This document shows positions 1 to 39,853 of a stretch of 39,853 nt of DNA, in pieces. Source of the stretch: a virus; the IMG/VR virus record IMGVR_UViG_3300010885_049073, positions 1 through 39,853 of that record; one strand, written 5' to 3'. The notes beneath the pieces are model-generated. The model had not been told where the DNA came from, did not search any database, and saw only the letters and a list, made by a program, of their open reading frames with translations. Each line of letters starts with the position of its first letter. Within the stretch, counting starts at the first letter, position 1. The position numbers and the translations under genes are program-made.

Positions 1-123
1 ATGCCAAGCTCGTAAATGTATTTCTGCCGCTCATCACTTCGCATCGACGAAATGGTCTTAATGACATCCTCACTCTTCTTCGCAGCCAAAGCCGTCAACG
101 CCGAATCAACGGCCTTCTCCTGA
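1..123. repeat. Terminal direct repeat, left copy
   Basis: The 123 bases are identical to 39731-39853. The same leftward reading frame runs through the repeat from both sides, so the copies are one locus seen twice at the ends of a circular assembly. A true short terminal repeat cannot be excluded, but the size is typical of an assembler k-mer overlap. Confidence 0.95.
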
Positions 124-845
124 TTTGTTGTTGACGTACGAATCGCATCCTGCGCCTCCCGGCCCCGCAGCCCCTCCACGGCCTGCATCTGCTGAAGGAT
201 CGCTGACTGCGCACTGTTTGCCCGCGTCAAAGCCGCATCCGAAGCGCCGGCATCCTGCGCAGCGCGAATACGTGCCTGCGCAACAGACTGAGCAATCAAA
301 CCCTCCGACCCGCCGCTAAGACCGTCACCACGAACAGCCGCATCAGCCGCAATACGCGCCGCCTGCCCCCGCTCAAGGTTGCTAAGAGCGTCCGTCGTTG
401 CCTGACGAGCAGCGGCCTGACGATTAACGGCATCAGTGTTTTGGTTTGTCTGAGCGGTAATGCCGGAATCGCCAACCCCCCTAAGGAAGTTGTCATAGGT
501 TTTTGACCATTCCGCCTGCGCCGCACCACTCTTGGTTGCCCCAGTTTTTTGCCCCGCAAGCTGAGTTTCCTGCGGAGCGTACGCCGAGTTCACCGTCCGG
601 TTAGCAACATCCACCAGGGCAGGCCCAGTCAGCGGTGTCGTAACATCCCCGAGATTGTTGAGATACGCGGTCTGCGCAGCTTTCTCACGTTGCTTTTTAC
701 GAATGTCAAGAAGACCAGCCGGCAGGTACTTGTCGGAAAGCTTGTACGACTGGCCCGCAGCAATCAGCTTCGTTGCGTAGTCAGGGTCTTTCGCAGCCTT
801 CTGATCATCCGTCATTGACTTTGGTTTAGTGGTTGCTTTAGCCAT
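1..845 (-). CDS. Virion/ejection protein, N-terminal part (continues at 39853-39178)
   Basis: This is the 5' part of a 465-residue protein that crosses the contig join. It starts at ATG 845-843, sharing one base with the stop of the preceding gene (TAATG), and stops at 39178. The N-terminus is Lys/Thr rich (MAKATTKPKS). The rest is Ala/Gln-rich, predicted alpha-helical, with long stretches of charged heptad-like sequence and no transmembrane helix that I can see. It lies between the fibre genes and the 1898-residue ejection protein. By analogy with the T7 gp14/gp15 region this suggests an internal virion or ejection protein. No catalytic motif is visible, so the role rests on context only. 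Confidence 0.75.
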   Translation of the reverse strand, partial: MAKATTKPKSMTDDQKAAKDPDYATKLIAAGQSYKLSDKYLPAGLLDIRKKQREKAAQTAYLNNLGDVTTPLTGPALVDVANRTVNSAYAPQETQLAGQKTGATKSGAAQAEWSKTYDNFLRGVGDSGITAQTNQNTDAVNRQAAARQATTDALSNLERGQAARIAADAAVRGDGLSGGSEGLIAQSVAQARIRAAQDAGASDAALTRANSAQSAILQQMQAVEGLRGREAQDAIRTSTTNQEKAVDSALTALAAKKSEDVIKTISSMRSDERQKYIYELG

Positions 846-1837
846 TACACAGGCACCTCAGTTGTTGTGTTCTGCGAGCGTCGGCGCTGCACTGCACCCT
901 GAATCAGCTCCCTCAACGAAATACCGGCGCTACCGGTGCCGGTAAAGCCAGTTGGTGACGTTGCATCCTCCGCAACCGTTCCAATCCCAGCAAGCTGCGC
1001 GCGACGTGCAGCGGCTCGACGATCAAAGTCGGTTGACACGCCAGTCGACTGCTCAAAGGTTGAACGGTCAATGAGGCCGCGGCGCTTACCTAGCTCGCCG
1101 CTGTAAAGCAACCCCTGGCGATTTGCCCCGTACCCGGCGGCAGCGTTAGCTTCCTGATTGTCGCGCTGGTAGCGCATCAAAGCTTGGTCAGTGTCGGTTT
1201 GGTCGTACGTTCCTGCCTGCTCGATGCCGGAGCGAGCCATTAGGTTTTCGGCCTGAAGTTTTGCTACGCCGGTGAAGTATTCGCTGTCCCGAGGGTCAAT
1301 CGCGGCGGGGATCGGCGCAGGCGCTGGCGCACCGGGGGCGGGGGCGCCGGCAGCAGGGGGGGTGGGGGCGCCTGCTGCCGGCGCAGCTACCGGCGGTGCG
1401 GCAGCAGGTGTTGGCGGGTCGATTATGCCGTCGTTGTTGGGGTCTAGCTCGCCCATAAGCTTGCCGTCAGGACTCGCGTAGTTGAAGCCCGCTGGTTTCC
1501 CGTCGACATACCTGACGGCAATGCCTTCTTTGACGGAGGACTGCACGAAGCCGATCGGCTGACCGGTTACGTCGTACGCAACGCCAACGCCGGCAGCAAG
1601 GCCACTGTTGTAACGATCTTTGGTGCTGTGAGGACGGGCAACGTAAGCGGTGCCAGGGGGAACGGTTGACGACACCCCTGGCGGGCGTGGGGCCGGCTTA
1701 GGGTCTGACGGTGCTTTGATTCCGCCGGTGCTGGCGGCACGCGTTTTTACGGGCCCGGTTAGTTTGCCGGACGCGTCGAAGCCAACCCCGTTTTTGACTA
1801 CCGGTTTAGGGGCCGGTTTGGTTGCAGCTTTAGCCAT
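845..1837 (-). CDS. Hypothetical virion protein with Pro/Ala linker and Ca-loop-like motif
   Basis: A 330-residue protein starting at ATG 1837. The N-terminal ~60 residues are basic and Pro/Ala rich. A middle part resembles a small beta domain (YDVTGQPIGFVQSSVKEGI, YVDGKPAGFNY). It is followed by DPNNDGIIDPP, which fits an EF-hand or dockerin-type calcium loop (Asp/Asn at 1, 3 and 5, Gly at 6, Ile at 8, Asp at 9). A Pro/Ala/Gly linker of ~45 residues leads to an alpha-helical, Arg/Gln-rich C-terminal half. It sits between a collar-domain fibre and the next virion protein, so it is probably structural (tail or ejection complex). I do not recognise the family, and the calcium loop is an inference from pattern alone. 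Confidence 0.75.
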   Translation of the reverse strand: MAKAATKPAPKPVVKNGVGFDASGKLTGPVKTRAASTGGIKAPSDPKPAPRPPGVSSTVPPGTAYVARPHSTKDRYNSGLAAGVGVAYDVTGQPIGFVQSSVKEGIAVRYVDGKPAGFNYASPDGKLMGELDPNNDGIIDPPTPAAAPPVAAPAAGAPTPPAAGAPAPGAPAPAPIPAAIDPRDSEYFTGVAKLQAENLMARSGIEQAGTYDQTDTDQALMRYQRDNQEANAAAGYGANRQGLLYSGELGKRRGLIDRSTFEQSTGVSTDFDRRAAARRAQLAGIGTVAEDATSPTGFTGTGSAGISLRELIQGAVQRRRSQNTTTEVPV

Positions 1838-1873
1838 TACATGTAGTTTCGCTGTGCGGCTGATCGGGCTTGG

Positions 1874-3424
1874 CTACGTCTTGATGATGTAGTTGAGAAT
1901 GATTGTCGGCTGCACATTCTGAGAACTGCCAGTACCAAAGTTCTGGTTAGTAGCGGTAGCGGCAATGTTCGTGGCAGTCTGCGCTTGATTAGTTGCCGTC
2001 GCAGCGATGTTTGTCGCCGTCGTGTTATCAACCAAGTTGCCCGAAGCGTCTGTGCTGTTGTTTGTTCCCGTTAGCGCCGCACCAACTGTTCCACCAGAAC
2101 TGATACCGCCAACCGGACTCATCGAGTGACTGTGAGCGTTCTGCGTGTGGTTGTGCGAATCCTGCGTGTGGTTATGCGAGTTCTGCGTGTGGTTGTGCGA
2201 GTCCTGAACGTGCGTGTGCTGGTGAACATTCTGACTACCGCCAGCGTTACCAAGCGTTGTGCCGGTGACACCAGAGACGGCTGAGGTAAGGCGTGACGCT
2301 GCCGTCCCTCCCATGTCGTCTTTACCGGCGATCGCCCGGCCGCGAAGGTCAGGAAGCGAGAAGCTCGCGCCAGATCCGCCATACGTGTAGGCGACGACAG
2401 CGAACAACGACGCATAGGTTGTCGTAGACACGCTCGATCCATCACAAAGCAGGTAGCCGGTTGGCGCTGTTGCGCCAGCAAACGGAACTAGCCCGCCGGT
2501 TGGAAGGCCAACGCCAGCGGCGCCCGTAGCGCCAGTATCGCCTTTGGGGATGGCAAAGTTAAACGTCGCGGCAGAAGACGTGCCGGCATTTGTGACCGTG
2601 GCCGACGAGCCAGCCGCGCCGGTCGTGACCGTGCCAACAGCAATCGTGGCCGCCGCGCCGTTTGTCCCGTTAGTTCCGTTGGTGCCGTTACTTCCGGCGG
2701 CTCCCGTGGCCCCGGTCGCCCCAGTCGCCCCAGTGTCGCCCTTTGGGATCGTGAAATCAAAGATTGCCGCCGAGGACGTGCCAGAGTTAGTAACCGACGC
2801 CGACGACCCAGCGGCCCCAGTTGTCGTCGTACCAGCAGCGATTGTCGCCGCAGCGCCGTTTGTGCCGTTTGTGCCGTTTGTCCCGTTCGTTCCCGCGGCA
2901 CCAGTTGCCCCGACCGCGCCGGTAGCACCGGTAGCACCAGTCGCCCCGGTGTCACCCTTCGGAACCGTAAACGCAAACACCGCAGCACTTGACGATCCAG
3001 TGTTAGTAACGCTTGCACTTGTTCCCGCCGCACCCGTCGTTGTTGTTCCAACACTGACAGTTGCCGCCGTGCCCGCAGCGCCCGTCGCGCCCGTCGCTCC
3101 GGTCGCTCCGGTCGCGCCAGTGTCACCCCGTGGGATTGTAAAGTTGAGCGACGCCGCACTGGATGTGCCAGCATTTGTTACCGCAGCACTTGAACCAGCC
3201 GCACCAGTCGTAACCGTGCCAACCGAAACGGTTGCCGCGCTACCGGCGGCGCCGGTAGCTCCCGTAGCTCCAGTGCTTCCAGCCGCGCCCGTCGCGCCCG
3301 TCGCTCCGGTCGCGCCGGTCGCCCCGACCGGGCCAGTAATCCCGCCAGTATCAATGAGCCGTTGAAGCTCATCCCAGTTTAGGCGGCAATCAGTGGCCTC
3401 AACACTGCGGGCTGGAAACTTCAC
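1874..3424 (-). CDS. Tail fibre: collagen-like repeats, phage tail collar domain, HxH metal-binding tip
   Basis: A 516-residue receptor-binding fibre candidate. Residues ~1-28 are a short N-terminal anchor. Residues ~29-330 hold alternating Gly-X-Y collagen-like tracts (GATGATGAAG type) and four copies of a ~35-residue unit ending in SAA.(F/L).F(T/A)IP(K/R)GD. A tail collar domain follows (LVPFAGATAPTGYLLCDGSS ... FSLPDLRGRAIAGKDDMGG). The tip carries HQHTHVQDSHNHTQNSHNHT-type repeats, i.e. serial HxH motifs, known from T4 gp12/gp37-type fibres to bind metal along the trimer axis. The C-terminus NYIIKT matches the usual end of this family. Its neighbour at 3424-4299 has the same collar domain. 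The collagen tract probably makes a flexible trimeric shaft. Confidence 0.9.
   Translation of the reverse strand: MKFPARSVEATDCRLNWDELQRLIDTGGITGPVGATGATGATGATGAAGSTGATGATGAAGSAATVSVGTVTTGAAGSSAAVTNAGTSSAASLNFTIPRGDTGATGATGATGATGAAGTAATVSVGTTTTGAAGTSASVTNTGSSSAAVFAFTVPKGDTGATGATGATGAVGATGAAGTNGTNGTNGTNGAAATIAAGTTTTGAAGSSASVTNSGTSSAAIFDFTIPKGDTGATGATGATGAAGSNGTNGTNGTNGAAATIAVGTVTTGAAGSSATVTNAGTSSAATFNFAIPKGDTGATGAAGVGLPTGGLVPFAGATAPTGYLLCDGSSVSTTTYASLFAVVAYTYGGSGASFSLPDLRGRAIAGKDDMGGTAASRLTSAVSGVTGTTLGNAGGSQNVHQHTHVQDSHNHTQNSHNHTQDSHNHTQNAHSHSMSPVGGISSGGTVGAALTGTNNSTDASGNLVDNTTATNIAATATNQAQTATNIAATATNQNFGTGSSQNVQPTIILNYIIKT
2139..2201 (-). repeat. 21-bp tandem repeats encoding the HNHTQ motifs
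   Basis: Three near-identical 21-bp units (2139-2159, 2160-2180, 2181-2201), with a degenerate fourth at 2202-2222, encode serial (D/N)SHNHTQ heptads of the fibre tip. The unit length matches a seven-residue step, so slippage would change the number of HxH metal sites without a frameshift. Confidence 0.85.
2520..3340 (-). repeat. Collagen-like Gly-X-Y repeat region of the fibre gene
   Basis: Runs of codons for Gly-Ala-Thr and Gly-Thr-Asn form four collagen-like blocks, separated by four copies of a conserved beta unit. Boundaries are approximate. Such tracts are prone to unequal recombination and to misassembly. Confidence 0.85.
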
Positions 3425-4299
3425 TACGCGACACGAATGATCTTGTTGACGACAAGGTACGGCTGGCGGTTGTCAAGCGCGGTGGGTGAAACCTGCCCGA
3501 ACGGTGTGCCCGTGAACGTCGGCGCGGTCGGGTACGTCGCGCCGCCCGTCGTAAACGTGTGATTGTGAGCCTTATACACGTTGATCTGCGACGCCGCGCC
3601 ATTAACGGTTCCGGGGTTAGTGCCAAATCCATACGAGAAGTAATACGAGAAACCATCGGCAGATTTCCACTGACGAACGCCGGCGCCGGCGGAAACATCC
3701 GCGTCGGCATCCGTCGTTCCCGTGTGCGTATGCGACACATTTCCAATCGTGCCGGCAGGCGTGATGCGAGGCAGGTTAGCCTCAGCTAACGTCAGGGACT
3801 CCGAACCAGTAGCTGCGCCGCGAGTGTTGTACGTCGACAAGCGTGATGCAGCGCCAGCCGCCGTACCCATCGTGTCGGGCGCAGCCGCCACGCGGCCACG
3901 AAAGTCAGGCACCCGGAAGTACGTTGACCCCGCGCCACCCGAGCCGTTAGTCAACGCGCCATACGTCGTGCCAACCGCCGCGTACAACGCGGAGTAGGAC
4001 GCAATCAGCAGCTCGCGGCCATCTGCCAGAATCCACTTGCCCGCCACCGGATCACCGCTGCCAGAATAGTCAAGGATCGAGCCAACCGGACAAATCAGGT
4101 CAGTAATCTCCGACGCGAGCTTCGCCAACGTCACAGACGGCTCCGCAAGCTTCACCGTCGTCACCGCACCGTCCGCCAGGTTTGCCGTTTCCACACTGTT
4201 GAGGGTTGACACAATCGAACTTAACGCCGACAGAATCTTAGGATCAGCCGTAGAGTTCAACTCGTTGATTGCGGGCAAACTGGGGTTGATGTCGGCCAT
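3424..4299 (-). CDS. Phage tail collar domain protein (fibre)
   Basis: A 291-residue protein. Its ATG at 4299 directly abuts the stop of the preceding gene (TAG then ATG, no gap). Residues ~1-85 form an N-terminal attachment part. It is followed by the tail collar domain (CPVGSILDYSGSGDPVAGKW, LADGRE, YSALYAAVGTTYG, TYFRVPDFRGRVAAAPDTMG), as in microcystin-dependent-protein and T4 short-tail-fibre families. The C-terminal half has two separate HxH sites (SHTHTG, AHNHTF) and ends in YLVVNKIIRVA, typical of the family. It resembles the downstream fibre but lacks collagen repeats. The two may form a complex, or this one may be an adaptor for the long fibre; that is inference. Confidence 0.9.
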   Translation of the reverse strand: MADINPSLPAINELNSTADPKILSALSSIVSTLNSVETANLADGAVTTVKLAEPSVTLAKLASEITDLICPVGSILDYSGSGDPVAGKWILADGRELLIASYSALYAAVGTTYGALTNGSGGAGSTYFRVPDFRGRVAAAPDTMGTAAGAASRLSTYNTRGAATGSESLTLAEANLPRITPAGTIGNVSHTHTGTTDADADVSAGAGVRQWKSADGFSYYFSYGFGTNPGTVNGAASQINVYKAHNHTFTTGGATYPTAPTFTGTPFGQVSPTALDNRQPYLVVNKIIRVA

Positions 4300-5817
4300 C
4301 TAGTTCCTCATCTGTGTCATTAGCATCGTGTACGCATCCAGCTCCCAGAACTCGCTTGCAGCCGAGTAAATCGAGACACTGAAGCTTCGACCAATGCCGC
4401 TTGTATAAACCACGTCCTCACCAATACTGATCTGACTGCCGAAAGAGCCGGAACCGCCGAAACTGCCGGCGCCGCCAAACGTGGAGCCGTCAGCCGGCCC
4501 ACTGAAAGCCGATCGCTGCTGAAAGTCGCCCTTCGTCAAGTCGTAATCAACCGCGACGTACACGTCAACGGTGCCACGACCGTCCAGGTGGATGCGGCGC
4601 GTTCGTTTCCGCAAGTGCGGCACGCCGAACGTGTGAAACGGCCCTGACCAGTACGACTCAAACGTTGAGCCCAAGTCCTGCGTTTCGCCACGCTTAAACA
4701 AGTGAACCAGTTGCCCCGCCGAGGCGCTGGCACCAATCAACTGCAAGCCCTCACCACGATCCCACGTCACAAGCTGCGTCATTTGCGGCGAATGCTTCCA
4801 CCAGGAGTCCAGTTGAGTGTCGAGCTGGTAAATCGCGCGGCCCGAAGCTTCCTCAACCGACACGTACACCGACTGCTGCCAGTACGCGCACGCAACCGAC
4901 GACTTCTGCCCCACCGTCAGGTACTTGAAGCTTTCATCAAGCTGGCTGCTGACGCGGCTAACCATTGAACCATCCGTCACCATCAAGCCTTGCTGCGGAT
5001 CGAAGAAATAGCAGCCCCGCTCCGTTGGAATGACGCTACGCGGCGACAGTGTTCCCACATTGTCCGCAATCTTCCGGTTAGCGCCCGTTTCACTGTCGTA
5101 CACAGCCCAAATGCCCCGTTCCTTGAACACCAGCAAGTTTGGGCCCAGCGAAGCCAGGGCAGTAATCGGATCAGCACTGTCAGCGCCAAGATCAACGACG
5201 CTTGCCGCCGGCCAGTTCAACGGCTCCCCCGGATACGACCAATACAGGCGATACGGGTACGCCGACACGCCCGAAACGAACATTGAGTTCTCCCAGGTGG
5301 TCAGCAGCGAGCCGTTAGGCACCGACCCAGTGGTCGCAACCCAAGTATTCGTTTGAGCAGCCCCCGAACCCGCCCCGGTTGTCCACCTCGGCGTGTCAAC
5401 ACCGTTCATTCCCCACGCCGGCCCTTTGCTCGACTGCACAGGGGCACGAACAAACGTCCACGGATTCGATGCCAAGCCAGAAGCAACCAGCGTTGACGTA
5501 ACACCAGGCGTATCCGAGCTAACAGCCACCAGTTTCCCAGCATCCGTGGAACAAACCGCAAACGAACCCGCGTCCTGGCCGATAATCGACACCGAAGTCG
5601 TCAAACTTGTCGACGGCGACAAGGTTTTCACGTCAACACACCCGTCACGCCGGCAAACATTGCCTCGATGCCGGGAAATCACGTTAAGAACAGCGCGACA
5701 CTCCGAACCCAAGCCCGAAGGATCATCCGCATACCCCTCACGAAGCCCATAAGGGCCATCAGTCGTGTTCAACCCGCGGCCAAAGCGAGAGAAGCGATAG
5801 GGAGTGCCGCGAGCCAC
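4300..5817 (-). CDS. Tail nozzle / tail-hub protein
   Basis: A 505-residue protein starting at GTG 5817, overlapping the preceding stop by one base (TAGTG). The N-terminus (RFGRGLNTTDGPYGLREGYADDPSGL, then VLNVISRHRGNVCRRDG) and the repeating beta-rich body (VFKERGIWAVYDSETG, ERGCYFFDPQQGLMVTDGS) fit the beta-propeller-like nozzle proteins of short tails (T7 gp12 / P22 gp10 functional class). These form the tube below the adaptor ring and carry the fibres. It follows the adaptor gene directly, as expected. Assignment is by pattern and gene order. Confidence 0.75.
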   Translation of the reverse strand: MARGTPYRFSRFGRGLNTTDGPYGLREGYADDPSGLGSECRAVLNVISRHRGNVCRRDGCVDVKTLSPSTSLTTSVSIIGQDAGSFAVCSTDAGKLVAVSSDTPGVTSTLVASGLASNPWTFVRAPVQSSKGPAWGMNGVDTPRWTTGAGSGAAQTNTWVATTGSVPNGSLLTTWENSMFVSGVSAYPYRLYWSYPGEPLNWPAASVVDLGADSADPITALASLGPNLLVFKERGIWAVYDSETGANRKIADNVGTLSPRSVIPTERGCYFFDPQQGLMVTDGSMVSRVSSQLDESFKYLTVGQKSSVACAYWQQSVYVSVEEASGRAIYQLDTQLDSWWKHSPQMTQLVTWDRGEGLQLIGASASAGQLVHLFKRGETQDLGSTFESYWSGPFHTFGVPHLRKRTRRIHLDGRGTVDVYVAVDYDLTKGDFQQRSAFSGPADGSTFGGAGSFGGSGSFGSQISIGEDVVYTSGIGRSFSVSIYSAASEFWELDAYTMLMTQMRN

Positions 5818-6539
5818 TAGCGGCCCTTATCAGCGACTACGCCGTCTTCCCAAGTGCCAGGCGTAACAGCCGGCCCATCAGCCACAACACCAACCGCAGC
5901 CGACCTAATGCCATCCTCAAACTGCGCAGACATGAACTGCTGCATTTCAGGATCATCCTCAAGTGCAAACAGGCGGGCCCGAGTCCAACACACCACAGCC
6001 CAATCAAGGTCAGCGCCCAAACCGGTCGTGTGAAGATCAGTGACCATCACCGGAGGACGCACAAGACCCGCAACAGCAACCTTGCCAGGCGCACCCGCCG
6101 GCACAACCGTCAACGCAACCTGCGGATAACGCGTAACCGGCGAAGCCGCACGCCTTGCCATGTAGAACGCAGGCCGGTTGTAACCATTGAGCTGACCAGG
6201 CGCCTGCCACGGGTTAGGTTCAAGCTTGTCCGTAACGCTCTGCAAGTAAAGCTGCGCAGAAACCGGACTAATCGACGTAACCGTCGTCGCATTTGCCCGC
6301 CAAACCTCTTCCACCAGCCAGAACGGATAGGTAGGCATCGAAACCACGCCGTCAGCATCATGCGACAGCAACCAGTACGTGCGCTGAATACGCAAACGCT
6401 TGCACGCCTCCGTCACCGCATCATTAAGGAACGTCTTAGCGAACTCCGTGTATTTTGTCGCGCCAAAAGCATTGGTCAGCACCATTGATTGCAACTGCGC
6501 GAACGTCGCGCCACTCGTTGAATCAAAGACGTAGCTCAT
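5817..6539 (-). CDS. Head-tail adaptor (connector) protein
   Basis: A 240-residue protein. Its ATG at 6539 overlaps the preceding stop by four bases (ATGA). The mostly helical N-terminal part (FAQLQSMVLTNAFG..YTEFAKTFLNDAVTEACKRL), the beta middle section (YPFWLVEEVWRAN, LNGYNRPAFYMA) and the final helix (CWTRARLFALEDDPEMQQFM) fit the podoviral adaptor ring family (T7 gp11-like, P22 gp4 functional class). This ring joins the portal to the tail nozzle. It is placed between the capsid cluster and the nozzle gene, which supports the call. Confidence 0.75.
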   Translation of the reverse strand: MSYVFDSTSGATFAQLQSMVLTNAFGATKYTEFAKTFLNDAVTEACKRLRIQRTYWLLSHDADGVVSMPTYPFWLVEEVWRANATTVTSISPVSAQLYLQSVTDKLEPNPWQAPGQLNGYNRPAFYMARRAASPVTRYPQVALTVVPAGAPGKVAVAGLVRPPVMVTDLHTTGLGADLDWAVVCWTRARLFALEDDPEMQQFMSAQFEDGIRSAAVGVVADGPAVTPGTWEDGVVADKGR

Positions 6540-6991
6540 GCCGCGGCCTTCCGTGCCGGCACAAAGATTCGCGGATTAGTACCCACCAGCTCGCGTTGAA
6601 TCGCGCGCATCAACGGGTACGCCGCTTCACCGATCGCATCATCAAACGCGCGTTCCTTACGGGCCTGCGCATCAGCCTCAAGCTTGTCCAAGCGATCCGC
6701 AGGGCTCACGCCGTTGCGCAGCTCCCAAGCCCGCAACTCAAAGTCCCTAACAACTCGATCATCCCACTCGCTCATCGGGACACGACCAACCAACTGCTCA
6801 ACCTCATGCGTACCGTTATCAACCACCTGGTACACGGCGAAATACATGCCCCCCTCGTTGAAGCTCGACTTCAACGGCGGGTCAAGTTCCGCCAACCTCG
6901 CGGCGATCCGCCCCGCCTGCCCGGAAACAACGTATTCCCGGCCATCACGACCGGAAACAATCTGATCCAAGCTGACTGGGCTGATCTCCAT
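6536..6991 (-). CDS. Hypothetical virion protein, possible head-completion protein
   Basis: A 151-residue protein between the capsid gene and the adaptor. A small beta N-terminal part (IVSGRDGREYVVSG, GGMYFAVYQVVD) is followed by a charged helical C-terminal half (RVVRDFELRAWELRNGVSPADRLDKLEADAQARKERAFDDA). No family recognised. Position next to the major capsid gene suggests a head or neck role. Co-translation with the adaptor is likely because of the ATGA overlap. Confidence 0.7.
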   Translation of the reverse strand: MEISPVSLDQIVSGRDGREYVVSGQAGRIAARLAELDPPLKSSFNEGGMYFAVYQVVDNGTHEVEQLVGRVPMSEWDDRVVRDFELRAWELRNGVSPADRLDKLEADAQARKERAFDDAIGEAAYPLMRAIQRELVGTNPRIFVPARKAAA

Positions 6992-7010
6992 GCGAGAACC
7001 GACGGGCTAA

Positions 7011-7034
7011 CCCGACGCCCAAGAGGGCGCCGGG
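7011..7034 (-). terminator. Hairpin directly downstream of the major capsid gene
   Basis: In leftward RNA a 10-bp stem (with one G-U pair) and a UCUU loop form 19 bases after the capsid stop codon. There is no U-tract (TTAGCC follows), so it is more likely a partial terminator or 3'-end RNA-stabilising hairpin, which would allow higher capsid than tail mRNA levels. Confidence 0.6.
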
Positions 7035-7052
7035 GTTGCCACAATCGACTGC

Positions 7053-8282
7053 TTAGATGGCGTCGTCTGCGCAGTTGATGATCTTGCCGGTACGACCCGG
7101 ATCAAGAGCAGCAATCGTGCAGTGGTAGCGATACCAAGCCTGCCACGCGCTTACCTTGCGGCCAGCCGTCGATGAGTCCTTCAACTCAATGAGGGCGCCG
7201 TTGCCGGCCTCTGTCTCAAGGAAGCCAGGAGCCGTAAGCTGAAGCACCTTGAGGGCGTCCTTGCTTAGAGCGAACACTGTCTTCTTCGGGCAGTCGTCGT
7301 CAATGACGCACTCGACGCCGTTGACCTCAATCATCCGGTAGCCGGCGTGAATGTCGACTGCCTTCTCGTTGAGGTACTGACGCTTGCTGGCGAACTCGTC
7401 AGCAAGACGACGACGAATACCACGCGTCGTCAGGTACGTGTCAATGTCGCCACGGCCACGCGCACCAACACGGTCGTAAATCTGCTCAAAGAGCGATTCA
7501 CCAGCCGTTGCCGATGATGCGTCAAGAACCTGACCGTTCCACTCTTCGTACGTCGAAGAGTCGATGCCGTGCAGGGTGCGAGCGGTTCCAGTGATTGACT
7601 GAAGCCCCTCAATCTCGTTGCCGTAGTTGCCGGTAACAACAAGGCCAACCGCCGACGTGACGCTTAGGTTGCCGCCGCCATCCGCCAGCGAAACAACGCC
7701 GGTTGAGCGAACAATGCCGGTAATCTCGCGGCGTGAGCCGTTCGTTACCGCAGTACCAGTGGACAGGGTTACAACGTCAACCAGGTCGCCAACCGTCAGG
7801 TACTGAGCCGAAGCAACAGTAATGTCGGTTGAACCTGATGATGTTGCGGAGCAGGTAGCCAGCGCGCCCGTTGCCGGGTTGTAGAACTGACGGTTGATGT
7901 CCTTGCTCAAGTCGGTGGCGACGTTACGCATCTTCATCGTCACGACCTTCTCAAAGGCACCCTCGTTGTTCTTGCTTGCTTCCTCGATCGCCTCAGTCCA
8001 CTCAAGCGCGTAGTAGTTGTAGCGCACGTAGACCTTCGCGTCCTGGATGACTTCGCTGATCGCGGTTGGCAGCTCGGCACCGTCGGTACGCGAACCGCGC
8101 CCGAGGGCACGACGAAGCGTTACGGGGAACCGGGCGTACTTACCACTTGTGTCGGTGACAGCTTGTTCCTTAGCCAGCTTGTCACGCAGGAACGACTTGT
8201 CGTTGAGTGCGCGAACAGGAGGAAGCGTGTAAAGCTCCTTCAGCAGCGCACCGTGAGTTGTGAGATTGCTCGTCTGAGCCAT
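7053..8282 (-). CDS. Major capsid protein
   Basis: A 409-residue protein preceded by a clear Shine-Dalgarno (GAAAGAGGT, 6 nt before ATG 8282). It lies directly after the scaffold gene. The sequence shows the usual order of an HK97-fold coat: N-arm (LLKELYTLPPVRALNDKSFLRDKL), E-loop region (RFPVTLRRALGRGSRTDGAELP), long spine helix (AIEEASKNNEGAFEKVVTMKMRNVATDLSKDINRQFYN). A beta-rich insertion (DITVASAQYLTVGDLVDVV ... GIVRSTGVVSLADG) recalls the I-domain of P22-like coats. A P-domain/A-domain C-terminal half follows. Gene order portal-scaffold-capsid supports the call strongly. Confidence 0.85.
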   Translation of the reverse strand: MAQTSNLTTHGALLKELYTLPPVRALNDKSFLRDKLAKEQAVTDTSGKYARFPVTLRRALGRGSRTDGAELPTAISEVIQDAKVYVRYNYYALEWTEAIEEASKNNEGAFEKVVTMKMRNVATDLSKDINRQFYNPATGALATCSATSSGSTDITVASAQYLTVGDLVDVVTLSTGTAVTNGSRREITGIVRSTGVVSLADGGGNLSVTSAVGLVVTGNYGNEIEGLQSITGTARTLHGIDSSTYEEWNGQVLDASSATAGESLFEQIYDRVGARGRGDIDTYLTTRGIRRRLADEFASKRQYLNEKAVDIHAGYRMIEVNGVECVIDDDCPKKTVFALSKDALKVLQLTAPGFLETEAGNGALIELKDSSTAGRKVSAWQAWYRYHCTIAALDPGRTGKIINCADDAI

Positions 8283-8300
8283 GTCAATACCTCTTTCGGA

Positions 8301-9140
8301 TTATTGGGAGTTAGCAGTAGCCGTGCGACGTTCCCGATAAAGCCTCTCGGCTTCCTCAAAGGATTCGACCGGTGCAGCGGACGTGGAAGCCTGACCCGCC
8401 GGCTCCGCCGGCGACGGTTGATCGGGCGCACCGTCAACAAACGCACTTTGCGCCTGGCCGGTAATCCCCTCAATGAAGTCGTAGGCGTCACTGATCGGCG
8501 TGTCGGAGTCGGCAACAAACTTCAATGCCAAATCCCGCAGCCGTGCCTGCTCATCCTCTGAGAAAGGCTTACCGTGACGTTCCTCAACTTCACTCCACTC
8601 GGCCTGAAGACGCTTTGTCTCCTCAGCCTCAACCGAAGCGAACAACTCGCGTTCCTCCTGCGAGTTCTTCCACTCACGCAGCTCGGCAACTTCGCTTTCC
8701 AAACCGGTAAGCGGGCTTGCCTCAACGTCACCGTCAGCTACTTGAGCTGAAAGGTCAACGCCAACCTGCTGCGCCAAGTCCATCAAGGCACCTTGCGCGG
8801 TTGATTGATCCGCCAGAGCGTCAGCAAACGACAGAAGTGCGCCCAACCCTTCCGGGTCAAGCTGATTCAGTCCCAAATGCTCGTATGGCTCCCAGCCCTT
8901 GCGGTACTCGGCAGCCTCCTGCAACTTGGTGTTGACGTTCCGGTCGATGTCCTTAGCGATCCGCTCAACCTCTGAGCGAATAGCGGGATCATCAATGGCA
9001 TTTAGGTCGTAAAGACCTTCGTAACCGTCCTGCTGGCCCTGACCCTCAAGGGGCTGTACCTCGGACTCATTCGCAACCGGCTGGCCCTGACCCTCGGGGG
9101 GCTGTACCGCCTCAGCGTCTAGTGAAGTTTCGTCGATCAT
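8301..9140 (-). CDS. Scaffolding protein
   Basis: A 279-residue, strongly acidic, Glu/Gln/Ala-rich protein predicted to be helical with coiled coils (for example LESEVAELREWKNSQEERELFASVEAEETKRLQAEWSEVEERHG). It has a basic C-terminus (EEAERLYRERRTATANSQ), as in scaffold proteins that bind the coat through a positively charged C-terminal helix. The N-terminus repeats QPxEGQGQ twice. It lies between portal and coat and starts at ATG 9140 with a one-base overlap (TAATG). Role inferred from position, charge and predicted fold. Confidence 0.8.
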   Translation of the reverse strand: MIDETSLDAEAVQPPEGQGQPVANESEVQPLEGQGQQDGYEGLYDLNAIDDPAIRSEVERIAKDIDRNVNTKLQEAAEYRKGWEPYEHLGLNQLDPEGLGALLSFADALADQSTAQGALMDLAQQVGVDLSAQVADGDVEASPLTGLESEVAELREWKNSQEERELFASVEAEETKRLQAEWSEVEERHGKPFSEDEQARLRDLALKFVADSDTPISDAYDFIEGITGQAQSAFVDGAPDQPSPAEPAGQASTSAAPVESFEEAERLYRERRTATANSQ

Positions 9141-9433
9141 TAGGCAGCGTTGCGCCTAGCGGTCATTTCAGCCTGCGCCTGATCAAAGCTGTACGGATCA
9201 GGCTTCTCGCCCATTTCGTCGCCAGCACCGTCAAGCTTGCTTGCCTCTTCCTGCGCCATGTTGAGGTGATCGGCAAGCTCCGCGTACTTAGGGTTGTCGC
9301 CAATCTTTTCAAGGATCGCGCCGATGGCTTCCTCAAGCATGTTGAGCGTGTCAGGGGTCAGCTCGCCGGCAGCCATTGACTCCGGGGCGGAACCCATTGA
9401 TGGTTCGGGGGAACTAGCTGATTCAGTTTTCAT
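9140..9433 (-). CDS. Hypothetical small acidic protein in head cluster
   Basis: A 97-residue acidic protein with Ser/Glu/Pro-rich N-terminus and a short helix pair (LNMLEEAIGAILEKIGDNPKYAELADHLNMAQEEA). It starts at ATG 9433 after AAGGAAC and is coupled to the scaffold gene. It may be a scaffold or portal chaperone. No family recognised. Confidence 0.7.
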   Translation of the reverse strand: MKTESASSPEPSMGSAPESMAAGELTPDTLNMLEEAIGAILEKIGDNPKYAELADHLNMAQEEASKLDGAGDEMGEKPDPYSFDQAQAEMTARRNAA

Positions 9434-9447
9434 AGGTTCTATGTTCC

Positions 9448-11499
9448 TTACTGTGTCGATTGGGTTGGTGGAATCTGCGAATCCTGCGCAGGCAAGGGGT
9501 TGCCGGACGGTGCAGTAGGCACCGTTCCAGGTGGCGGAGGCGGCAAGCTCGGGTCGCCGCCAGGGACGGGCGGCGCGAGGGCGGCCATTGCCGTTTCGTG
9601 ATCCCGAATGTGCTGCACATACACCGCCTGCCGTGGCTCCGGCAACGTGAGGAACCGGGCAGACTTAGCAAAGTCCTTATGGCCGGCAACGTGCGCGGCG
9701 TGATTGTCCATTTCGCGGACAACCAAGTCCTGATTACGCAGGAACTCAGCGTTCTCGCGCGACACCTGCTGCACGTCGGCGCTGTACGACTGCACCAGCC
9801 GCTCAAGGCCACCGACCTGCATGTCCCGAAGAGTGCGGGACAATGCGGAGGCATCAACCGGCACGCCGTACTGGAAGAGCATGTTCAACACGTCACGGAT
9901 CGCGGCCTGCTTTGCAGCAAGTGACCTCGGGAACGTGCTGTTTGCAATCACGTTGATCGTTGGCACCTGGTACGACTCGTTAGCGCGGAACGTGCCAACG
10001 TCCGTAATGCCATCCTCGCCAACGATCACGACGATTCGCTCATCCGTGTAGTACCTGGCCTGCAACTCAACGGTTTGCTGACCAACTTTTGCCAACGCGA
10101 TTTCCATTGCCTCAACGTCCGGGCCCAGGCGCGTAGCGTCCTGCTCCTGCAACAGTGAGATAGCTGACGCGGCAGTAACACCCGCCGGCACCGTGCCGTT
10201 GGAAACCTCGTACTGGCCGCTGATTTCCTTCAGCGCCTGTTCCATCTGTTGAACGAGCGTGAACACGTAGTTCGGCATGGCCGGCGGCGACAGATACTGC
10301 GGCAACTGCGCGGGCGACACCGCGTTGTGACGAATCTGCTCACCGGGAACGCCGGAATACTCAACGCCCGACAAGCGATCGAGCAGCATTGCCGGGTTGC
10401 CGAAGCGTGAAGCGTTCTCAGCAATCTGAGACTCAAGCTTGTTCAAGCGGGCCTGAATCGGTCGCAGGTGCGTAACAACCGCATCGGGCCAGAACCGGCC
10501 AGGAACGGGGATGCCACCGAACATGACGTACGGCAAGCCAGCCGCATACTCGTTCGGCCCCTCATACAAGCATCCCTCGGCGCCGGCGCACCAAACGACG
10601 CGGCGCCCGTGCGGGCAAGTTTTGCTGGGACGCTCCCAAAGTTCATAAACGCGCACGCCCAGCTTCTCGCCGGTAGCCATGTCAACGCCGTGCGAATGGA
10701 AGCGCGACTCGACAACACCAACCTGCGAGGCAGTGTCAGCCGGCACGCGCACGCCGTAGCGTTCCTCAACGTAATCAGGGGAGCGAACAGACTCTTCAAT
10801 GATCCACTGCGCATCCTCAAGGGATGTAGCCAGCGGATCGGGGTAAATGTCAAACGGGGAACGCACCGAATGCGCAACGTCACCGCCACCAATCTTCTTG
10901 CTTCGCACCCCGTCAATGCCCTGAAGCTCCGGCATTTCACCCGGACGCAGCGGCTTACCGGTCTGCGGATGCTTAATGGAACTGCCGTCAGAACCAACCA
11001 GCACGTCAACGCCAGCGCCAACGGTGGAATCCCACACCGTCTTCACAAAGCCGGCGCCACAAATCCGTGACCACGTAACCGCCTGGCGCCGCAACGCCGC
11101 AATGTTGAAGTGGTCGTAATCCCACTCAAGCAACCTGACCGCAGCAAGCGCGTCAGTGACAGCCGCATCATCGAGCTGGCGGGGGGTAGCGCCCCATGCT
11201 GGCCGCGACTTAGTGAGCTTCGCAACCTCAGTACGGACGATTGGCTGCACGCGATTGTCCGTAATGATCGTTCGCATCTTCACGCGAGGCTTGTAAAGCC
11301 CTCGGCCATCCCAAGCAACCCACTGATCGCCCTGGAAGAACGCCAGGTTCATAAACCACTCGGGCTCATACATCCGCCTGGAACGCTGCGCTTGCTTCAG
11401 CCGCTTCGCTGCGCCGCCCTTACCGAGCTTCATGTAGGTCGCATCAACCGCGCCCGAAGCTGGTTGAGGTGTGTTTGGCTGCTCCGGCTGGTTAGCCAT
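9448..11499 (-). CDS. Portal protein (P22-like)
   Basis: A ~683-residue dodecameric ring at the packaging vertex that joins head and tail. The sequence fits P22-like portals. The N-terminal wing has EPEWFMNLAFFQGDQWVAWDG, DNRVQPIVRTEVAKLTKSRP and DYDHFNIAALRRQAVTWSRICGAGF. The central region has DIYPDPLATSLEDAQWIIEE. The crown/stem region begins LRPIQARLNKLESQIAENASRF, followed by SGQYEVSNGTVPAGVTAASAISLLQE, and the C-terminal part is helical with a Pro-rich tail. The start at ATG 11499 (MANQPEQ) overlaps the preceding stop by eight bases (ATGGCTAA). A GTG at 11511 is an alternative. Confidence 0.9.
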   Translation of the reverse strand: MANQPEQPNTPQPASGAVDATYMKLGKGGAAKRLKQAQRSRRMYEPEWFMNLAFFQGDQWVAWDGRGLYKPRVKMRTIITDNRVQPIVRTEVAKLTKSRPAWGATPRQLDDAAVTDALAAVRLLEWDYDHFNIAALRRQAVTWSRICGAGFVKTVWDSTVGAGVDVLVGSDGSSIKHPQTGKPLRPGEMPELQGIDGVRSKKIGGGDVAHSVRSPFDIYPDPLATSLEDAQWIIEESVRSPDYVEERYGVRVPADTASQVGVVESRFHSHGVDMATGEKLGVRVYELWERPSKTCPHGRRVVWCAGAEGCLYEGPNEYAAGLPYVMFGGIPVPGRFWPDAVVTHLRPIQARLNKLESQIAENASRFGNPAMLLDRLSGVEYSGVPGEQIRHNAVSPAQLPQYLSPPAMPNYVFTLVQQMEQALKEISGQYEVSNGTVPAGVTAASAISLLQEQDATRLGPDVEAMEIALAKVGQQTVELQARYYTDERIVVIVGEDGITDVGTFRANESYQVPTINVIANSTFPRSLAAKQAAIRDVLNMLFQYGVPVDASALSRTLRDMQVGGLERLVQSYSADVQQVSRENAEFLRNQDLVVREMDNHAAHVAGHKDFAKSARFLTLPEPRQAVYVQHIRDHETAMAALAPPVPGGDPSLPPPPPGTVPTAPSGNPLPAQDSQIPPTQSTQ

Positions 11500-11770
11500 C
11501 CACAAGTCCAATCAGATGCGACTCGTCCGGCTCAACTTCATCGTCAAACGCAGCAACAGCGGCGACGCCGGGAAGGGGGGGAGGGTTGTCTGCAATCAGG
11601 CCAGGTGACTGAATACGCGTGTTTAGCTCCCAGCGTTCCTTCGACCAGGCGGAACGCTCCGCAGCAGCTTGACTTAGCAACTGACTGATCTGTTGGTCGC
11701 GGCGAATGTCCCGCAACAGCATTGCCGCAGCAAAGATTCCGGCGACCAGCAACGCGACGACAGCAACCAT
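11492..11770 (-). CDS. Small membrane protein
   Basis: A 92-residue protein with an N-terminal transmembrane helix (MVAVVALLVAGIFAAAMLL), then a charged helical segment (RDIRRDQQISQLLSQAAAERSAWSKERWELN) and an acidic Pro-rich tail. ATG 11770 overlaps the previous stop by one base (TGATG). It sits unusually between head genes. It could be a spanin-like or signal-anchored protein, but the sequence gives no proof. No lipobox is visible. Confidence 0.7.
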   Translation of the reverse strand: MVAVVALLVAGIFAAAMLLRDIRRDQQISQLLSQAAAERSAWSKERWELNTRIQSPGLIADNPPPLPGVAAVAAFDDEVEPDESHLIGLVDG

Positions 11771-12177
11771 CAAGCATCCTTCGTCGCGTACCGCGCCTTG
11801 CGCGGACGCGCCGGCGTCTTTTTCGGCGTCACCTTCTCAATGTTCAACTTCACCTCACGCTGCGCAGGGCGCTGATGCAAAGTGTCCTCAAGCTTCGATG
11901 CGTAGTTCTCAGCTTCCTCAGCGCGCTGACGCAACTGCTCCACCTCATCGGTCAGGTGATCAATGCGGCCCGACTGCTCCGGCAGCATTTGATAGCCGGC
12001 ACGAATGCAGTCCTCACACATGACAACCCATTCAACGTGCGGGCCTCGCGGAACGGACGGATCAACTTCGGCGCCCTCAATGCCGGCGGCGTAGTCAACG
12101 TGAATGCGGTCGGGGTACTGTCCGTAACAAGCGGCGCAGGCGACCGGGGCGTGCGCAGCGATTCTAGGTTGAGCCAT
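11770..12177 (-). CDS. Hypothetical protein with Cys4 zinc-ribbon-like N-terminus and coiled coil
   Basis: A 135-residue protein. CAACYGQYP (residues ~14-22) and CEDC (residues ~54-57) give a CxxC...CxxC pattern consistent with a zinc ribbon. They are followed by a coiled coil (IDHLTDEVEQLRQRAEEAENYASKLEDTL) and a basic Lys/Pro/Arg tail. The zinc-ribbon/coiled-coil layout and position between terminase and portal would suit a packaging or head-maturation accessory protein. That is inference only. Confidence 0.7.
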   Translation of the reverse strand: MAQPRIAAHAPVACAACYGQYPDRIHVDYAAGIEGAEVDPSVPRGPHVEWVVMCEDCIRAGYQMLPEQSGRIDHLTDEVEQLRQRAEEAENYASKLEDTLHQRPAQREVKLNIEKVTPKKTPARPRKARYATKDA

Positions 12178-12203
12178 ACCGAAACACTGACCACAACGTC
12201 GAT

Positions 12204-12599
12204 CTAGGTTGAAGGTTTCTTATCCCCAAGCTGACCGCGGCGCAAGATCGCTTTCCTCTGAATAGCCCTAACCGCAGCAACACTCGTTGGAACAGGCTCG
12301 CCCCACGCAGCAAACATCAGAGCGAAACGGGTTGGTTCGCCATTGGGTTTCGTCAACGGCGGAAGGTCAGATCGGCCAGCGAACCGAAGCGCCCATGCAA
12401 TCCAGCGTTTCTTATCAGCCGGCGAAGCCTTAGAGAAACTTTTTACACCCGGCTTCAGGTTGGCTCCCTCGGTGCGCTTGTAGAACGCGCGACCCGCCGC
12501 TGTAAGACCGCCCTTTGGGTCTTTTAGACCTGGAATGGGTCTACTTCTTTTTGCCGAACGGCTTGGCGTAAGGAATCGTTGTGCGAACCTTTCCGCCAC
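12204..12599 (-). CDS. DUF6321-like protein
   Basis: The conserved core GLKDPKGGLTAAGRAFYKRTEGANLKPGVK ... WALRF ... LTKPNGEPTRFALMFAAWGEPVP matches a small phage family I know as DUF6321 (DPKGGLTaaGR and AWGEPVP are its signatures). Function unknown. The conserved core begins just after the stop of the previous gene at 12541, with no ATG between. The start is therefore uncertain: GTG 12599 (59-base overlap with the upstream gene) is the nearest standard codon, and an ATT near 12532 would be a rare alternative. Confidence 0.7.
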   Translation of the reverse strand: MAERFAQRFLTPSRSAKRSRPIPGLKDPKGGLTAAGRAFYKRTEGANLKPGVKSFSKASPADKKRWIAWALRFAGRSDLPPLTKPNGEPTRFALMFAAWGEPVPTSVAAVRAIQRKAILRRGQLGDKKPST

Positions 12600-12840
12600 T
12601 AGGCATCTTGCCCGGAAGTTTCGGATACGCACTTGAATCAGTCTTTGCCGCGGCACTTGCCTTAGCAACCGTCTTCACAAAATCAGTCCCGCCCTTCGGC
12701 ATCGGACGCGGCTCAATCTTCGCCGTCGGCCCCTTCCCCTTCACAGGCGTCACCGGAGTCTTAGAACCAGACGGAGGACGCTTCGCCGGCTTCGGAGCCT
12801 TAGCAGGACGATCGCCAGAAAGATACTCGCCAGTCTTCAT
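12541..12840 (-). CDS. Hypothetical basic Pro/Lys-rich protein
   Basis: A 99-residue, very basic protein of low complexity (KAPKPAKRPPSGSKTPVTPVKGKGPTAKIEPRPMPKGG). It is coupled to the previous gene by an ATGA overlap. Composition suggests nucleic-acid or scaffold binding. No family recognised. Confidence 0.6.
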   Translation of the reverse strand: MKTGEYLSGDRPAKAPKPAKRPPSGSKTPVTPVKGKGPTAKIEPRPMPKGGTDFVKTVAKASAAAKTDSSAYPKLPGKMPSGGKVRTTIPYAKPFGKKK

Positions 12841-13178
12841 TGCGCCGCCACCACCGAATACGCAACATGACCATTCACAGCCGTCGCGCCACCCAAAGTC
12901 AACACCAAATCATCGCCGCCAGCAACAGTCGCCAACACCGGCACATCCTGCGTGCCTGACACCGACACAGAACCCTGCGCAGCAGTCAAAGCCATAGCGC
13001 CAGACAACAGGGTCGCCTCCGACTTCCACTGAGCCGTCACAGTACCCGACGCCACCAGCACATACGAATACACCAGCACACGCTGGCCGGCAGGAACCGC
13101 AATCACAATGTTGGCGCCCGAAGCCGAAGCAGCAACCGGGGCATTAAGAACACGCGTCTCCGCGAAAGCCATACTCAT
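12837..13178 (-). CDS. Hypothetical beta-rich protein, possible head decoration protein
   Basis: A 113-residue Ala/Val/Thr-rich protein with alternating beta pattern (ANIVIAVPAGQRVLVYSYVLVASGTVTAQWKSEATLLSGAMALTAAQGSVSVSGT). It resembles small carbohydrate-binding or capsid decoration-type jelly rolls. ATG 13178. Placed between terminase and portal. Function inferred weakly. Confidence 0.65.
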   Translation of the reverse strand: MSMAFAETRVLNAPVAASASGANIVIAVPAGQRVLVYSYVLVASGTVTAQWKSEATLLSGAMALTAAQGSVSVSGTQDVPVLATVAGGDDLVLTLGGATAVNGHVAYSVVAAQ

Positions 13179-13210
13179 AAATCAAACACTAAGCACACTG
13201 CTGATCCAGC

Positions 13211-14818
13211 TCAATCAAACTGCCCCGGCCCAATCGACGACGACAACGGAGCATCCGAACCAGCACGCGCCTTAGCCACATCCTGCGCCAACAACCGCTC
13301 CAACCTCGACCGCCCATCAGCCGCCGGCGCCACCTCAGCAATCGGCAACGCCATCACCAAATACCGCAAAGCATCCAACAAGTGATCATCCCGCTTCACA
13401 GGACGCTCCGGCGCCGCATCCTCAGACCGCCCCACACGACTCCACCGATAACGATTGAACTGCTCAACCAACACCTCACACCCCGCGCCAACATGCAAGC
13501 GATCAGTCGCCAACAACCCACGAATCGCATTAATCCCCGACCGCACATCATTATTGGACGCACGCGTCAACATGCCCGCCTCGTGATAAGCCTGCTGATC
13601 AGTTTTCCCCGTCTGCGCATCAATCTTCGCCACAGCCGGATCAGCCATAAAAATCACCTGCGGCAACCCCAACGACGCCTCCATCTTCTGCGCCTCCCGA
13701 GCAACATCCGAAATCACCGTTCGCTCCAACGCAAGCTCGGGAAACACCCACAACCCATCCTCATCCAACGCGCCCCACAACACACCCGCCATGTGCCGAA
13801 ACCCCGGATCAAGCCCGCCCAACACAACCTGCGGCTTACCCAACAAATGCTTCAACACCTCATCATCCGGCACCACATGCCGCGTCAACGAGAAATCCCC
13901 AACGATGCGCCCCGAGAACGACACAAACTTACCGAACCTACGCGCCTGCCGCTCCTCATCCGTCTTCGCCGCAGCCAACGCCGTCGCCTTACCATCATCA
14001 TCCAACACCGGATTATCGTCCTGCGAAACCGTCGTCAAATAAATCGGGCCCACATCCAAATCCGCAAACCCCTCACCAAGCTCCGGGTTAGCCTGCTGCT
14101 GCAACCACGGGTAATACAACTTGTCGTAAACCCAAGTCATGCCATTCAACGGCGTGAACGTCAGCAAGCAATCCCCATTGAAATCCACCAGGCGCTGCAT
14201 GCACTCCGTATAAATGTCGAAACCATGATCATTCGTTGGTTCCTCGTCAAAGTGAACGCGATGCAACGCCGTGCCCTGAAACACATCAACATCCATGTTC
14301 TGCGTCATAAAACTAATCGTCGACCCATTCTTGAAATGAATCACGCTGTATTCCTTGTTTAACGCCTTATCCACCGAGTTGCCAACAAGCTGCCCGCGCG
14401 GAGTCCACTTACGAAACACCGGCAAATGAATCTGCTCAACCGCCCGCTGCGACACCGCCACCAGGTACATGTTGATAGGCGGCTCCCACCGCTTATACGC
14501 CTGCAAATGCGGCGGCACCGCATCCCGATCAATGCAATCAATGATGTTCGCCAAATCCCCACCAGTCGTCTTCCCCGACCGGTTGCCACCAACAAACAAC
14601 CGATACTTCACCGGCCTCCCGTCACGCTCCCACCTGGACAAGAAATGATGCTGCGGCAAATGAGGCACCCCCGACCCCGAAGGATCAAGCGGATCAAAGC
14701 GCCACAACGGATTGTCCTGATGCCCGCCGGCCATTTCAGCCATCGCCCGCAGCGCCGCCCGGCGCTGATCGGGCGCTAAACCATCAAACACCCCCTGATC
14801 AAGCTCAAACCTAGTCAC
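13211..14818 (-). CDS. Terminase large subunit
   Basis: The 535-residue DNA-packaging motor. Walker A GGNRSGKT (residues 77-84), Walker B VHFDEE (188-193) and coupling motif TFTP (220-223) define the ATPase. The C-terminal RNase-H-like nuclease shows D337 (GLDPGF), D393 (MADPA) and D477/D478/D482 (DDHLLDAL). Translation starts at GTG 14818 with a GTGA overlap. No small-terminase gene lies next to it, which is unusual; a candidate is at 31807-32337. Confidence 0.95.
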   Translation of the reverse strand: MTRFELDQGVFDGLAPDQRRAALRAMAEMAGGHQDNPLWRFDPLDPSGSGVPHLPQHHFLSRWERDGRPVKYRLFVGGNRSGKTTGGDLANIIDCIDRDAVPPHLQAYKRWEPPINMYLVAVSQRAVEQIHLPVFRKWTPRGQLVGNSVDKALNKEYSVIHFKNGSTISFMTQNMDVDVFQGTALHRVHFDEEPTNDHGFDIYTECMQRLVDFNGDCLLTFTPLNGMTWVYDKLYYPWLQQQANPELGEGFADLDVGPIYLTTVSQDDNPVLDDDGKATALAAAKTDEERQARRFGKFVSFSGRIVGDFSLTRHVVPDDEVLKHLLGKPQVVLGGLDPGFRHMAGVLWGALDEDGLWVFPELALERTVISDVAREAQKMEASLGLPQVIFMADPAVAKIDAQTGKTDQQAYHEAGMLTRASNNDVRSGINAIRGLLATDRLHVGAGCEVLVEQFNRYRWSRVGRSEDAAPERPVKRDDHLLDALRYLVMALPIAEVAPAADGRSRLERLLAQDVAKARAGSDAPLSSSIGPGQFD

Positions 14819-15297
14819 AACAACTCAATCGACCGCAACGACGACTGAGGCACAAAAAACGCGGCACGCGGAACATCCTCACGCCAGAACGCCGGCGACT
14901 TAGCCTCAACGCCCGGCAACCAACCCGCAACCCGAAACGACGGCATCGCCCCAACCACCAACACAAACACCTGATCATCACTATCCCGACGGTGACAAAT
15001 CAACGAGGCGTCAAAGCGGCGCGAATGACGAACCTGATGACCTGCCACATCACCATCAGCGCGATCCTCCGCCGCCGAATCCTTCGCACTCCAATAAACA
15101 CCAAGCAGCTTCGCAACCGCCAACTCAGCCGCCGCAGCCTCAACATCAATAGTCCAATAATCCCCTCCCGCGGCAGCACCATAAACCTCCCGAGCCTTCG
15201 CGCCCAAAGCCCACAAACGACGCTCAACGCCCACAAGGGCCGCAGCTCGACACTCAGCGCGAGACAAAGAAACATCCACACACACAGACTGAGACAT
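14815..15297 (-). CDS. Putative PD-(D/E)XK-like nuclease-fold protein
   Basis: A 160-residue protein starting at ATG 15297 (TGATG overlap). It has a helix with E/A-K-LGV (AAAAELAVAKLLGVYW), then GDVAGHQVRHS, SLICHRRDSDDQVFVLVVGAMPSFRVAGWLPGVEA. This helix, E, D...V-x-(R/K), D..fvlv, GW layout recalls PD-(D/E)XK-fold proteins in phage terminase clusters. The expected Lys is replaced by Arg/His, so activity is uncertain. It sits between RuvC-like nuclease and terminase, so a role in packaging or recombination is possible. Confidence 0.6.
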   Translation of the reverse strand: MSQSVCVDVSLSRAECRAAALVGVERRLWALGAKAREVYGAAAGGDYWTIDVEAAAAELAVAKLLGVYWSAKDSAAEDRADGDVAGHQVRHSRRFDASLICHRRDSDDQVFVLVVGAMPSFRVAGWLPGVEAKSPAFWREDVPRAAFFVPQSSLRSIELL

Positions 15298-15785
15298 CAG
15301 ACGATCCGCGCACCCTTCAACATCGCCAAAGCCGACACAGCCATACACACCGCATCCGCCTCATCCTGCAAATCACCCCGATAACCAAGCTGCCGGGCCC
15401 GCTCCAACACCGCCGGCTTAGAAGCATGACCATGCCCACACACCTCCGCCTTCCACTCACCCGAAGTCAACTCCACAACCGGGCACCGAAGAGAAGCAAA
15501 AAACACCTCCATCACCACGCCCACCAAAGTCAACAACCGGAAATCCGGGCGAACAATCAACGGATTCTCAACCACCACCGCACCCGGCAGAAACTCATCC
15601 TCAACAAGCCCCAACCGAGCCACCAACAACTCACGAACCCCAGCCAAACGCTGCGCACCCTGCTGCCGGCCAACAACACCCGTATCAACACTCCAAGCCA
15701 ACACATCACCAACCGAAGAAACCGCACCAACCGCAATCAACCCCGACCGAACATCAACCCCCCACGCCCAATCAGGACGACTCAT
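15297..15785 (-). CDS. RuvC-like Holliday junction resolvase
   Basis: A 162-residue RNase-H-fold nuclease: D11 (GVDVRSGLIAVG), E73 (VVVENPL) and D141/D144 (DEADAVCMA) supply the acidic active site of the RuvC family. Phages use such enzymes to resolve branched DNA before packaging, which suits its position at the start of the late operon upstream of terminase. The ATG at 15785 was chosen because the RNase-H strand begins at residue 7. It overlaps the preceding gene by 14 bases. Confidence 0.85.
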   Translation of the reverse strand: MSRPDWAWGVDVRSGLIAVGAVSSVGDVLAWSVDTGVVGRQQGAQRLAGVRELLVARLGLVEDEFLPGAVVVENPLIVRPDFRLLTLVGVVMEVFFASLRCPVVELTSGEWKAEVCGHGHASKPAVLERARQLGYRGDLQDEADAVCMAVSALAMLKGARIV

Positions 15786-15981
15786 CAACCGCCGCCTCCG
15801 CAACGCGAGCATCAATACGCCGCCGCTGCTCAATCTTCTTCAACCGCGTAATCTCCGCCGACGCCGAACCCTCAGTGAACTCCCCAAACTCCAAAGACTC
15901 ACCCTCAGCCTCCCGCAACTTACGAATCAACCACAACTGCTTCGACGTAGCCGGGCCATGCGGCCAACCAAACCAACTCAC
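15772..15981 (-). CDS. Small DUF3072-like protein
   Basis: A 69-residue protein. HGPATSKQLWLIRKLREAEGE ... GSASAEITRLKKIEQRRR recalls the DUF3072 / SAP-like pattern (T.KQ...L..L ... AS..I..L) found in actinobacterial proteins. Starts at GTG 15981 with a GTGA overlap. Function unknown. Confidence 0.7.
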   Translation of the reverse strand: MSWFGWPHGPATSKQLWLIRKLREAEGESLEFGEFTEGSASAEITRLKKIEQRRRIDARVAEAAVDESS

Positions 15982-16271
15982 AACGAATCCTCAACACGTC
16001 GAGCAGCATCAACAAAGAAAGCGCGCATAGCCAACTGCACATCCCAATAGTTCGCCGCCACACCCTCCGGCGACATCACCTGCAACCGATCGCCAAGCAC
16101 ACGCTGCACGACATAACGGGGCGAACCCTCCACAGGCGCCTCAAACTCGCTGCCATCAGGCACAGGCAACACCTGGCCGTGCAGCGGGCCACCAACGAAT
16201 AGCAAGCGGCGACCCATCAACGGCCCCGCATCAAAGCCATAAGGACGATAAAGCCCAATACCGCGACCCAT
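15978..16271 (-). CDS. Hypothetical first gene of the late operon
   Basis: A 97-residue protein containing RRLLFVGGPLHGQVLPVPDG, a motif I have seen in many small phage proteins of unknown function. The start ATG 16271 follows a GAGAGAG purine tract. ATG 16217 just before the motif is an alternative. It is the first gene of the leftward operon and lies 29 bases from an operator-like repeat. Confidence 0.7.
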   Translation of the reverse strand: MGRGIGLYRPYGFDAGPLMGRRLLFVGGPLHGQVLPVPDGSEFEAPVEGSPRYVVQRVLGDRLQVMSPEGVAANYWDVQLAMRAFFVDAARRVEDSL

Positions 16272-16299
16272 GCGCCAATCTCTCTCAGCATGGCAGCGA

Positions 16300-16315
16300 G
16301 TGTTTCAGATGTGTC
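16300..16315 (+). promoter_or_regulatory. Operator-like 16-mer, site 1
   Basis: GTGTTTCAGATGTGTC, a tandem direct repeat of (G/A)TGTNTC with 9-bp period. It lies 29 bp upstream of the first late gene, where the leftward promoter must be. A related half-site AGTGTCAG follows at ~16330. I could not place a convincing -35/-10 pair for the late promoter. Confidence 0.6.
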
Positions 16316-16479
16316 GGACGGGACGAAAGTGTCAGTCTCACAAGGGGGTGTTTGGATCGGGGCCGGGGGTGATACACAGGAGCGGGGCCGCCGTCTGCCG
16401 CCCCCCCCTGGGGGGTGGCCGGCGGTCGCCGCGAGTGGTTCCGGCTCAACCTCTCATCCCTTGGCCTCATCACGAACGG

Positions 16480-16496
16480 GCACGCCGAAGGCGTGC
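16480..16496. repeat. Perfect hairpin, 7-bp arms
   Basis: GCACGCC, GAA, GGCGTGC. The loop region GCCGAAGGC is the same as in the hairpin at 21581-21595. No T-tract, so not a standard terminator. Confidence 0.6.
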
Positions 16497-16783
16497 GCGA
16501 CGTGTAGCTGTTGTTGTTGCGGGCTTCAGCTCTCTCTGGTCGAGCGAAGCGAGCGGTCGGGGTGGGCGGGCGGGGCGGGCCAGCGGCGCGGCAAGCTGCT
16601 GCTGCTGCTGTCGTGTGCAGCATTGGGGCTCAGAACCTCGGCGGCGTCTGGGCTTCTCTGCTGTCGTGGCGATAGCATGCAAGCATCTGCTCGACTCTGT
16701 TACACGCGCGCGCGAGACGGGCCGCGGCGCGTGTCTCGGCGCCTGTTTGCTGCTGCCGGCATTTGCTCAACTTGGCTAGTTGG

Positions 16784-16918
16784 TCGAGCTGGTGCGAGCT
16801 GGTGCGGTTGCTCGATCACCTGGCGTTGGGTTGGTGATCCGCTGGCGTCGAGCTGGTTTTGTCTTTGGTGCTGGTTGTTGGGTCGAGCTGCTGCGAGCTG
16901 GTCGAGCTGGTCGAGCTG
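16784..16918 (+). repeat. Cluster of (T/G)CGAGCTG direct repeats
   Basis: Seven copies start at 16784, 16794, 16848, 16883, 16893, 16902 and 16911. The last four are spaced 9-10 bp apart. They could be iterons. Caution: the same octamer occurs in early coding regions as Glu-Leu codons. Confidence 0.5.
16814..16839. repeat. Inverted repeat GATCACC/GGTGATC
   Basis: Seven-base perfect arms (16814-16820 and 16833-16839) with a 12-base spacer lie within the direct-repeat cluster. A protein-binding dyad or hairpin is possible. Confidence 0.5.
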
Positions 16919-16971
16919 GTTGGGCTCGGCTTTGCGGGTGTTGGCGGCTTGTGAAACTTTTGTTTCCTTTG

Positions 16972-17010
16972 TTGCTTCTGTCCGGTGTCTGCTTTAGTGT
17001 CAGATGTGTC
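16972..17010 (+). promoter_or_regulatory. Early rightward promoter with operator-like 16-mer, site 2
   Basis: TAGTGT at 16995-17000 is a TANNNT -10 box identical to that of cro and of the integrase. A weak -35 (TTGCTT, 16972) lies 17 bp upstream. TAGTGTCAGATGTGTC (16995-17010) overlaps the -10 box, so a repressor bound there would block the early operon. The operon's first SD (GAAGGGGGCAGGG) follows. Confidence 0.55.
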
Positions 17011-17033
17011 ACTACTACTGAAGGGGGCAGGGC

Positions 17034-17297
17034 ATGCAGGCAAGCATCGAGCAGGACGGCGGCGGGATCGTCGCGGTGTGGTTCATTGACCAACTGGGCG
17101 AGCATGGGAAGGTCGAGCAACTGACGGCGCCGGGCGCCTGTTTGGTTGTGGCGCTGCGCAAGCTGCGCGCGGAGCTGATGTTGCAGGGCTGCGACGTGTT
17201 GCGCGGCGTCGGTCACACTTCGCGCGGCGAGCTGGGCGCGCTGGTGTTGGGCGCTGGTGTTGTTCATGATTTGTTTGGCGTCGGGGTGGCAGCATGA
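17034..17297 (+). CDS. Hypothetical early protein
   Basis: An 87-residue protein, first gene of the early operon, with a purine-rich SD before ATG 17034. A beta hairpin with GGIVAVWFIDQLGEHGKVEQL is followed by a helix of Leu/Arg. No family recognised. Its position first in the early operon suits a host-takeover protein. Confidence 0.6.
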   Translation: MQASIEQDGGGIVAVWFIDQLGEHGKVEQLTAPGACLVVALRKLRAELMLQGCDVLRGVGHTSRGELGALVLGAGVVHDLFGVGVAA

Positions 17298-17695
17298 CGG
17301 CTCACGATCTGCAAGTGCAGGCGCGGCGGCTGGCGGTGCTGGTTGCTGGCGCGGTTGCGTCGGGCGTTGATCCGGCGGCCAACTCGACGGGCGCTGAGGA
17401 CTTTGCGCAGCTCCTGCGGGAGTGTGTGACGGGCGAGCGGCGGTTGGGGCGGTTTGCTGCGCTGACGCGTGCGGAGGACGGCGGCGCGGTGTTTGTTTAC
17501 GCGTCGTTTTATGACGGCACGCTCGTCGAGGCGTTGGAGCTTGGCAAGCGGCACGCGGGTAACGATGTGTTTAGCGAGCTGCCGTTGGGCGTGCTGGACT
17601 TGGATCTCGGTTTGCGGCTCGACGAGGCGCACGCGGTTGCGCATGGCGGCTCTTGGGTTGCGTGCGTTCCTCACTGCGTCACGGTGTCGGCATGA
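17294..17695 (+). CDS. Hypothetical early protein
   Basis: A 133-residue protein, ATGA-coupled to the previous gene. A helical N-terminal half (QARRLAVLVAGAVASGVDPAAN, DFAQLLRECVTGE) is followed by a beta-rich half (AVFVYASFYDGTLVEALEL, VLDLDLGLRLDEAHAV). No family recognised. Confidence 0.6.
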   Translation: MTAHDLQVQARRLAVLVAGAVASGVDPAANSTGAEDFAQLLRECVTGERRLGRFAALTRAEDGGAVFVYASFYDGTLVEALELGKRHAGNDVFSELPLGVLDLDLGLRLDEAHAVAHGGSWVACVPHCVTVSA

Positions 17696-17928
17696 CGGCG
17701 CCGGAGGAGCTGGCGGCGTTGACGGTCGATGAGCATTTGGCGGCGGGGTCGAATCCGTTTGACGCTGTGTCTCCGTCGGGCGTTGACTGGCCTGCGGTCT
17801 TTGCCGCGACTGCGAGCGAAGAGCTGCAAGCGTGGGTCGAGCTGGCAGGCGGGACGGCGCTGCTTTATTGGCGGGCTGCGTCGGCTGCGGCTGAGCTGGC
17901 GCGGCGTGCGGCACGGGTGACGGCATGA
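17692..17928 (+). CDS. Hypothetical early protein
   Basis: A 78-residue protein starting at ATG 17692 inside an ATGA overlap. N-terminal LAALTVDEHLAAGSNPFDAVSP, then a helical Ala/Glu-rich C-terminal part (ASEELQAWVELAGGTALLYWRAASAAAELARRA). No family recognised. Confidence 0.6.
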   Translation: MTAPEELAALTVDEHLAAGSNPFDAVSPSGVDWPAVFAATASEELQAWVELAGGTALLYWRAASAAAELARRAARVTA

Positions 17929-17984
17929 GGGCGCCGGTGGTCGATTGCGGCGAGCTGGTGCGCGTCGAAGGGCGGCGGGCATGA
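17925..17984 (+). CDS. 19-residue coupled minigene
   Basis: The 19-codon frame (MRAPVVDCGELVRVEGRRA) starts in the ATGA overlap with the preceding gene and ends in an ATGA overlap with the next. Such double overlap keeps ribosomes on the message and argues for real translation. It may act only as a coupling bridge. No function can be assigned. Confidence 0.45.
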   Translation: MRAPVVDCGELVRVEGRRA

Positions 17985-18421
17985 TTGGGCTCGCGGTGTG
18001 GGTGGCGTTTGGCTTGCTTGGCTGCTGCGGCATGTGGGCGCTGGCGCGGCTGATGCGTCGGCGCGGCTGGGGCGGCGAGGCGGCGTGCACGTTCTGCGAG
18101 GCGTGGGGCGTTTGGGACGACACGGGCGGCGGCGTGCTGGCGTGCGACGCGTGCGAGCTGCTGGGGGCGCCGTGCGTCGTTGACTGGGCTGCCGGTGACG
18201 CGAGCTGCGGCGGGGCGTGCGATGACTGCGGGCGCTGGTTTGATCCGGGGGCGCCTGGCGGCTTCTCGGACTGTGACGGCGTGGGGCGCGTGTGGTCTGT
18301 TCACGAGCAGGTTGTCACGGGGATTTGCGCGCCGTGGACGTGTTGCACGGCTTGCAGGCTTGCGCGCTGGCAGCGCGCAGCACCTGTCGACCGCGCGGCG
18401 GTTGGGGGGGTGGTCGACTGA
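17981..18421 (+). CDS. Cys-rich membrane-anchored protein
   Basis: A 146-residue protein with an N-terminal membrane helix (residues 2-23, IGLAVWVAFGLLGCCGMWALA), then a basic stop-transfer RRRR-like segment and a domain with 13 further Cys. CxxC pairs are at 36/39 and 55/58; others are Cys 65, 76, 80, 83, 98, 116, 121, 122 and 125. The pattern suggests tandem zinc ribbons facing the cytoplasm. ATG 17981 is coupled to the minigene. A membrane-tethered zinc protein in an early operon could block superinfection or sense a host factor; that is inference. Confidence 0.65.
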   Translation: MIGLAVWVAFGLLGCCGMWALARLMRRRGWGGEAACTFCEAWGVWDDTGGGVLACDACELLGAPCVVDWAAGDASCGGACDDCGRWFDPGAPGGFSDCDGVGRVWSVHEQVVTGICAPWTCCTACRLARWQRAAPVDRAAVGGVVD

Positions 18422-18439
18422 TCGAGCGGGGCGGTTTAT

Positions 18440-18514
18440 TTGTGGTCGCTGCTGTTGCTCACGTTGGCACTGGCGGCGACTTGCACGGCGTTTTTATTCA
18501 TTAGGACTATTTAG
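18440..18514 (+). CDS. Possible 24-residue membrane peptide
   Basis: TTG 18440 opens a 24-codon frame (M/L W S L4 T L A L A2 T C T A F L F I R T I) that forms one hydrophobic helix, preceded by GAGCGGGG. It is in the same frame as the upstream gene, separated only by TGA 18419-18421 and six codons, so TGA readthrough could also add this helix to the Cys-rich protein. Support is limited to hydrophobic pattern and spacing. Confidence 0.35.
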   Translation: MWSLLLLTLALAATCTAFLFIRTI

Positions 18515-18525
18515 GGGGTTTTGTT

Positions 18526-19095
18526 GTGACTGTGGAAACTGTGACTGATTGCAGGGTGTATGTGTCGAGCTGGTGTCTATACAACTCGGGCTCGTTGGCT
18601 GGTGAGTGGGTCGAGGTGACGGGCGACGAGGACGAGCTACGCGAGGAAGTGGCGCGCGTGCTGCTTAAGTACGGCGGGCCAACTGCTGAAGAACCGTTCT
18701 GCGGCGACCTGGAGGGGTTTCCGCGCTACATGGTGGGCGACCTGCTCGACGTGGAAACGTTTTGCGGGTACGTGCGCGAGCTGGAAGAGTATTTGCAGCA
18801 CGGTGAGCGGGGAGAGTTTGACGCGTTTATCGGCAACAACTCGTTGACGGGCGACGAGCTGGACGGCGCCGGCGACGCGTGTTGCGAGGCGTTTATTGGT
18901 TCGTTTCGGGACTCCGGCGAGCTGGTTGAGCATCTGATTGACGAAGGGGTGTTCGAGCCTCCAGTCAAACCCGAAGGACATCGGGGGTTGTGGCTTGGGG
19001 ACTACATCGACGCTGATCGCGTGGGGTGGGATTTGGAGTGCGGCGGCGACGTGTGGAACGACGGCGCGTTGTGGTTCTGGTCGACCGTTCAGTAG
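18526..19095 (+). CDS. ardA: ArdA-family antirestriction protein
   Basis: A 189-residue acidic protein. The N-terminus RVYVSSWCLYNSGSLAGEWVEV matches the ArdA signature (IYV..L..YN.G.L.G.W). It is followed by EEPFCGDLEGFP (ArdA: EW.I.DYEGFP), CEAFIGSFRDSGELVEHLID (Y.G.Y.S..DYA.E) and a final DYIDADRVGWDLECGGDVW..GALWFWS. ArdA proteins mimic bent B-DNA and inhibit type I restriction-modification enzymes, so early expression protects the entering genome. Length is near the family's usual ~165-190. The start is GTG 18526 after TAGGGGG. Confidence 0.85.
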   Translation: MTVETVTDCRVYVSSWCLYNSGSLAGEWVEVTGDEDELREEVARVLLKYGGPTAEEPFCGDLEGFPRYMVGDLLDVETFCGYVRELEEYLQHGERGEFDAFIGNNSLTGDELDGAGDACCEAFIGSFRDSGELVEHLIDEGVFEPPVKPEGHRGLWLGDYIDADRVGWDLECGGDVWNDGALWFWSTVQ

Positions 19096-19099
19096 GTGT

Positions 19100-19147
19100 T
19101 GCGCGCGGCTTGGTGGCCGTGGTTCCGGTTCGATTCCGGGGCGCGCA
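19100..19147 (+). ncRNA. 48-nt tRNA-like element lacking an anticodon arm
   Basis: TGCGCGC (19100-19106) pairs fully with GCGCGCA (19141-19147) as a 7-bp acceptor stem. A T-arm TCCGG-TTCGATT-CCGGG (19124-19140) has the canonical seven-base T-loop. Between acceptor and T-arm lies only GGC-TTGGTG-GCC (19107-19118), a short D-arm-like hairpin, plus GTGGT. No anticodon arm and no encoded CCA. It could be a real RNA, an mRNA leader structure, or a captured tRNA 3' end (attachment-site remnant). Confidence 0.5.
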
Positions 19148-19187
19148 TTGCTCACAATACCGTGGGCTATTGAAGGGAGAACCAAAG

Positions 19188-19940
19188 ATGATTGCAGTGT
19201 TACCGAAGGGGAGTAAACCAACAAAGGGCGCGTCTAGTGACGGCACGCGCCCGATACTGAACCGCGGCGAGCTGGTCGAGCTGGGCGCTGGTGAGTGGGT
19301 GCTTGTTGTCACCGATAGCTATAAGCTGGTGCGCATTCCGCTCGACGTTAAAAAGTGGGGCGGGACGCCGGAGCTGGTCGCTGGGCCAGTGTCAGCGGAC
19401 GCGCTGAAGGCGATTGAGAAGAGCGGCGCGTTTACTGCGGGCGCTGAGTTGGTGGCGCCGTGGCAGCGGCATAAGAACGGCGGTTTTTTGCCAGCGGATG
19501 GGGCGCCAGCGTTTGAGCGGGCCGGCGGCGACTGCGAGGGGCAGTTTCCTAACGTCGAGCAGTTGATGCCGGACGGCGAGATTCTCTACCGGTTTGGGTT
19601 TAATGCCGCGCTGTTGTTGGAGCTGGTGCAGTCTGTCGGGCCGGTAGGCAAGTCGGGGAGGGGTGCGACGGTGGTTTTTGAGTACCGTGCGCGCAACTTT
19701 GACGCGCAAGTGAATGTTCACGCGACGACTGTGAGCGTTGGCGAGCGTCGGGACGTTGGGCTCATGATGCCGATACGCGTTCATGAACCAGCGGTGGCGG
19801 ACTCGGTGTTGCAGGATGCGATCGCGGCGGCGTATCGTGAGCATGATGCGGTGGCGGATGAGGCGCTGGCGCCGGTCGACGTTGATACGGCTGCGTCGGT
19901 TGACGTGAACGCTGTGTTGGACTCGGCGGTGACAGCATGA
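19188..19940 (+). CDS. DNA sliding-clamp-like protein (DnaN/beta-clamp fold)
   Basis: A 250-residue protein starting at ATG 19188 after AAGGGAG. Three signatures recall the bacterial beta clamp: VTDSYKL (41-47; clamp ATDGYRL), FPNVEQLMP (120-128; clamp YPDYRRLIP) and the end of the clamp core LMMPIR (192-197; clamp C-terminal LMPMR). It is shorter than the ~370-residue host clamp, about two domains, and has an extra Ala/Asp-rich C-terminal tail (~50 residues). A clamp-like protein would tether or divert host polymerase or other clamp clients. No phage polymerase is encoded. Fold call is from motifs by eye. Confidence 0.65.
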   Translation: MIAVLPKGSKPTKGASSDGTRPILNRGELVELGAGEWVLVVTDSYKLVRIPLDVKKWGGTPELVAGPVSADALKAIEKSGAFTAGAELVAPWQRHKNGGFLPADGAPAFERAGGDCEGQFPNVEQLMPDGEILYRFGFNAALLLELVQSVGPVGKSGRGATVVFEYRARNFDAQVNVHATTVSVGERRDVGLMMPIRVHEPAVADSVLQDAIAAAYREHDAVADEALAPVDVDTAASVDVNAVLDSAVTA

Positions 19941-20044
19941 TTGCCGCGACGATTGGTAAGGGCGTCGGGTACGCGATCAGCGTAGCGGCGTCGCTGCTGG
20001 TGCTTGCGTTGATTGAGCTGTGGGGCGGTGGTTCGCGTGGCTAA
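19937..20044 (+). CDS. 35-residue single-helix membrane protein
   Basis: ATG 19937 sits in an ATGA overlap, and the frame ends at TAA 20042-20044. The sequence MIAATIGKGVGYAIS plus VAASLLVLALIELWGG makes one transmembrane helix with a short Gly/Ser/Arg tail. Coupling on both sides (ATGA upstream, GTGGCTAA with the next gene) supports real translation. Function unknown. Confidence 0.6.
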   Translation: MIAATIGKGVGYAISVAASLLVLALIELWGGGSRG

Positions 20045-20738
20045 TCTCGGGCGAGACTTTGATTACGAAGAGGAGCATCTGAACAGTGGCGGCGTGCGCG
20101 TGTCGTGCGGTGATGATTACGTTGACGTGACACCGGACATGTATCCTGAAGATCCGCGCGTTGATTGGGATTGCTGGATAGGTCGAATGGCGTGCCATCA
20201 TTCGCGGTATTTGATTGGTGACGACGACACGCTGAAGGGGTGGCGCGATTGCGACACGCTCCGCGATGTTGTGACCTGGTGTCGGGACAACTACGGCGCG
20301 AGCGTGGTGCTTCCGTTGTACTTGTACGATCACGGCGGCATTAGCCTCAGTTACGGTGGGTCGCTGAAGGGTGACGGCTCGGACGTGGTAGCTGCCGGCG
20401 GTTGGGACTCCGGCATTGTTGGGTTTGTGTTTGACGACGCTGAACGTATGCGTGTGCATGACCTTGACGATGCTGACGTGTTGTCTGCGTTGCAGGGTGA
20501 GGTGCTGACCTATAACCAATACTTGAGCGGTGACGTTTGGGTAATCAACGATTCACGCGACGACATGGGCTGCGTGGGCGGTTTCTACGGCTTCGATGAA
20601 GCTGTCGACGAAGCGGTGCATGCGTTGCGTGGGCGTTGGTGGCGCGACGTGGAAGCTGAAGCGCGCGTCATGGACTGGGCCCGCGGGATGGGTGACGCGC
20701 TGCGACTTGCTGAATCGTTGGCAGGGGGTGCAGCATGA
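20037..20738 (+). CDS. Conserved hypothetical protein (WDSG-type, seen with antirestriction genes)
   Basis: A ~233-residue protein. GTG 20037 (VANLGRDFDYEE) was chosen because it forms the same 8-base overlap (GTGGCTAA) as the portal gene. Key motifs are LPLYLYDHGGISLSYGG, GGWDSGIVGFVF, EVLTYNQYLSGDVWVINDSR and VGGFYGFDEAV. I know this pattern from conserved proteins on mobile elements and phages of Gram-positive bacteria, with no assigned function. Its place two genes after ArdA suggests an accessory anti-defence role (inference). Confidence 0.7.
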   Translation: MANLGRDFDYEEEHLNSGGVRVSCGDDYVDVTPDMYPEDPRVDWDCWIGRMACHHSRYLIGDDDTLKGWRDCDTLRDVVTWCRDNYGASVVLPLYLYDHGGISLSYGGSLKGDGSDVVAAGGWDSGIVGFVFDDAERMRVHDLDDADVLSALQGEVLTYNQYLSGDVWVINDSRDDMGCVGGFYGFDEAVDEAVHALRGRWWRDVEAEARVMDWARGMGDALRLAESLAGGAA

Positions 20739-20944
20739 CTACGGTGCATCACTTGCGCAGCTACTACACGCCGGAAGAGGTTGAGGTGTTTATTCATACG
20801 CTAAACCGGTCGCTGCCTGACGTTGACGACGATGAGCTGCGCGAGCGGCTTGCGTTGTTTGTGTTCGACTGCGGGTTGATCATGCGGCGGGTTGCTCAGT
20901 TGGGGCTTGTTGACGTTGACGATTTGCCGGGCGGTGCAGCATGA
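20735..20944 (+). CDS. Small hypothetical protein, paralogue of 21252-21491
   Basis: A 69-residue acidic protein, ATGA-coupled. FVFDCGLIMRRVAQLGLVDVDDLPGG aligns with YLADCAHFMRCAAEGGLVYASQLG of the gene at 21252, so the two are related. Function unknown. Confidence 0.65.
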   Translation: MTTVHHLRSYYTPEEVEVFIHTLNRSLPDVDDDELRERLALFVFDCGLIMRRVAQLGLVDVDDLPGGAA

Positions 20945-21255
20945 CTTGGTTCCGTAGCGGCGACCGCGTGTTTGACGAGTCGGACGGTCGCGCGGGCGAA
21001 TACCATGTTTCATGGATGGCCGGCGTTCCTTCGGTGATCTACGACGATCAACCGGGGGTCTACACGCTGCTCGACGAAGAGATGCAGCTAGTGCATGAGT
21101 GCGATAGGTCGATCAGTTGGGGCGACCTCGCGCGGTTTGATCATGCGCAGCAGGTGAGGGTGTTCGGATGGTGCAGTTGTGAAGACTGCGAACCGGGCGG
21201 ACAACCGTACGAAGACTGTCCAAAGAGGGAACAGGGAGGGGTGTTTACACGATGA
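20941..21255 (+). CDS. Hypothetical protein with Cys cluster
   Basis: A 104-residue protein, ATGA-coupled on both sides. The N-terminal beta part has FRSGDRVFDESDGRAGEYHVSW. The C-terminus carries CSCEDC plus a later Cys (EDCPKRE), a possible metal site. No family recognised. Confidence 0.65.
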   Translation: MTWFRSGDRVFDESDGRAGEYHVSWMAGVPSVIYDDQPGVYTLLDEEMQLVHECDRSISWGDLARFDHAQQVRVFGWCSCEDCEPGGQPYEDCPKREQGGVFTR

Positions 21256-21491
21256 AGAAAGTGAAGCGGGTGCCTGCGCACTACACGGTGATACAGGTCA
21301 ACGAATACGAGGCGGTTCTTGACGAGCTGCTTGAGCATGCAGATTACGACGAAGTGAGCTGGGGCGCGTTGGCCGGCTACCTTGCTGACTGCGCACATTT
21401 CATGCGGTGCGCAGCAGAGGGCGGGTTGGTTTACGCGTCGCAGTTGGGGTCGACACCGGTGACGTTGGAAGACGTGCAACCGGTTAAGTAG
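21252..21491 (+). CDS. Small hypothetical protein, last gene of the early operon
   Basis: A 79-residue protein, ATGA-coupled, paralogous to 20735-20944 (shared DC..xMR....GLV core). A mostly helical domain (NEYEAVLDELLEHADYDEVSWGALAGYLADCAHFMRCAAEGG). Function unknown. A terminator follows at 21621. Confidence 0.65.
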   Translation: MKKVKRVPAHYTVIQVNEYEAVLDELLEHADYDEVSWGALAGYLADCAHFMRCAAEGGLVYASQLGSTPVTLEDVQPVK

Positions 21492-21580
21492 TTGGGCCTC
21501 GACCTGGCCTTGACCTGGCGTGCAGTTTGGCGTCAGGTTTCGGCCTGTTAATCCTAGGTAACTGTTACGAAGTGCAGTTT

Positions 21581-21595
21581 CCCGCCGAAGGCGGG
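21581..21595 (+). terminator. GC-rich hairpin CCCGCC-GAA-GGCGGG
   Basis: Six-base perfect GC stem, preceded by TTT and followed by ACAAA. No T-tract on either strand, so at most a weak terminator, perhaps for the leftward repressor transcript. In leftward RNA it presents a stable UUCG-type loop. Confidence 0.4.
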
Positions 21596-21620
21596 ACAAA
21601 CCATTAGTTGTTGAACTCAG

Positions 21621-21642
21621 CACGGCGCGACCGTGTTTTTTT
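21621..21642 (+). terminator. Rho-independent terminator of the early operon
   Basis: CACGG-CGCGA-CCGTG stem-loop followed directly by seven T. It lies 130 bp after the last early gene and would stop rightward transcription before the immunity region. Confidence 0.7.
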
Positions 21643-21699
21643 ACGCTCCAAAGGAGCTTCTGAGTGAACGCCGCAGCAAGACAACTCTGCAACCGGACG

Positions 21700-21714
21700 T
21701 AGCGGGGGCCGCTA
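21700..21714. repeat. Perfect inverted repeat TAGCGG/CCGCTA
   Basis: Six-base arms with a GGG spacer, in non-coding DNA. Possible protein-binding dyad; no T-tract. Confidence 0.4.
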
Positions 21715-21831
21715 GTGGATTGGGGTTGCTGGTTTGGCTTGGGGTCTGTGTTGACTGGGCTGCGATCTGCGCTTACGCGCATCGCAGCGGCCTGTTGTTG
21801 CTTACTGACCGGGCCGTTGACCTGTTTTTGA

Positions 21832-21847
21832 GTGTATCAGATGTGTC
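21832..21847 (+). promoter_or_regulatory. Operator-like 16-mer, site 3
   Basis: GTGTATCAGATGTGTC differs from site 1 at one base. It overlaps the last codon of the repressor gene and continues as TGTGTC-AA-GACACA (21842-21855), a perfect dyad. It might be a stoperator-type site limiting read-through. Confidence 0.55.
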
Positions 21848-22304
21848 AAGACACAACCGGTCGGGACACTAGCCAACCGTTGCTTTGCAGCTCTTCAATC
21901 AACGCTGCTGCGTTGTCTGTGCTACTGCGAATCTGGATTGCTGCAACCGTGTCGGATCGCACCGCGAGCAGATCAAAGCCGCCGGCTTTGCCTTGATTGT
22001 CAAGGAAGTTTTTAACCGCGTCCGTGTTGAGGCGGGCCATCCACGTTAGAAGCTGTCGGCTCCAGGTGTCGGTGGTGGTGGGTAGCAGGTCAGTGACCTG
22101 GTTGACGTTGATTTCAAGGGCGACGAGGATGCGTGCGAGGCGCTGCGGCTGCGGTTTTATACCGGTGCCGTTTTCTAGTCGGTGGATAGTGGAGCGGCTT
22201 ACGTTGGCGCGTGTCGCTAGGTCGTTCATGCTGATTGCTTGGTGTTGGCGCGTGAGCCTAACTAGGGCTCCGAGTTCAACGAAACCCCCTGTTGTGTCAG
22301 TCAT
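21846..22304 (-). CDS. Phage repressor (Xre/HTH_3 family)
   Basis: A 152-residue protein. Residues 12-75 form an Xre-type helix-turn-helix (LVRLTRQHQAISMNDLATRANVSRSTIHRLENGTGIKPQPQRLARILVAL; recognition helix near VSRSTIHRLE). The C-terminal part is not an S24/LexA-type protease; no Ser/Lys dyad is visible. It is likely a dimerisation domain with LNTDAVKNFLDNQGKAGGFDLLAVRSDTVAAIQIRS. ATG 22304 was preferred to an upstream in-frame GTG 22340 because TAAGGT ends 8 bases before it, giving a leaderless mRNA. Divergent from the Cro-like gene, it should maintain lysogeny. Confidence 0.8.
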   Translation of the reverse strand: MTDTTGGFVELGALVRLTRQHQAISMNDLATRANVSRSTIHRLENGTGIKPQPQRLARILVALEINVNQVTDLLPTTTDTWSRQLLTWMARLNTDAVKNFLDNQGKAGGFDLLAVRSDTVAAIQIRSSTDNAAALIEELQSNGWLVSRPVVS

Positions 22305-22312
22305 GTCAAGGA

Positions 22313-22340
22313 ACCTTAGCAGCCCGACAACACGGGTCAA
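22313..22340 (-). promoter_or_regulatory. Repressor promoter, probably leaderless
   Basis: Leftward TTGACC (22340-22335), 16-bp spacer, TAAGGT (22318-22313), then eight bases to ATG 22304. The transcription start would fall at or next to the start codon. Confidence 0.55.
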
Positions 22341-22341
22341 T

Positions 22342-22355
22342 GCGTATTTATACGC
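22342..22355. promoter_or_regulatory. Operator dyad GCGTATTTATACGC
   Basis: Perfect 6-bp arms (GCGTAT/ATACGC) about TT, midway between the divergent repressor and cro starts. This is the expected place and form of a site for an Xre-type dimer. Confidence 0.6.
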
Positions 22356-22366
22356 GTCAACTTTTG

Positions 22367-22384
22367 TAGTGTGTCCGTTGTGTC
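22367..22384 (+). promoter_or_regulatory. cro -10 box with operator-like 16-mer, site 4
   Basis: TAGTGT (22367-22372) lies seven bases before GTG 22380, exactly the spacing at the integrase start, implying a leaderless cro mRNA. GTGTGTCCGTTGTGTC (22369-22384) matches the 16-mer consensus at 14 positions and overlaps the -10 box and start codon. No good -35 was seen. Confidence 0.5.
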
Positions 22385-22706
22385 AGCTATGGTGCCGCGC
22401 ATGGAAACGGAAGACACGTTCTCGGGCCGGCTGATTACCGCGATGACCAACAGCCGTGTCTCCCCGATCGAGCTGAGTGCCGCCACCGGCGGCGCGTTTA
22501 GCGCGAGGACAATCTTTCGCTGGCGGGCAGGACACACCGCGCCAGGTATTGAGGCAATCCCGATTTTGTGTGAGCAACTAGAGGTTTCAGCCGACTGGCT
22601 GCTCGGGTGTATTCAGTGCACTCACGGTACACAAACATTTGTGTTGACAAATCAAGTTGTGGCGGGTACAAACCCCGATACTTCATTAACCGAAAGAGGC
22701 ACCTAA
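22380..22706 (+). CDS. Cro-like helix-turn-helix protein
   Basis: A 108-residue protein. FSGRLITAMTNSRVSPIELSAATGGAFSARTIFRWRAGHTAPGIEAIPILCEQLEVSADWLLG is an Xre-type HTH, with FSARTIFRWRAG as the recognition helix region. As the first rightward gene opposite the repressor it fits Cro. GTG 22380 is preferred from promoter spacing; GTG 22371 and ATG 22389 are alternatives. Its 3' end overlaps the promoter of the replication operon and ends TAATG with the next gene. Confidence 0.7.
   Translation: MSAMVPRMETEDTFSGRLITAMTNSRVSPIELSAATGGAFSARTIFRWRAGHTAPGIEAIPILCEQLEVSADWLLGCIQCTHGTQTFVLTNQVVAGTNPDTSLTERGT
22629..22672 (+). promoter_or_regulatory. Replication-operon promoter with adjacent operator dyad
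   Basis: TTGACA (22644-22649), 17-bp spacer, TACAAA (22667-22672). A perfect dyad ACACAAA-CA-TTTGTGT (22629-22644) abuts the -35. The promoter lies inside the end of the cro-like frame, and the first downstream gene has its own SD (GAAAGAGG). Confidence 0.65.
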
Positions 22707-23095
22707 TGACACAGAAAGACGGTGCCGCTGACACAGCCGCACCCGAACCAACAGTCGATCGCGGCGAACACGGTGAAGGCGTCCTCGGACGATGGGAACC
22801 GTTTACGGACGCGGAGCAAATGATTCTCCGCGAATGCGTCAGAGAGTTTGTCGACCGCGTACTGCATCAAGCCGGACAGGACTTGATTGATCCGGAGTAC
22901 CGCGACGACGCGGCACTAACCATGCTTGGCGCCGCGAACATGATGTGCGAACTGGATGAGGCCCGCGGCGACGTGACCCCCAACTACGAAGTGTTTGCAA
23001 TGTCAGCGCAGCTAATCAGTAACGGCAGGTACGCGGAAACGCTGAAGGAAATGTCGGACACCAGCGCAGAGGACGAAGACGATGCCAGCAAGTAG
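22706..23095 (+). CDS. Hypothetical acidic protein, first gene of replication operon
   Basis: A 129-residue acidic protein with SD GAAAGAGG, ATG 22706. The body is helical (EPFTDAEQMILRECVREFVDRVLHQAGQDLIDPEYRDDAALTMLGAANMM) with an acidic tail (SAEDEDDASK). No family recognised. Confidence 0.7.
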   Translation: MTQKDGAADTAAPEPTVDRGEHGEGVLGRWEPFTDAEQMILRECVREFVDRVLHQAGQDLIDPEYRDDAALTMLGAANMMCELDEARGDVTPNYEVFAMSAQLISNGRYAETLKEMSDTSAEDEDDASK

Positions 23096-23657
23096 CGTCG
23101 CCGGCATCCCCGAACGCCTCGCACTCGTTGGCGGGATGGGCGCCGGCAAGACACACGTAGCGCAGCTTCTTGAGCAGCGAGGATGGACACGCCTAAGCTT
23201 CGCCAAGCCACTGAAGGCAGCAGCCGCCGAACTGATGGATAAGCCCAGCCGTGAGCTGCTGCAAGCACTCAGTGAGGTGACGCGCAACGTCGAGCCACAC
23301 CCGCTGGTCGAGGCAATGGCACAGCGTCTACGTGAGCTTGACGAAACCGCCACGTTTGAGCGGCAGCCAATCAACCTGGTAGTTGATGATGTTCGCTTCC
23401 CCGACGAGGCCCGCATGTTGGAGGATGCCGGCTTCACTGTTCTTCGCGTGGTTGCCCCATCCGAAGTTCGCTGGAAGCGATGCACGATGAACGGTCGGGC
23501 CCAGAACCGCGGGCAGTTCTATCACCAGTCAGAGATTGCGCTACGCAACTTCTCGTTTCCTGAGTTTCGCAACTACCGCCCCGGCTCACCACTAGGTCTT
23601 AATGATCAGGAGCTGCTGAAGCTGGTTGCGCAAGCAGCGGAGGGAGTAGCAGCATGA
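23082..23657 (+). CDS. Deoxynucleoside monophosphate kinase-like P-loop protein
   Basis: A 191-residue protein with Walker A GGMGAGKT (residues 17-24), followed by RLSFAKPLKAAAAELM, the acidic strand NLVVDDVRFPDEARMLEDAGFTVLRVV, and R-rich lid (RWKRCTMNGRAQNRG). This matches phage dNMP kinases, which phosphorylate dNMP to dNDP for DNA synthesis. It starts inside the previous gene (14-base overlap). Confidence 0.8.
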   Translation: MPASSVAGIPERLALVGGMGAGKTHVAQLLEQRGWTRLSFAKPLKAAAAELMDKPSRELLQALSEVTRNVEPHPLVEAMAQRLRELDETATFERQPINLVVDDVRFPDEARMLEDAGFTVLRVVAPSEVRWKRCTMNGRAQNRGQFYHQSEIALRNFSFPEFRNYRPGSPLGLNDQELLKLVAQAAEGVAA

Positions 23658-24514
23658 GCTTCACTCTTGTCGACGTTAACTACATGTCGCCGTCGCAGGC
23701 GTCAACGATGGTCGGATGCGAACGCAAGTGGTGGCATTCGTACGTTGACGGAATCAAAGAACCCAGCAGCGAACCGCTTGCTATGGGGGGCGGCTTTGCC
23801 CTCGCTTTGGAAGATCAAGATGTTGACGCCGGGCTGCGCGAGTACGTTGCGCGCCGGCCAGCGATGAGCGACTGGATTGATGCAAGCCTTTACGAACGTC
23901 AGGAATGGATTGGTCGCGCAACCATCATGCGCGCTTTCGACGGGTACACGTTCCGTTGGCCGGATGTTGACGTTGAACGCGAAGTGACATACCTGGTGAA
24001 CCTGCCGGACACTGAGCGACTGCTGCAATGCCGCGTCGACGGCGTACATCCCGAGTATCAGATTGAGGACAAGCTTCGGTCAGGTACGGCAATGCGATCG
24101 GACGCGTTGGAGAATGAGGTGCGGCAGGGCTTCCAACTTACCGCTGAGATTTACGGCAGGTGGCGCAGCACCGGCGAGCTGGTGCCCGTGCATCTGCGAT
24201 GCGTTAAGAAGTGCGACCCGCGCAAATACAAAGAATGCCAATCATTTGATGAGGTTAATGAAGTGGCCGCGGCACACTTTGATCAGGAGGCAAGTTTTCA
24301 AGAGTTTGTTGCCACGCGCACCGTTGATCAGCTTCGCGAGTTTGAGCGTGACGCCGTTGAGCTATGCAGGCGCGCAGACCGCCTCGGCGCGAGCGACACG
24401 CCTGCCGGCGCGAAGAACACATCGAACTGCCACGCGTACGGGCGAGCGTGCCCGGTACTTGATCTTTGTCAGGGAATGTCAACCGAGAAGGGAAACGATG
24501 GGACTACCAACTAA
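23654..24514 (+). CDS. Cas4/RecB-like PD-(D/E)XK exonuclease with Fe-S cysteines
   Basis: A 286-residue nuclease. Motifs: D129 (CRVDGV), E138-x-K140 (QIEDKLRSG) and Q161...Y167 (QLTAEIY) form the RecB-family PD-(D/E)XK active site. Cys22 (GCERKWW), Cys259, Cys266 and Cys272 (C...GRACPVLDLC) have the layout of a Cas4/AddB 4Fe-4S cluster. It directly precedes a Sak4-like ATPase and an SSB-like protein, a frequent phage recombination cassette in which the exonuclease makes 3' single strands for annealing. Confidence 0.85.
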   Translation: MSFTLVDVNYMSPSQASTMVGCERKWWHSYVDGIKEPSSEPLAMGGGFALALEDQDVDAGLREYVARRPAMSDWIDASLYERQEWIGRATIMRAFDGYTFRWPDVDVEREVTYLVNLPDTERLLQCRVDGVHPEYQIEDKLRSGTAMRSDALENEVRQGFQLTAEIYGRWRSTGELVPVHLRCVKKCDPRKYKECQSFDEVNEVAAAHFDQEASFQEFVATRTVDQLREFERDAVELCRRADRLGASDTPAGAKNTSNCHAYGRACPVLDLCQGMSTEKGNDGTTN

Positions 24515-25238
24515 AGCAACGAAGAACAGTGCAGAAAGCATGTCAGCCGACAGGCTGCGCGCAGTGATTTACGGAAGGCCGGGCGCCGGCAAGACAACAC
24601 TTGCCGCCGGCTGGTATCCAGCAACAAACCTGATCATCGACTTGGAGGGCGGTACACGAATGCTGCCGGGCGAGCATTTTGTGATGCGACCAAAGACGTA
24701 CTCCGAGTTCATGGCAATCGTCAACGACCTGGTGACAGGTACGCACGACTTCACAACCGTCACCGTCGATACCGTCGACAACCTTGTCCGCATGGCTGAC
24801 AGTGAGGCCGGCCAGCGCGGAGGGAAGGTTGCCGCAGGGCTCGTCGACTACGGGAAGGGCTTGGCTGACCGTGACGCGACAGTGCTGCGCGACATTCGCC
24901 GGCTGCTGTCAACCGACCTCGGGGTGCTGCTGGTTGCGCATCCGACGACCGTGACGGAAGAGAAGGATGGCAAGTCAACGGAGCGGCTGTATCCGCGCAT
25001 TGATCCGAACGATCGAATCAGGCAGGAACTGCTTGGCCTTGTTGATTTTGTGCTTCACGTTCGCAAGGACGATCACGTAATCCAAACCGGCGGTGATCCG
25101 TCGGTTGAAACGAAGCGACGCGTCGACCTGCCGGATGAGGTTTCGGCGGACGCGCGTGAGCTGGCTGTCGCAGTGTCGAAGGGCATTGCGGGGCTTGATG
25201 CAACACCAAAGAAAGCTGCCGCGAAAGCGGCAGCGTAA
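24498..25238 (+). CDS. Sak4-like RecA-fold ATPase (single-strand annealing/recombination)
   Basis: A 246-residue protein. Walker A GRPGAGKT (26-33), NLIIDLEGG, and Walker B-type strand FTTVTVDTVDNLV place it in the AAA_24/Sak4 family, the short RecA-core proteins that promote phage recombination with SSB. The SD GAGAAGGG precedes ATG 24498. The start overlaps the nuclease gene by 17 bases. Lies in the exonuclease-Sak4-SSB cassette. Confidence 0.8.
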   Translation: MGLPTKATKNSAESMSADRLRAVIYGRPGAGKTTLAAGWYPATNLIIDLEGGTRMLPGEHFVMRPKTYSEFMAIVNDLVTGTHDFTTVTVDTVDNLVRMADSEAGQRGGKVAAGLVDYGKGLADRDATVLRDIRRLLSTDLGVLLVAHPTTVTEEKDGKSTERLYPRIDPNDRIRQELLGLVDFVLHVRKDDHVIQTGGDPSVETKRRVDLPDEVSADARELAVAVSKGIAGLDATPKKAAAKAAA

Positions 25239-25262
25239 CTCGACAGTAAGGGTGGTAAGTAG

Positions 25263-25781
25263 ATGAGTTCGCTTGAGGCAGTTTGGTCAACGGTGGAAAC
25301 TGGTGGCGGTGAGTTCACCGAAGAGGTGGCACCGCAGCCCGGCATGTACGACGTGTCGATCAGTGAGGGCAAGTTCTTCACTAGCCAGAAGGGTGAGCAT
25401 GTGATTGTCGTTACGTTCCGTATGGACTCGGGGCAGGCGTGGTCAGATGTTCGCGTTCTTACTCAGAACGGTGAGCCGCAGGAGGGTCGAATCAAGGCGG
25501 CGAAGGTGATGCTTTCGCAGCTTGGCATCAACGATGCGGCGCCAAGCAACCTGGACTCGCGCCTCGGGGCGCTGGTTGGTTCACGGTTCAAGGTTGAAGT
25601 GACGGCGAGTGATCGAATCAATCAGGTCACGGGTCAGCCGTACATCAGTACGCAGGTTGTTGGTGCTGGCGCACCGGCTGCTGCACCGGCGCAGGATCGC
25701 CCGGTTGCCGCTGGCCCGATGCCTCAGTGGGATTCGCAGCCGCCCGCGTCTGCGAAGCCAGCTACTGACGTTCCGTTCTAA
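25263..25781 (+). CDS. SSB-like single-strand DNA-binding protein
   Basis: A 172-residue protein resembling DUF669-type phage proteins. The OB-like body (GMYDVSISEGKFFTSQKGEHVIVVTFRM ... LGALVGSRFKVEVTASDRINQVTGQPYISTQVVG) is followed by an Ala/Pro-rich disordered linker and ends in TDVPF, resembling the SSB C-terminal tip (DDDIPF) that recruits partner proteins. Tip and position after Sak4 support an SSB function. Confidence 0.75.
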   Translation: MSSLEAVWSTVETGGGEFTEEVAPQPGMYDVSISEGKFFTSQKGEHVIVVTFRMDSGQAWSDVRVLTQNGEPQEGRIKAAKVMLSQLGINDAAPSNLDSRLGALVGSRFKVEVTASDRINQVTGQPYISTQVVGAGAPAAAPAQDRPVAAGPMPQWDSQPPASAKPATDVPF

Positions 25782-26759
25782 GTGCTGGGCGTGCAAGCTC
25801 CCGCTGCCGCTCGCGCGGCGGCGGGGCTTCCGTCCGCACGTTACGCAGTACCGATGCCTCAGCGCCGTATGGCGGAGTGCCATCTGACGGCTTTGATGGG
25901 TGCATCCGGCGATGGCTTGATTGAGGTTCGGTGCAAGGCGCAGCGCGGGATGCGACAGTTTTTCTTTGATGATGCGCGCAGCGCCGCACGGTTTGCGGTT
26001 GATGAGGGCGCGTCAACCGACGTGTATTACGGGGTGCTGCGCAGGGCGAAGCGTGCCGGCGGGCGCGCGGCCCTTGTCGACTCGTCACTGTGGGTTTGGG
26101 CTGAGTGCGACACGGAGACAGCTTTGGTTCGCGCACTTGACATGCGGTTTCCGCCGCCGCTGATTGTTCGGTCGAGCTGGGGGAAGGGTCACTGCTACTG
26201 GCCGCTTAGTTCCCCACTGCCGCTCGACCTGGTGGAGAGGGCGAACCGTCGCCTGGCGTTTCACTTGGGCGCTGACCCTCGGGCAACGGATGCTGCGCGC
26301 ATTCTGCGAGTGGCCGGCACGTTCAACCATAAGTACGATCCGCCAACTGCGGTTGCGATAACTCGCTGGGAGGTTGGCGGCGGATGCGTTGTACCGTCCC
26401 GGCTTGTGGGCGAGCTTCCTGATCCTGCACCACCTAAGAGCTTGCCGGTTACGACGCCGGCGCGCAGGTTTGGGAAGGATGGGGTGCGCGAGCAGCTTCT
26501 TGAGGTGCCGGCCCGCGAGTACGTGTTTAAGTTGACGGGCCGCGAGGTGCTGCACGACATGGCGCAGTGCCCGTTTCACAACGGGGGGCGCGAGCGAACA
26601 CCAAGCCTGCACGTTGGCGGGCCCGCCGGCAACCTGTGGCACTGCTTTGGCTGCAACATTGGTGGCGACGTGTTCACGTTTGCCGGGAAGCTTTGGGGCG
26701 TTGACGATCGCAGCGATTTTCCACGAATCAAAGCGCGACTTGTTGAGGAACTGGCATGA
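25782..26759 (+). CDS. Primase: archaeo-eukaryotic (RepB-like) domain with C-terminal CHC2 zinc finger
   Basis: A 325-residue protein. E108/D110 (WVWAECDTE), the GKGHCYWPL motif (H137) and DPRATDAARILRVAGTFNHK mark a RepB/PrimPol-type primase domain (~residues 30-200). The C-terminal part (~255-325) holds CPFH...CFGC (C263, H266, C288, C291), the CHC2 zinc finger normally at the N-terminus of DnaG. It makes primers for replication together with the next gene. GTG 25782 abuts the preceding stop. ATG 25854 or 25869 are alternatives, because residues 1-25 are low complexity. Confidence 0.8.
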   Translation: MLGVQAPAAARAAAGLPSARYAVPMPQRRMAECHLTALMGASGDGLIEVRCKAQRGMRQFFFDDARSAARFAVDEGASTDVYYGVLRRAKRAGGRAALVDSSLWVWAECDTETALVRALDMRFPPPLIVRSSWGKGHCYWPLSSPLPLDLVERANRRLAFHLGADPRATDAARILRVAGTFNHKYDPPTAVAITRWEVGGGCVVPSRLVGELPDPAPPKSLPVTTPARRFGKDGVREQLLEVPAREYVFKLTGREVLHDMAQCPFHNGGRERTPSLHVGGPAGNLWHCFGCNIGGDVFTFAGKLWGVDDRSDFPRIKARLVEELA

Positions 26760-27574
26760 CCGATTCGTGGTCAATGGTGGAGGCGCCGCAGCGAACGTAT
26801 CGGCTGACAACACTTGCGGATGTTCACCCGAAGCCGATCCGGTGGATGATGCCGGGCCGGATTCCGTTTGGTGGTTTGACGATCCTTGCTGGCCGACCGG
26901 GGCAGGGGAAGAGCCAACTGTCCCTGGCGGTTGCGTCGAGGCTGACGACGCAGGATACGGACGTGCTGCTGATTGGTGCGGAGGACGGGCTTGAGGACAC
27001 GGTGCGCCCACGGATGGTGGCGACTGGCGCTGACCTGACGCGCGTGCATTCCTTTGACCCGTGGGTTGATGATCGTGAAGACATGGCATTGCTGCCTGAT
27101 GATGTGCCGCTACTTGAGGACGCGGTGCGGGAGCTTGGTGTTGGGCTTGTAATCATTGATCCGGTTGTCGCGCATTTGTCGCCCGAACTCAACTCGCACA
27201 GTGATCACTCGCTAAGGCAGGCGATGGCGCCGTTGGCGCGGATGGCACGGTCGACCGGCGTGGCGGTGATCTGCGTGTCGCACTTGAAGAAGGGGAGGGA
27301 CGGCGGGCCGCTTGACTGGGTTGGCGGGTCGGTTGCGTTTACTGGGACGGCGAGGTCGGTGCTGCTGTTCGGGAAACTCAATCAGCCGGAGGATGTGAAC
27401 TATGAGAAGTACCGTTATCTGGTGCATGTGAAGTGCAACGGGGCGCCGTTGGCGCCGACGCTGGCGTGCGAGGTGGAGTCGGTGACGGTTGAGGATTCCG
27501 GCATGAGCATTCCAACGTCGAGGGTTGTGGCGCGTGAAGAGCGACCTTCAGTGTGGGCTGGGGGGTTGGAGTAA
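26756..27574 (+). CDS. RepA/DnaB-like replicative helicase-type ATPase (AAA_25)
   Basis: A 272-residue protein, ATGA-coupled to the primase. Walker A AGRPGQGKS (45-53), then VLLIGAEDG, Walker B LVIIDP (D135), the sensor region GVAVICVSHLKKG and GSVAFTGTARSVLLF. This is the AAA_25/RepA family of RecA-fold hexameric helicases. It should work with the primase to unwind the fork. Shorter than DnaB (~450): no DnaB N-terminal domain, as expected for the RepA type. Confidence 0.85.
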   Translation: MTDSWSMVEAPQRTYRLTTLADVHPKPIRWMMPGRIPFGGLTILAGRPGQGKSQLSLAVASRLTTQDTDVLLIGAEDGLEDTVRPRMVATGADLTRVHSFDPWVDDREDMALLPDDVPLLEDAVRELGVGLVIIDPVVAHLSPELNSHSDHSLRQAMAPLARMARSTGVAVICVSHLKKGRDGGPLDWVGGSVAFTGTARSVLLFGKLNQPEDVNYEKYRYLVHVKCNGAPLAPTLACEVESVTVEDSGMSIPTSRVVAREERPSVWAGGLE

Positions 27575-27777
27575 TGGGCGACGTGATTCAGTTTCCATCG
27601 GCGGCGCCGATGGGCGCTAGATACTTAACGAAGCGTGAGGTTGCGGAGCATCTGCGGGTGAGTGTTCGCAGCGTTGAGAGGTATCACGCTGACGGCTTGC
27701 CGCACTACCGTTTGAGGGGCATCAATCTGTACCGGGTTGACCTGGTGGATGCTTGGGTTCACAACCAGCAGGTTTGA
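27574..27777 (+). CDS. Excisionase-like MerR-type HTH protein
   Basis: A 67-residue protein. YLTKREVAEHLRVSVRSVERYHADGLPHYRLRGINLYRVDLVDAWV is an HTH_17 winged helix, as in recombination directionality factors. ATG 27574 overlaps the previous stop by one base (TAATG). It immediately precedes the integrase, supporting an excisionase role. Confidence 0.75.
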   Translation: MGDVIQFPSAAPMGARYLTKREVAEHLRVSVRSVERYHADGLPHYRLRGINLYRVDLVDAWVHNQQV

Positions 27778-27802
27778 CAGGAGTGACACATTCGGGTAGT
27801 GT
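27774..27802 (+). promoter_or_regulatory. Integrase promoter, probably leaderless
   Basis: TTGACA (27774-27779), 17-bp spacer, TAGTGT (27797-27802), then seven bases to ATG 27810. The consensus -35 and spacing give a start at the initiation codon. A weak inverted GACAC/GTGTC pair lies in the spacer and -10 region. The promoter overlaps the end of the excisionase-like gene, so the integrase can be expressed without it. Confidence 0.75.
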
Positions 27803-27809
27803 CGCCCGC

Positions 27810-28856
27810 ATGACTGTATTCAAACATAAGCAAACAGGTAGGTGGGTCGCGCAGGTTTACGATCCAGCAATCGGCAAGCGTCGCCAGGTCGGGACGTTCA
27901 TGTCGAAGGGCGAAGCGCGACGCGCGGAGCAGGCGGCTATGTCGCGTCCAACGGGCAACATGACATGCGACGAATGGCGCACGGAATGGCTCAAGACAGA
28001 ATCGTGGAAGGAGTCAACGCGGATTCACAACACGGAGCGAACGCAACTGTTCTCTAGCGTTCACGGACGCCGGCAGCTTCGGGCGTTCAATCGCAAGCTT
28101 GCTCGCGCGTGGATCACCGAGCATCCCGCCACACACGGGCCGCTGTCTGCAATGTTTGGCGCCGCGCTGTACGAGGACGATGAGGCGGGGCGACCGCTGA
28201 TTGAGTTCAACCCATTCAGCAAGCTGGTTAAGCGCACGACGGCGAAGCGTGACCTGCGCAGCGAATGGCTGACGGCAGCAAACATTGACGAGTTGCAGGA
28301 GGCCGCGTTGCAGGTTCACGGGCCAATCACCGGCGCGCTACTTGCCGGCATGATTTTGTTCGCAGCCGAAACCGGGGTGAGGCCCGGCGAAATGTTTGCG
28401 CTGACGCGTGGCAAGCTCGACGCGAACGACGGGCGACTGCTGATTGACTGCGCTGCCGACAGCAAGACGCGCACGATCACAACACCGAAGAACGGGCTGG
28501 CCCGTGAGATAGTGCTGTCGGAGAGGGCCGCAGCCGCAGCCGCGTCAGCGCCGCGCTTCGGGTCAAGTGACCTGGTGTTCACCACACCCTCGGGGGCCGC
28601 GTTCTGGCAGCCAACGCTCAGTTACTACTGGCGTCCCGTTGCCGGCGCCGCGGATCGGCGTGACATGCAGTTTTACGAGCTGCGGCACTACTGCGCAACG
28701 CAGCTTCTTGAGGCCGGCGTCGACGAGAGTGACGTTGGCGTGCAGCTCGGCCACTCCAACGGGCAGCTTGTCCGCGAGGTGTACGGCCATCCATCAAAGC
28801 GTGCCGCACTCAACCGGGTGCAGGACAAACTAAACGAGGGGAGAGAAGCAGCATGA
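27810..28856 (+). CDS. int: Tyrosine site-specific recombinase (integrase)
   Basis: A 348-residue protein. N-terminal arm-binding part (FKHKQTGRWVAQVYDPAIGKRRQVGTF), core-binding helical domain, then the catalytic domain with R191 (TGVRPGEM), K227 (TTPKNGL), Y289-x-x-R292-H (YELRHYCATQLL), H315 (LGHS) and nucleophile Y325 (VYGHPS). The first His of the HxxR box is Tyr, as in many actinophage integrases. It mediates attP x attB recombination. ATG 27810 fits promoter spacing. Confidence 0.93.
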   Translation: MTVFKHKQTGRWVAQVYDPAIGKRRQVGTFMSKGEARRAEQAAMSRPTGNMTCDEWRTEWLKTESWKESTRIHNTERTQLFSSVHGRRQLRAFNRKLARAWITEHPATHGPLSAMFGAALYEDDEAGRPLIEFNPFSKLVKRTTAKRDLRSEWLTAANIDELQEAALQVHGPITGALLAGMILFAAETGVRPGEMFALTRGKLDANDGRLLIDCAADSKTRTITTPKNGLAREIVLSERAAAAAASAPRFGSSDLVFTTPSGAAFWQPTLSYYWRPVAGAADRRDMQFYELRHYCATQLLEAGVDESDVGVQLGHSNGQLVREVYGHPSKRAALNRVQDKLNEGREAA

Positions 28857-29146
28857 GCAGAATCACCATTGGGTTTGGAAGCGTCGACGTGATCGTGGGA
28901 TGGGATCAGGGAGGCTTCTTTGCGCAAGTGTGGGACGGTGGCAACGAGGAACGGGAACTGCTGTCGATCGGGCTTGGGCCCACAAAGATCACAACGGTTC
29001 GCGCGTTGCGTCACCGGATGGGACGCTACGCCGAAGTGGTTGACGAGCAGGTCGCGGACGTGCTTCGCAGCCATGCGAGCATGTTTGATCAGGACACTGA
29101 GGTTTACGTCATGTACCTTGACAGCGGCGTGCAGGTAGCGGGATGA
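28853..29146 (+). CDS. Hypothetical protein downstream of integrase
   Basis: A 97-residue beta-rich protein (ITIGFGSVDVIVGWDQGGFFAQVW), ATGA-coupled to the integrase. Function unknown. Confidence 0.7.
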   Translation: MSRITIGFGSVDVIVGWDQGGFFAQVWDGGNEERELLSIGLGPTKITTVRALRHRMGRYAEVVDEQVADVLRSHASMFDQDTEVYVMYLDSGVQVAG

Positions 29147-29346
29147 GTGCGTACGCTCAGAAGAGCCGCGGGTTCTCACTGCGGGGGTTCAACGGTTATC
29201 GCAACTGCTACTGCGGTAGGCCGGGGAAGGTCAGCGAATACATGATGGGTCGGCTCAGTGCGAGCCTGTGCGTGCAGCATGCGAAGGAAGCCCGGCAGCT
29301 TTGGGTGCAGCATCTGTGCAGCATGGATGAGCAGAAAGCCGCATAG
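29143..29346 (+). CDS. Small hypothetical protein
   Basis: A 67-residue basic protein with CYCG...CVQH, a possible zinc site, and a helical C-terminus. ATGA-coupled. Last gene before the attP candidate and terminator. Function unknown. Confidence 0.7.
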   Translation: MSAYAQKSRGFSLRGFNGYRNCYCGRPGKVSEYMMGRLSASLCVQHAKEARQLWVQHLCSMDEQKAA

Positions 29347-29351
29347 CTACT

Positions 29352-29392
29352 GGTCGAGTCGGGGGTGTTGATCCTGTCTCCCCGACTCGACC
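29352..29392. other. attP candidate with 13-bp inverted repeat and tRNA-3'-end-like core
   Basis: GGTCGAGTCGGGG (29352-29364) and CCCCGACTCGACC (29380-29392) are perfect arms about a 15-base loop. The segment GATCCTGTCTCCCCGAC (29370-29386) resembles the 3' end of an actinobacterial proline tRNA (ATCCTGTCACCCCGACC type) with one or two differences. Its position 0.5 kb after int, in non-coding DNA, is typical of attP. The hairpin could alternatively be a terminator arm or RNA-stability structure. Confidence 0.45.
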
Positions 29393-29393
29393 T

Positions 29394-29409
29394 GAAACAT
29401 CCGACACAC
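29394..29409 (-). promoter_or_regulatory. Operator-like 16-mer, site 5 (opposite strand)
   Basis: On the minus strand GTGTGTCGGATGTTTC matches site 1 at 13 of 16 positions. It lies between the attP candidate and the terminator. Confidence 0.5.
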
Positions 29410-29413
29410 CCTG

Positions 29414-29446
29414 ACGAGCCCCGCCAACAGCGGGGCTCGTTCTGTT
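29414..29446 (+). terminator. Strong terminator of the replication/integration operon
   Basis: ACGAGCCCCGC (29414-29424), CAACA loop, GCGGGGCTCGT (29430-29440): an 11-bp perfect stem followed by T-rich TCTGTTT. Confidence 0.85.
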
Positions 29447-29476
29447 TCTGGCGGTAACGACGGCGCATCTGAGGCT

Positions 29477-29501
29477 TGAAACACGGTGTTTCAGGTGTGT
29501 C
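29477..29501 (+). promoter_or_regulatory. Perfect dyad plus operator-like 16-mer, site 6
   Basis: TGAAACAC-G-GTGTTTCA (29477-29493) is a perfect 8-bp inverted repeat. Its right arm begins the 16-mer GTGTTTCAGGTGTGTC (29486-29501), which differs from site 1 at one base. It lies upstream of the 29536 operon and should control it. Confidence 0.6.
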
Positions 29502-29521
29502 TGATCGTCCGATCCGGCTGG

Positions 29522-29535
29522 CATTATTTTGATTC
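29522..29535 (+). promoter_or_regulatory. Possible leaderless -10 box
   Basis: CATTAT (29522-29527) lies eight bases before GTG 29536. No convincing -35 was seen. The spacing matches the other leaderless starts in this genome. Confidence 0.4.
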
Positions 29536-29934
29536 GTGACAGCATTACGACAGCATCAGGGCGCAAAGAAAGCGGAGGTGGTCTTCAGCTTCATGGTGCG
29601 TCAAAGGCTTCGGGAAACGAGCCAGAACGCGCACGCCCTAGTCGTCGAGCGGCTGAGAAGCGCCGAAGTGCAGGGGGGTGCCGCGACACCATCCGGCCTG
29701 GCGGCAGAGATTCGTTCGCTTGCCAAGTTGCAGGACGCCGCCCGCCGGCAACACGGCCCGGTGAAGGCGCGCACGATGAGCGAGGTTCACCACTGCTACG
29801 TCACGATTGCCGCAACCGCAATCATCCTTGCGGAACGCGCAACACGGCCAACCGAGCTGCGACGAGGGAAGAAGTCGTCAACCGATAAGTACCGTGCGCC
29901 GGACTTCACCGTGCCGGACGATGTGGTCGCGTGA
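29536..29934 (+). CDS. Hypothetical protein under separate operator control
   Basis: A 132-residue basic, helical protein (FSFMVRQRLRETSQNAHALVVERLRSAEVQGG; LAAEIRSLAKLQDAARRQHG), with C-terminal FTVPDDVVA. GTG 29536 fits a leaderless message; ATG 29593 is an alternative. It has its own operator and would be expressed outside the main early operons, perhaps in lysogens. Function unknown. Confidence 0.6.
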   Translation: MTALRQHQGAKKAEVVFSFMVRQRLRETSQNAHALVVERLRSAEVQGGAATPSGLAAEIRSLAKLQDAARRQHGPVKARTMSEVHHCYVTIAATAIILAERATRPTELRRGKKSSTDKYRAPDFTVPDDVVA

Positions 29935-30152
29935 CTGACATTGCATCCATTGTCGAAGTGCGGCTCGACGACGGGCACACCGTTCGCGGACGCGTAACGA
30001 TGATCAGTCCAGGCTGGTTGACTTTGGTGGCCGGCGCCGGCACCTGGCATGTGCGGCGCGAGCGGGTTCTATTTTTGGAACCAGTCGGTAGTTCGCAGTT
30101 CGCTGATGATCGCGGCAGTCAAGGGGTTAAGGGCTTTAGCGAGACTGGCTGA
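29931..30152 (+). CDS. Small Sm-like-fold candidate protein
   Basis: A 73-residue protein, GTGA-coupled. VEVRLDDGHTVRGRVTMISPGWLTLVAGAGTWHVRRERVLFLEPV alternates like an LSm/Hfq-type five-strand barrel (L.DG..V.G.V). Its last 28 codons overlap the converging leftward gene at 30069-30302. Fold is a weak inference. Confidence 0.6.
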   Translation: MTDIASIVEVRLDDGHTVRGRVTMISPGWLTLVAGAGTWHVRRERVLFLEPVGSSQFADDRGSQGVKGFSETG

Positions 30153-30302
30153 CCTGGCTTGCACCTGGACTGCATCGTTGTCGTTGGTTGCACGAAGAAA
30201 CCAAATGGTGCCAAGCATGGTTGTTTCGCGGCCCAGCTCTAGTTTCCAATCGAACTGATCACAAAGCTCGCAGAGCGTTTGGTACGAGCAAGTGATCTGC
30301 AT
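30069..30302 (-). CDS. Hypothetical last gene of the late operon
   Basis: A 77-residue protein whose ATG 30302 is two bases after the holin stop, so it is co-transcribed with the lysis genes. Contains YQTLCELCDQFDWKLELG and LAKALNPLTAAIISELRTTDWFQK. Overlaps the converging gene by 84 bases. Function unknown. Confidence 0.6.
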   Translation of the reverse strand: MQITCSYQTLCELCDQFDWKLELGRETTMLGTIWFLRATNDNDAVQVQARSASLAKALNPLTAAIISELRTTDWFQK

Positions 30303-30304
30303 GG

Positions 30305-30466
30305 CTACGGCTTGGAGACAAGGCCGATCGCTGCCGTCACCAGGACGGTGAATGCGGATGCGGCTTCTGCTGGAACGTCAAGGCCGGCAAGGCTGGCGAT
30401 CCAGACGGCGAGGATGCTGATGGCGCCGGCGGCGGTGGTTACGGATACGCGTGTTGGGTTGGTCAT
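30305..30466 (-). CDS. Holin, two transmembrane helices
   Basis: A 53-residue protein: helix 1 (VTTAAGAISILAVWIASLAGL), short turn DVPAEAA, helix 2 (SAFTVLVTAAIGLV), C-terminal SKP. ATG 30466 follows a good SD (CGAAAGGCA). Length, two helices and place after the amidase fit a class II-type holin that triggers lysis by permeabilising the membrane. Confidence 0.85.
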   Translation of the reverse strand: MTNPTRVSVTTAAGAISILAVWIASLAGLDVPAEAASAFTVLVTAAIGLVSKP

Positions 30467-30480
30467 GTAGTGCCTTTCGG

Positions 30481-31014
30481 TTAGCCGCGGATGCGGTAGT
30501 AGCGGGTGAGCAGCAGGAGGCGTTTCATTGGGAACGATGGGCCGGGGTCGTTGTGGTTGCCGCCGGCGTCGCCCAGCTCCGAGTGGCGGATGATTCCGCT
30601 GCGCAGGATCGCGCCGGACGTGGGGTTGACCTTCGCTTTTCTGACAGGGATTGAAAACTTCTTGCCCCAGTAGGCGTAGTACTTTGCGGTCTTGCGAAGT
30701 TGCTTGTCCGGCCAGAACTTCTGCGAGGCGCGACCGATCATTTCTACGTTCATGCTTGACGAGTTGAAGCGGGCGCACGCCCACGACTTGCGCGAGTCGG
30801 GAACGTACTGGGCGGAATGCCCTTCGGCGTCGACGCCAACGTGGGCGGAGCATTGGGCGGCGGGGGTGTCGAACCAGTCGCCGAGGTTGCTGAGATCCGT
30901 GATGCCCGGCATGTTGTTTGATTCCGTTGAATGCACTACGAGCAGCAGAACCGGCGCACTCCGGGCTGACTGGTTGACGACGCTGCGAATGATGCGTTCG
31001 TAAGGGCGCTTCAT
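30481..31014 (-). CDS. Endolysin, N-acetylmuramoyl-L-alanine amidase (Amidase_2)
   Basis: A 177-residue protein. H28 (VVHSTES), H58 (CSAHVGVD), E91 (MNVEMIG), H144 (IRHSELGDAGG) and D156 (NHNDPGPSFPM) match the zinc-dependent Amidase_2/T7-lysozyme-like family. It cleaves the peptide from the glycan of peptidoglycan. No signal peptide, so export needs the holin. ATG 31014 sits in an ATGA overlap. Confidence 0.9.
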   Translation of the reverse strand: MKRPYERIIRSVVNQSARSAPVLLLVVHSTESNNMPGITDLSNLGDWFDTPAAQCSAHVGVDAEGHSAQYVPDSRKSWACARFNSSSMNVEMIGRASQKFWPDKQLRKTAKYYAYWGKKFSIPVRKAKVNPTSGAILRSGIIRHSELGDAGGNHNDPGPSFPMKRLLLLTRYYRIRG

Positions 31015-31505
31015 CGAATCTTCCACCTGCGTAGGCGAATGAGTGTTTTCGTTGGGCTTTTCTGAAGGTTGATGTGGTGCCGCTCGCTACCAACCGAGTA
31101 GGGGCGGAAGGGGCGGTAGCCGCGCGCGCGAAGAATCCGCAGGAGCTGATCGGATTCCGTGACATCCATGCCGAGCTGCCACCACAGGAGGGGGCGACCG
31201 ACGGGGCCGCGGTAGGCGGTGCCGTCACTGCGCAGCTCATGCGTCGATCGACCTGGGGGGGTGGCCGGCGCGAAGCCGGCGCGTCGAGCAATCCATCCGG
31301 CGTACAGTGCCGCCTGGCTTAGTTTGCCGTAACGCTCCGGCACTCCCTGGCGCCGGTCGCTGCTGACGAGCGTGCCATCCCAGCCGTGAACTCGGGCATC
31401 CCGCAACATGAGGGCAAGGCCGCGGAACGTAGGGGTTTGACCGAACGTGACGGTATCGGTGAGCTTCGGTTTCTTCTTAGCCACAACAACCAGCATGGCG
31501 GGCAT
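31011..31505 (-). CDS. M15-like peptidase, second lysis enzyme
   Basis: A 164-residue protein. GWDGTLVSSDRR, STHELRSDG, LGMDV and GSERHHINL give the S-x-H, D and (E/H)xxH-type metal ligands of peptidase M15 (VanY/L-Ala-D-Glu endopeptidase class) used by phage endolysins. Spacing between the ligands is somewhat long, so the family is tentative. It precedes the amidase, giving two cell-wall enzymes. ATG 31505, with no good SD, or ATG 31496. Confidence 0.6.
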   Translation of the reverse strand: MPAMLVVVAKKKPKLTDTVTFGQTPTFRGLALMLRDARVHGWDGTLVSSDRRQGVPERYGKLSQAALYAGWIARRAGFAPATPPGRSTHELRSDGTAYRGPVGRPLLWWQLGMDVTESDQLLRILRARGYRPFRPYSVGSERHHINLQKSPTKTLIRLRRWKIR

Positions 31506-31577
31506 GTCGATCTAGGAAACCGCAAAAGCTTGAGTTTTTGGCCCTCACAAACGGCTTCTAACGCGCTGCGCCGCAGT

Positions 31578-31605
31578 CCCGAATGTCCTAGCATTCGGGT
31601 TTTTT
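31578..31605 (+). terminator. Rho-independent terminator on the + strand
   Basis: CCCGAATG-TCCTAG-CATTCGGG followed by six T. It faces against the leftward late genes, so it would stop rightward transcription entering the late operon. On the leftward strand it is only a hairpin without a T-tract. Confidence 0.75.
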
Positions 31606-31810
31606 AGTTGATTACGGCGTTAGCGGCGAGGGCGCTGAGAATCGGGATTACGATTGCGGCCACGCCGATCGCGCCGATGGTGCGCTGGCGCCAACCCTCA
31701 ATCTCGCGGACGCGTCCGTTGGTGGCGCGCACCTCATCCTCGATGCGGGCAAGCTTGTCGTTGATGGCTTCAAGCTGCACGGACAGCCTCGTAATGTCGG
31801 CGGGACTCAT
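31604..31810 (-). CDS. XhlA-like membrane protein of the lysis module
   Basis: A 68-residue protein: amphipathic coiled coil (VQLEAINDKLARIEDEVRATNGRVREIEGWRQR) followed by one C-terminal membrane helix (TIGAIGVAAIVIPILSALAAN). This layout is that of XhlA/haemolysin-type lysis accessory proteins that work with a holin. Coupled by ATGA to the preceding gene. Confidence 0.75.
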   Translation of the reverse strand: MSPADITRLSVQLEAINDKLARIEDEVRATNGRVREIEGWRQRTIGAIGVAAIVIPILSALAANAVIN

Positions 31811-32337
31811 TTTTCTTCCTCAGCCGTTCCCTCGACCAGCTCCGGTCGCTCGACGGGGCGCAGCACCCCAAGTTGGACGAGAATCTTTGCGGCTTCCATT
31901 GGGTCGCCGCTACCACCGTCGGTTGGCCGGCCAGTGATTGACAGCAGCTTGTCGACACTGACCTGCTGCACCTTCGCCAACGCCTGCACGGTTTGCGGAA
32001 GCTGACGCTTCAGGTCGTAATCCATTCCCCCGATCCCCTTAGTTTCAATCTGATCGGTGAGGTCTTCAAGGAAGTCCTTAGTGACGCGCTGACTAAGGCG
32101 CGCAATCTCACGAAACTCCTGCGCGATAGCTTCCTCCTGACCGCGGGCCCGCTCCGCCGTCAGCGCCTGGTACATGCCGGCGTGCAGTTGCTTCAGGTTG
32201 CGCAGCTCCTTCTCGCTTATCTCAACGCCGGCGTCCTTCAGGCGCCGGCGGGCAAGACGCACGCTGCCGTCGCACGCGGCAACCGCGCCGAGGCGTTCGA
32301 TCAGGTGTTCTTCACTGATGGTTACGGCTGCCGTCAT
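31807..32337 (-). CDS. Helical protein, small-terminase candidate
   Basis: A 176-residue protein. ATG 32337 (MTAAVTISEEHLIERLG) sits in an ATGA overlap. LIERLGAVAACDGSVRLARRRLKDAGVEISEKELRNLK suggests an N-terminal helix-turn-helix, followed by a helical oligomerisation part (QEEAIAQEFREIARLSQRVTKDFLEDLTDQIETKGI) and SVDKLLSITGRPTDGGSGDPMEAAK. That layout would suit a phage small terminase, otherwise missing, but its location beside lysis genes is unusual. Function unproven. Confidence 0.6.
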   Translation of the reverse strand: MTAAVTISEEHLIERLGAVAACDGSVRLARRRLKDAGVEISEKELRNLKQLHAGMYQALTAERARGQEEAIAQEFREIARLSQRVTKDFLEDLTDQIETKGIGGMDYDLKRQLPQTVQALAKVQQVSVDKLLSITGRPTDGGSGDPMEAAKILVQLGVLRPVERPELVEGTAEEEK

Positions 32338-33497
32338 TTCTTTCTCATTCCGTTGTAGTTCGGTCGAACGATCGCAACGGCCTGACCAAGCGAAGCGCCG
32401 GCCTGCGTAACGGCGTTTGACTGGTTGCCGCCAATGCGCTTCCCGTTGCCGACGTAAAGGGCAACGTGATCGGTAATGCCGCCGTCGCCCCAGTCGTAGA
32501 TGATCAGGTCGCCAGGGCGAATCTGTGACTTCGACACCTTCTTGCCGCCCTTCCAGCCAATCCAACTACCGGAGTACGCGGGGTTTGCTGGCAGTGACGC
32601 GCCGAAGTGCTTGAGGCCAACGCCGACGAAGACGCTGCACCACGGCACCGACGCCGGGACGCCCATTCGCTGCGCGTACCAGCGTTGCTTGCGCGAACCT
32701 TCCTTAGTTCCAAGCTGACTCTTCGCCCAAGCAACCATGCCGTCAGCACCGGCGGATGATGGAATCGTGCGAGCCTTCGGCTTACCGGCCTTAGTTGCAA
32801 GCGTGGGAACCTTTGCAACTGCCGGCGGCTGAAACACTGGCGCCGTTGAGATTGCGTTGATCAACGGGTTGTTCGGGTTCTCAGCCGTCATCATGTCGAT
32901 AATGGTTTGCCGCCGGCGCGACAAATCATCCGCCGTATCGCCGCCCATAGTTGGGCGCTTGGATGCCATTGATGAAGCGGTAGCACCACCGACCGTCGCG
33001 GGCGCCGGGGGGCGCCCCTGATCGTTGGCGGAACGGTAGAGCCGCATGATGCGTTTAGCTTCGCCCGCCGCCTTTGCGTACCTGTCCGGGTACGCCGACC
33101 CCTCAACGGTCTGTGCAATGTCACCTGGCCGCATGCCTTGCTTTGCAAGCTTGATCGCGTTTCCTTTGCTGGTGAACCCGTTGCGCCACTTCTTGTTGGT
33201 GCCAAAGAACACGCCGAACTGGTAGTCAGGGTTCATCAGGTTCTTGCGCCCGTGATACCGCTCCAAGCCTTGAAGCACACCGTACGAGCCGTACCCGTCA
33301 GCGGACGGGGTTTTAAGATTCTTAGCCTCAGACTCCGTTATCAACGCCTCGATCAAAGCAATCTTTGCCGCGTACGGCGCCTTCACTTTGTCAGCGTAAG
33401 CAATGCCACGACCAAGAATGTCGCGCTGCGACCGGGAGGTCGAGCCGCCCTTGATTTTTACCTTGCCGGCGCCGGCACCAAAGTAATCAGCCATCAT
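32334..33497 (-). CDS. Virion-associated peptidoglycan hydrolase: lysozyme-like plus CHAP domain
   Basis: A 387-residue protein. The N-terminal domain (~25-155) resembles a transglycosylase: E55/E57 (ALITESEAK) then GYGSYGVLQG (70-76 core) and DYQFGVFFG. A Pro/Ala linker (~160-250) leads to a CHAP amidase/peptidase domain with C287 (PWCSVF), G329-D330 (RPGDLIIYDWG), H344 (DHVALYVG) and N361. It probably opens the cell wall during DNA ejection. Starts at ATG 33497 or 33494, overlapping the upstream stop. Confidence 0.85.
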   Translation of the reverse strand: MMADYFGAGAGKVKIKGGSTSRSQRDILGRGIAYADKVKAPYAAKIALIEALITESEAKNLKTPSADGYGSYGVLQGLERYHGRKNLMNPDYQFGVFFGTNKKWRNGFTSKGNAIKLAKQGMRPGDIAQTVEGSAYPDRYAKAAGEAKRIMRLYRSANDQGRPPAPATVGGATASSMASKRPTMGGDTADDLSRRRQTIIDMMTAENPNNPLINAISTAPVFQPPAVAKVPTLATKAGKPKARTIPSSAGADGMVAWAKSQLGTKEGSRKQRWYAQRMGVPASVPWCSVFVGVGLKHFGASLPANPAYSGSWIGWKGGKKVSKSQIRPGDLIIYDWGDGGITDHVALYVGNGKRIGGNQSNAVTQAGASLGQAVAIVRPNYNGMRKK

Positions 33498-36400
33498 TGC
33501 CCCCGCCGCGATGATGGCCCGTGAAGTTCACGAAGCAAATCGTTGAGAGACAGATTTGGGTCGGCTGGGTCGACGCCGGTTCGTTTCGGCGGCTTAATGT
33601 AGTTTTCCCGAAACTGCTCCAACGTTTGATCGTTCGGCGCCAGGTTGCGGCCCGTAGGGTCGTCGTAGTATTTGCGCGGCAACCCAAACATCTTCCACAA
33701 CGCGTTGTTGGTAATGCCATCGCCAGGGCGTGTCTCTCCCGCCTTCCAGTAGCCGCCCAACCCTGGCTTGCTGACCGGATCGCCGCCGCGGGCAATCCTC
33801 GCGGCAAGCGAATACCCCGGCACCAGTGATCCCAGCAACGAGTTGAGGGATTCCTCATAGCGTTGCGTATTTGACACGGCGCCAAACTCGCCGCGCAACG
33901 TTTGGCCGTTCCACTTGACGCCGGGCCCGAGGGCGTAAAGCGCGCCCTGCGCGGGCCCACCAAACGACTGAATGGTCATAAAGGGGTTTACGCCGGCACT
34001 GAATGATGTGAAGCGCGTGAGGTCAATGCGCTGGTTTGGGGCAATGCGCACACCTTGACGGTTGCGGACTTCTTTCGGTGAGTCTTTGTTTAGCGCGTCT
34101 TGAGTGTTGCCGGCGTCCTGAAGTTCCTCCTGAAGCATTGCCTCCAAGTTCATTACGAGACTGAAAGCGAACGGATGCTGAAACGGAAACGTGAAGAACG
34201 TGAAGATTAGGGCGTTGCGCCCGAACTGAAAGAACGGCAGGACGGTGCGCAACAGCATTTTAGTTTGGGCGGTTTCACCGTCGTACCGCCCCATGATTTC
34301 CTGAATCAAGTTGTACGCTTGAGCGAGGTACGTTTGACTCTCGGCGGTCTTGCCTACTGCCTGGGCCGCAACTGCCTTTGCCCCGATGCGATGAAAGTCG
34401 TCAATGCTCTGCGCGGTTTCGGTTAAAAGGTGACGGTGAACGATCGCAGCCGCCAGCACGGTCGGGCCAATCGAGTAGAACGGAAGACCAGCAGTTCCTT
34501 TGCGGATTGTTTTTGGATGCGCGCGGCCACCGCGCGTAGCACCGCCGCCTTCCGCAAAGATTTCGTTGAGCTGCATTAGCGCGCTGGTTGCTCGATCCCA
34601 GTTCACAAGCAGTTGCCGAAGCGCCGAGTGCGCAACGCCTTTCACGGACAGTTCGTTGCCGCGTGGCCTCTTGCCTTCCAGGGCGCGGCTAACCGTTGAC
34701 GACACGCGGCTGTTGTCAATGCTTTGCATGAACTGCGCCGGAATGAGCCTTGCGAGTGTTTCCGACGGGTTTTCGGACGCGTACACCTCCCTGATGATCG
34801 CGGCAGCATCAAGCCAAGCCTGCGGTTTGAGGGCGCCGCTGAGCATGACGCGCATCCAGTTGTCGGCAACGTTGCCGACGTAATACATTGGGCTGAGTGG
34901 CAGAACCGTTCGCTTGAACTGCTGGTTGGCAAAGACAATGGCCTGCCCCCACTTGCTACGCGTCAACGCTCCGCCGGTTTGCAAATCCTCAAACTGATCC
35001 CACGCCTCCTTCGGCACCGCAATCAAGTCAATACCATCGCCAAAGTCGGTGTCCTCCTGCGCTTCCGTTCCCTTCGCCAAGTCATGCAACACCTTGAAGT
35101 CTCCGGCCTTAGCGTCGAGCAGCGACACGTCGCCGTGAACACGGGCAAGCAGGTCGTCAATCTGAAGACCAAGCTTCGTGAGCTTCGTTTTGCTCAATGC
35201 AACCCACTTAACGCCAGTGTCGCGCTGCAAACTGTCAAGGTGGTGGTTGAGTTCCTTCCACGTTGTAAACCGTGTTTCAAGCCCAAACCCGATGCCCTCA
35301 AGCACCAAACGAATGTTTTGAGCCATCGTTGCGCGAGTCATGGTGTGACGCATTGAGGCGGGCACCGCCTCAATGCTTGTTTCCGCTGCGCCCGCCCGGA
35401 AGCTTTCACCAGTCCTCGACGGCCCCAGCGACGGATTGCCGGTCATTGGCTTGTAGAACGTGCCTGGCTGATCCGACAGCTCAAACTTGTGAGAGATAAA
35501 CATTGGGTCAAGGATTGGGTTGATGCCGTGCAGTTTCGCCATTGCCGGGTCGGTAAGGATTTGCCCCAAGCGTTCAAGGGTGATCGGGGCGCCGTCGAGC
35601 TTAAAGTCCATTGGCACCATCTTTTCGCCGCTGCTCTCGCGCATCGCCACCATTTCCTTGATGCACCTGGCGCGCAGGTCTTCCTTTGCTTTCACCTGGC
35701 GGTCAATGTTTTCAACGCGGCCAATCGCATCATTGAGCTGCATGCGCGACTCCTGACGAAGAATGCCGGTGTTGAGCATCCCGGCTGGGTCTTCGTGCGT
35801 TGAAAGAATCTCTTTAAGGTTGCGGATCAACACGCCGGCCTCATTCACCTGGCCGTCCATCGCAAGCTTCTGTGCGCGCTTCAACGCCTTGTCAACAGTT
35901 AGGTGCAGGTCGGCGGCGGCAGCGGGCACGGGGAGGGTACTTTTCGGCTGATTGAGGTAGCCGGCACTGATGTTGGCAACCCGCTTGCGTTCCGCCTCAA
36001 CTTCCGCCGCGAGTTCTTTCGGCGTTAGCCCAAAGGTTGGCTGCGCGCCGTCGCCAAGTTCTTCCGCGCGCGCGCCGTAAATCATGTCCTCTTCGTTGAT
36101 TCCAAGCTGCCGGTAAGTGAAGGTGGCTATCGGGAACGGCGGATCGGCGGCATTTGCAACCGTGCCCTTGCGGAACACATGCACATAATCTCCGTATCCA
36201 AGCTCCCTCATTGGGCTGTTGGCTACGTCGCCGTTCCTCAAGCCCTCCCTGATAATGCCGAAACCATTGTCCGACGTGTGGAAGTCATACCGCGAAGACG
36301 GCCCCGTGCGATCCGGCCCGAGGTCGTCAAGGATTCTCTGCCTAATCAACGGTGAGTTAGGGGTTAGTCCAGGCTGCGAATCCGACAACGGCTTGCCGGC

Positions 36401-39190
36401 CCGCATGCTGGTTTCACCGCGAAGCGTTCCGTTGACGAAATCATCGCCAGCTTGGTTGAGATAACCGAAGCTAAACGTCTTGTCAGGGAACTGCATTGTA
36501 AGTTCCCGCATCAGTCGATCCGCGACGCCAAGCCCGTGAAACTCCGGCTCAACGATCAGCGACGAAACACCATCCGACCCTCTGAAGTAAAGAAGCTCGC
36601 CAATCACTTTGCCCGACTTGTCGGTGGCGGTCATGCGAAGCTGCCTAGTGTTCGGCACCGACTCGACGTCTACTTTTAGGCCCGCAGCAAACGACGAGTT
36701 CGGGGTTTCCAGCAGGCCCAACGGTGCCGGCGTCGCGTCCTGCGATCGCCAGAACTCGGGGGCCGTAACCTCCCGCAACTGCGCGATCAGTCGGCCCAGT
36801 GGCTCACGCGACGCCTCCAACCCGCCGGCACGCTGCGCAGCAACCTCAGCAGTGTCCAGCAACTGCTGGTAATCATTTGACGACGGATCAAACGGCTTGA
36901 CCTCAACTTTGGTTGGGTCGTACTTGAAACGATCACCAAACTGAGCGATCGCCGCCGGAATGAAACGGGCGTTCGGCTCATTGGGGCGCATGATTCCCTC
37001 ACTCATGGCCCACTGCTCAAACTCAACTTGAATCGGGCGAACGTCAGCTTGCACCGCGCGGGCCCGCGCAACCTCAGCATCAAACTTGTCGGGCGGCAAC
37101 GCCAGCAACTTGTCGTACGCGGCAACGGCCCGCGCATTATTTAGCTGCTCCGGCGTTGGCGGCGCGGACTGCCCTTTCTTAAAGGTTTGCGCAGCCTCCA
37201 GGTCGTCACGCCGCCGCTGCCACATCGCCCGCGTCTTCGATGCGTCAGCCGGCAGGAACTGCACAACGTCAGCCATGATTGCAAGCGCCGCCTTCGGCGC
37301 CTTACTGCCATGCCATTTTGCAAATACACCATCCCCGAGGTGCTGGCGGAGAATCTTACCCAGCCGCTCGTTGAACTGAGTGATCCGAACACCGCGAACC
37401 TTCTCCGCAACCTCCGACATTGTTGCCGCGTACCGGCGCTGACGGTGCCCGCGCATAATGCCGGAAGTCATGTCGGGGTCAAGCACGTCAATCACATTGC
37501 TGATGCGATTAATCGACTCATTAATCTTCCTTGCAAGCACCGGGTTAGACTCGCTTTCAAGCTCCGCGCGGCGTTTGTCAAGCAAAGGAACAAAGAACCT
37601 GGCAATCGCCTGGTTGCGCGCTTTCTCGCCCATAACCTGCGCGCCCTTCGTGAACAGGTTCGCGGAATACTTGCGATGATGTGGCATAAGCTTCTCGGGG
37701 TCAGGCGCAACACCAGGTGCCCGCTCGCCACGGTAGTTTGCCTGCGACGTGCGCGACTCGCGGCCAATCTTGCCGAGCAGATCAGCAACCTTTGTGCCCG
37801 TCTTACTTCCCTTGAACGTGACGCTCGGGCCGCGCACTTTCTTGCCGTCCCTGTCCAACTGGAAGTACGGTGCGAAGGTTCGCTCACCGCCACGCATAAC
37901 GCGTGACCTTCCGCCGGCGCGGGCGGCAGCACCAAGTGCCCTACCAGCACCCACGTACGGCAGCAGGTAAGTGAACCCAGTGGAAGGATTGTTAGCGAGG
38001 ATTTCCCCAGCGCGCTTAGGATTCAAGTCAACGAACAGCGCGCCAAGTGGATCGTTCTTCTTGAAAGACTCCCACAGCTCGCCGCTCCTGCCGCTCTTGA
38101 TCGCATCAGCGGTGTAGTAGACGGACGGGACTGCCTGCACCGGATAGTTGGCTAGGCCGCCAATGATTTCGGTTCCCTGCACGCGGTAGCCCTCAGCAAT
38201 CTTGGGGGTTGAGTAAGCAATCTGCCCGCCAGGGATCATTGCCGTCCGCGAGTTGTAGCCGCCGGCACCAGCGCCAGCAAACGCCTTCTCGCCCAAGTAC
38301 CTAATCGCGCTAGAAAGCCCTTTAGTGGTTTCGTCAAATCCGCCAAGAACAGCGCGGGTGGCGTTGTGTTTTGCATTGTCAAACCAGCCACGACGCTCCG
38401 GCTTCCGCTGCGACGCCTTAAAGCGACGAACCGCAGCCTCATAATCCTGCCGCTGCCGGCGCCGACCCCACCCCTCCCCCGGAAACTCACCCAAGTCCTG
38501 CTTAATGCTCTTCCAAACCCGCAACGAAGACACAGACTTACGCGTATCCGCCTTCCCCTTCTGCCGCGCAATGCCAGCATCCGCACGCCTCGACAGATTC
38601 TGCGCAGCAATAAGAGGGGCAAGACTGTCGCGCCGCGCGCGCTGCGCGCGCTGCACCGGGCCGGCACCCTTAATCGGCATGCGAGCAAACGCTTCACGCG
38701 TCACCCGCTCCTGCCTACGAAGCTCCCTTTGCATTACACCGCCACGCGTGTTCATCAACGCGCGCAACGCGTTACCGCGAGCCATAAGTTCTGAGGCAGA
38801 TGCCTGACCCGCGATCCTCGGCGCCCACCGCTCAGCGTGTTGCCCGGCCTTCACCTGGCGGTGCAGCAGGTCACGACTGAGCTTCACCTGCGCACGATGC
38901 CCCGTCCAGTAATCTTTATCCTTACGACGAAACTTCACTTCAGGCGACTGTTTCGGCACCCCGCCGGAGAACACACCAACTTTGCGCTTCGGCGTTACAG
39001 CAGCATTACGTTTGCGATCGTACTTGACACCAGGTGCCAACACCGAAGGGCGATACGCCGGCTTCTTGGGGGCCGGTGTCCGCTTCGGGGCGGGCCGCGA
39101 AGCGGGTTTTTTAGCGGCGGGCTTCTTAGGGGAGGGCAGGGCGCGGCCCGGCCCGTCGGGGCTCAGTCGAGGCACACCTAGTTCGGCCAA
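33494..39190 (-). CDS. Giant internal virion / DNA-ejection protein with embedded enzyme-like domains
   Basis: A 1898-residue protein. The N-terminus is Lys/Pro/Arg rich (to ~70), followed by long helical regions. Residues ~830-930 resemble a GNAT acetyltransferase core (VIGELLYFRG, LIVEPEFHGLGVADRLMRELTM). Residues ~960-1015 contain SRYDFHTSDNGFGIIREGL, resembling the H-T-S...I..EGL start of ADP-ribosyltransferase-fold proteins. The C-terminal third (PLSPMYYVGNVADNWMRVML; LLRTVLPFFQFGRNALIFTFFTFPFQHPFAF) has hydrophobic segments able to insert in a membrane. Large ejection proteins of podoviruses build the trans-envelope channel. TTG 39190 overlaps the preceding stop; GTG 39175 is possible. 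Confidence 0.75.
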   Translation of the reverse strand: MAELGVPRLSPDGPGRALPSPKKPAAKKPASRPAPKRTPAPKKPAYRPSVLAPGVKYDRKRNAAVTPKRKVGVFSGGVPKQSPEVKFRRKDKDYWTGHRAQVKLSRDLLHRQVKAGQHAERWAPRIAGQASASELMARGNALRALMNTRGGVMQRELRRQERVTREAFARMPIKGAGPVQRAQRARRDSLAPLIAAQNLSRRADAGIARQKGKADTRKSVSSLRVWKSIKQDLGEFPGEGWGRRRQRQDYEAAVRRFKASQRKPERRGWFDNAKHNATRAVLGGFDETTKGLSSAIRYLGEKAFAGAGAGGYNSRTAMIPGGQIAYSTPKIAEGYRVQGTEIIGGLANYPVQAVPSVYYTADAIKSGRSGELWESFKKNDPLGALFVDLNPKRAGEILANNPSTGFTYLLPYVGAGRALGAAARAGGRSRVMRGGERTFAPYFQLDRDGKKVRGPSVTFKGSKTGTKVADLLGKIGRESRTSQANYRGERAPGVAPDPEKLMPHHRKYSANLFTKGAQVMGEKARNQAIARFFVPLLDKRRAELESESNPVLARKINESINRISNVIDVLDPDMTSGIMRGHRQRRYAATMSEVAEKVRGVRITQFNERLGKILRQHLGDGVFAKWHGSKAPKAALAIMADVVQFLPADASKTRAMWQRRRDDLEAAQTFKKGQSAPPTPEQLNNARAVAAYDKLLALPPDKFDAEVARARAVQADVRPIQVEFEQWAMSEGIMRPNEPNARFIPAAIAQFGDRFKYDPTKVEVKPFDPSSNDYQQLLDTAEVAAQRAGGLEASREPLGRLIAQLREVTAPEFWRSQDATPAPLGLLETPNSSFAAGLKVDVESVPNTRQLRMTATDKSGKVIGELLYFRGSDGVSSLIVEPEFHGLGVADRLMRELTMQFPDKTFSFGYLNQAGDDFVNGTLRGETSMRAGKPLSDSQPGLTPNSPLIRQRILDDLGPDRTGPSSRYDFHTSDNGFGIIREGLRNGDVANSPMRELGYGDYVHVFRKGTVANAADPPFPIATFTYRQLGINEEDMIYGARAEELGDGAQPTFGLTPKELAAEVEAERKRVANISAGYLNQPKSTLPVPAAAADLHLTVDKALKRAQKLAMDGQVNEAGVLIRNLKEILSTHEDPAGMLNTGILRQESRMQLNDAIGRVENIDRQVKAKEDLRARCIKEMVAMRESSGEKMVPMDFKLDGAPITLERLGQILTDPAMAKLHGINPILDPMFISHKFELSDQPGTFYKPMTGNPSLGPSRTGESFRAGAAETSIEAVPASMRHTMTRATMAQNIRLVLEGIGFGLETRFTTWKELNHHLDSLQRDTGVKWVALSKTKLTKLGLQIDDLLARVHGDVSLLDAKAGDFKVLHDLAKGTEAQEDTDFGDGIDLIAVPKEAWDQFEDLQTGGALTRSKWGQAIVFANQQFKRTVLPLSPMYYVGNVADNWMRVMLSGALKPQAWLDAAAIIREVYASENPSETLARLIPAQFMQSIDNSRVSSTVSRALEGKRPRGNELSVKGVAHSALRQLLVNWDRATSALMQLNEIFAEGGGATRGGRAHPKTIRKGTAGLPFYSIGPTVLAAAIVHRHLLTETAQSIDDFHRIGAKAVAAQAVGKTAESQTYLAQAYNLIQEIMGRYDGETAQTKMLLRTVLPFFQFGRNALIFTFFTFPFQHPFAFSLVMNLEAMLQEELQDAGNTQDALNKDSPKEVRNRQGVRIAPNQRIDLTRFTSFSAGVNPFMTIQSFGGPAQGALYALGPGVKWNGQTLRGEFGAVSNTQRYEESLNSLLGSLVPGYSLAARIARGGDPVSKPGLGGYWKAGETRPGDGITNNALWKMFGLPRKYYDDPTGRNLAPNDQTLEQFRENYIKPPKRTGVDPADPNLSLNDLLRELHGPSSRRGQ

Positions 39191-39853
39191 CCCTTCGGCA
39201 CCGTGAAGCCCTTAGCTTTAAGGACTCCCAGCGTGTAGTTAGAAAGCTTCTGATTCGCGCGCCCCTTAGCGAGCCCGGTCGTAAACAAGTCCCACGTCGC
39301 GCGAATCTGACTTGGCGAAATAGTCGAATCCAACCGCTTCAATGCGGTACTAAACTCGCCAAGCCCACGACCACCAGGCATCCTTGCCAGTTCGGTTAGC
39401 GCCCGGTTTCCTCGCGCCATCGAAAGGTTCTGCTCAACCTTTCCGCGCCACTCCGCAGCATCATTCTTGAGGGCTCGCTTCTGCGCCGGCGTCAACCCCT
39501 TACCGCCCGCAGCCTTAATCGTTGCCGCACCAATCGTTGCCCCGGCAGCCGTCTGAGCGTTCGACAACGACACCGCATCCCTCGCCGCAGCAATCGCCGC
39601 CTCATTGCTGTACCCGGCCAGCGTCAGCTTGTTCTTCAAGCGAAGTTCCGCCTGCGCCATCTTCTCCTTCGACTTGATGCCGGCCATTTCGGTCTGCGCC
39701 TTAAGAATCGCCTGCTCCGCCTGATTCTTAATGCCAAGCTCGTAAATGTATTTCTGCCGCTCATCACTTCGCATCGACGAAATGGTCTTAATGACATCCT
39801 CACTCTTCTTCGCAGCCAAAGCCGTCAACGCCGAATCAACGGCCTTCTCCTGA
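39178..39853 (-). CDS. Virion/ejection protein, C-terminal part (starts at 845)
   Basis: Continuation of the 465-residue protein that starts at 845; the bases 39731-39853 duplicate 1-123. This part is helical (EDVIKTISSMRSDERQKYIYELGIKNQAEQAILKAQTEMAGIKSKEKMAQAELRLKNKL) and ends RANQKLSNYTLGVLKAKGFTVPKGWPN. Stop at 39178, 13-base overlap with the ejection gene. Confidence 0.75.
   Translation of the reverse strand, partial: QEKAVDSALTALAAKKSEDVIKTISSMRSDERQKYIYELGIKNQAEQAILKAQTEMAGIKSKEKMAQAELRLKNKLTLAGYSNEAAIAAARDAVSLSNAQTAAGATIGAATIKAAGGKGLTPAQKRALKNDAAEWRGKVEQNLSMARGNRALTELARMPGGRGLGEFSTALKRLDSTISPSQIRATWDLFTTGLAKGRANQKLSNYTLGVLKAKGFTVPKGWPN
39731..39853. repeat. Terminal direct repeat, right copy
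   Basis: Identical to 1-123; see the left copy. Removing one copy gives a circle of 39,730 bp and an uninterrupted gene. Confidence 0.95.

Follow-up and report, generated by a model that had tools for sequence, protein, structure and literature searches.

Mini tRNA-like elements without an anticodon arm at viral gene junctions, and their proposed role in mRNA processing

The tRNA-like element and its gene junction

The window (the whole 39,853-nt stretch of viral DNA analysed here, IMG/VR record IMGVR_UViG_3300010885_049073) carries a gene for an ArdA-like antirestriction protein followed on the same strand by a gene for a clamp-like protein, and the junction between them holds a 48-nt tRNA-like element, a second hairpin and a Shine-Dalgarno sequence (Table 1). 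The element begins 4 nt past the ArdA-like stop codon and ends 40 nt ahead of the ATG at 19188, the position that characterizes the family described below. From 5' to 3' it consists of one acceptor strand, the D-like hairpin, the five-base linker GTGGT, the T-arm and the other acceptor strand. The MFE fold has the same architecture of acceptor, D-like hairpin and T-arm; the folding energy of the element is only modest (z = -1.9) and that of the wider region around it is unremarkable (z = -0.8). The acceptor and T-stems stack to 7+5 bp, which is the 12-bp acceptor/T-stem/T-loop helix of RNase P substrates. The GG within the TGGT loop of the D-like hairpin resembles G18G19 of tRNA, and hairpins closing TGGT are also present in elements of other phages. 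The descriptor scan found this element to be the only one of its kind in the window.

Table 1. Coordinates of features at the junction of the ArdA-like and clamp-like genes
Feature	Coordinates	Strand	Evidence
Upstream gene, ArdA-like antirestriction protein, stop TAG 19093-19095	18526..19095	+	Pfam ArdA PF07275, E 4.7e-17
Entire mini tRNA-like element, 48 nt	19100..19147	+	Descriptor scan, covariance model R2, MFE fold
Acceptor 5' strand TGCGCGC	19100..19106	+	Sequence, MFE fold, R2
D-like hairpin GGCT-TGGT-GGCC, 4 bp including one G-U	19107..19118	+	Sequence, R2
T-arm TCCGG-TTCGATT-CCGGG, 5 bp including one G-U, canonical T-loop	19124..19140	+	Sequence, MFE fold, R2
Acceptor 3' strand GCGCGCA, followed by TTGCTC, no CCA	19141..19147	+	Sequence, MFE fold
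Second hairpin GCTCAC-AATACC-GTGGGC, 6 bp including one G-U, 2 nt past the element	19150..19167	+	Downstream-hairpin scan
Shine-Dalgarno AAGGGAG	19173..19179	+	Sequence
Downstream gene, DNA polymerase processivity-factor (clamp)-like, ATG 19188	19188..19940	+	phrog_947, E 4e-7

The first-pass annotation of this stretch had described a 48-nt tRNA-like element without an anticodon arm, and its coordinates proved exact in both the sequence and the descriptor scan. The acceptor stem that it called perfect pairs throughout its 7 bp, the T-arm with its TTCGATT loop and the short D-like hairpin are present, the Pfam and phrog_947 matches bear out the ArdA-like and clamp-like neighbours, and the good Shine-Dalgarno sequence that it placed ahead of the second gene lies before the ATG. 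No promoter- or terminator-like sites were found around the element, and a tyrosine integrase is encoded at 27753-28856, 8.6 kb away. Relatives of the locus were sought in IMG/VR through the ArdA-like, clamp-like and terminase proteins and in GenBank phages through the ArdA-like and clamp-like proteins, and none was found by either route; the terminase has only matches of about 28%, the best of them in Arthrobacter phages.

A family of mini elements in unrelated viruses

A BLAST search with 81 nt returned weak matches at gene junctions in unrelated phages, and these had the same architecture on reading. The descriptor scan searched for a T-arm with a TTCRANN loop, an acceptor stem directly beneath it and the 5' acceptor strand a short insert upstream. 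Hundreds of look-alikes were found in the same kind of gene gap in many unrelated viruses, and pattern scans of IMG/VR yielded many further elements. The family is defined by an 11-13-bp coaxial acceptor/T helix, a T-loop of the form TTCRANN, a 9-20-nt D-like insert holding GG and the lack of an anticodon arm. The window element has this structure. Covariance model R2, built from an N-padded alignment of 17 elements of the 7+5-bp format from other phages with the window excluded, gives it 48.8 bits (E = 2.7e-12), and the next-best match within the window stands at E = 1.6, which sets the element apart from chance.

Similar elements of 38-50 nt are carried by phages of Streptomyces, Mycobacterium, Gordonia, Microbacterium, Corynebacterium and Synechococcus and by many metagenomic phages. 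Cyanophage S-TIP37, Corynebacterium phage PSonyx, Microbacterium phage Lupine and the haloarchaeal virus HRTV-27 are among the carriers. Genome stretches of Amycolatopsis, Kribbella, Nocardia and Actinocatenispora also carry mini elements, and these stretches are probably prophages. Streptomyces phage Joe has seven elements of a single 40-nt format, each between successive early genes, while mycobacteriophage Send513 has 12 in one operon, mostly 8-15 nt past a stop codon and 39-47 nt ahead of a start codon. The number of copies per contig reaches about 13, and in loci with three or more elements one strand holds 331 of 332. Acceptor stems differ freely between elements inside one genome. The Joe-type model, R1, did not recover the window element at E below 1, presumably because of its 4-bp D-like hairpin and 17-nt insert. 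Neither R1 nor R2 had a match at E 0.001 in TM4, T4, Giles, lambda, T7 or phiC31; the result for T4 means that ordinary tRNA-bearing phages such as this one are not picked up by the models.

The position of the elements relative to genes is constrained. In a set of 356 elements, which includes related phages and is not fully independent, 57% start 5-15 nt past the stop of an open reading frame (5% of random positions) and 70% have a Shine-Dalgarno sequence and start codon 30-59 nt downstream (9% of random positions). Of 232 non-redundant elements, 38% have a downstream hairpin with a stem of at least 6 bp, compared with 7% of shuffled sequences and 11% of a coding control. Longer downstream hairpins usually begin at +4 to +6, and a second hairpin starting at +3 to +6, which is a common but not universal trait of the family, is found in the window at 19150-19167. 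As a rule there is no U tract past the elements. The 3' flank of Joe-type elements is R-C (A or G as first base in 99%, C at +2 in 100%) and has no CCA; in the 12-13-bp types the +2 base is C in 47% and T in 44%, and the window element lacks the trait of the Joe-type subgroup, its flank being TTG.

Several loci depart from the usual arrangement. Three actinobacterial or prophage loci (L243 6883-7269, L013 6616-7002 and L030 10013-11076, all on the minus strand) hold arrays of four mini elements that are spaced by about 115 nt and uninterrupted by genes. Their spacers consist of GGC triplets at 5-nt intervals, (GGCNN)n; these runs cover much the same stretches as the spacers, and their periodicity recalls that of TRAP-type RNA binding sites. 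In phage PSonyx an element (L254 5996-6035) lies 2 nt past gp92 and 43 nt ahead of a gene for an RtcB-like RNA ligase. The Gemmatimonadota MAG CP070815 (L241 269-2324), binned as a bacterial chromosome, carries mini elements, two or three in number and all on the same strand, which could reflect a prophage or a wider occurrence. Larger tRNA-like sequences were also encountered. Mycobacterium phage SWU2 has one upstream of gp76 (L006 780-850), near its own mini element, with a 7-bp acceptor (CGGAACG/CGTTCCG), a T-arm and a single long hairpin where the anticodon arm would be. Phage phiC31 has, besides its annotated tRNA-Thr, an unannotated full-length tRNA-like sequence between genes 13 and 14 (L011 31424-31509) with acceptor GCTCCGG/CCGGAGC, a D-arm and a T-arm, followed by ACTC.

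Covariation in stems and elbow

The descriptor itself demands pairing, and pairing was therefore tested on sets picked by sequence patterns that leave each stem at least partly free. Among 62 unique elements found with the Joe-type pattern ACYGGCAGACA-N6-TTCGAGT, 56 form all six T-stem pairs and at least four of five acceptor pairs, whereas swapping 3' arms between elements gave a mean of 4.5 and a maximum of 10. The pattern TGGT-N7..14-GGTTCGATTCC led to a T-stem of at least 4 bp with an acceptor of at least 6 bp in 42 of 131 places (control mean 1.0, maximum 3).

Two further contacts in Joe-type elements entered no search or selection. Insert positions 2 and 8, the D-like pair, are Watson-Crick in 152 of 152 elements (CG 98, GC 40, AT 12, TA 2), and insert position 9 with the last T-loop base (T-loop7) is Watson-Crick in 150 of 152 (AT 116, GC 21, CG 9, TA 4), the other two being G-U. 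In a thinned set the proportions are 96.6% and 94.9%, respectively. The pair of insert position 9 and the last T-loop base is a predicted tertiary contact between the D-region and the T-loop. At 25 orthologous junctions (clusters), recognised by matching flanks, double-sided compensatory changes affect individual pairs in up to 18 clusters; they are found in 10 clusters for the D pair and in 15 for the D/T-loop pair, and neither of these pairs is broken in any cluster. Alignment of related phages for compensatory changes had been suggested at the outset, with a lack of covariation in homologues held to count against the element. Such changes are abundant in related elements, orthologous junctions included, and clearly contradict the adverse outcome, although the search for homologues of the window's own junction yielded none. 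Comparison of these sequences demonstrates that the structure of the mini elements is under selection, and the elements almost certainly form a real structured RNA family.

Comparison with known RNAs

The window element is not a canonical tRNA, as it has no anticodon arm and is recognised neither by ARAGORN nor by the Rfam tRNA models, and it matches no Rfam family at gathering scores. It also does not have the form of an intrinsic terminator (a GC-rich hairpin followed by a U tract). The U-less early terminators of phiC31 were considered as possibly the same thing and set aside, since that phage has no mini element.

Small cloverleaf-like RNAs can be excised from within longer transcripts by RNase P and RNase Z, as happens with mascRNA and menRNA. 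These tRNA-like 3' ends of MALAT1 and MEN-beta (RF01684) are eukaryotic and retain a small anticodon-like arm, unlike the mini elements. RF01684 is the best full-length Rfam match on a Joe-type locus (L084 12947-12992, 26.2 bits, E 0.26), and membership is not supported, this score being under the gathering score of 42.5 and the window element giving no match. In mitochondrial transcripts, tRNA-shaped RNAs between genes mark the sites cut by RNase P and RNase Z; this punctuation uses tRNA genes, whereas the mini elements are phage-borne and have no anticodon arm. In the early operon of T7, structured intercistronic RNase III sites are where a host RNase cuts the early mRNA of the phage. The T7 sites differ from mini elements in structure and in enzyme, and T7 has no mini element.

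Repeated intergenic motifs are known from actinophages, namely SAS/ESAS in cluster K and 17-18-bp repeats in clusters O, EG and EC (PMC3203893, PMC4351075, PMC7302621). Like mini elements, many of them occupy short gaps between genes or precede start codons, but they are conserved primary sequences. Identity with SAS/ESAS was rejected, as these are sequence motifs and cluster K phage TM4 has no mini element. SpF41 (RF02435) of Streptococcus pneumoniae, which occurs in few strains (PMC12323649), has an acceptor, one inner hairpin and a T-arm followed by a second hairpin, as the mini elements do. It differs in being a stand-alone sRNA of about 103 nt whose 3' end is trimmed by Cbf1, and in having a long single-stranded stretch beside the acceptor where mini elements have the D-like hairpin. 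The window element is not a member of RF02435 (17.2 bits against a gathering score of 52). No account of such elements was found in the open papers searched or in Rfam, and their novelty is provisional; searches of papers for tRNA-like elements at phage gene junctions returned nothing on point. The family is broad and apparently undescribed.

Proposed role and alternatives

The first-pass annotation had offered four readings of the element: a decoy, a processing site that separates mRNAs, a tRNA-like regulator and a remnant of an attachment site. The processing site fits best, given the position between stop codon and Shine-Dalgarno sequence, the junctions on the transcribed strand, the elbow with its coaxial helix and the trailing hairpin. 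The sequence evidence speaks most for punctuation by RNase P and RNase Z, and we lean slightly towards the view that mini elements act as portable mimics of tRNA and bring in host RNase P, possibly joined by RNase Z, for the cutting of polycistronic phage mRNA. Once transcribed, the elbow and acceptor of the mimic would be recognised by host RNase P, which would cut at the 5' end of the element. A nuclease that processes tRNA 3' ends, RNase Z or another one, would probably cut at the 3' end of the element, and the two cuts would split the polycistronic early mRNA. The upstream mRNA would then terminate just past its stop codon, and the downstream mRNA would keep a short leader beginning at the hairpin, which could shield it against decay from the 5' end. 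In the window, the ArdA message would be uncoupled from the clamp message.

Hairpins that consist of an acceptor, T-stem and T-loop are cleaved by RNase P, which relies on the T-loop and a ruler of 12 bp and forms base pairs with R73C74C75; other targets of the enzyme are the C4 antisense RNA of P1/P7 and a polycistronic mRNA (PMC11143913). The pneumococcal sRNA F41 pulled down RNase Z, and it bound other nucleases too, while several unrelated sRNAs also pulled down RNase Z (PMC7196914). A link between mini elements and RNase Z is suggested by analogy with F41, the Rfam fold being similar. Other observations speak against this role. The helix of Joe-type elements is 11 bp long, one short of the 12 bp in tRNAs, and the TTG flank of the window element stands in place of R-C. 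The arrays of elements without genes between them argue against pure punctuation, and T4, T7, lambda, TM4, Giles, phiC31 and many other phages do without elements.

A structure-only insulator that involves no tRNA enzyme, the compact fold halting exonucleases or RNA polymerase (a U-less terminator) or serving as a spacer that separates the translation of neighbouring genes, is an unlikely but serious alternative. It would account for very stable GC-rich stems directly past stop codons, and U-less terminators were reported from the early region of phiC31 by Ingham 1995, in the account given in PMC4411717. However, the T-loop, the D-like GG loop and the two covarying elbow contacts would be superfluous in a terminator or roadblock, phiC31 itself has no mini element, and both the absence of U tracts past the elements and that of promoter- or terminator-like sites near the window element speak against it. 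Slightly less probable still is a role in trans, in which a freed mini-tRNA would titrate or signal to a tRNA-binding host protein (RNase P, RNase Z, a CCA-adding or T-loop-modifying enzyme, or a tRNA-targeting defence). The high copy number of up to 12-13 per phage and the gene-free arrays in L243, L013 and L030 would suit a decoy or small RNA, and F41, with its similar fold, is a stable sRNA (PMC3395615, PMC7196914). Most copies nevertheless keep fixed distances to stop and start codons that a trans role does not need, their freely varying acceptor stems within one genome leave no shared identity for an aminoacyl-tRNA synthetase, and there is no anticodon as bait for anticodon nucleases. A decayed tRNA gene or attachment-site remnant from integration at a tRNA gene is very improbable: the T-arm and acceptor do resemble the 3' half of a tRNA and the window does encode a tyrosine integrase, but that gene is distant, the D-like hairpin is intact, and a decaying gene would not keep the perfect, diverse, covarying stems of a multi-copy family or show compensatory change at orthologous junctions, which leaves this part of the first-pass annotation unsupported.

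Implications for phage gene expression

Beyond the mRNA-cutting reading of individual elements, we give about even weight to the broader proposal that they are an undescribed class of structured RNA with which tailed viruses, bacterial and at least one archaeal, delegate mRNA cutting to the universal tRNA-processing enzymes of their hosts, in effect tRNA punctuation without tRNAs. If the proposed processing role is true, phages across several host phyla would share a simple RNA code for operon splitting, one missed by annotation because no tRNA finder or Rfam family covers the elements. Many conserved intergenic gaps in actinophages would then have a concrete reason, structural and RNase P work would gain about the smallest tRNA mimic in nature whose elbow covaries, and the old question of how long phage early messages are divided would become testable in ordinary laboratory strains.
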